Below are positions 1-32,292 of a DNA stretch of 32,292 nucleotides, one piece after another. The DNA comes from Ignavibacteria bacterium (GTDB taxonomy: Bacteria; Bacteroidota; Ignavibacteria; UBA10030), in NCBI GenBank assembly GCA_016873755.1, contig VGWB01000018.1, forward strand, positions 1 through 32,292, written 5' to 3'. The notes under the pieces are model-generated. The model made no database searches, was not told the DNA's origin, and saw only the letters and a program-made list of their open reading frames with translations. Made by a program: the position numbers and the translations under genes. Position 1 is the first letter of the stretch. Each line of letters starts with the position of its first letter.

Positions 1-2
1 TC

Positions 3-566
3 GACCAGTTGAAGCGATGGGTGCAAAGCGGAGGAGTCCTTATCGGAATCGAAGGAGGAGCATTGCTTCTCACCAAGAGCAAGTCTGGCATCACCGGTGC
101 GCGACTAAAGTCAGAGAAGAAGGAGGATGAAAAAACGAAGGAAGAGAAAGAACAAGAAAAAGCCAAAAAGGATGCTACCAAGCTGATGACCCTTTTTGAA
201 AAAGAGGAACACGACCGGCTTGAGAGAATACCCGGCACCATATTCAGGGTGCTCGTGGACACAACCCATCCCATCGGTTACGGGTATTCAAGCGAGATCT
301 TCGTGTTTAAATCGAACGGCGCCCCCTTCGACCTGTCTGAGTCAGGCCACAACGTCGCTCGTTTTCCGAAAGACACTGTCCAGATCAGCGGTTATGTCTC
401 ACGGGAGAAAGCACAGAAAGTAGCAGAGGCAGCGTACGTCATCGAATACAGGATCGGCCGCGGGAGAGCGGTGCTGTTTACCGAAAATGTGACGTTTCGT
501 CGATTCTGGACTGGCCTCGAGAAGCTCCTGCTCAACGCGATCTTGTTCCTGCCACAACCAGACTGA
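3..566 (+). CDS. M14 zinc carboxypeptidase-like protein, C-terminal part (5' truncated by window edge)
   Basis: The reading frame is open from the window edge through about 187 residues to a TGA at 564-566, so the true start lies outside. The visible part begins with a GGVLIGIEGGALLL segment, followed by a highly charged Lys/Glu linker at about residues 34-60. A beta-rich tail follows with PGTIFRVLVDTTHPIGYGY and, near the end, GRAVLFTENVTFRRFW then LLLNAILF. Large M14 metallopeptidases of Bacteroidota carry this type of C-terminal domain after the carboxypeptidase fold. The zinc-binding residues would be upstream and are not visible, so the family name rests on the C-terminal domain alone. 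A secreted or envelope peptidase is likely. No same-strand partner follows, because a palindromic element and a terminator lie immediately downstream. Confidence 0.6.
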   Translation, partial: DQLKRWVQSGGVLIGIEGGALLLTKSKSGITGARLKSEKKEDEKTKEEKEQEKAKKDATKLMTLFEKEEHDRLERIPGTIFRVLVDTTHPIGYGYSSEIFVFKSNGAPFDLSESGHNVARFPKDTVQISGYVSREKAQKVAEAAYVIEYRIGRGRAVLFTENVTFRRFWTGLEKLLLNAILFLPQPD

Positions 567-598
567 GGTAACGTTGAGGGTGAGTGGGTTCCACAGTG

Positions 599-666
599 GT
601 GTCCTAATATGTGCTGTCGGGCAGGTAACTCCCGACACGACAATGCATCTTATGAAATTAGGACAC
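599..666. repeat. Small palindromic (MITE-like) element with nested inverted repeats
   Basis: The outer perfect 10-bp inverted repeat is GTGTCCTAAT at 599-608 and ATTAGGACAC at 657-666. Inside it is a second perfect 7-bp pair, TGTCGGG at 615-621 and CCCGACA at 631-637. A 9-bp direct repeat GGTTCCACA occurs on both sides, at 587-595 and 671-679, three and four bases from the palindrome ends. It holds no coding capacity. It may be a tiny non-autonomous element, or simply a long hairpin acting on the 3' end of the preceding transcript. Confidence 0.5.
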
Positions 667-719
667 TAGCGGTTCCACAATTGCGTTGACTTAGAACGAT
701 TTTTTACGTATTCTTAATA

Positions 720-752
720 CCCAACTGAATTGCAGTTGGGCTTTGTTTTTTT
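720..752 (+). terminator. Intrinsic terminator
   Basis: A perfect 8-bp stem CCCAACTG (720-727) / CAGTTGGG (733-740) has a 5-nt loop AATTG and is followed by CTTTGTTTTTTT. It probably ends transcription from the peptidase gene upstream. The T-run overlaps the beginning of the decayed GIY-YIG frame. Confidence 0.8.
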
Positions 753-1063
753 ATGGCTCCAGCGTGTTGTCGTGCCAGTTGGGGCGTCGCCCCGACTTTG
801 TCGGGATAAGGCACCCCGCTTTGCGGGGCATTCCCAGGTTCGAATCCATCGTTGAGCTTGAGAGACGGGAAATTCTACATCGGACATACCAATCGGCTCG
901 ACGATCGGATCAAACGTCACAATGAGGGAAGGGTCCCAGCAACGCGGCATCGAAGGCCTCTCACGCTGGTGTATTCAGAAACGTATCCGACGAGGGCTGA
1001 GGCGGTTCGCCGCGAACGATACCTTAAATCCCTTAAGGGTAATCAGACGTTTCGTGATATTAT

Positions 1064-1073
<10 letters not shown>
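743..1073 (+). pseudogene. GIY-YIG nuclease (UPF0213-like), interrupted
   Basis: The part from 852 to the TAG at 1071-1073 encodes LRDGKFYIGHTNRLDDRI, HNEGRVPATRHRRPLTLVY and AVRRERYLKSLKG. These are the YIG half, catalytic Arg region and Glu helix of small GIY-YIG proteins. The first strand, usually YYVYVL, is missing from this frame. A candidate for it, FFYGSSVLS, is encoded at about 746-772 in another frame. Removing 79 bp between two TCGT copies (770-773 and 849-852) joins the two into one continuous frame. The gene therefore looks inactivated by a short frameshifting insertion. Its last 10 nt overlap the tRNA-Gln gene. A short functional protein starting at TTG 852 cannot be excluded, but it would lack the GIY strand. 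Confidence 0.6.
770..848. repeat. 79-bp palindrome-rich insert carrying a tRNA T-arm fragment
   Basis: This segment contains three short palindromes in a row: GGGGCG-T-CGCCCC (781-793), CCCGAC-TTT-GTCGGG (791-805) and CCCCGC-TTT-GCGGGG (814-828). A 19-bp tract at 829-847 follows directly and is identical to positions 1106-1124 of the downstream tRNA-Gln gene, covering its T-arm. The block is bracketed by TCGT at 770-773 and 849-852, and it separates two halves of a GIY-YIG gene. It may be a REP-like or tRNA-derived mini-element. Confidence 0.55.
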
Positions 1074-1135
<62 letters not shown>

Positions 1136-1186
1136 CGCACACTTCCAGATTGAGCTCATTTCCTTCCACTCATTCTCGAGGAAATC

Positions 1187-2131
1187 ATGAGTGACCTAAA
1201 AGTCTTTTCGGGAAGGGCAAACCGTCCACTGGCAGAGAAGATTGCGAAGGCTGCAGGGGTTACACTGGGCAAGCTCGATATCAAGAACTTCAGCGACGGG
1301 GAAATTTGGGTCAAGTATTCCGACAACATACGCGGAGATGACATTTTCGTCATTCAGTCGACGCAGCCCCCGGCTGATAATCTGATGGAATTGTTGATTC
1401 TGATCGACGCAGCAAGGCGAGCGTCGGCACGACGCGTGACGGCGGTAATTCCCTATTTCGGCTATGCGCGGCAGGACCGGAAAGATCAGCCTCGTGTGTC
1501 TGTGACGGCAAAGCTTGTTGCCAATCTGATCACCGAGGCTGGAGCAGACCGTGTCATAGCAATGGATCTCCACGCGGCTCAAATCCAGGGATTCTTTGAC
1601 ATTCCACTCGATCACCTGTATGCTTCGGCCGTCTTTGCGGACTATTTCCGAAGGAAAAGGATTCCCAACCTCGCCGTCGTATCACCAGACGCCGGCGGGA
1701 TAAAGATTGCACGGTCCTACGCCAAACGCCTGGATGCTGATCTGATCCTGATCGACAAGCGCCGGCCAAAGAGCAACGAAGTTGAAGTGATGAACATCAT
1801 CGGCAACGTGAAAGGAAAGAACGTACTGATAATTGACGATCTTATCGACACAGGGGGCACGTTCGTGAACGCCGTTGGCGCACTCAAGCAAAGCGGGGCA
1901 AAGGACGTCTACGGCGTCTGCACCCATCCAATTCTCTCCGGCAGAGCCTTGGAGCAAATCAACAGCTCTCCGGTGACAGCTCTGGTAGTCACGGATTCCA
2001 TTCCACTGAAAGGCGTATCACCGAAGATCGAGTTGCGCTCTGTTGCTAAGCTTTTCGCCGAGGCAATCATCCGGACGCATAACAACCAATCCATTAGTTC
2101 ACTGTTCGATGTTGACAAAGACAGGCTATAG
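1187..2131 (+). CDS. prs: Ribose-phosphate pyrophosphokinase (PRPP synthetase)
   Basis: The enzyme transfers pyrophosphate from ATP to ribose 5-phosphate, giving PRPP for purine, pyrimidine, His, Trp and NAD synthesis in the cytosol. The 314-residue product has the family length. Visible hallmarks are DIFVIQSTQPPADNLMELL near residue 51, the FGYARQDRK ATP-binding loop near 95, DLHAAQIQGFFDIP near 127 and the PRPP-binding loop IDDLIDTGGTF near 215. The ATG at 1187 follows CTCGAGGAAATC, giving a GAGGA ribosome-binding site at suitable distance. It opens a cluster with rplY, pth, rpsF, rpsR and rplI, an order common in Bacteroidota and Chlorobiota. The gap to rplY is only 21 bp, so the two are probably cotranscribed. 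Confidence 0.97.
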   Translation: MSDLKVFSGRANRPLAEKIAKAAGVTLGKLDIKNFSDGEIWVKYSDNIRGDDIFVIQSTQPPADNLMELLILIDAARRASARRVTAVIPYFGYARQDRKDQPRVSVTAKLVANLITEAGADRVIAMDLHAAQIQGFFDIPLDHLYASAVFADYFRRKRIPNLAVVSPDAGGIKIARSYAKRLDADLILIDKRRPKSNEVEVMNIIGNVKGKNVLIIDDLIDTGGTFVNAVGALKQSGAKDVYGVCTHPILSGRALEQINSSPVTALVVTDSIPLKGVSPKIELRSVAKLFAEAIIRTHNNQSISSLFDVDKDRL

Positions 2132-2152
2132 TTCACTTGAGGAGAAGATACG

Positions 2153-2854
2153 ATGTCTGAGATAACCATCACGGCCGAGGTTAGGAAAGAACTGGGCAAG
2201 AATGCCAAGAAGTTGTTGAGAGCAGGCAAGGTTCCCGGTATCTTCTACGGTCACGGTCAGCCAAACATCCCTATTGCACTGGGAGAACTTGCCCTTCGGC
2301 CACTCTACAAGGCTTCTGCGGCCCGCATCATCGACCTCAACCTGGATGATGGCTCGAGGCACATGTGCATCCTGCGGGATGTTCAATTCGATCCCGTCAC
2401 CGACCGCCCGATACATTTCGATCTCTTCGGTCTCAGCGAGAATGAAGAGCTCACGATCGAGGTCCCGGTCACCGTCGCTGGCACTGCCAAGGGAGTCAAG
2501 GATGGCGGAATTCTGCAACATATCATGCACCGCCTCCGGGTCTCCTGTTTGCCGAAGAACATCCCCGACCGAATCGAACTCAATGTGGAAAGCCTGGAGA
2601 TCAATCGGTCCATTCACGTTCGTGACCTGAGTATTCCGAATGTCAAGATCCTCGACAATGAAAACAGTACGGTTGTAGCCGTTGTGCCGCCAACCATCCT
2701 GAAGGAAGCAGAGGCTGCCCCAGAGGCTGTACCCACTGAGGCCGCGCCGGCAGAGCCCGAGGTTATCACCAAGGGTAAGAAGGTCGAAGAGGGTGTCGAG
2801 GAGACAGGGAAGGAAGGCGCGGGCACAAAACCAGCGCCGGCTGAAAAGAAATAG
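2153..2854 (+). CDS. rplY: Large ribosomal subunit protein bL25 (Ctc/TL5 family)
   Basis: bL25 binds 5S rRNA on the large subunit. At 233 residues this is the long Ctc/TL5 form. It has an N-terminal L25 barrel (about residues 1-95, with RKELGKNAKKLLRAGKVPG and ILRDVQFDPVTDRPIHFDLF), a second TL5-type domain (about 100-185), and an acidic Ala/Pro/Glu-rich tail from about 185. The tail is low complexity and typical of this group. The ATG at 2153 is preceded by GAGGAGA. It lies between prs and pth, a classic arrangement, with 24 bp to the pth start. Confidence 0.95.
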   Translation: MSEITITAEVRKELGKNAKKLLRAGKVPGIFYGHGQPNIPIALGELALRPLYKASAARIIDLNLDDGSRHMCILRDVQFDPVTDRPIHFDLFGLSENEELTIEVPVTVAGTAKGVKDGGILQHIMHRLRVSCLPKNIPDRIELNVESLEINRSIHVRDLSIPNVKILDNENSTVVAVVPPTILKEAEAAPEAVPTEAAPAEPEVITKGKKVEEGVEETGKEGAGTKPAPAEKK

Positions 2855-2878
2855 TGCGCCGAACGGTGTCATCTTCAC

Positions 2879-3460
2879 ATGCTCTTTGTCATTGGTCTTG
2901 GGAATCCCGAGCAGCGCTACCAGCGTTCGAGACACAACATCGGCTTCGACGTCGTCGATGCTCTGGCCAACGCTCTCAGGGTCAACTTCGAAGCAGGTCG
3001 CGGCGAATATCTGATCACTCAGGGCAGCCATCGAGGACAGTCGATTGGATTAGTCAAGCCTCTGACCTACATGAATGAAAGCGGCGTCGCGGTTCTTGAA
3101 GTTCGTGAACGGTTTGATGTTCCTCTCGAGCAGCTACTGGTGGTGTGCGACGATTTTCAGCTTCCCCTCGGGCGACTGCGGTTGCGAGCTTCAGGAAGCG
3201 ACGGGGGCCACAACGGGCTGTATTCGATCATCTATCATCTCCAATCAGAGGAGTTCCCGCGGTTGCGGTGCGGGATAGCGTCGGCTTTCACACCGACCGA
3301 TAAGACTCAGATGGCAGGCTACGTGCTGAGCCTGTTCACGGAGGAGGAGCAATCGCTTGCCCAGACGATGATCGGTCGCGCGAAGGATGCCTGCCTGGCC
3401 GTCGCGGTCGAAGGTCTTTCCAGCGCAATGAACGAGGTCAACCGGAAAGAAAACGCCTAA
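2879..3460 (+). CDS. pth: Peptidyl-tRNA hydrolase
   Basis: Pth cleaves the ester bond of peptidyl-tRNA released from stalled ribosomes and so recycles tRNA. The 193-residue protein has the usual length. Catalytic and substrate positions are all visible: Asn9 in GLGNP, His19 in RHNIGF, Asn66 in YMNESG, Asp91/Asp92 in CDDFQLPLG and Asn112 in GGHNGL. The start ATG at 2879 gives the canonical MLFVIGLGNP N-terminus. No strong ribosome-binding site is seen, so translation may be coupled to rplY just upstream. The C-terminus ends within 80 bp of rpsF, and the spacer is structured. Confidence 0.96.
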   Translation: MLFVIGLGNPEQRYQRSRHNIGFDVVDALANALRVNFEAGRGEYLITQGSHRGQSIGLVKPLTYMNESGVAVLEVRERFDVPLEQLLVVCDDFQLPLGRLRLRASGSDGGHNGLYSIIYHLQSEEFPRLRCGIASAFTPTDKTQMAGYVLSLFTEEEQSLAQTMIGRAKDACLAVAVEGLSSAMNEVNRKENA

Positions 3461-3479
3461 GAAACCATAAACCACCCTG

Positions 3480-3535
3480 CTCCAGCAGTGTATCAGACGT
3501 GCTGGGGCCGTTCCATCAAAAGCCCAAAGGGAATA
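3480..3535 (+). promoter_or_regulatory. Structured leader of rpsF operon, candidate S6:S18 binding site
   Basis: Between pth and rpsF a hairpin CTCCAGCA (3480-3487) / TGCTGGGG (3500-3507) is followed at once by CCG (3508-3510). A second possible stem TTCC (3511-3514) / GGAA (3531-3534) comes next. Ribosomal protein S6:S18 autoregulatory leaders in many bacteria present a CCG next to helices upstream of rpsF. The match here is by position and shape only. Confidence 0.3.
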
Positions 3536-3539
3536 GTCT

Positions 3540-3962
3540 ATGCAACGTGTCAACCGATTCTACGAATCGACGTTTATCGTCAACGCTTCGCTCGATGATC
3601 ACCAGATCGACGCGGCCATCGAGAAGGTCAAAGACGTCATTGTCAAGAACAGTGGTAAGATTCGCGAGCTGGCGAAGTGGGGACGAAAGCGATTCGCCTA
3701 CCCCATCAAAAAGAAGAACAATGGCTTTTACGTAGTCATCGAGTTCAGTGCACCCGGCGACGTCATCGGAAAGCTCGAGCGCCACTACTTCCTTGATGAG
3801 AACATCCTCCGGTATTTAACCATCGCCCTCGACAGACGGGCTTTGAAGGCCCGAACTGCGGGGTCGCTCCTTGCTGCTGTGCAGGTGAGCGCTGAAACGA
3901 AATCTGGTGAGCCTGCAAAACCTCCTCAAACCGAAACATCGAGAGAACAGGGCGGATCGTAA
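3540..3962 (+). CDS. rpsF: Small ribosomal subunit protein bS6
   Basis: bS6 forms a heterodimer with bS18 in the 30S platform. The first 100 residues carry the S6 ferredoxin-like fold: NRFYESTFIVNASL, the KWGRKRFAYPIKKKNNGFY strand region and IGKLERHYFLDENILRYL. An extension of about 40 residues, Ser/Glu/Pro rich, brings the total to 140 against about 95-100 in model species. Such tails are frequent in this phylum. The ATG at 3540 gives the N-terminus expected for the family. It is followed by rpsR and rplI. The ssb gene often found between rpsF and rpsR is absent here. Confidence 0.95.
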   Translation: MQRVNRFYESTFIVNASLDDHQIDAAIEKVKDVIVKNSGKIRELAKWGRKRFAYPIKKKNNGFYVVIEFSAPGDVIGKLERHYFLDENILRYLTIALDRRALKARTAGSLLAAVQVSAETKSGEPAKPPQTETSREQGGS

Positions 3963-4024
3963 CAGCAAACGCGACATGAAGAGCATTCACAACGGAATTT
4001 CTGAACTAGGAAGGAAAGCACACC

Positions 4025-4306
4025 ATGCGAGTATCATCAAGACCGACCACACGCGGGGGCGCAGGACAGCGCGGGTCAGCAGGCCAGGTACGGAAGAAGC
4101 GGTCTTGCCGCTTCTGCGAGAGCAAGGAGACCTACATCGACTACAAGAACGAGAAGAGACTGCAGCGGTTCGTTTCTGAACAAGGCAGGATCATTCCGAA
4201 ACGTATCACCGGAACGTGTGCGAAGCACCAGCGGCTGCTCGTTACGGCAATCATGCGGGCACGGCACCTCGCCTTGCTTCCCTACGTATCTGACGCGGTG
4301 AAATGA
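4025..4306 (+). CDS. rpsR: Small ribosomal subunit protein bS18 (zinc-type)
   Basis: bS18 pairs with bS6 on the 30S platform. The 93-residue product has a basic Gly/Arg-rich N-terminus, the conserved core [28 protein letters not shown] and the C-terminal helix RAR. Four potential zinc ligands are present as Cys28-x2-Cys31 and Cys65-x2-His68, so this is a zinc-binding (C+) form. The gene starts at an ATG at 4025 preceded by AGGAAAG. The stop is 42 bp from the rplI start. Confidence 0.95.
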
Positions 4307-4347
4307 GCCAACACAGCCGGAATCTATTGACAGAAGGAGCCGCACCT

Positions 4348-4791
4348 ATGAAAGTGATTCTCCGAAAAGACTTTGAACAGCTTGGCCGTGTCGGCGACGT
4401 GATTGAAGTCAAGGACGGCTATGCGCGCAATTACCTGATTCCACGAAAGATCGCCTACCGGGCAACGAAAAGCAGTATGCTGCAGCTTGAGGAAGAGAAG
4501 AAGCAGCAGGCCCGGATGCTCGCGAAAGAGAAGCGGACTTCCGAGAAGCTCGCCATCGGCCTGGAAAAGGTCTCCATCACCATTCAAATGAAGGTCGGCG
4601 AGGAAGACAGGCTCTTCGGCTCGGTCACCTCCCAGATGATCGCTGAAGCCCTGAGTGAGAAAGGCTTCACGATCGACAAGCGACAGATCGAGCTTGAAGA
4701 ACCGATAAAGGCGCTCGGTATTTACAGCGTCGACGTGAGACTCCCCGGCGGCGTCGTGGGGAAAGTGAAGGTCTGGGTGGTAAGAGAGTAA
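4348..4791 (+). CDS. rplI: Large ribosomal subunit protein bL9
   Basis: bL9 is an elongated protein near the L1 stalk that contacts 23S rRNA. I chose the ATG at 4348 because it gives the canonical MKVILRKDFEQLGRVGDVIE start and has an AGAAGGAG ribosome-binding site at 4332-4339. An earlier ATG at 4303 overlaps the end of rpsR and adds 15 unrelated residues. The 147 residues comprise the N-terminal domain (VKDGYARNYLIPRKIA at about 22-38), the long charged connecting helix (EEEKKQQARMLAKEK, about 50-65) and the C-terminal domain ending VGKVKVWVV. It is the last gene of the prs-rplI cluster and runs into a strong terminator. Confidence 0.96.
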   Translation: MKVILRKDFEQLGRVGDVIEVKDGYARNYLIPRKIAYRATKSSMLQLEEEKKQQARMLAKEKRTSEKLAIGLEKVSITIQMKVGEEDRLFGSVTSQMIAEALSEKGFTIDKRQIELEEPIKALGIYSVDVRLPGGVVGKVKVWVVRE

Positions 4792-4823
4792 CCGCGCGTT
4801 GGCCGGTCGGTGAAGTGAAAAGG

Positions 4824-4859
4824 AAAAAGGCTGACCCTCGAGTCGTGGTCAGCCTTTTT
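4824..4859. terminator. Strong bidirectional intrinsic terminator
   Basis: A perfect 13-bp stem AAAAAGGCTGACC (4824-4836) / GGTCAGCCTTTTT (4847-4859) encloses a 10-nt loop. The A-tract and T-tract flank the GC core, so it can act on both strands. It ends the ribosomal cluster on the plus strand and could also stop the decayed minus-strand gene at 4917. Confidence 0.9.
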
Positions 4860-4916
4860 GTTTCCAGCCGTCCCTGACGAACCCTTTCAACGCCGGATCG
4901 AGACGTGGCGCTCACT

Positions 4917-5350
4917 CTAACGGAGACCCTGCAGAGGCTCCTGCAGAACATATGCATAGGGACCGAATGCACGCATGGGTTGTAGCTGCGCGCACACCGT
5001 CCCAATCTCATCTATACAATACCCGTCTTCGCCCCCAAACGGATTCCAGCCGATGCGGATGCCATTATCTGGCTCGCTGATGAAGCTCCACCCTGGCCGC
5101 ACCGTCGCGGTTCCACCAAACGTGATCCAGCATAAGCCCGACCTTTTTCGGCAGGCCCGGGATTGCTTCGGGCGCGATCAGGTAGGCGTCGAGAAGAAAG
5201 AAACAAATGCCTCGTTCCCATCCATTCGGATCTCATAATGGTCAACCGGATCAAGCTACCCTGTCGCGGGATTCAGGATCTGCTTCGCCGTTGCAGCCAC
5301 GATCGTGTTGTATTTTTCGTCCTCTCCCTGCTTGCAACGTTTTTTCGTTC
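4917..5350 (-). pseudogene. Decayed gene of unknown function
   Basis: Minus-strand translation from about 5350 to a TAG at 4917-4919 gives protein-like text split over frames. The first piece reads EDEKYNTIVAATAKQILNP, then a TAG, then LDPVDHYEIRMDGNEAFVSF. A second frame continues AYLIAPEAIPGLPKKVGLML. A third gives GWSFISEPDNGIRIGWNP and GGEDGYCIDEIGTVCAQLQ to the end. This needs one nonsense change and two frameshifts, so I read it as a degraded gene. I do not recognise the family. The upstream edge is uncertain because it merges into the kor promoter region. The rest of the 4860-5498 gap shows nothing else beyond that promoter. Confidence 0.5.
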
Positions 5351-5404
5351 CTTTTTGTTGTTAATCTATGCACGGTGGACAGGAGCGAGAGACAAGGTGA
5401 TTTG

Positions 5405-5436
5405 TTGACTTTTCGGCCAAATTTTGAGTAAATTGG
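5405..5436 (+). promoter_or_regulatory. Candidate promoter of korAB
   Basis: TTGACT (5405-5410) and TAAATTGG (5429-5436) are arranged like the TTG ... TAnnTTTG promoter used by Bacteroidota. They lie about 65 bp before the korA start. The TTGACT box would also fit an ordinary -35 with TAAATT as a -10 at 18-bp spacing. The surrounding region is more AT-rich than the flanks. Confidence 0.4.
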
Positions 5437-5498
5437 CAGGAATTTAGGCAGAATCTGGGGCAGTTGCTGCTTCCAATCAGAAGGGATCTTTATCAGTT

Positions 5499-7340
5499 AT
5501 GGCGGAAAAAAAGGTTCGGTCTTTGGATGAGGTAACCATACGATTTGCGGGAGACTCCGGCGACGGCATGCAGCTGACGGGGACCCAGTTTACGAACACG
5601 ACTGCGATACTGGGTAACGATTTAAGCACCCTTCCCGATTACCCGGCCGAGATCCGCGCCCCGGCAGGAACGCTGTTCGGCGTGAGCGGTTTCCAGATCC
5701 ATTTCGGTAGCACGAAGATCCACACGCCTGGCGATCAGTGCGACGTCCTCGTTGCCATGAACCCAGCGGCGTTGAAGGTGAACCTAGTCAGCCTTGTCGA
5801 CGGCGGGACGATTATCGCCAACACGGACGGGTTCACCGATAAGAACCTCAAGCTCGCAGGCTATGCCCAGAATCCCTTGAAGGACGGCTCGCTGGACAAG
5901 TACCAGGTACACGCGGTGGATATCAGCAAGCTGACGGCGTTGGCCTTGCAGGATCTGAACATCTCCAGCAAACTGATCGACCGTTCCAAGAATTTCTTCG
6001 CGCTGGGGATGATGTACTGGATCTACAACCGGCCGCTCGAACCAACAATCGAATGGATCAAGAGCAAATTCACGCAAAAACCCGAGATCCTGGAAGCCAA
6101 CTTGCGAGTTCTTAAAGCGGGCTGGAATTTCGGAGAGACCACCGAGATTTTTTCTGTCAGGTATGAGGTTGGACCGGCGAAACTTGCACCCGGCCGTTAC
6201 CGCAACATCACTGGAAACCAGGCTATCGCATGGGGCTTGATGGCCGCAGCGAAGAAGGCAAACCTTGACCTCTTCCTCGGCAGCTATCCGATCACACCGG
6301 CAAGCGAAATTCTTCATGAGCTTTCGCTGTACAAGAGCTTCAGCGTGAAGACGTTCCAGGCTGAAGATGAGATTGCCGGCATTAGCTCTGCCATTGGTGC
6401 ATCGTTTGGCGGAGCGCTGGCTGCGACAACCACCAGCGGCCCGGGCCTGGCACTCAAGACCGAGGCGATGGGCCTTGCCGTCATCCTCGAACTCCCACTG
6501 ATCATCTGCAATGTCCAGCGCGGTGGTCCGAGCACGGGCCTGCCAACCAAAACAGAGCAATCTGACCTGCTCCAAGCGTTGTACGGACGCAACGGTGAAG
6601 CCCCCGTTCCCGTGATTGCTGCGGCAACCCCTTCAGACTGCTTCGATGCAACATTCGAAGCCGCGCGCATCGCCGTGAAGTATATGACGCCGGTCATGAT
6701 GCTCTCCGATGGCTACCTCGGCAACGGTTCGGAGCCATGGCTCATCCCGGATTTCAATGCGCTGCCCGAGATTCCTGCCAAGTTCGTCACCAACCCGGAA
6801 GGGTTCTTGCCATACTCACGCGATGAGGAGACCTTGTCTCGTCCGTGGGCGATTCCGGGCACACCGGGACTTCAACATCGCATCGGTGGATTGGAAAAGG
6901 AACACCTCACGGGCAACGTGAGCTACGATCCCGAAAATCACGACAAGATGGTTCGGCTCAGGGCGGAAAAGATCGAGCGGATTGCCAATGACATCCCCCT
7001 GGCCCAGGTAGAGGGAGATACAGAAGGCGAGCTGCTCGTCATCAGCTGGGGCGGAACCTACGGGGCCATTAGAACCGCCGTCAACCGACAACGCCAGAAA
7101 GGAAGCTCGGTTTCCCACCTGCATCTGCGGTATCTGAATCCATTCCCCAGGAACCTGGGGGAGATACTCTACAGGTTCAGAAACATAATGGTGCCTGAAA
7201 TCAACCTGGGACAACTGATCAGAATCCTTCGATCGAAATATCTTGTTCCCGCGATCGGCTTCGACAGGGTTCGCGGACTTCCCTTCAAATCGGTCGAAAT
7301 AGAGAAAGAAATTGAAGACATTTTGAAAGGTAAGAAATGA
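5499..7340 (+). CDS. korA: 2-oxoacid:ferredoxin oxidoreductase, alpha subunit (fused gamma-alpha)
   Basis: KorAB interconverts 2-oxoglutarate plus CoA and succinyl-CoA plus CO2 with ferredoxin. It can act in the oxidative or the reductive TCA cycle. This 613-residue chain has an N-terminal gamma domain ([14 protein letters not shown] near residue 18, [17 protein letters not shown] near 50) fused to the alpha/pyrimidine domain (YPITPASEI near 262, [20 protein letters not shown] near 287, [17 protein letters not shown] near 310). The order matches KorA rather than four-subunit enzymes. The ATG at 5499 follows AGAAGGGATC. The stop overlaps the korB start by 4 nt (ATGA), so the two are translationally coupled. 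Substrate preference for 2-oxoglutarate over other oxoacids is inferred from architecture. Confidence 0.9.
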
Positions 7341-8389
7341 GCACGCGTGTAGATGAGATCGTGAGAAGCTCGCAAATGATTGGAATTCCAAAGTACATCG
7401 CCAAAGACTTCCAGAGCGATCAAGACGTCCGCTGGTGCCCGGGTTGCGGTGACTACTCCATCCTGGCCCAGACACAACGCGTCATGCCGGACCTAGCCAT
7501 TCCGAGGCATAAGATGGTCTTCATATCCGGGATCGGCTGTTCGAGCCGCTTCCCATACTACATGAACACCTACGGGCTGCACGGAATTCACGGGCGGGCG
7601 ACTGCGATTGCATCAGGCCTGAAGATCGCGCGGCCGGATCTGTCGGTTTGGGTCGTAACAGGCGACGGCGACGGCATAAGCATTGGCGGAAATCACTTCA
7701 TCCACCTGATGCGCCGAAACCTGGACATCAACGTCCTTCTCTTCAACAACCAGATCTACGGATTGACCAAGGGACAATATTCTCCGACTTCGGAGATGGG
7801 GAAGGTCACGAAGTCAACCCCGTATGGCTCGATTGACTACCCGTTCAATCCCGTTTCGCTGGCGCTGGGTTCGAGCGCGACATTCGTTGCCCGCTCACTT
7901 GACCGGGATCCAAAGCATCTTCAGGGTATCATCAAGCGGGCGGCAGAGCACAAGGGAACCTCCTTTGTCGAGATTTACCAGAACTGCAATGTCTTCAACG
8001 ATGGTGCGTTCTTCCAGTTCACGGAAAAAGAGACCAAAGATGACAGCGTCGTGTTCATTGAACATGGCAAGCCGCTTATCTTCGGAAAGGAGAAGGATAA
8101 GGGGATTCGTCTCCACGGCTTCAGCCCCGAAGTTGTCTCACTGAAGGATGGCAAGTACTCGGTCAGTGATCTTCTTGTCCATGACGAAAAGGACACAACC
8201 CTTTCCTTCATCCTCGCTGACATGACGTACAAGTCCCACCTGCCGAGGCCCGTCGGCATCTTTCTCGCGATCGACCGACCGGTGTATGAGGACGAAGTGG
8301 AGAAACAGATTGCTTTTGCCAAGGAGAAGAGGGGCGAGGGTGACATTGTGAGGCTCCTCAATTCGGGAGATACATGGATAGTGCAGTGA
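7337..8389 (+). CDS. korB: 2-oxoacid:ferredoxin oxidoreductase, beta subunit (TPP-binding)
   Basis: This subunit binds thiamine diphosphate and, with KorA, forms the oxoacid:ferredoxin oxidoreductase. Visible motifs are [11 protein letters not shown] at about residues 33-43, [13 protein letters not shown] near 59, [18 protein letters not shown] near 82, the TPP/Mg motif [16 protein letters not shown] near 105 and [16 protein letters not shown] near 136. Length is 350 residues, in the usual KorB range. No 4Fe-4S ferredoxin domain is present in either chain, and no gamma/delta genes lie nearby, as expected for the two-subunit type. It is followed 21 bp downstream by an intrinsic terminator, so korAB is a two-gene unit. 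Confidence 0.92.
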
Positions 8390-8410
8390 TCATCTGAGCA
8401 CTGCAGACAG

Positions 8411-8444
8411 GGTGTGACTGCTTCAGACGGTCACACCTTTTTTG
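8411..8444 (+). terminator. Intrinsic terminator after korB
   Basis: The stem is GGTGTGAC (8411-8418) / GTCACACC (8430-8437), with an 11-nt loop and a following TTTTTTTG tract. It separates korAB from the nrnA-like gene. Confidence 0.85.
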
Positions 8445-8469
8445 TTCCCAGACATGTGGAGGACCAGCC

Positions 8470-9456
8470 ATGCAAAGTGAGTATGAAGCCTGTCGGAAGG
8501 TCATCGAGCAGAGTCAGCGATTCGTTCTCACAACGCACGCTAATCCAGACCCGGACGGCATTGGGAGTGAGCTCGCTCTGGCTCGTTTTCTTGTTTCGAA
8601 AGGTAAAGATGCTGTCATCCTGAACCATAGTGCGACCCCCTTCAACTGCGCTTTCCTTGATCCCGATAAGAAAGTCCTTCAGTTTGATCCTTCTCAGCAT
8701 GGCCCAATCGTTTCTCTTGCCGAGGCTATCTTCGTACTCGACGCCAACCATCCCGACCGCCTCGAAAGTCTTAAGCCATTTGTGCTTCGAAGTTCAGCCA
8801 CCAGAGTTTGCATCGATCACCATCCGGACAAAGCGGATTTCGCCGACCTCTATCTGATTGATGAGCAGTCAACGGCAACTGGTGAGATCCTCTATCATTT
8901 GATGAGATTTCTGGACAAGGAGGCGATGACGTCGGCAATTGCAGAGCCGCTGTACACTGCGATCATGACTGACACAGGGTCGTTTCGATTCCCAAAAACC
9001 GATGCCGAGGTCCATCGAATCATCGCCGATCTGATCGACCTCGGCGTCGACCCCGCATCCACTTACGAGCAGCTGTATGAACAAGGAAGCGCGAACCGCA
9101 TCCGGCTAGTTGGCCAGGTCCTGCGCACACTTCAGCTGGCCCACGATGGCCGCGTTGCCTACCTCACCGTAACGAAGCCGATGTTCGAGGCAACAGATAC
9201 GCAGGAGGAGGACACGGAGAACTTTGTGACGCAAACGCTTAGCATTCGCGGGGTTGAGATTGGTCTCATGTTCACTGAATTGCCTCAGGGGACAAAGGTC
9301 AGTTTCCGCTCGAAAGGTGAGGTCGCTGTAAACAAGCTTGCCCAGGAGTTCGGCGGCAACGGCCACAAGAACGCTGCGGGAGCCCGCCTCTATCACAGAT
9401 CACTCTCCGAAGTGATACCCTCAGTTGTGAGCCGAGCAGCACATTATCTCATTTGA
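8470..9456 (+). CDS. nrnA: DHH/DHHA1 phosphoesterase, NrnA-like oligoribonuclease/pAp phosphatase
   Basis: The family degrades nano-RNA oligonucleotides and dephosphorylates 3'-phosphoadenosine 5'-phosphate in the cytosol. The DHH domain shows THANPDPDGIGSELAL near residue 21, VLDANHPDRL near 95 and the signature CIDHHP at 114-119. The metal site Asp in IMTDTGSFRF also fits. The DHHA1 domain carries GGNGHKNAAGAR at about 295-306. The 328-residue length is typical. The ATG at 8470 is preceded by GGAGGACCAGCC. Its stop is 10 bp from the next gene, leucyl aminopeptidase, so they are probably cotranscribed. The exact substrate (nano-RNA, pAp or c-di-AMP-derived pApA) cannot be told from sequence. 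Confidence 0.88.
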   Translation: MQSEYEACRKVIEQSQRFVLTTHANPDPDGIGSELALARFLVSKGKDAVILNHSATPFNCAFLDPDKKVLQFDPSQHGPIVSLAEAIFVLDANHPDRLESLKPFVLRSSATRVCIDHHPDKADFADLYLIDEQSTATGEILYHLMRFLDKEAMTSAIAEPLYTAIMTDTGSFRFPKTDAEVHRIIADLIDLGVDPASTYEQLYEQGSANRIRLVGQVLRTLQLAHDGRVAYLTVTKPMFEATDTQEEDTENFVTQTLSIRGVEIGLMFTELPQGTKVSFRSKGEVAVNKLAQEFGGNGHKNAAGARLYHRSLSEVIPSVVSRAAHYLI

Positions 9457-9466
9457 CGGAGTAATC

Positions 9467-10948
9467 ATGAAGCTCTCGTTTCAGCAATTGAAAATCCAGC
9501 GCATCAAAGCCGATGTTCTTGCCGTCTTCGTACATCAGGACCCACGTCTCTTCAGACAGGAAATCGCTGACCTCAAGCGCAAGCTCGGTGCACACATTCC
9601 AGCAGCGGACAGCGGTGACTTCAATGGGAAAGAGGGGGAGTCTACGGTCGTCTACCTGCGAAGGAAAGCGGCTGCTCCACGTTTGCTCGTAGTCGGGCTG
9701 GGTGAGCGCCGGAAACTGAATCTTGAGAAATACCGTCGCGCCGCGGCATCAGCTGCCAAACGCGCACGATCCCTTAAAGCAAGAACCGTTGGCTTGCTCC
9801 TGCCGGCCATGGGTGGACGCGCCGCCAACATCATTACAGCCTTTGCTGAGGGCGCCCACCTGTCACTCTACCGCTTCGACAAGTATATCACGAAGAAAGA
9901 AGATCATACTCAGCCGATCGAGGAGATAATCTTCTACGTGGAACGCGCAGGCCTTGTGAGAACCGGGCTAAAGAGCGTCGGGACAGCCCAGATTGTAACG
10001 GAGGCGACGTGCCTCGCGCGCGATCTGGCGAATGCCCCGGGCAATGAGGTCTACCCCGAGTCTCTGGCGGAAGCTGCAAGGCATTCGGCCGAGCGTTGTG
10101 GCTATTCTGTCACGTTGCTCGATGAGCGTGAGCTGAAGGACCTCGGGATGGGAGGTGTTGTCGCGGTAAGCCAGGGCAGTGAACGTCCTCCCCGTTTCAT
10201 TATCCTCGAGTACGGTCAATCCTCCGAAAGGCCCGTCGTGCTCGTCGGCAAGGGTGTCACGTTCGATACCGGAGGTATCTCCATCAAGCCATCGGCAAAT
10301 ATGGCTGAGATGAGAATGGACATGTCCGGGGCAGCTGCGGTAATAGGAACCTTCGAGGCCGTCGCACGCTTGAAACTCCCGGTACACATCGTCGGTCTCA
10401 TTCCGGCGGTGGAAAACATGCCGAGCGGCCGTGCCATCCGACCGGGTGACATCCTCCGCCACTACAACGGTAAGACCTCCGAAGTCGATAACACCGACGC
10501 AGAAGGGAGACTCATTCTTGCCGATGCACTTGCGTATGCTGAGAAGTACAAACCTTCTGCGGTTATCGATCTTGCCACCCTGACAGGCGCCTGTGTCGTC
10601 GCACTCGGCCATTACGTGACTGGGATGATGGGAAATGACGAGCGACTGATGAAGAGCCTCAAGGATGCAGGGGAAGCAACGTACGAACGAGTGTGGCCTC
10701 TTCCGTTGTTCGAGGAATATGAGAAGCTCATCAAGAGCGATGTTGCGGATGTCAAGAACGTCGGTGGCCGATGGGCCGGAGCGATAACCGGCGCATGGTT
10801 TTTGAAGAAGTTCATCGGCAAGTACAGATGGGCACACCTGGATATCGCAGGGACCGCCATTCTTGAAGAACATCTTGACTACACACCGAAAGGCGGCTCG
10901 GGAGTCGGCGTCCGTCTGCTCACGGAATTCCTGAAACGCTGGAAGTAG
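9467..10948 (+). CDS. pepA: Leucyl aminopeptidase (M17 family)
   Basis: Cytosolic hexameric two-metal aminopeptidases of this family remove N-terminal residues from peptides. The C-terminal catalytic domain contains VGKGVTFDTGGISIKP near residue 258, MRMDMSGAAAVIG near 283 and the signature NTDAEGRLILADAL near 342. The Lys, Asp and Glu metal ligands and the bicarbonate-site Arg are in place. The N-terminal 170 residues form the variable domain. The full length of 493 residues is normal. The start ATG at 9467 follows a CGGAG ribosome-binding site directly behind the nrnA-like stop. Ordinary codon use and complete motifs suggest a functional housekeeping enzyme. Confidence 0.94.
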   Translation: MKLSFQQLKIQRIKADVLAVFVHQDPRLFRQEIADLKRKLGAHIPAADSGDFNGKEGESTVVYLRRKAAAPRLLVVGLGERRKLNLEKYRRAAASAAKRARSLKARTVGLLLPAMGGRAANIITAFAEGAHLSLYRFDKYITKKEDHTQPIEEIIFYVERAGLVRTGLKSVGTAQIVTEATCLARDLANAPGNEVYPESLAEAARHSAERCGYSVTLLDERELKDLGMGGVVAVSQGSERPPRFIILEYGQSSERPVVLVGKGVTFDTGGISIKPSANMAEMRMDMSGAAAVIGTFEAVARLKLPVHIVGLIPAVENMPSGRAIRPGDILRHYNGKTSEVDNTDAEGRLILADALAYAEKYKPSAVIDLATLTGACVVALGHYVTGMMGNDERLMKSLKDAGEATYERVWPLPLFEEYEKLIKSDVADVKNVGGRWAGAITGAWFLKKFIGKYRWAHLDIAGTAILEEHLDYTPKGGSGVGVRLLTEFLKRWK

Positions 10949-10960
10949 TCGTCTCATCCC

Positions 10961-11032
10961 ATGTTCGGATCCACGCGTGCTGCGGCGATTGCCCTTCTCT
11001 TCATTTCTTCGTACTTTTTCGCCTGCAATTAG
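10961..11032 (+). CDS. Possible 23-residue lipoprotein-signal-like peptide or remnant
   Basis: In the 99-bp gap after pepA an ATG opens a 23-codon frame. The product starts MFGSTRAAAIALLFISSYFF and ends ACN before a TAG. It looks like a lipoprotein signal sequence: one Arg, a 15-residue hydrophobic core and a lipobox-like FFAC. The mature part is missing. The frame is the same as that of the next gene, with only 15 nt between TAG and its ATG. No ribosome-binding site is evident. It may be a remnant, a leader peptide or chance. Confidence 0.25.
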   Translation: MFGSTRAAAIALLFISSYFFACN

Positions 11033-11047
11033 CCCCGGCACGTTCTC

Positions 11048-12613
11048 ATGCGACCACCCTACTTAACCATCGAACGAGGCTTGAAAGAGACGGTGCGCGG
11101 TGAATGCTTCTTCGATGCGGCGACCCGTGAAACATACAGCACAGCGTCCTGTTGGTACAAGATCCTTCCGGTGGCGGTGGTCTTTCCGCAAGACATCGAG
11201 GATGTGCAGAGCGTTGTGCGGTTCTGCTGCGAAAACGGCATTGCCGTTGTTCCGCGCGGAGGGGGAACAGGACTCGCGGGACAAGCTATCGGATTCGGTG
11301 TGATCGTGGACTTCACACGGCATATGAATCGCTTGCTGGAGGTACAGCGGGACACCGCAGTCGTGCAACCCGGTTTGCTCCTTGCAGACCTGAACGATCA
11401 GCTCCGGTCACGAGATCTGATGTTCCCCATTGATCCTGCAAGCAGCAAACAATGCACCATCGGCGGCATGATCGCCACCAATGCTGCTGGCGCGCACGGC
11501 GTGAAGTACGGGGCGATGAAAGACCACGTCGAATCGCTCTTGGTTGTGCTCGCAAATGGCGAGCTCGCAACGATCCGCCAACCCTTCTTGGAATCAGGGC
11601 TGGTGTACTCCAGGGCGTATCGCGACATCTACATCCGGCTGCGTTCCTTGCTCACCGCAAACCGCGATACGATTCTTCAGCGGTTTCCTCAAGTTCTCAA
11701 GAACTCCTCAGGTTACAACCTTTACGATGCGGTACGATCGAAAGATTTTGACCTGCGGAAGATAATAGTCGGCTCGGAGGGAACCCTCGCCGCTGTTGTC
11801 CAGGCAAGCCTTCATCTCACCAGGCCCCCGCCAATACGCCTCGGTGCAGCGGCCTATTTCACGGACTACAGGACAGCAGCGGAGGCCGTGCTCAGGAGCT
11901 CTGGGCTGAAACCCAGTGCCCTTGAGATCCTGGATAGCACGTATCTCGCGCTCGGCCAGGAATTGACGCCTGCGGCCGGTCATCTCCTCCACCCCGGCGC
12001 CCAAGCTATGCTCTACATCGAGTTTGATGGAGAATTGCAGCGGGAGGTCGAAGAGATGCTCATGACGTTCAAAGACGTCACCGCGCGGGCAGGATCGTCC
12101 GGCTTCCTGCAGTTCTCGACAGACACAGAGCGAAAAGAAGTCTGGCATCTGCGCGAAGCAGTGAGCGAACAGATCAACTGTGACAAGTGGAAGGGCAAAA
12201 CAAGCTTCATTGAAGATGTGGCCGTCCCTCTTGAATACCTAGCCGACTATATCGTAGGGTTGAGAGAGCTCCTTTCCCGTCACCAGATTCCGTTCTGCGT
12301 CTATGGTCATGCCGGTGGAGGGAACATCCACTGTGCAACGTTTGTTGATCTTACGAATCTTGAGCAATATCGGAAGATCGATTTGGTTGCCTCCGAAGTC
12401 GCTGACCTCGCGATTTCACTTGGAGGCACCCTCTCCGGCGAGCACGGCGACGGATTCGTGCGGACACCGTTCCTTGAACGATTGTACGGCCCCGAAATCT
12501 ACGGCCTCTTCAAGGAGGTCAAATACGCTTTTGACCCAACAGGAATATTGAACCCAGGAAAAATCATCGGTAGACAAAACACCTCAATACTCCATGACCT
12601 TTCGATCTCTTAG
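11048..12613 (+). CDS. FAD-linked oxidase, GlcD/D-lactate dehydrogenase-like
   Basis: This belongs to the VAO/PCMH flavoprotein family that oxidises 2-hydroxyacids such as glycolate or D-lactate. The FAD-binding half has VFPQDIEDVQSVVRFC near residue 45, PRGGGTGLAGQAIG near 70, the PIDPASSKQCTIGGMIATNA run near 128 and VGSEGTLA near 241. The C-terminal half has HLREAVSE near 363, YGHAGGGNIHC near 418, SLGGTLSGEHGDG near 457 and a final FDPTGILNPGKI. At 521 residues it ends here and lacks the C-terminal Fe-S/cysteine-rich domain found in longer relatives. No GlcE/GlcF genes are adjacent. No good ribosome-binding site precedes the ATG at 11048. The stop overlaps the next gene by 20 nt. The substrate is unknown. 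Confidence 0.85.
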   Translation: MRPPYLTIERGLKETVRGECFFDAATRETYSTASCWYKILPVAVVFPQDIEDVQSVVRFCCENGIAVVPRGGGTGLAGQAIGFGVIVDFTRHMNRLLEVQRDTAVVQPGLLLADLNDQLRSRDLMFPIDPASSKQCTIGGMIATNAAGAHGVKYGAMKDHVESLLVVLANGELATIRQPFLESGLVYSRAYRDIYIRLRSLLTANRDTILQRFPQVLKNSSGYNLYDAVRSKDFDLRKIIVGSEGTLAAVVQASLHLTRPPPIRLGAAAYFTDYRTAAEAVLRSSGLKPSALEILDSTYLALGQELTPAAGHLLHPGAQAMLYIEFDGELQREVEEMLMTFKDVTARAGSSGFLQFSTDTERKEVWHLREAVSEQINCDKWKGKTSFIEDVAVPLEYLADYIVGLRELLSRHQIPFCVYGHAGGGNIHCATFVDLTNLEQYRKIDLVASEVADLAISLGGTLSGEHGDGFVRTPFLERLYGPEIYGLFKEVKYAFDPTGILNPGKIIGRQNTSILHDLSIS

Positions 12614-13949
12614 CTTCATTGGCCTTGTCACCCTCGGTCTGTGTCACACGTCCCCGGCCCGGACAGACCAGGAGCAACGTCAGCCACGTATGCCTGCTCA
12701 GCCGGTTTGGCATGAAGTGATCACCCTCTTCGGAGAAGACACTACAAAGGCTGTCATCAACGTTCACTATCGGATCGGCGAGAGTTTTTTCATTTTCGTC
12801 CGGAATGAGAGAGGGCAGCAGCGGTCGGAATACGTCGCTCGCGGTGAACTCGTTGTCGAACTCCTGAATGAACAGAAGATATCTGCCGCCCGCGAAATTC
12901 GGCAGATCTCGATTGCGCGCACGTCAGCTATGAAAGAAGACGGTGCCGGACCGGATGTAGTGGGAGCGATCTCATTCACGGTCGCGCCCGGCACATATAC
13001 GGTCGTCTTTGGGGTTGATGACAAGGAATCTGGCCGATCGTTTTTGGACCGAGACAAACGCGTCACCGCCAGAACGCCGAACCTGAGACCGCTGGAGGTC
13101 TCCAGCCCCGTCATGCTTCAAACGATTCAGGAGAACTTGGCCAAACCACATGTCAATCCTGTCAATCGAGGGGGCGAGGTGGTTTTCGGGGGCCGAGGCG
13201 CGATCTTCTCACAGATTCTCCTGCCGGATAGCCTCACCGATTTCAAGGTTCGCTGGGCATTGAAGGGTCAACTCGATGGATTTGGGCCGCGGTCGCAAGA
13301 GTTCGGCGGGTCCGATTTCGTCATTCAGAACGGTCTGCCGACAGTGACGTCCAAGCACGGCAGTGTGCAATATGAAATGCTGCCTTCAGCGTCTCGGTGG
13401 GCAGCATGCATTGTCCCCCTCCCCTTTGAGCTTCTGGAGCCCGGATTGTTCGTGCTCGATGTCGAATACTTGGGCACTAATGTGAAGAATACCCAGACCC
13501 AGAGCTTTCGAGTGACATGGCCGGGAAAACCATTCTCGCTCGCCAACGTCGAGCTTGCGATCGACGCCCTGCGCCACATTGCATCGGAAGATGAGATCAA
13601 TGCTATGCAGGCGGGCTCCCTCATGCACCGGGCGGGAGTATTCCATGAGTTCTGGAAGGCGCGGGACCCCGATACCATGACCGCATACAATGAAGTCATG
13701 GCCGAGTATTACTACAGAGTGGATGAGGCACTTCGAAAATTCTCGACCGTTCGCGAGGGGGACGGATACAGGACTGATAGAGGTCGGATTTACATTCTGT
13801 ACGGTCCCTCACCGGCAATTGATCGCGTCCTGCGTCCCGGCAGCTCACCGATGGAGATCTGGACTTACGAGGCGCTGAAGAAGCGATTTGTCTTCATTGA
13901 CCCGAATAAGAACGGCATCTTCATCCTCAGCCAGGTCGAAAACTTGTGA
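12594..13949 (+). CDS. GWxTD domain-containing secreted protein
   Basis: The 451-residue product starts with a signal peptide (MTFRSLSFIGLVTLGLCHTS) and is otherwise largely beta-rich. It ends in the domain named for GWxTD, well known from Bacteroidota/Chlorobiota. Here the motif reads GYRTDRGRIYILYGP near residue 391, so the Trp is replaced by Tyr. It is followed by MEIWTYEALKKRFVFID and GIFIL. Function of the domain is unknown and it is presumed to act in the envelope. The gene starts inside the end of the FAD oxidase (20-nt overlap). Its TGA overlaps the pdxA start by 4 nt (GTGA), so it is embedded in an operon with the metabolic genes. Confidence 0.85.
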   Translation: MTFRSLSFIGLVTLGLCHTSPARTDQEQRQPRMPAQPVWHEVITLFGEDTTKAVINVHYRIGESFFIFVRNERGQQRSEYVARGELVVELLNEQKISAAREIRQISIARTSAMKEDGAGPDVVGAISFTVAPGTYTVVFGVDDKESGRSFLDRDKRVTARTPNLRPLEVSSPVMLQTIQENLAKPHVNPVNRGGEVVFGGRGAIFSQILLPDSLTDFKVRWALKGQLDGFGPRSQEFGGSDFVIQNGLPTVTSKHGSVQYEMLPSASRWAACIVPLPFELLEPGLFVLDVEYLGTNVKNTQTQSFRVTWPGKPFSLANVELAIDALRHIASEDEINAMQAGSLMHRAGVFHEFWKARDPDTMTAYNEVMAEYYYRVDEALRKFSTVREGDGYRTDRGRIYILYGPSPAIDRVLRPGSSPMEIWTYEALKKRFVFIDPNKNGIFILSQVENL

Positions 13950-14947
13950 AACCGACCATCGCTATCACAATCGGGGATTTCAACGGCATTGGACCAGAAG
14001 TCGCCCTGAAAGCCGCTGTGCTCCCGTCAGTTCGGAAGATGTGCGTGCCGCTCCTTGTCGGCCCTCTCAACGTGTTCGAACATGTCCGGAGCACGCTCAA
14101 GATAAGACTGAAACTGCAAAAGGCCGTTCTTCCGTGGAAAGATCCTTCCACGATCCCCGTTCTTGACGTCGGCGATGGCCTGTGGTCCGATATTCAATAT
14201 GGAGCGGTCACAAAAGCGGCTGGAAGGACTGCCGGCATTGCGATCGAAAAAGCTGTCGAGATGTGCACCGGCCGAAAGGCTGATGCCATGGTAACCGCAC
14301 CGGTTTCGAAGGAAGCACTGCACCTGGCGGGATACAACTTTCCAGGCCAGACCGAGATGATCGCCATGATCAGCCGCTCGCAGAGGGTGGCGATGATGTT
14401 GATTTCGAAAGGCTTACGCGTCGGGCTCATCACCATCCATACGCCTCTTCAACTCGTGGCCGGGCATATCACAAAGGAAAAGATTGTCGAAAAGCTTATG
14501 ATCTTCGACGACTCCTTGAAGCGGAATTTCAAAATCAAGGCTCCTCGCATTGCAGTTTTGGCGCTCAATCCACACGCTGGTGAACAAGGCTGGATAGGGA
14601 GAGAAGAACAGGAGACCATCGCCCCAGCCATCGGCCGAGCACGAAGTGAATCTATGAACATCGATGGTCCTTTTGCGGCTGACGGGTTTTTCGGAGCAGG
14701 GACGTACAAATCCTATGACGCGGTCGTTGCCATGTATCACGACCAAGGCCTGATCCCCATCAAGATGAGCTCGTTCAAGGAAGCTGTGAACTTCTCGGCA
14801 GGTCTCTCAATCATTCGCACATCGCCCGGCCACGGGACCGCCTATGACATCGCCGGACGGGGAAAAGCCAGCGTCTCCAGTATGGTCGAAGCAATCACCC
14901 TTGCAGTCCAGTTTGTGAAAAACGCGTGGTCGAGCTCAACGATATAA
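13946..14947 (+). CDS. pdxA: 4-hydroxythreonine-4-phosphate dehydrogenase
   Basis: PdxA oxidises 4-phosphohydroxy-L-threonine with NAD in the DXP-dependent route to pyridoxal 5'-phosphate. The sequence begins KPTIAITIGDFNGIGPEVAL, where the usual GDPxGIGPE has Phe for Pro. It contains AMVTAPVSKEAL, the metal-ligand His regions ITIHTPLQLV, LNPHAGEQGWIGREE and VAMYHDQGLIPIK, and the C-terminal RTSPGHGTAYDIAGRGKA. Length is 333 residues, as expected. It starts at GTG 13946, which overlaps the GWxTD gene stop. It also overlaps ftsE by 22 nt, so the last three genes of this operon are tightly coupled. Confidence 0.95.
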   Translation: MKPTIAITIGDFNGIGPEVALKAAVLPSVRKMCVPLLVGPLNVFEHVRSTLKIRLKLQKAVLPWKDPSTIPVLDVGDGLWSDIQYGAVTKAAGRTAGIAIEKAVEMCTGRKADAMVTAPVSKEALHLAGYNFPGQTEMIAMISRSQRVAMMLISKGLRVGLITIHTPLQLVAGHITKEKIVEKLMIFDDSLKRNFKIKAPRIAVLALNPHAGEQGWIGREEQETIAPAIGRARSESMNIDGPFAADGFFGAGTYKSYDAVVAMYHDQGLIPIKMSSFKEAVNFSAGLSIIRTSPGHGTAYDIAGRGKASVSSMVEAITLAVQFVKNAWSSSTI

Positions 14948-15594
14948 GGGTCTCGTTTGACGGACAACCCGTCCTCAACGGCGTGAACTTCTCGATGAGG
15001 GCTGGCGAGTTTGTATACCTGGTTGGGCCAACCGGAGCCGGGAAGAGCTCCTTGCTTCGGCTTCTCTACATGGATCTGAAGCCGGAAGCAGGGACCGTTC
15101 ACGTTTCCGGCTATGATGGTGCAACGACGAGAGAACGGGACATCCCCCACCTGCGCAGAAAAATCGGCATCGTATTCCAGGATTTCAAGCTGCTCGACGA
15201 TCGAGACGTCTACGAAAATGTCGCGTTCGCCCTCTACGTTACAAACACCAGACGAAGCGAGATCAAGAAGCGCATCCTGCATGCGCTGGCCGACGTTGGC
15301 TTGAGCCACAAGCGGAACCAGATGCCGCAGGAGCTCTCCGGAGGCGAACAACAGCGTGTCGTCATCGCACGGGCGATCGTTAATGCCCCTTCCCTCCTGC
15401 TGGCCGACGAGCCCACGGGCAACCTTGATCCAAGCGCCTCCGCGGAGATTATGGAACTGCTGAGAAAAATCAACACGCGGGGGACGGCCGTTTTGATGGC
15501 AACCCACAATTATGAGCTTGTCAGGCGCTATCCGGCGAGAATCGTTCAGTTGAAGGACGGTAAGCTGTTCGAAGTCGAGCTTCGCGAGAGATGA
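14926..15594 (+). CDS. ftsE: Cell-division ABC transporter ATP-binding protein FtsE
   Basis: FtsE is the ATPase of the FtsEX complex, which controls peptidoglycan hydrolases at the division site. The 222-residue chain shows a Walker [10 protein letters not shown] near residue 35, [18 protein letters not shown] at the Q-loop, the signature [15 protein letters not shown] near 137, Walker [13 protein letters not shown] near 158 and the switch His in MATHNYE. The VFQDFKLL stretch and absence of extra domains favour FtsE over LolD-like ATPases. It starts at GTG 14926 inside the end of pdxA. FtsX is not adjacent: the gene is followed by the convergent minus-strand operon, so the permease must be elsewhere or absent. 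Confidence 0.85.
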
Positions 15595-15624
15595 AAAAGC
15601 GCCGGTTCGTCCCAGCCGGCGCTT
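15594..15624 (-). terminator. Intrinsic terminator at convergent junction
   Basis: The stem is AAGCGCCGG (15597-15605) / CCGGCGCTT (15616-15624) with a 10-nt loop. Read on the minus strand it is followed by a TTTTTC run, so it mainly serves the mrp/NifU-C operon. The plus-strand side, which would serve ftsE, has only CTTCC after the stem. Confidence 0.75.
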
Positions 15625-15652
15625 CCGGTATCCTCAAACCCGCACGCAATCC

Positions 15653-15883
15653 TTACCGAATCTGCTCCACCCTCTTCACCTCTTCGTGCGCGAGCATCAA
15701 CGCCCGTTCGATCCCTGCGCGCAAGGTCATCGTGGACATGGGGCATGATAGGCAGGACCCCGTGAGTCTCACTTCCACAATCCCATCGTCCGTCACGCGT
15801 ACTAACTCAACGTCCCCACCGTCTTCGACCAGATAAGGACGGATCTTCGTCAGGCTCTCCTCGATGCTTTCGCGACTGATCAT
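15653..15883 (-). CDS. NifU C-terminal domain Fe-S scaffold/carrier protein
   Basis: Small proteins with this domain carry Fe-S clusters and pass them to target proteins. The 76-residue product reads ISRESIEESLTKIRPYLVE, then DGGDVELVRV, and contains the cluster-binding Cys pair in TGSCLSCPMSTMTLRAGIE. I chose the ATG at 15883, which has GTGAGG about 9 nt upstream. A GTG at 15898 is an alternative: it overlaps the mrp stop as GTGA and adds five residues. It follows mrp directly on the minus strand, and both belong to Fe-S cluster assembly. A terminator lies 30 bp after the stop. Confidence 0.9.
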   Translation of the reverse strand: MISRESIEESLTKIRPYLVEDGGDVELVRVTDDGIVEVRLTGSCLSCPMSTMTLRAGIERALMLAHEEVKRVEQIR

Positions 15884-15894
15884 CCGTGAAGACC

Positions 15895-16992
15895 TCACTT
15901 TTGATTTCCCAGAAGGATCTCCACCTTCGGGATCGACGGGCCTGTGGCATTACGTATGCTGACCTGTGCAGCAAGGTTTCGGGCAATCTGCGAAATGACG
16001 TGGGCTTGTTGCGACCCCTCTTCCCTCACGACAATCGGTTCCCCCCGGTCGCCACCGACCCGGATGTTGGTGTCAATGGGGATTTCGCCGAGGAACGGAA
16101 CTCCGAGTTCCTTCGCTGTCCGGTTCCCACCGCCGCTGTCAAAAATGTCTTCCCGGTGACCGCAGTGGTTGCATATGTAGTAGCTCATATTCTCGACAAT
16201 GCCCAGCACAGGCACGTTGACCTTGTTGAACATCACCAACCCCTTTCTCGCATCAGCAAGTGCAACATCCTGCGGCGTTGTGACGATGACGGCACCTGTG
16301 AGGGGAATCGTCTGAACCAACGTGAGCTGTACGTCGCCCGTCCCGGGTGGAAGATCGAAAATCAAGTAGTCGAGATCACCCCAATGAACGTCGCCCATAA
16401 ATTGTTTCAGAGCGCCGCTGGCCATGGGACCGCGCCAGATGACCGCCTGCATCGGATCAACGAGAAATCCGATGGACATGATCTTGACTCCGTACTTTTC
16501 CAGTGGCACAAGCCTGTTCTGAGAAACCCTTGGCCGTTCATTAATGCCAAACATCAATGGAATGCTCGGTCCATATACATCGGCATCGACCAAACCAACC
16601 TTGGCGCCATCCTGCGCAAGTGCGACCGCAAGGTTGACAGCCACGGTTGACTTACCGACCCCTCCTTTGCCGCTGGCAACGGCGATGGTGTTCTTGACGC
16701 CCGGAAGGATCACGTCTTTTTGCTGATTTGCATGCGGGGCGACATTTGCCGTCATGATGATGTCGACCGCACCAATGCCTTGAATGTTCTGCCTGAGCAC
16801 CCTCTCGCACTCTGCCTTGAACTGATCACGAACCGGGCACGCAGGCGTCGTGAGCTCCAGCGTGAAGCTGACATCATTCCTGTCGAGGCAAAGGTTTTTG
16901 ACAAAATTCAGCGAAACGATATCTCGATGCAGGTCAGGATCTTTGACAAGTCGTAACGTTTTCAGGACGTTTTCTTCGGTCAGTGGCAGCAT
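15895..16992 (-). CDS. mrp: Mrp/NBP35-type Fe-S cluster carrier ATPase
   Basis: Mrp/ApbC proteins bind and transfer Fe-S clusters using a deviant Walker ATPase. Residues 1-85 form a MIP18/DUF59 domain (ENVLKTLRLVKDPDLHRDIV, with Cys52 in TTPACPVRD). The P-loop VASGKGGVGKST lies at 105-116, DADVYGPSIPLMFG near 136, DLPPGTGDVQLTL near 213, and the cluster ligands Cys274-x2-Cys277 sit in YYICNHCGH. I chose the ATG at 16992, which gives MLPLTEENVLK and has GGGAGA upstream, over a longer frame beginning at 17109 whose first 39 residues do not fit the family. The 365-residue length is normal. The stop overlaps the possible GTG of the NifU-C gene. Confidence 0.93.
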   Translation of the reverse strand: MLPLTEENVLKTLRLVKDPDLHRDIVSLNFVKNLCLDRNDVSFTLELTTPACPVRDQFKAECERVLRQNIQGIGAVDIIMTANVAPHANQQKDVILPGVKNTIAVASGKGGVGKSTVAVNLAVALAQDGAKVGLVDADVYGPSIPLMFGINERPRVSQNRLVPLEKYGVKIMSIGFLVDPMQAVIWRGPMASGALKQFMGDVHWGDLDYLIFDLPPGTGDVQLTLVQTIPLTGAVIVTTPQDVALADARKGLVMFNKVNVPVLGIVENMSYYICNHCGHREDIFDSGGGNRTAKELGVPFLGEIPIDTNIRVGGDRGEPIVVREEGSQQAHVISQIARNLAAQVSIRNATGPSIPKVEILLGNQK

Positions 16993-17138
16993 TCCGTCTC
17001 CCGGTGATGGTAATTCCTGGATCTCACTTCTCCGTAGTTTGTCATTAAACCCAACTTTATGCCAAGTGGTTCCTTTGCAGCCGGTGGAAACCCACTCTCG
17101 TCTGAGCAAATGCAGAGGATCGCGAGCCTTGGTGGCCG

Positions 17139-18587
17139 TTATCCCTTGATGACACCAATCGGAAGGAGTTTGGCGACTTTCTTGGCGATGCCTGCATTGT
17201 GCACGACTTCGACAACAAGGCTCACGTCCTTGTAGGCATCAGGATTTTCTTCCGTCAGACCGCTTTTAGACGCCCCTCGGACGTGAATTCCTTTCTGCTG
17301 AAGTTGATGCACGAGCTGATCGGCAGAGATCTCTTTCTTCGCGGCGTGTCTGCTCTTTGAGCGTCCTGCACCGTGGCATGATGAGCCAAACGTCTCTTCC
17401 ATGGCTTGCTCGGTTCCCACAAGGACATACGAGCACGTTCCCATGCTTCCGGGGATCAAGACTGGCTGCCCGACGTCAGCATAGTCGCTCGGCAGCTCCG
17501 GCCTGTGCTTTGGGAAAGCGCGCGTCGCCCCTTTTCTGTGGACCAGAACCCGTCGCGACGATCCTTCGACTCTGTGCGTCTCTTCCTTTGCGATGTTGTG
17601 ACAGACGTCGTAAACGATCTTCAGTTCCCCCTTCCCCAACACGCGCGTGAATGCCTCCCGGGTCCAGTGAGTAATCATCTGGCGATTTGCGAAAGCGAAG
17701 TTCGCTGCCGCGGCCATCGCCCCGAGGTAGCTTTGACCTTCGGGGGATTGAATGGGAACACATGCGAGCTGGCGGTCGACTATCGTGATATTGTACCTTC
17801 GCATCGCCTCCTGCATGATGTCCAGGTAGTCAGTACAAACTTGGTGGCCAAGACCGCGAGAACCTGTGTGAATGAGGATCACAATCTGCTGAGGCGACAG
17901 CCCGAACACCCTGCCTGCCTCTTCGTCGAACACCTCGGCAACGTACTGCACTTCGGCAAAGTGGTTCCCCGAGCCCAGTGTGCCAAGCTGATCCCGTCCC
18001 CGTTCTTTTGCCCGCTTGCTGACCTTGTTCGCATCGGCGTTTGGAATCCGACCTGTCTCCTCAATATGTCGGAGGTCCTCATCACTCCCGTAGCCATTCC
18101 TCACTGCCCAGTGAGCCCCGTTCTCGAGCACCCGGTCGAGTTCATCGTAGCTCAGGCCGCCGACGATTCCTTTCCTTCCCGTGCCACACGGGATGTCACG
18201 AAACATCTGGTTGAGAAGCGGGTCGAGCTTTGGCTTCACTTGCTCCAACGAAAGATCCGACCTCAACAACCTCACGCCACAGTTGATGTCGAAACCGACT
18301 CCCCCTGCCGAGACAACCCCTTTTTGGATATCAGCAGCCGCAACGCCGCCGATGGCAAACCCGTAGCCCTGGTGCGCATCCGGCATCGCCAGCGACCGTC
18401 CAACAAGTCCGGGAAGTGTCGCAACATTCGCCACCTGCATAAGTGTCTGGTCACGCTCGATGGCCTTGATCAACTCATCATTTGCATAGATCAGCCCTTC
18501 GATACGCATCCCCTCTCGAAAGGATCGAGGCACAAGGTATCGGTACTCGTCGATCTTCTGAATCACGATCTTGATCTCCTGCGACAT
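17139..18587 (-). CDS. rtcB: RNA-splicing ligase RtcB
   Basis: RtcB joins RNA 2',3'-cyclic phosphate or 3'-phosphate ends to 5'-OH ends using GTP and Mn2+. All active-site elements are visible in the 482-residue chain: the Cys103 metal ligand in GGVGFDINCGVRLL, His209 in GSGNHFAEVQ, His240 in LIHTGSRGLGHQ, His350 in VLVHRKGATRAFP, PGSMGTCSYVL near 379, and the guanylated His405 in GSSCHGAGRSKSR. The size and motif spacing are those of the archaeal-type enzyme that works with archease. The archease gene lies directly upstream. The ATG at 18587 has no clear ribosome-binding site. A 110-bp spacer with a bulged hairpin (CTCAC at 18609-18613 with GTGAG at 18624-18628) precedes it. Confidence 0.95.
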   Translation of the reverse strand: MSQEIKIVIQKIDEYRYLVPRSFREGMRIEGLIYANDELIKAIERDQTLMQVANVATLPGLVGRSLAMPDAHQGYGFAIGGVAAADIQKGVVSAGGVGFDINCGVRLLRSDLSLEQVKPKLDPLLNQMFRDIPCGTGRKGIVGGLSYDELDRVLENGAHWAVRNGYGSDEDLRHIEETGRIPNADANKVSKRAKERGRDQLGTLGSGNHFAEVQYVAEVFDEEAGRVFGLSPQQIVILIHTGSRGLGHQVCTDYLDIMQEAMRRYNITIVDRQLACVPIQSPEGQSYLGAMAAAANFAFANRQMITHWTREAFTRVLGKGELKIVYDVCHNIAKEETHRVEGSSRRVLVHRKGATRAFPKHRPELPSDYADVGQPVLIPGSMGTCSYVLVGTEQAMEETFGSSCHGAGRSKSRHAAKKEISADQLVHQLQQKGIHVRGASKSGLTEENPDAYKDVSLVVEVVHNAGIAKKVAKLLPIGVIKG

Positions 18588-18696
18588 TCAACATACAATC
18601 ACAAGACGCTCACCGCAACGTGCGTGAGGTCGAACCCTGGTCTCTGCGGTGTGGATCAGAGTTTTCAGCTACCCCGCGTTCAACTGTCGCGTGAGC

Positions 18697-19131
18697 TTAA
18701 ATATCAAGAAAGACACGAACAAGACATCCCTCCTTCCCTTCCTCCACCTTCAGTTGGTGATACGTGATGGCTTTGACGTCCATTTTGAAGGAGTGTTTCC
18801 GTTCGTCAACTGGTTCTCCCATCACAACAGCCTTGAGCTCCGTCTTGGTGAGGCGCTCGATGACGATATCCGAAGGGAGGAAATCTTGACCATCGTAGAA
18901 GTACAGAATTTCGGACAACCATCGGACAAGCAGATTCTCGGGATCAGAACCCTTCAGCGTCACATACCTTTGTTCGACAGGATCGATCGATGCTGGATCC
19001 ACAATGATGGAGACGAGCCCAAGGGCGGCGTACTCGAAAACCTCCTTCAACGACTGGCCGTACGCCTCGATACCGATATCGGAAGGATGCTCGAGGATGC
19101 GATACCCATCATTCATCGTCGTGTTCTTCAT
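18697..19131 (-). CDS. Archease, RtcB-activating protein
   Basis: Archease accelerates RtcB guanylation and broadens its nucleotide use. The core GYRILEHPSDIGIEAYG at the N-terminus and YVTLKGSDPENLLVRWLSEI, with ITYHQLKVEEGKEG near the end, match the family. In well-studied members the metal-binding motif reads H-T-A-D-I or H-P-S-D-I. I chose ATG 19131, giving MKNTTMNDGYRILEH (144 residues). ATG 19116 is also possible, and a TTG at 19170 would overlap the purC stop as TTGA and add 13 residues. The gene sits between purC and rtcB on the same strand, which supports joint expression of ligase and activator. Confidence 0.9.
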   Translation of the reverse strand: MKNTTMNDGYRILEHPSDIGIEAYGQSLKEVFEYAALGLVSIIVDPASIDPVEQRYVTLKGSDPENLLVRWLSEILYFYDGQDFLPSDIVIERLTKTELKAVVMGEPVDERKHSFKMDVKAITYHQLKVEEGKEGCLVRVFLDI

Positions 19132-19166
19132 ACCCAGGCTGTTCGCCACCCAGAGTCCGGCTGCAA

Positions 19167-20078
19167 TCAAACCAGCGTTTTCCCGCTCAACCTCTTGAGA
19201 GCTTCAAGATAGAGGGCGGACGTCTTGAAGATCACATCCTCCGGTAGTATCGGTGCCGGCGGCTTCCTATTGAAATTGATTGAGTTGAGATAGTCTCGTA
19301 CGAATTGCTTGTCGAAGCTTTCCTGCGCCCTTCCCGCCTGATATTTATCCTTAGGCCAGAATCGGGAAGAGTCGGGCGTCAGAAGCTCATCAATCAGAAT
19401 GAGTTCTCCTTTTTCATCCAGCCCAAATTCCATCTTTGTATCCGCTATGATAATCCCCTTTTCGACCGCCATCGCCGCGCAGCGCTCGTAGATTTGAACG
19501 GAAAGATCCCGCACCCGGTCAGCAAGTTCCCTCCCGATGATCCCAGCCGCGCGCTCAAAGGTTATGTTCTCATCATGCTTCCCCATCTCCTCTTTCGTCG
19601 CCGGCGTGAAGATGGGCTCCGGAAGACTGTCTGATTCCATCAAACCGGGAGGCAGCCCGATGCCGCACACGTTTTGCGTCTCCTTGTACTCTTGCCATCC
19701 CGAGCCGGAGAGATACCCGCGCACGACGCATTCGACCGGCAAGGGTTTTGTCTTCTTCACGTACATTGATCGGTCTTCGAGATCCTTCCAATAGGGCTTG
19801 CAGGATGACGGAAAGTCGTAAACGATGCTGGTGATGAGGTGGTTGGGAACGATGTCCTTCGTGTGCTCGAACCAGAATTCCGAGATCTGCGTCAGAACTT
19901 TTCCCTTGAAAGGAATTCCCTGCTGCATAACGACGTCATACGCCGAAAGCCGGTCCGTCGCAACAATCAGAAGCGCATCGCCGAAATCATAGATGTCCCG
20001 CACTTTTCCCCGATTTGCGAGTTTCAGAGCAGGAAACTCAGTTTTCGTAATCACAGGGACTTGAAACGATGTGGACAT
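19167..20078 (-). CDS. purC: SAICAR synthetase (phosphoribosylaminoimidazole-succinocarboxamide synthase)
   Basis: PurC condenses CAIR with aspartate using ATP in purine biosynthesis. The protein contains [40 protein letters not shown], the signature [45 protein letters not shown] and [10 protein letters not shown] with QSFDKQ-like [13 protein letters not shown]. Its 303 residues match the longer, yeast-like form that is common in this phylum. The ATG at 20078 follows CAGGAAGGATTTGCC, a good ribosome-binding site. The gene lies 23 bp behind aat and abuts archease. Confidence 0.95.
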
Positions 20079-20101
20079 GGCAAATCCTTCCTGGAATCAT
20101 G

Positions 20102-20707
20102 TCATGAGAGTGTGAATTGGCATTCTCTTCGAAGCGCTGATTTCAGCCTGCTGACGTATTCCTTTCGCGGTATCTCTTTTGCCCCAAACTGAGCTAGGTG
20201 GGGAGTCAGGAACTGCGTATCGAGTAACTCATACCCACGCTCGCGCAGGCGATTCACGAGATGCACAAGTGCAACCTTCGAGGCGTCCCGAACCCGACTA
20301 AACATCGACTCACCGAAGAATGCACCTCCGATAGCGACCCCGTAGAGGCCGCCGGCAAGCCGATCATTTTTCCAGGACTCGACACTGTGTGCATAACCCA
20401 GCGTGTGTAGTCTGACGTAGCTTTCGATGATATCTTCTGAAATCCATGTCTCCTCCCGACCCGCACAAGCGCGCAATACCTCTTCGAAACGCTGGTCTAA
20501 CCGAACCTCGAACAGGTTCTTTCTGACGGTGGCTCTCAGACTGCGCGGCGTCCTGAACTCCGACAGGTCGATAATGGCCCGAGGATCCGGTGAATACCAA
20601 CCGATCTCTCCCGTCAGCGGATCCGCCATCGGAAAGTATCCGCTGCTGTATGCCAGGAGAAGGAACTCCGCATCAATGGCGGTTTTCTTGACTCGATGAG
20701 ACAGCAT
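20102..20707 (-). CDS. aat: Leucyl/phenylalanyl-tRNA--protein transferase
   Basis: Aat transfers Leu or Phe from aminoacyl-tRNA to proteins with N-terminal Arg or Lys, marking them for ClpS/ClpAP degradation. The sequence shows LLLAYSSGYFPMADP, IGWYSPDPRAIIDL, TWISEDIIESYVRLHTLGYA, HSVESWKNDRLAGGLYGVAI, FFGESMFSRVRDASKVAL and LLDTQFLTPHLAQFGA, covering the whole family. Length is 201 residues. It starts at ATG 20707; the encoded N-terminus MLSHRVKKTAIDAEF is reasonable. It heads a probable aat-purC-archease-rtcB transcript, 50 bp downstream of the MDR gene. Confidence 0.93.
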   Translation of the reverse strand: MLSHRVKKTAIDAEFLLLAYSSGYFPMADPLTGEIGWYSPDPRAIIDLSEFRTPRSLRATVRKNLFEVRLDQRFEEVLRACAGREETWISEDIIESYVRLHTLGYAHSVESWKNDRLAGGLYGVAIGGAFFGESMFSRVRDASKVALVHLVNRLRERGYELLDTQFLTPHLAQFGAKEIPRKEYVSRLKSALRRECQFTLS

Positions 20708-20757
20708 TGAGATAGACCTGCATCTTCCTGCGTGTGGAGAACGTGTGCCAAATCAGC

Positions 20758-21777
20758 CTACAGCAAAATAACGACTTTGCCAACACTTTTGCGAGACTGG
20801 AGAAAAGCCTGAGCTTCCGCGATCCGGTCGAAGCGATAGGTCGCACCAACGAACGGGCGGAGGGCTCGATCTCGGTACAGCTTCAGAAGCGTCTCCATTG
20901 CCTGTCGAAGGTAGTCAACCTTGTGCATGAGAAAAAACAGGTTGAATCCCATGAAGCTGATGTTCCTCGTCGCCAGTGATTGCGGAAACACCATTGGTGT
21001 CAAGGCCAGCTCACGAAGCGCTTTGAGCTTCTTCACACGTCGCTCCCCCGTCACCGCGGCGAATCCGAACAACACATATCTGCCCATCGGAGCGAGCAAT
21101 CCCATCCCCTTGCGGATGATGCGTCCGCCAACGGAATCCAGGATGACGTCCACTCCACTACCCCGGGTTGTGGCGCGTACGCGTTCAGCAAAATCCTCGG
21201 TACGATAATTGACCAGATGATGCGCTCCTTGTGCCCGAGCGACCTCAAGTTTTTCGGCCGAGCCGGCCGTGGCGAATATCTCCGCTGCTCGATGTCTCGC
21301 AATTTGAATCGCAGCGGTGCCGACACCCCCTGCGGCGGCGTGCACCAGCAGCTTCTCCCCGCGTTGAAGACCGGCGAGGGTCACCAGACCGTGATAGGCG
21401 CTGAGATAGGTGACGGTAAACGCTGCGGCTTCCTCGAACGACATTCGTTTCGGAACGAGCATGGTGTGCGTCGCCGGAGCACAGACAAATTCCGCGTATG
21501 CGTTGAACTTCGTCACGGCGAAAACGCGATCACCTTTCTTGAGGTTCTTGACTCCCGGACCGACGCGTTCGACCACACCGGTCAGTTCGATACCAGGAAT
21601 AAAGGGCGGTCTGGGCACGCTCGGATAGTACCCCATTCTCGCAAACAGGTCGGCGAAGTTCAATCCGATGGCCCTGGTTCGAACAAGGACCTCACCGTCT
21701 CCCGGTCGTGGATCTGGCACCTCGAGGATCTTCAACTCGCTCGGAGGCCCAAATCTCGTAACGACAGCTGCCTTCAT
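20758..21777 (-). CDS. Zinc-less MDR oxidoreductase, quinone reductase/VAT1-like
   Basis: Members of this branch of medium-chain dehydrogenases reduce quinones or enones with NADPH and lack the structural zinc. The 339-residue protein has the GroES-like N-terminal domain (MKAAVVTRFGPPSELKILEV, IGLNFADLFARMGYYP, PFIPGIELTGVVERVG). The Rossmann domain carries the nucleotide motif LLVHAAAGGVGTAAIQIAR near residue 143. The segment AALRELALTPMVFPQSL-like region and GFNLFFLMHKVDYLRQAM are typical of the VAT1-like subgroup. The end SVGKVVILL is standard. It starts at ATG 21777. The substrate cannot be deduced and no functional partner is evident nearby. Confidence 0.85.
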   Translation of the reverse strand: MKAAVVTRFGPPSELKILEVPDPRPGDGEVLVRTRAIGLNFADLFARMGYYPSVPRPPFIPGIELTGVVERVGPGVKNLKKGDRVFAVTKFNAYAEFVCAPATHTMLVPKRMSFEEAAAFTVTYLSAYHGLVTLAGLQRGEKLLVHAAAGGVGTAAIQIARHRAAEIFATAGSAEKLEVARAQGAHHLVNYRTEDFAERVRATTRGSGVDVILDSVGGRIIRKGMGLLAPMGRYVLFGFAAVTGERRVKKLKALRELALTPMVFPQSLATRNISFMGFNLFFLMHKVDYLRQAMETLLKLYRDRALRPFVGATYRFDRIAEAQAFLQSRKSVGKVVILL

Positions 21778-21813
21778 GCCTTCACCCTCTCTGTCACCTG
21801 AATGAGCACAAGA

Positions 21814-22040
21814 TCACTTCTGTAGAGTCAAGTTGCTTTGGGAGCGAATCGCGTCTGATCGAACCTCGCTGCGGCGCTTGATATCGAAATGGAACAGCTC
21901 ACCGTCACCCCACCAGAACCAGTCGTGTCGCCTGCATTCGATCGTGAGATTGGAGACCATAGCATCGCTGACGTAACCACCGTCGAAGACCATGAAGGAG
22001 ATCCCTCGATTCGCAGGGAGTAACAGAGTTCTTGTGGCTT
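21814..22040 (-). pseudogene. Fragment of a beta-helix (GH28/pectate-lyase-like) protein
   Basis: The minus strand between pfkA and the MDR gene reads RTLLLPANRGISFMVFDGGY, then VSDAMVSNLTIECRRHDWFW, then WGDGELFHFDIKRRSEV and stops at a TGA at 21814-21816. The text resembles one or two coils of right-handed beta-helix glycosidases. An in-frame TGA lies just upstream of the fragment, near 22045, and the normal remainder of such a protein is missing at both ends. A 59-residue ORF with ATG 21993 and a GAGGGA site could still be translated, but a remnant is more likely. The family assignment comes from motif memory and is moderate. Confidence 0.4.
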
Positions 22041-22080
22041 GTCACAGGAGTGATCAGGGGGTAATAAGCGCATTGCCATG

Positions 22081-23172
22081 CTAATCGCCAAAGCTCACGC
22101 CGGCAGCGCGCGCGGCGGCCACGAGTTGGGAGTCGAGGGGGACTGTGTTAAGCCTGAGGATCGCTTCCTTGACAGGCACACCAACAACCTCTGTACCCTT
22201 CAAACTGACCATTTGACCGTACATTTCTTGAGATGCGAGGTGAAGCACTTTCACGCCAAACCTGCTTGCCAACAGCCGATCGTATGCCGTCGCGCGGCCG
22301 CTTCGTTGTAGATGCCCGAGAGGTATGGTGCGGGTATCCAACCGGGTCATCTCAGCAAGCTTACGACCTATGAGATCTCCGATGCCACTGAACCGACCCG
22401 AGTCAGCATGCACGTGACCTTTCTCTTTCGCTAGACTTTCCATTTCGGCAAGGCGGGCTCCTTCCGCCGCACAGATCGTTACAAGCCCGCTGCCCTGCTT
22501 TCCGCGCTTGCTTAGCTGCTCGCACACATTGTCCCATCGGAAGGGGATTTCCGGGATGAGGATAAAATCAACTCCACACGACAGGCCGGCCCCGAGCGCG
22601 ACCCAGCCGGAGTACCGTCCGGCCACTTCCACGATCACAACCCGCTGGCGTGTGGACGCGGCGGCATAGAGTCGATCGATTGCCTCTGTCGCGATCGCGA
22701 GAGCTGAGTCACACCCGAACGAAGCATCCGTTGCACAGAGGTCGTTGTCGATCGTCTTGGGAACCCCGAGGCAGTTCAGACCGAGGTCAGACAGCTTGTC
22801 GATGACGTGCATCGTTCCATCGCCCCCAAGAGCGATGAGCGCGTCGAGGTTCCAGGCCCGGTAATTCCTGATCGCGTTTTCTGAACAGTCGAGAATATCG
22901 ACCCCTTGAGGTATGTCAACGGGGAAATTGGAGGGGTCTCCCTTTTGCGATGTTCCGAGGTTCATGCTGCCGCAGCTACTCATGCCGACGATTTCTTTGG
23001 CGAGGATCTCCCGGGATTTCCCTTCCACCAATCCCTCGAATCCATCCAGTACACCGATGACCGACACACCGAAATGTGTCAATGCCGGTTTGGCAATTCC
23101 GCAGACGGCGGAATCGAGTCCCGGACAGTCGCCTCCTCCTATCACGATGCCGATTCGCTTGAGAGGTTTCAC
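22081..23172 (-). CDS. pfkA: 6-phosphofructokinase (PfkA family, group III-like)
   Basis: The enzyme phosphorylates fructose 6-phosphate in glycolysis. Motifs include RIGIVIGGGDCPGLDSAVCG at the N-terminus, ALGGDGTMHVIDKL, the catalytic loop VPKTIDNDLCATDASFG, VVIVEVAGRYSGWVAL and LGHLQRSGRATAYDRLLASR. The phosphate-donor site reads GGDGT (Gly, usual for ATP) combined with PKTIDND (Lys, usual for PPi enzymes). This is the mixed pattern of group III PFKs, so ATP is the likelier donor but not certain. I chose GTG 23172, giving VKPLKRIGIV at the start and 363 residues. A longer frame from ATG 23370 adds 66 residues that do not look like PFK. The ribosome-binding site before GTG is weak. Confidence 0.88.
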   Translation of the reverse strand: MKPLKRIGIVIGGGDCPGLDSAVCGIAKPALTHFGVSVIGVLDGFEGLVEGKSREILAKEIVGMSSCGSMNLGTSQKGDPSNFPVDIPQGVDILDCSENAIRNYRAWNLDALIALGGDGTMHVIDKLSDLGLNCLGVPKTIDNDLCATDASFGCDSALAIATEAIDRLYAAASTRQRVVIVEVAGRYSGWVALGAGLSCGVDFILIPEIPFRWDNVCEQLSKRGKQGSGLVTICAAEGARLAEMESLAKEKGHVHADSGRFSGIGDLIGRKLAEMTRLDTRTIPLGHLQRSGRATAYDRLLASRFGVKVLHLASQEMYGQMVSLKGTEVVGVPVKEAILRLNTVPLDSQLVAAARAAGVSFGD

Positions 23173-23399
23173 GATGCCTGTATCAATACCGAGGATGCTG
23201 ACAAGGCCGCCGCTTCGGATGCGTGCGACCCGTTCGAAGGAAAAGATACAGAATTTCCCCCCTTCTGTCCAGAACGATGCTCCAACGGCCGCATAGCAGG
23301 CGGCAGCCGTCCAACACCAAACTACATTTTGCTTGTTTCTAAGTGGAAATTGCGGTACCTTCAAATGCAATTAATAGTACACCGTTCTGTCCATGCGGA

Positions 23400-23612
23400 G
23401 AAACGCGCAGCGTTTCACTGCGGGCGACGTAGCCACGCTAGTACGTCGTAGCTGTAGATGTTCTGACAGTGTCCTTTTTCGTGGCCTTTCGAGCTTCACG
23501 AGGCTGGGCATCGCCAATCATCCATAGCGAAACTAGCCTGTACGGGCGAGACAAGTTGGCTAGCGGTCTCGTGTACATTTTTACCAATCATTTTCTTGAA
23601 AGGATTTGTTCC
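23400..23612 (+). promoter_or_regulatory. Structured region upstream of first cold-shock gene (candidate 5' UTR)
   Basis: No gene is seen in 23173-23612. The part nearest the cold-shock gene is rich in inverted repeats: AAACGC-GCA-GCGTTT (23401-23415) and CGACGTA (23425-23431) / TACGTCG (23442-23448). Two interlocked pairs follow: CTAGCC (23533-23538) / GGCTAG (23558-23563), and GTAC...CGAGAC (23540-23552) / GTCTCG-T-GTAC (23566-23576). The interlocked pairs cannot form a simple nested fold together. Long structured leaders are common for cold-shock mRNAs. The transcription start is not known. The 23173-23400 part shows nothing clear. Confidence 0.4.
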
Positions 23613-23813
23613 GTGGAAAAAGGAACAGTCAAGTGGTTCAATGGAGCCAAAGGGTATGGCTTCATTTCTCGCCAGAACGGCGAAGATGTTTTCGTGCACT
23701 TCACGGCGATTGTCGGCGAAGGCTACAAGACACTCAACGAAGGTGATCAGGTCCAGTTTGAGGTTCAGAATGGACCGAAGGGCCTTCAGGCCGTGAAGGT
23801 CGAAAAGGCATAA
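23613..23813 (+). CDS. Cold-shock protein (CspA family)
   Basis: The 66-residue cold-shock domain protein binds single-stranded RNA/DNA and acts as an RNA chaperone. RNP1 is [11 protein letters not shown]2 is VFVHF, and the start [15 protein letters not shown] and C-terminal [10 protein letters not shown] complete the fold. The GTG at 23613 is preceded by GAAAGGA at 8-nt spacing and gives the standard length; earlier starts in the same frame would add unrelated residues. It has its own terminator 17 bp after the stop and is followed by a second, distinct csp gene. Confidence 0.95.
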
Positions 23814-23830
23814 CCAGGCCTGTAAACCTG

Positions 23831-23864
23831 AACCCCAGTCAGCAGAGGCTGGCTGGGGTTTTTT
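23831..23864 (+). terminator. Intrinsic terminator after first csp
   Basis: The stem AACCCCAGTCAGC (23831-23843) / GCTGGCTGGGGTT (23848-23860) has one T-G pair and an AGAG loop, and the stem's last two T's continue into a TTTT run. Confidence 0.9.
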
Positions 23865-23902
23865 GTTTGGAATGATTACCGGGATTCGCGAAAGGAGGCT
23901 CG

Positions 23903-24106
23903 ATGAAGCGAGGTACGGTCAAGTTTTTCAACGCGTCAAAGGGATTTGGATTTATCATCTCCGAAAACGGCGAAGAAGTGTTCTTCCACAAGAGCAATGT
24001 GAAGAACACAGGTTTCCGTGACAAGCTCTATCAGGGCGACACCGTACAGTTTGAGTTGAAGGAAGAACAGAAAGGGAAACGCGCATACAATATTGTGCGG
24101 GTTTGA
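23903..24106 (+). CDS. Cold-shock protein (CspA family), second copy
   Basis: The 67-residue product shows KRGTVKFFNASKGFGFI with RNP1 KGFGFIIS and RNP2 VFFHKS. The C-terminal part DTVQFELKEEQKGKRAYNI is more divergent from the first copy, so the pair is not a recent duplication. The ATG at 23903 has a strong AAAGGAGG ribosome-binding site. It is separated from the first csp by a terminator and has no long leader, so the two are probably regulated differently. His replaces the first copy's pattern VHF by FHK, a known variation. Confidence 0.94.
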   Translation: MKRGTVKFFNASKGFGFIISENGEEVFFHKSNVKNTGFRDKLYQGDTVQFELKEEQKGKRAYNIVRV

Positions 24107-24135
24107 CTGAGCACGCTCACCGACAACGACTCAAG

Positions 24136-24160
24136 AAAGTCCCCGACGAGGGGACTTTTC
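24136..24160 (+). terminator. Intrinsic terminator after second csp
   Basis: A 9-bp stem AAAGTCCCC (24136-24144) / GGGGACTTT (24150-24158) has loop GACGA and a short T-run. It lies in the convergent gap between the csp gene and rmuC and may also act on the minus strand. Confidence 0.7.
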
Positions 24161-24187
24161 AGTTTCCGGCCATGCTGGCCACAAGAT

Positions 24188-25324
24188 CTACTTTCCTTCT
24201 TTGGACACATCCAGCTGTTTCCCATCAGAAGATTCCGGGATAGACTGAATGGATTTGAACTTCTCCGTCAACGCGCCTAATTGCTTGTCTGCTTTGTCGT
24301 AGTTGTTCTTCGCGTTGGTGAGTTGACCTCCCAGCGTATCGAAAACGTCGGAGAATTTCTGAAGCTCCGAACCAAGGCGCTCGAGATTCTGGAAGATTGC
24401 CTTCGCGCTCCGTTCAATCTGCAACCCTTTGAGCCCCAACGCAATGACTCGCAAGTGTGCGTAGAAGCTGTTTGGCGAGACCGGGACCACGCGTTTCCCC
24501 GTCGCATACGCGTACAGCCCATCCTCATCGGGGAAGGATTCGTCCTTGATGATGGTTTCGTAGTATATGTTCTCCGCCGGGATGTACATCAGTGCGAAAT
24601 CGAACGTCCCCTCATCCGGGAGAATGTACTTCTCCGAGATCGCATCAATATGCTTTCTGACATCAGCGCGGAACAATCGCGCTGCTGTTTTCTTTTCCTG
24701 CTCAGTCTTCGCCTCAAGCATTTTCTGGAAATTCTCAAGGGGGAACTTCGAATCAACCGATACCATCCCCCCGGCGGTGTGGATAACGGCATCCACAGCC
24801 TGCCCGTTGCGAAACTTGTACTGCGTGTCATACGCGTTGGCCGGCAGAACCTGCTTGAGCAAGTCTTCCAGCAGGAGCTCGCCAAGTCCACCACGAAGCT
24901 TCGGTGCTTTGAGCATTTCCTCAAGCTTCGAGACGCTCTGTCCAAGCTCCTTGATCTCCTGGGTTGCCCTTCCTAGCTCACCCAATTTGTTCTGAACGTC
25001 TTGAATCACCTTGGCGGCATTATCCAGCCTGCTTCCCATTTGGCCGGTGTTGTTCTGGAGCTGCTGGGTGACATTCCCCAACTGGGACGTCACAATTTGG
25101 AGTTGCTGGCTTACCGTCTGGGTCGTACTGTCCAACCGCTGATTGAGGGCAGATGATGTACCGAGGAGCGTGTCCCGGACCTCTGACCGGAGTGAATCAA
25201 TCTGCTGCTGGAAGAGGAGAGAGGTTTGTGCCTCTGCTTCTCCACTTTTTGACGGACGCCTCATAACGAGCACGGCCAGCAATGCAATTGCAATCACGAG
25301 CAATATTACCAGGAGCCATTCCAT
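24188..25324 (-). CDS. rmuC: DNA recombination protein RmuC
   Basis: RmuC-family proteins are membrane-anchored putative nucleases that limit inversions at short inverted repeats. The N-terminus has a single transmembrane helix (WLLVILLVIAIALLAVLVM). It is followed by a long coiled-coil, rich in Gln (about residues 35-130), and then the RmuC core: LRGGLGELLLEDLLKQVLP, QYKFRNGQAVDAVIH, VSVDSKFPLENFQKML and FDFALMYIPAENIYYE. Length is 378 residues, in the lower normal range. It starts at ATG 25324, 44 bp downstream of a small ORF. No ribosome-binding site is obvious. Confidence 0.92.
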   Translation of the reverse strand: MEWLLVILLVIAIALLAVLVMRRPSKSGEAEAQTSLLFQQQIDSLRSEVRDTLLGTSSALNQRLDSTTQTVSQQLQIVTSQLGNVTQQLQNNTGQMGSRLDNAAKVIQDVQNKLGELGRATQEIKELGQSVSKLEEMLKAPKLRGGLGELLLEDLLKQVLPANAYDTQYKFRNGQAVDAVIHTAGGMVSVDSKFPLENFQKMLEAKTEQEKKTAARLFRADVRKHIDAISEKYILPDEGTFDFALMYIPAENIYYETIIKDESFPDEDGLYAYATGKRVVPVSPNSFYAHLRVIALGLKGLQIERSAKAIFQNLERLGSELQKFSDVFDTLGGQLTNAKNNYDKADKQLGALTEKFKSIQSIPESSDGKQLDVSKEGK

Positions 25325-25368
25325 TGACGCACCGAATACTTAGTTCGAGATCTACCTGCCCTCACAAT

Positions 25369-25569
25369 CTACTGAGTTGCCTGCAAAGCATCAAGCCGCC
25401 TCTGAAGACCCTTGTTGATCTGGTCAGATGCATCCTCCTTGAGCGCGAGTCGAAGAGACTGCACGGCCTGGGTGGTGTCTCGCTGCTTCAAGTACGGATT
25501 ACCGAGCGAAGAGTAGATGCGCCATTTGTTGAGGCCTTCGTACTCCTCCTTACGAAGAGATTCCTTCAA
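25369..25569 (-). CDS. Small alpha-helical protein or C-terminal TPR-like remnant, unknown
   Basis: The 66-residue frame starts at TTG 25569 and reads LKESLRKEEYEGLNKWRIY, SSLGNPYLKQRDTTQAVQSL and RLALKEDASDQINKGLQRRL. The helix pattern resembles a tetratricopeptide unit followed by a capping helix, as at the C-terminus of TPR proteins. An in-frame TGA lies 33 bp upstream of the TTG, and no ATG or strong ribosome-binding site is present. It follows kbl by 37 bp on the same strand. It may be the tail of a deleted TPR gene or a short real gene at the end of the operon. I cannot name a function. Confidence 0.35.
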   Translation of the reverse strand: MKESLRKEEYEGLNKWRIYSSLGNPYLKQRDTTQAVQSLRLALKEDASDQINKGLQRRLDALQATQ

Positions 25570-25606
25570 GTCTCGGTTACGATCTCTCGAGTCTCTTCAG
25601 GGCAAG

Positions 25607-26854
25607 TTACGTTCCGTATGCGGCGATGATCTCGTCCTTCTTCTTTCCCAGGATGTTGTACTTTGCACCAACTTTCGCGAAGGCCGCGATCGCCTTATCG
25701 AGATGCTCCCTTTCATGGTCCGCGGAGATCTGCACCCGTATTCGCGCCTGGCCTTGCGGCACGACCGGAAAGAAGAATCCTATCGCGTAGACGCCTTCCT
25801 CATACAGATCACGCGAAACGTCCTGTGCAAGCTTGGCGTTGTAGAGCATGACCGGTACGATCGCATGCACACCAGGTCTGATATCAAATCCAGCCTGTGT
25901 CATCTTTTCCCTGAAGTATTTCGTGTTCTTCTCAAGCTTGTTCCGCCGTTCCGTGGATCGGGAGATCAGGTCGATGACCCTGATGGAGGCGGCGATCACG
26001 ACGGGTGGCACAGTGTTCGAAAACAAGTATGGCCGGGCCCGCTGCCGACAGAGCTCCACAATCTCCTTGCGTCCGCTCACACAACCGCCGGCAGCACCCC
26101 CCAATGCCTTCCCGAGCGTCGTCGTGATGGCATCAATACGACCTAACACTCCGCAATACTCGTGGGTCCCCTTCCCCCGGTCTCCGACGAATCCCGTCGA
26201 ATGCGAATCGTCCACGGTCACCATCGCATCATATTTATCAGCAAGACCACAGATCTTGTCCAGCGGCGCGATGTCCCCATCCATGGAGAAAACGCCGTCG
26301 GTGATGATCATTCTGAAGCGGCACCCCTGGGTCTCCTGCAGCTTTTCCTCCAGGTGGGCCATGTTGAGATGCTTGTAGTTGTAGAGCTGTGCCTTGCAGA
26401 GTCGCATGCCGTCAACGATAGAGGCATGCACCAGCCTGTCAGCGATCATCGCATCATCCTTGTCGAGCACCACTTCAAAAAGCCCCGCGTTTGCCTCCAT
26501 ACAGGATGGGAACAGCACCGTATCTTCGGTTTCGAGGAACTCTGAGAGCTTCTTCTCCAACTGGTTGTGGATATCCTGCGTACCGCAGATGAAGCGTACA
26601 GAAGACATCCCGTACCCGTGCGAATCCAGCCCTCTGTGCGCTGCAGCGACAACTTCCGGGTGACTGGAGAGGCCAAGGTAGTTATTCGCGCAGAGATTGA
26701 TCACTTCTTTGCTTGGCTGCCCAGGCGGGTACTCCACCTTGATCCGAGAACTCTGGGGGGACTTGATATGTCGCTCTTCCTTGAACAGGCCTGCGCCCCT
26801 GATCGACGTCAGCTCGTTGGTGTAGTGATTCCTCGCTTTCTCGCTATAGGCCAT
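25607..26854 (-). CDS. kbl: Glycine C-acetyltransferase (Kbl)-like alpha-oxoamine synthase
   Basis: Kbl is a PLP enzyme that joins glycine and acetyl-CoA to 2-amino-3-oxobutyrate, or runs the reverse in threonine breakdown. The 415 residues contain INLCANNYLGLSSHPEVV near 52, HGYGMSSVRFICGTQDIH at 79-96, LVHASIVDGMRLCKAQ near 141, Asp215 and His218 in VDDSHSTGFVG, and the Schiff-base Lys249 in TTTLGKALGGAAGG. The RFICGTQ pattern favours Kbl over BioF or serine palmitoyltransferase. ATG 26854 starts 2 nt after the acp stop, with AAGGAG inside the last acp codons. The neighbours acp, AcsA-like ligase and acpS are not usual for Kbl. The acyl donor could therefore be an acyl-carrier protein instead of CoA. 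Confidence 0.88.
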   Translation of the reverse strand: MAYSEKARNHYTNELTSIRGAGLFKEERHIKSPQSSRIKVEYPPGQPSKEVINLCANNYLGLSSHPEVVAAAHRGLDSHGYGMSSVRFICGTQDIHNQLEKKLSEFLETEDTVLFPSCMEANAGLFEVVLDKDDAMIADRLVHASIVDGMRLCKAQLYNYKHLNMAHLEEKLQETQGCRFRMIITDGVFSMDGDIAPLDKICGLADKYDAMVTVDDSHSTGFVGDRGKGTHEYCGVLGRIDAITTTLGKALGGAAGGCVSGRKEIVELCRQRARPYLFSNTVPPVVIAASIRVIDLISRSTERRNKLEKNTKYFREKMTQAGFDIRPGVHAIVPVMLYNAKLAQDVSRDLYEEGVYAIGFFFPVVPQGQARIRVQISADHEREHLDKAIAAFAKVGAKYNILGKKKDEIIAAYGT

Positions 26855-26856
26855 GG

Positions 26857-27120
26857 CTACTCCTTAACAGAAGGGACAAGTTCTTTGAGCAGATTGATGA
26901 TGTTGTTGACCGAATCAAAAGCTTCAGGCGTTGCTTTCTCGTCGGGAATTTTGATCAGGAATTTCTTTTCCAAAAACAGCTTCAATGACACCATAGAGAA
27001 CGAATCGACAATTCCGCCAGAAATCAGCTTCGTGTCAGCCGTAATTTCCTGGTCGGAATCTTCGTCGAGGTACTCTTTCCTGACGTAATCAACGATCAGT
27101 TGCCTGATATCATCAGCCAT
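26857..27120 (-). CDS. Stand-alone acyl carrier protein (specialised type)
   Basis: The 87-residue acidic helical protein has the phosphopantetheine attachment motif GGIVDSFSMVSLKLFLEKKF, with Ser40 as the predicted modified residue. DEKATPEAFDSVNNIINLL forms the last helices. The motif VDSFSMVSL differs from the fatty-acid ACP pattern GADSLDTVEL. It is closer to carrier proteins that work with a dedicated adenylating enzyme. I chose ATG 27120, which has an AAAGGAGGATAT ribosome-binding site; a longer frame from 27204 overlaps the upstream ligase gene. It is 38 bp behind the ligase gene and 2 nt before kbl, so the three proteins are likely made together. Confidence 0.93.
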   Translation of the reverse strand: MADDIRQLIVDYVRKEYLDEDSDQEITADTKLISGGIVDSFSMVSLKLFLEKKFLIKIPDEKATPEAFDSVNNIINLLKELVPSVKE

Positions 27121-27158
27121 ATATCCTCCTTTTTGCAGCGGGAATAGATCCAGTGTCA

Positions 27159-28859
27159 TTAATCGTTTTCCAGCGTCGAAACGTCTCCGATCTCCTCTCC
27201 CCATTCTTTGGCGCGCAGCAACCTTCTCATGATCTTGCCGCTCCGCGTTTTCGGAAGTGAATCAACGTACTCGACCTCCTGCGGCATTGCCAGGGGAGAG
27301 AGTTTCTTGCGGATGAAGTTCATGATATCTATGGTCAGGTCATCGCTTTTCTGGTTGCCCGGCTTCAAGGCGATAAACGCCTTGACCACCTCCATGTTGA
27401 TCGGATCGGGCTTTCCCACAGCCGCGGACTCAGCCACCGCCGGATGCTCGAGCAGCGCCGATTCGATCTCAAAGGGTCCGACAAGATGTCCTGCGGTATT
27501 GATGACATCATCGTCTCGACCGACAAACCAGAAGTACCCATCCGCATCGACGCTGGACCGATCTCCGCTGATGTACCATCCGTTCTTAAATTTCTTCTCG
27601 TAAGTCTCCTGGTTGTTCCAGTACGTTCGAAACATGGATGGCCATCCGGGCTTTATGGCGATCAGCCCCACCGTCCCAGCCGTGGTGATAGGCTCAAACG
27701 TTTTGGGATTGACGACGGCGGCGGTAATCCCGGGGAATGGCTTGCCCATGGATCCGGGCTTGATCTTCATGCCTGGGTAGTTCGAGATCATAATCGACCC
27801 CGTCTCGGTCTGCCAGTACGAGTCGTGGAAGGGTCTCCCGAAGGCCTTCTCTGACCAGATGACGGCTTCCGCGTTCAACGGCTCGCCGACGCTGACCAGA
27901 TGTCGTAGTGACGACAGATTGTGCTTGCCCACCGGCTCCAGTCCCTCCTTCATCAGCAAACGAATCGCCGTCGGCGCAGAGTACCAAACCGTGACGTTGT
28001 GTTTCTCGATGAACGCATACCATTTGTGAGCGCTGAAGCCCGCATCGAGCACCGCTTGTGTGACTCCACAAGCCCACGGGCCAATGATGCCGTAGGATGT
28101 TCCCGTGACCCACCCGGGATCTGCAGTGCACCAGTAAATCTCATCGTCCTGAAGATCAAGTACCCATTTCGTTGTGATATGCTGGGCGATGATCGACGAG
28201 TGGACGTGCAACGCTCCCTTCGGCTTGCCCGTTGTTCCAGACGTGTAGTGCAAGACGGAAGGGGTTTCCGGGGTCACTTTAGCGATTTCGATGTTCTCCA
28301 CTCTCTGAGCCTTCTCCATGGAGAAGGCAATCTCTCCCCGTTCCAGAGGCCGATCGCCTGCATCAACCACGATGGTACGCGTGAGATGCGGAAGCGAGGG
28401 GCGAGTTCTCCTAACCTTCCCGAGATGCTTCCGCGTTGTGAGGATGGCCTTGGTTTCTGCATCCTCGAGACGCATAGCAAGTGCCTCCTCTCCGAACGCC
28501 GAGAAGAGGGGCTGGGCAATTCCACCCATCTTCAGGATTCCGATGAAGGAAATGTAGAGCTCAGGTATCCTGTCCATGAAAATACAGATCCTGTCTCCCG
28601 GCTGCAACCCGAGCTGCCTGAGCATGATTGCAAAGGCGTTGCTGTGGATACGAAGGTCGTCATAGGTGTAGCGTCTCACCTCTCCCGTAAAACCCTCCCA
28701 GATGAGTCCCACCCTGGTACCATTGCCGAGCTCCCCGATCCGATCAGTGCAGAAGTATCCGATGTTGTAGTTGCCGCTCTTCCCGTACTCAAGCTCCCCC
28801 TCCGCCAACTTCCAGCTGAACGTACGATGCCTTGTCTCATACGATCCGATATTGCTCAT
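27159..28859 (-). CDS. acsA: AcsA-type acyl/acetyl-CoA synthetase (AMP-forming)
   Basis: Adenylate-forming ligases activate a carboxylic acid as acyl-AMP and pass it to CoA, or in some systems to a carrier protein. Motifs: LHYTSGTTGKPKGALHVH (P-loop), YWCTADPGWVTGTSYGI, SVGEPLN, DSYWQTETGS, GWYISGDRSSVDADGYFWF, and the C-terminal catalytic Lys in PKTRSGKIMRRLLRA. The ending GDVSTLEND resembles Bacillus AcsA, suggesting acetate or another short acid. I chose ATG 28859 (MSNIGSYETRH), with GAGGAG 5 nt upstream; this ATG overlaps the acpS stop as ATGA. The 566 residues match AcsA. Direct transfer to the neighbouring ACP is possible, but it is only inferred from gene order. Confidence 0.88.
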   Translation of the reverse strand: MSNIGSYETRHRTFSWKLAEGELEYGKSGNYNIGYFCTDRIGELGNGTRVGLIWEGFTGEVRRYTYDDLRIHSNAFAIMLRQLGLQPGDRICIFMDRIPELYISFIGILKMGGIAQPLFSAFGEEALAMRLEDAETKAILTTRKHLGKVRRTRPSLPHLTRTIVVDAGDRPLERGEIAFSMEKAQRVENIEIAKVTPETPSVLHYTSGTTGKPKGALHVHSSIIAQHITTKWVLDLQDDEIYWCTADPGWVTGTSYGIIGPWACGVTQAVLDAGFSAHKWYAFIEKHNVTVWYSAPTAIRLLMKEGLEPVGKHNLSSLRHLVSVGEPLNAEAVIWSEKAFGRPFHDSYWQTETGSIMISNYPGMKIKPGSMGKPFPGITAAVVNPKTFEPITTAGTVGLIAIKPGWPSMFRTYWNNQETYEKKFKNGWYISGDRSSVDADGYFWFVGRDDDVINTAGHLVGPFEIESALLEHPAVAESAAVGKPDPINMEVVKAFIALKPGNQKSDDLTIDIMNFIRKKLSPLAMPQEVEYVDSLPKTRSGKIMRRLLRAKEWGEEIGDVSTLEND

Positions 28860-29236
28860 GAATGCTCCTCGCAATGATTTGTTTCCACAACAACAAGCGC
28901 AATAGCAGTGTGATCTGAATGTGATTGAGAAACGTGGATGGCTGAAATACCTTTTTCCTCAGCAAGCCTCTCGAGCCGCCCCGACAACCGAAGCGTCCAG
29001 TCCTGCTTGACCTCCATTTCGTGCCAACACCAACCCTCCTCAAGTCCGCAACCTAACGCTTTGAGGAGTGCTTCCTTAAGCACAAAAATCGACGCGAAGT
29101 ACCTATCCTGTGTAACTCCCGACGGAGCGTTGAGGATCTCATCTCCCGTGAAGACCTGCTGGAGAAATTCTCTCCTGTCCTCGAGCAGTTGAAACCTGCC
29201 CACATCAACGACGTCGGTGCCAACGCCTAAGATCAT
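28856..29236 (-). CDS. acpS: Holo-ACP synthase (AcpS-type phosphopantetheinyl transferase)
   Basis: AcpS transfers 4'-phosphopantetheine from CoA to a Ser of carrier proteins. The 126-residue chain has the AcpS hallmarks GVGTDVVDVGRFQLL, with metal-binding Asp8, and FVLKEALLKALGCGLEEGW, with metal-binding Glu55. HVSQSHSDHTAIALVVVE follows near the C-terminus. It is divergent from typical AcpS (FxxKEAxxKAL kept, flanks different), which could mean dedication to the ACP two genes downstream. It starts at ATG 29236 and its TGA overlaps the ligase start. It is the first gene of the acpS-acsA-acp-kbl operon and follows the broken tdh fragment by 37 bp. Confidence 0.88.
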   Translation of the reverse strand: MILGVGTDVVDVGRFQLLEDRREFLQQVFTGDEILNAPSGVTQDRYFASIFVLKEALLKALGCGLEEGWCWHEMEVKQDWTLRLSGRLERLAEEKGISAIHVSQSHSDHTAIALVVVETNHCEEHS

Positions 29237-29272
29237 TTCAGCGATACCTTGTGTGCACCCATCGTGAATCCG

Positions 29273-29548
29273 CTATCGCTCGAGGAGAACCTTGTACACA
29301 TCTCCGGAGCGCATTGCGGCAAGTCCTGCGTCGAAGCGCTTGAGGGGAGCCTATGCGTCACGAATCCGGTTTTTACGAACCCCTTACCCAAGCGGACTTT
29401 CGCCGGCGTTTCCATCTGATCCCAGGTCTGAGAGAACCTGGGTCCAATTGCTCCATGAACCGTGACGCGGCAGAACATGGTGTTGTTGGCGAAGTCCGCC
29501 TGCATCACACCGGATGGTATCCCCAGCGAAGAGGAGGTTCGATCCATC
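29273..29548 (-). pseudogene. tdh: Threonine 3-dehydrogenase (tdh) C-terminal remnant, frameshifted
   Basis: Minus-strand text SLGIPSGVMQADFANNTMF, CRVTVHGAIGPRFSQTWDQM and VTHRLP corresponds to the C-terminal third of zinc-dependent L-threonine 3-dehydrogenase. A frame change follows, after which LKRFDAGLAAMRSGDVYKVL and LER complete the protein to a TAG at 29273-29275. Only about 90 of about 345 residues remain, and they start directly behind the DUF1028 gene stop at 29563. Tdh makes 2-amino-3-oxobutyrate, the substrate Kbl cleaves, so an ancestral tdh-kbl unit is likely. The match is by motif recognition on my reading. Confidence 0.7.
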
Positions 29549-29562
29549 CGCGGTACGCGTTG

Positions 29563-30606
29563 TCAGGGTTTCTCCGCCTTCCAGGCGGCAACATTCCTCC
29601 GAATATCTTCCAGAACCTCCCTGTCGATTTGGTCGTCATCCCGAATGCGTACATCGTAATTCTCCCATCCCATGAAATCCTGCAACGCCTTCTTGGTCTG
29701 CGCGTCGAACACACCGTTGACGGGACCAGAGTAGAACTTGAATCCTTTGTAGGCTTCCGCGCTGAGAATGGTCTGCAGTTCTCGGCAGAGAGCGGCGTCG
29801 ATTTTCATCAGGTTCTTTGGCTCGGTCCGGAAGAAGTACAGTTTATGCAACTTGTACAGCCGCTCCAATTCCTGCAGCGGTTGAGGATGGTCATAGATGC
29901 TGATGTCGATGAGATCGTCCGTCGTTCCGTCGTAGCCGGCTCCTTTCCGCTTGATGAGAAGGGCCGCCGATTGCTCTCCTCGGCGGTCGCCGCCAGCTCG
30001 CCCGGCAGCCACCAGTGCCGCAAGGAGTCTGTCGGCAAGCGTCCCTTGCGTCGACTGAAATGTCTTTGCAAGGGCCTCAACGGTTTCCCTGCCGACTAGA
30101 ATGTTTCCTTGCGCTGCGAATGTCTTGCCTATGATGACCATTCCCTTCCCACCGCTGGTGTTTCCCGCAATGCCGCCAGCCCAATCGAAACACTCCCTCC
30201 CCGTCCAGCTCGCGGAATTCCCCTTCGCGTCGACGATGCCAACCTGGCGGGTATCACGCGCCGTGTCATTCGCGATGAGAATCCTCAGCGCTTCCTCCGC
30301 CGTGGCTCCATTTCTCAGCAGAGCCAATCCCTTCGGCCCATACGAGACATTAACAAAGGACTGCGTCGCGACGCCGCCTACGCCCGCCTCAGCCCACGGA
30401 ACAACGGGACGGACGTTCGGAAACTTCGATTGAACAGCGACACCAACGTCGCCGTTCTCGGGATCGATGCCGACGATTGAAAATGTTGATGCAAAGGCAT
30501 CGGCGGCGGGAGCGGGTGACGGTGCGGCGGAAGGAGCCTCGAGGACGAGGTGGACGGACAAGAAGAAGACGGCAATACCGACAAGCGCTAATGAAATGCG
30601 TGCCAT
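29563..30606 (-). CDS. Secreted DUF1028 protein with C-terminal peptidoglycan-binding-like domain
   Basis: The 347-residue product begins with a signal sequence (ISLALVGIAVFFLSVHLVL) and an Ala/Pro-rich linker. The DUF1028 domain follows at about 40-250: FSIVGIDPENGDVGVAVQSK, VPWAEAGVGGVATQSFVN, DTRQVGIVDAKGNSASWTG and GGKGMVIIGKTFAAQGNILV. DUF1028 proteins have an Ntn-hydrolase-like fold and no well-defined reaction. The last 90 residues (YSGPVNGVFDAQTKKALQDF) form a peptidoglycan-binding-like domain often seen with it. It likely acts in the periplasm or outside. ATG 30606 follows a GGAGAATCGCC stretch. The stop lies next to the tdh remnant. Confidence 0.85.
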   Translation of the reverse strand: MARISLALVGIAVFFLSVHLVLEAPSAAPSPAPAADAFASTFSIVGIDPENGDVGVAVQSKFPNVRPVVPWAEAGVGGVATQSFVNVSYGPKGLALLRNGATAEEALRILIANDTARDTRQVGIVDAKGNSASWTGRECFDWAGGIAGNTSGGKGMVIIGKTFAAQGNILVGRETVEALAKTFQSTQGTLADRLLAALVAAGRAGGDRRGEQSAALLIKRKGAGYDGTTDDLIDISIYDHPQPLQELERLYKLHKLYFFRTEPKNLMKIDAALCRELQTILSAEAYKGFKFYSGPVNGVFDAQTKKALQDFMGWENYDVRIRDDDQIDREVLEDIRRNVAAWKAEKP

Positions 30607-30750
30607 GGCGATTCTCCTTGGCTATGCGAGAAATGTCTACCTGAAGACGAGAGGAGGTCCGTCGTAATGACGGATCGAATTCGTGATGATGCAGACGCGG
30701 TGAGAATATAGGCAGAAAAATTCTTGTACACAAAGTGCAGCAGGGTGGCG

Positions 30751-32130
30751 TTAGGGGGTTTTCTTCAACCTGATTGCGAAGGAACCATCCATGCCGTCGC
30801 GGTGCGGGAGAGTCTCAACGCAGCCATCGGACGTTACGAGGCGCTGATCGACGAATTGATTTGCATTCTCGACCACGAAGTCTGGATGCGAAGACAGAAA
30901 GGATTTCACGAGCAGCAAATTCTCTTCCGGTTCCGTTGTGCATGTGCTATAAACGAGAATGCCGTTGGGTTTCACGAGTCGAGCAGAATTCTCAAGAATG
31001 CCACGTTGGATTTCAACAAGCTTGGCAAGGTCCTCGAGCTCCCGTTTCCATTTTGCATCTGGCTTCTTGGAAAGCACACCCAATCCCGAGCACGGAGCGT
31101 CCACAAGCACTCGCTCCGCCGGTGTGGTTTGCACCGTCGCCGCATCAGCGGCGATGAAATGTGCGTTGGCGATTCCTAGGCGCTGACAAGCGTTCTTCAC
31201 GAGGTTGAGGCGCGTCTCATAGCGATCGATGGCTACAAGCTCTCCGATATTCTTCATCAACTCGCCGATAAACGTCGTCTTTCCGCCCGGAGCCGCACAC
31301 ATATCAAGCACCCGGTCGCCGGGTTTCGGATCAAGCAACCGAACGGCAAGGCCCGCGCTTTCATCCTGGACAAGGAAAAAGCCCTGACGGTACATTTCCG
31401 ATCCGCCGATGCCCGCCATATGCTTCACGCGAACGAAAAAGTCCAAATACTGAGAGCGAGAGAATTGAATTTGATGCTGATCAAGCTGCGAGAGGAAGTA
31501 CTCGAAGTCGATCTTGAGCCGGTTGACTCGAAGTGTGAGGTCGGGACGTTGATTGTTTGCTGCGAGAAGTCTGCGGGCTTCGTCATACCCGAAGCGATCC
31601 ACCCACCTCCTCACGATCCAGACAGGGTGGGATTCCACCACAGCGAGGTGTTGGATCTTGTCTTCTTTGAAATCAGGATAACGAATATTCTCCAGATTCC
31701 GCAGGATGTTTCGGAGAATGGCATTGACAAGGTCGGCAACCTTTTGGCCGCGCAGTCGCTTGATGAATTCCACCGATTCGTTGACCGCAGCGGCGTGGGG
31801 CACCTTGTCCAGGAAGAGGATTTGGTAGAGGGCAACGCGGAGCGCGTTCCTGATGTTTGTCTCCGCCTTCGTGAAATTTCCGTGAAAGAATCCTGTCAGG
31901 ACCCAGTCGAGTTTCATTTGCCATCGTATTGCGCCCGTCACGATCTCGTTGAGGAGACTCTTGTCGAGCTCATTCATCTCGGCCGTGCGCATCTCCGCGT
32001 CGAGGAGCCGATCAAGATACGCGTCTGAACGTTCGACCCGATTCAGGATCTTCACGGCAGTTCCACGCGGACCTCGATAGAGGTTCGGGGTTTCAAACTC
32101 TTCACTGGTTGTAGCCGGATCTTGACTCAT
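30751..32130 (-). CDS. rsmB: 16S rRNA (cytosine-967 C5)-methyltransferase RsmB
   Basis: RsmB methylates C967 of 16S rRNA using SAM. The 459-residue protein has an N-terminal NusB-like domain (about residues 20-150: TAVKILNRVERSDAYLDRLL, LLNEIVTGAIRWQ, VPHAAAVNESVEF). The SAM domain shows VQDESAGLAVRLLDPKPG, VLDMCAAPGGKTTFIGEL near 268, VDAPCSGLGVLSKKPD with one catalytic Cys, and VYSTCTTEPEEN with the second Cys. The final DGMDGSFAIRLKK is typical. It starts at ATG 32130. A terminator between it and the preceding rpmE end suggests its own transcription. The 144-bp space downstream to the DUF1028 start shows no clear terminator. Confidence 0.95.
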   Translation of the reverse strand: MSQDPATTSEEFETPNLYRGPRGTAVKILNRVERSDAYLDRLLDAEMRTAEMNELDKSLLNEIVTGAIRWQMKLDWVLTGFFHGNFTKAETNIRNALRVALYQILFLDKVPHAAAVNESVEFIKRLRGQKVADLVNAILRNILRNLENIRYPDFKEDKIQHLAVVESHPVWIVRRWVDRFGYDEARRLLAANNQRPDLTLRVNRLKIDFEYFLSQLDQHQIQFSRSQYLDFFVRVKHMAGIGGSEMYRQGFFLVQDESAGLAVRLLDPKPGDRVLDMCAAPGGKTTFIGELMKNIGELVAIDRYETRLNLVKNACQRLGIANAHFIAADAATVQTTPAERVLVDAPCSGLGVLSKKPDAKWKRELEDLAKLVEIQRGILENSARLVKPNGILVYSTCTTEPEENLLLVKSFLSSHPDFVVENANQFVDQRLVTSDGCVETLPHRDGMDGSFAIRLKKTP

Positions 32131-32170
32131 GCCTGGTCGTACCTGCGCAATCGGATAGCGACCCTACAGA

Positions 32171-32209
32171 AATGAAAATGCGGAATGTACTGTTGGAATA
32201 CATTCCGCA
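32171..32209 (-). terminator. Intrinsic terminator of the upstream ribosomal gene
   Basis: On the minus strand TGCGGAATGTA (32209-32199) pairs with TACATTCCGCA (32189-32179) around a 9-nt loop, and is followed by TTTTCATTTC. It lies 26 bp after the stop of the partial gene at 32235. Confidence 0.8.
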
Positions 32210-32234
32210 CGATCCCCCATGATCTGGGTTCGTT

Positions 32235-32292
32235 CTAACCGGTTGCAGCCGCACCTTTCTTCGCATACTTTCTGTTGAAGCGCTCAACACGG
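32235..32292 (-). CDS. rpmE: Probable 50S ribosomal protein L31, C-terminal end (cut by window edge)
   Basis: The last codons read RVERFNRKYAKKGAAATG followed by TAG at 32235-32237 (minus strand). GRVxxFxRKY close to the C-terminus is the usual end of bL31. Only 18 residues are visible, so the assignment is tentative. A terminator follows within 30 bp, as expected for a single-gene ribosomal protein unit. Confidence 0.5.
   Translation of the reverse strand, partial: RVERFNRKYAKKGAAATG

Follow-up and report, generated by a model that had tools for sequence, protein, structure and literature searches.

The locus studied here poses a simple question: what is the short, palindrome-rich segment that lies between a terminator and a GIY-YIG nuclease gene, just ahead of tRNA-Gln, in the genome of an Ignavibacteria bacterium? 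The original prediction, made from the window (the whole 32,292-nucleotide stretch of DNA under analysis), was that a 79-bp insert bearing palindromes and a tRNA T-arm had split the GIY-YIG gene. We found that the features noted there are real, but that they do not add up to a 79-bp insert, a TCGT duplication, a restored reading frame or a repeat unit. Rather, a comparison of sequences makes it likely that the segment is a dead second tRNA-Gln gene, the footprint of a mobile, homing-type GIY-YIG cassette that resides in tRNA genes. The relevant features of the window are these:

720..752, + strand: intrinsic terminator (CCCAACTG..CAGTTGGG plus a T tract), preceding the tRNA-Gln leader; assigned from the sequence and from relatives
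753..779, + strand: tRNA leader, in the same place as the leader of the intact tRNA-Gln in a related genome (G009, locus L015); no GIY-YIG HMM signal
780..847, + strand: psi-tRNA-Gln, with hairpins replacing the D-arm and the anticodon arm, the T-arm kept at 19/19 positions and the 3' acceptor strand gone
791..805, + strand: D-arm hairpin CCCGAC-TTT-GTCGGG, followed by the D-arm end ATAAGGCA
814..828, + strand: anticodon-arm hairpin CCCCGC-TTT-GCGGGG, with counterparts in two related genomes (G015, G009)
829..847, + strand: kept T-arm CATTCCCAGGTTCGAATCC, identical to that of tRNA-Gln
852..1073, + strand: GIY-YIG nuclease gene, 5'-truncated (PF01541 profile, alignment A1, codon-position counts)
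1064..1136, + strand: intact tRNA-Gln(TTG), the presumed functional copy (ARAGORN; Rfam RF00005, 67 bits)
1187..2131, + strand: prs (ribose-phosphate pyrophosphokinase; Pfam), a conserved downstream neighbor

All three of the tandem palindromes first described are present, at 781-793 (GGGGC-GTC-GCCCC), 791-805 and 814-828, but the first two are not independent: they overlap at 791-793 and thus cannot pair simultaneously, so that at most two hairpins can exist at once. The reported identity to the downstream T-arm is exact, with 829-847 matching tRNA-Gln 1064-1136 at 19 of 19 positions; apart from this segment, no 12-mer of the tRNA recurs elsewhere in the window on either strand. The likeness to tRNA-Gln does not end with the T-arm, as a 79-bp insert would have it, but continues across 780-847, where TGGGG, ATAAGGCA and CATTCCCAGGTTCGAATCC follow one another in tRNA order. 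This stretch reads as the 5' acceptor strand TGGGGCGT, a hairpin at the D-arm position (CCCGACTTTGTCGGG), the D-arm end, a hairpin at the anticodon-arm position (CCCCGCTTTGCGGGG) and the T-arm; the 3' acceptor strand is absent. By this collinearity, 780-847 is the relic of a second tRNA-Gln gene (psi-tRNA-Gln) whose arms have been remade as small hairpins. Folded as a single strand, 776-852 is moderately better than its dinucleotide shuffles, a weak effect (z of -1.5). Further, CCCGACNNNGTCGGGATAA occurs once in the window's genome, at this locus, and a search of that genome for further copies of the proposed 79-bp unit returned one DNA copy, that in the window. At the gathering threshold, Rfam reports only tRNA within the window, and no group I intron core. 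The window has other small structures as well. In the interval from the upstream gene to the terminator, 599-666 form a 68-bp MITE-like unit that has a hairpin inside and 10-bp inverted repeats (GTGTCCTAAT/ATTAGGACAC) at its ends; two perfect hairpins lie at 24136-24158 (AAAGTCCCCGACGAGGGGACTTT) and 28309-28328 (GCCTTCTCCATGGAGAAGGC).

The GIY-YIG gene matches PF01541 over profile positions 11-74 of 78 (53.6 bits against a cut-off of 22.6) and retains the YIG, R, H and E motifs at the invariant columns of our 27-row alignment (A1). It therefore shows the profile and the YIG, Arg and Glu motifs of the superfamily, but not the N-terminal GIY motif (the YVYVLRS region of its homologs), which is absent from every frame of 650-870. 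Because homologs possess this motif, the window's copy is a truncated relative and not a complete enzyme. Its stop codon falls within the tRNA-Gln gene. Differences from the GIY-YIG gene of G009 are distributed 25:13:52 over the three codon positions; their concentration at third positions implies that the protein was formerly under selection. The closest solved relatives by sequence are the single-domain GIY-YIG proteins of the UPF0213 group (PDB 1zg2 and 1ywl), which are hypothetical proteins from other bacteria. Judged from these sequences, the window's cassette is decaying: its GIY-YIG gene is without its first catalytic motif, and its psi-tRNA without its 3' end.

These observations bear directly on the proposed split gene. 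Removal of 79 bp does join two open frames, but this is a matter of arithmetic only; the peptide thereby appended, FFYGSSVLS, is the terminator T-tract and tRNA leader read as codons, and with it the GIY-YIG HMM score is 106.7 bits, against 106.2 without it. When orthologous GIY-YIG genes are compared, their N-termini prove to be different (MFSVYVLRS, MFFVYVLQS) and adjoin a tRNA. The TCGT at both ends, read as a target-site duplication, is a 4-bp match that nothing supports. An insertion of a palindromic cassette into a GIY-YIG frame is thus almost certainly the wrong account, real though the palindromes, the T-arm and the joined frames are, and we reject it: the upstream frame has no GIY-YIG likeness (the gain of 0.5 bits), its stretch is a terminator and tRNA-Gln leader that recur at orthologous loci devoid of the nuclease, the remaining segment is collinear with tRNA-Gln, and the orthologous genes start elsewhere. 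What survives of the cassette idea is the link between a GIY-YIG nuclease, a segment derived from a tRNA, and recombination or mobility, though the segment does not lie within the GIY-YIG gene. On the refutation proposed with that idea, the lack of any further 79-bp copy in this genome counts against it, but its expectation that copies elsewhere would bear parts of the tRNA nearest to them is strongly upheld at other loci.

Using prs as an anchor, we located the orthologous loci of relatives. The cassette-free arrangement is terminator, tRNA-Gln, prs. Eight genomes of the window's own family (G017, G010, G006, G013, G001, G004, G012 and G003) carry tRNA-Gln ahead of prs and lack a GIY-YIG gene there, and a terminator like that at 720..752 precedes tRNA-Gln in G017, G006, G010 and others that lack the nuclease. 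In G009 and G008 (L016), an intact tRNA-Gln is followed by a full GIY-YIG gene and then by a psi-tRNA-Gln; the window has the opposite order, with psi-tRNA-Gln first, then the truncated gene, then the intact tRNA. The counterpart of the anticodon hairpin in G009 is TCCCGTCAGCTTGCTGACGGGA. G015 (L174) represents a third genus and has the prs most similar to the window's (85%). Its psi-tRNA-Gln has D and anticodon hairpins in the two positions that they occupy in the window; the counterparts are TCCTGACAAGTCGGGATAAGGCA for the D hairpin (the hairpin also given as TCCTGACAAGTCGGGA) and TCCCGTCAGATTTATCTGACGGGG for the anticodon hairpin. The same locus also contains an insert in the T-arm and a piece of another psi copy. 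By eye, G002 retains a short 3' remnant of a GIY-YIG gene adjoining tRNA-Gln, and its congener G017 is empty. The gene is therefore present or absent at an otherwise orthologous tRNA-Gln/prs site even within one genus, a trait of free-standing homing endonucleases such as SegB. Empty, occupied and remnant loci together indicate that the cassette comes and goes here, and that breakage can affect either of the two tRNA copies.

The arrangement extends well beyond tRNA-Gln. Searches with the window's protein and an alignment of its homologs, together with the stretches around the matches listed, yielded 174 distinct small GIY-YIG genes. An intact tRNA (tmRNA in two cases) lies no more than 400 bp away from 108 of the 140 with full context, at a median distance of 32 bp; it is co-oriented with the gene in 107 of these 108, upstream in 54 and downstream in 53. 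The 78 named loci, which are biased toward the tRNA-Leu group because they were found with A2, the tRNA-Leu subset of A1, have a tRNA within 500 bp in 41 of 65 cases, versus 9 of 126 control windows placed 2 kb away on the same contigs. In 86 of 116 cases (one in the reversed-flank control), the intact tRNA faces, across the GIY-YIG gene, a partial and collinear duplicate of itself; this duplicate is the 5' part of the tRNA when upstream of the gene and the 3' part when downstream. A perfect stem of at least 5 bp is present in 84% of 94 clean inserts in these partial copies, and in 27% after shuffling. Inserts occur in the T-arm (29), D-arm (28), anticodon arm (27), variable region (9) and 5' acceptor strand (2). 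Fourteen of the T-arm inserts share one point, TTC^GA, 18 nt from the 3' end, and a frequent insert in Bacteroidota and Patescibacteria is CCTGCCTGCCGGCAGGCAGG, a palindrome placed where the D-loop ends. The break points of the psi-tRNAs vary, so they do not define a single insertion site. About a quarter of the GIY-YIG genes lie away from tRNAs; a sister group whose members end in inverted repeats accounts for many of them.

The cassettes also form tandem arrays. One has five GIY-YIG genes with a 450-bp period following a tRNA-Leu (L321), another has three with a 306-bp period after a tRNA-Ser, and a third has three ahead of a tRNA-Ser; because all occur in complete, single-contig genomes, they are not assembly artefacts. 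The repeated units, with periods of 306-450 bp, hold a GIY-YIG gene and a psi-tRNA only, and the proteins are about 80 amino acids long, with no known DNA-binding domain. This trio of broken tRNA, nuclease gene and intact copy of the same tRNA, recurring in several phyla, resembles a miniature parasite resident in tRNA genes. Searches of the openly licensed PMC literature turned up neither bacterial GIY-YIG/tRNA cassettes nor the 20-bp palindrome; as far as that literature shows, the pattern is undescribed in bacteria, and the window is a decayed example of it.

Several individual loci deserve mention. A four-unit tandem array in the cultured Zunongwangia atlantica (G061:C1:126400-129500, L243) has units of psi-tRNA-Arg, palindrome and GIY-YIG gene, with a 316-bp period, ahead of an intact tRNA-Arg, and would be a convenient test system. 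In two genomes of one genus (G026 and G028, with loci L026 and L025), the same tRNA-Leu relic has two hairpins in one genome, and two further hairpins plus a hairpin nested within a hairpin in the other, a stepwise accumulation. At two loci (L090 and L127), tmRNA replaces tRNA beside the GIY-YIG gene; a partial tmRNA copy was sought across the gene at both, and none was found. At five named loci (L018, L043, L030, L034 and L037) and others, the GIY-YIG gene extends at its 3' end into the tRNA, so that the tRNA encodes protein tails such as GVAQPG and ERGAAR, and such tails are probably frequent on annotated GIY-YIG proteins.

Does the nuclease discriminate among tRNAs? On a tree of 167 proteins, 111 of them labeled by the neighboring tRNA, the isotype changes 37 times, against a mean of 78 and a minimum of 71 in 500 label shuffles, a comparison in which host relatedness is partly controlled. 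Clades for Gln, Leu, Arg, Pro, Ser, Asp, Cys and Asn are visible. The window, G009 and G008 make up the starred tRNA-Gln clade, and one tRNA-Leu clade spans Ignavibacteriota, Bacteroidota and Patescibacteria. The side on which the intact tRNA lies switches often inside clades (29 changes). The alignment has few columns, and the deep forks of the tree are thus unsure. With host relatedness partly controlled, the tree indicates that nuclease lineages follow tRNA isotype, i.e., that each would have its own target gene.

One could ask whether the psi-tRNA is itself a working, tRNA-like RNA, e.g., one that signals processing or regulation of the GIY-YIG transcript. The hairpins do persist at the same positions in related genera, with pairing kept despite sequence change, and the nearly uniform co-orientation of nuclease and tRNA (107/108) would suit such a role. 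But the 3' strands of the T-stem and the acceptor are missing in the window, break points differ between loci, and pairing can persist without selection, as mutation that perfects imperfect palindromes can maintain it. We therefore regard a functional RNA as highly improbable.

The palindromes also occur outside these loci. Of 61 related genomes, 26 contain dispersed copies of the double hairpin TGCGCCnnnGGCGCATCNGCCnnnGGCNGA (the reversed-pattern control gave 0), which prefers TC^GA sites, that of the tRNA T-loop included; a looser double-hairpin pattern has 33 copies in the window's genome. The palindrome CCTGCCTGCCGGCAGGCAGG is present at 1-24 copies per genome in 11 of 14 genomes; 25 of 63 inspected copies lie no more than 500 bp from a tRNA, and 10 no more than 500 bp from a GIY-YIG gene. 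We also considered the window's D hairpin as a dispersed repeat and rejected it, since its pattern, unlike the other hairpin type, is single-copy in the genome. Two psi-tRNAs (L272 and L273) carry the palindrome with no GIY-YIG gene.

That the nuclease causes nothing of this is another proposal: recombination-prone tRNA duplications would trap a bystander GIY-YIG gene, and independent palindromes would fill the redundant copy. The dispersal of palindromes to places far from both tRNAs and GIY-YIG genes speaks for this account, as do the two nuclease-free psi-tRNAs. A bystander would not be expected to fall into isotype-specific clades that cross phyla, nor to keep so tight a spacing (median 32 bp) and a common orientation with its tRNA, and we consider the proposal unlikely.

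The sister group of GIY-YIG genes away from tRNAs introduces a further consideration. Inverted repeats of at least 12 nt surround 19 of 42 non-tRNA GIY-YIG genes (null, 0), and the sister-group genes lie between the conserved inverted repeats ACCCCGTTAGAGAT / ACCCCGTGAGATA. These elements (L113, L094, L105, L117, L129, L282, L293, L308, L309 and others) are mostly 275-296 bp long, with perfect inverted repeats (ACCCCGTTAGAGATA in Patescibacteria, ACCCCGTGAGATA in the window's order). They look like some of the smallest possible autonomous mobile elements. An empty version, ACCCCGTGAGATA-8 nt-TATCTCACGGGGT, lies at G058:C106:2425-2458 (L341), in a genome that also has the full elements L282 and L308. 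Two other loci were read by eye. At G292:C1:1621500-1623500 (L340), a GIY-YIG gene is apparently inserted in a protein gene: a fragment like the start of a nucleotide-sugar dehydratase is followed by the GIY-YIG gene and then by the complete gene with a differently coded start. At G354:C1:2617000-2619000 (L328), a gene of the four-helix-bundle type is seemingly interrupted, likewise by a GIY-YIG gene, between inverted repeats.

RAYT transposases are the presumed movers of REPs, and this relationship is a model for supposing that the GIY-YIG enzyme moves the hairpins as its non-autonomous partners, with tRNA loops as their preferred landing place. Hairpins on nearly every psi-tRNA fragment, the conserved inverted repeats around sister-group genes (19 of 42, against a null of 0) and the empty version in a genome with full ones speak for this idea. 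In the phylum sample, every genome that has genuine double-hairpin elements also carries GIY-YIG genes, but this co-occurrence is confounded by descent. Further, empty sister-group hairpins are otherwise missing (that one in 61 genomes, none in 12), the window's D hairpin is not multicopy, and palindrome families vary between lineages. Such a coupling is doubtful. A broader proposal, which we offer tentatively, is that minimal GIY-YIG genes with GC-rich hairpins (about 280-450 bp) could be widespread miniature bacterial mobile elements, of which the tRNA-isotype branch leaves hairpin-filled relics, the inverted-repeat sister branch settles elsewhere, and the dispersed palindromes are non-autonomous derivatives. 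If this last point were true, GIY-YIG enzymes would mobilise orphan palindromic repeats.

The homing-type cassette of tRNA genes remains the account we favor, and its operation may be pictured as follows. The nuclease would cut its cognate tRNA gene in the D-, anticodon- or T-arm, and repair of the break from an occupied donor would copy the cassette into the gene, duplicating part of the tRNA. One intact tRNA would be left, allowing the host to survive, and repeated events or unequal crossing-over could give rise to the tandem arrays. The spare copy would be unconstrained, and palindromic mini-elements could gather in its loops, where they may also block removal of the cassette by recombination. 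A counterpoint is that the intact tRNA beside the cassette should stay cleavable unless a flank or junction protects it. If this account is right, many bacteria carry in their tRNA genes a tiny nuclease parasite, specific for one isotype, that persists by always sparing one tRNA. The account would then cover the swarms of small GIY-YIG ORFs, the tails that tRNAs encode for them, tRNA pseudogenes and perhaps the contig breaks of draft genomes at tRNAs, and both the target choice of a minimal GIY-YIG domain and the mover of palindromic repeats that have no known transposase would become testable.

Known systems share parts of this picture. Tyrosine-integrase islands in tRNA genes also duplicate part of a tRNA and leave one intact copy, but the cassettes are without an integrase gene, for which array periods of 306-450 bp are too short, and they insert on either side of the tRNA. 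REP/RAYT systems and the orphan CGTC repeats, which are said to lack a known transposase (PMC3733652), resemble the hairpins in being short, GC-rich palindromes, often dimeric and dispersed in the genome. Dispersed palindromes do occur at loci related to the window's, although its own D hairpin is single-copy. The neighboring gene here is a GIY-YIG nuclease; a tyrosine transposase flanked by palindromes is absent from the array units, which hold only GIY-YIG and psi-tRNA, and the inserts concentrate in tRNA arms.

Phage SegB is the nearest tested precedent. Published accounts (PMC2988022; PMC13096335; Brok-Volchanskaya 2008 as cited there) describe the T4/T6 protein as a free-standing GIY-YIG homing endonuclease of tRNA clusters. 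It cuts inside tRNA genes at the motif RAWTSGAAC and drives tandem tRNA-segB amplification, in which a microhomology shared by the 5' end of the tRNA and the 3' end of segB is the site of recombination; the study reports no bias toward any isotype (PMC13096335). By our own reading, the reverse complement of this motif fits the T-arm GTTCGAATC, near the preferred TTC^GA insertion point. The bacterial cassettes share with SegB a free-standing GIY-YIG gene beside tRNA genes and the tandem amplification of tRNA and nuclease, and presumably, as their sequences suggest, the cutting inside tRNA genes for which SegB has been tested. Unlike SegB, they reside in the chromosomes of several phyla, consist of the nuclease domain only (about 80 amino acids), carry a hairpin-bearing broken copy of one cognate tRNA, and fall into isotype-specific lineages. 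By analogy, the cassettes are best explained as homing-type elements that behave like SegB.
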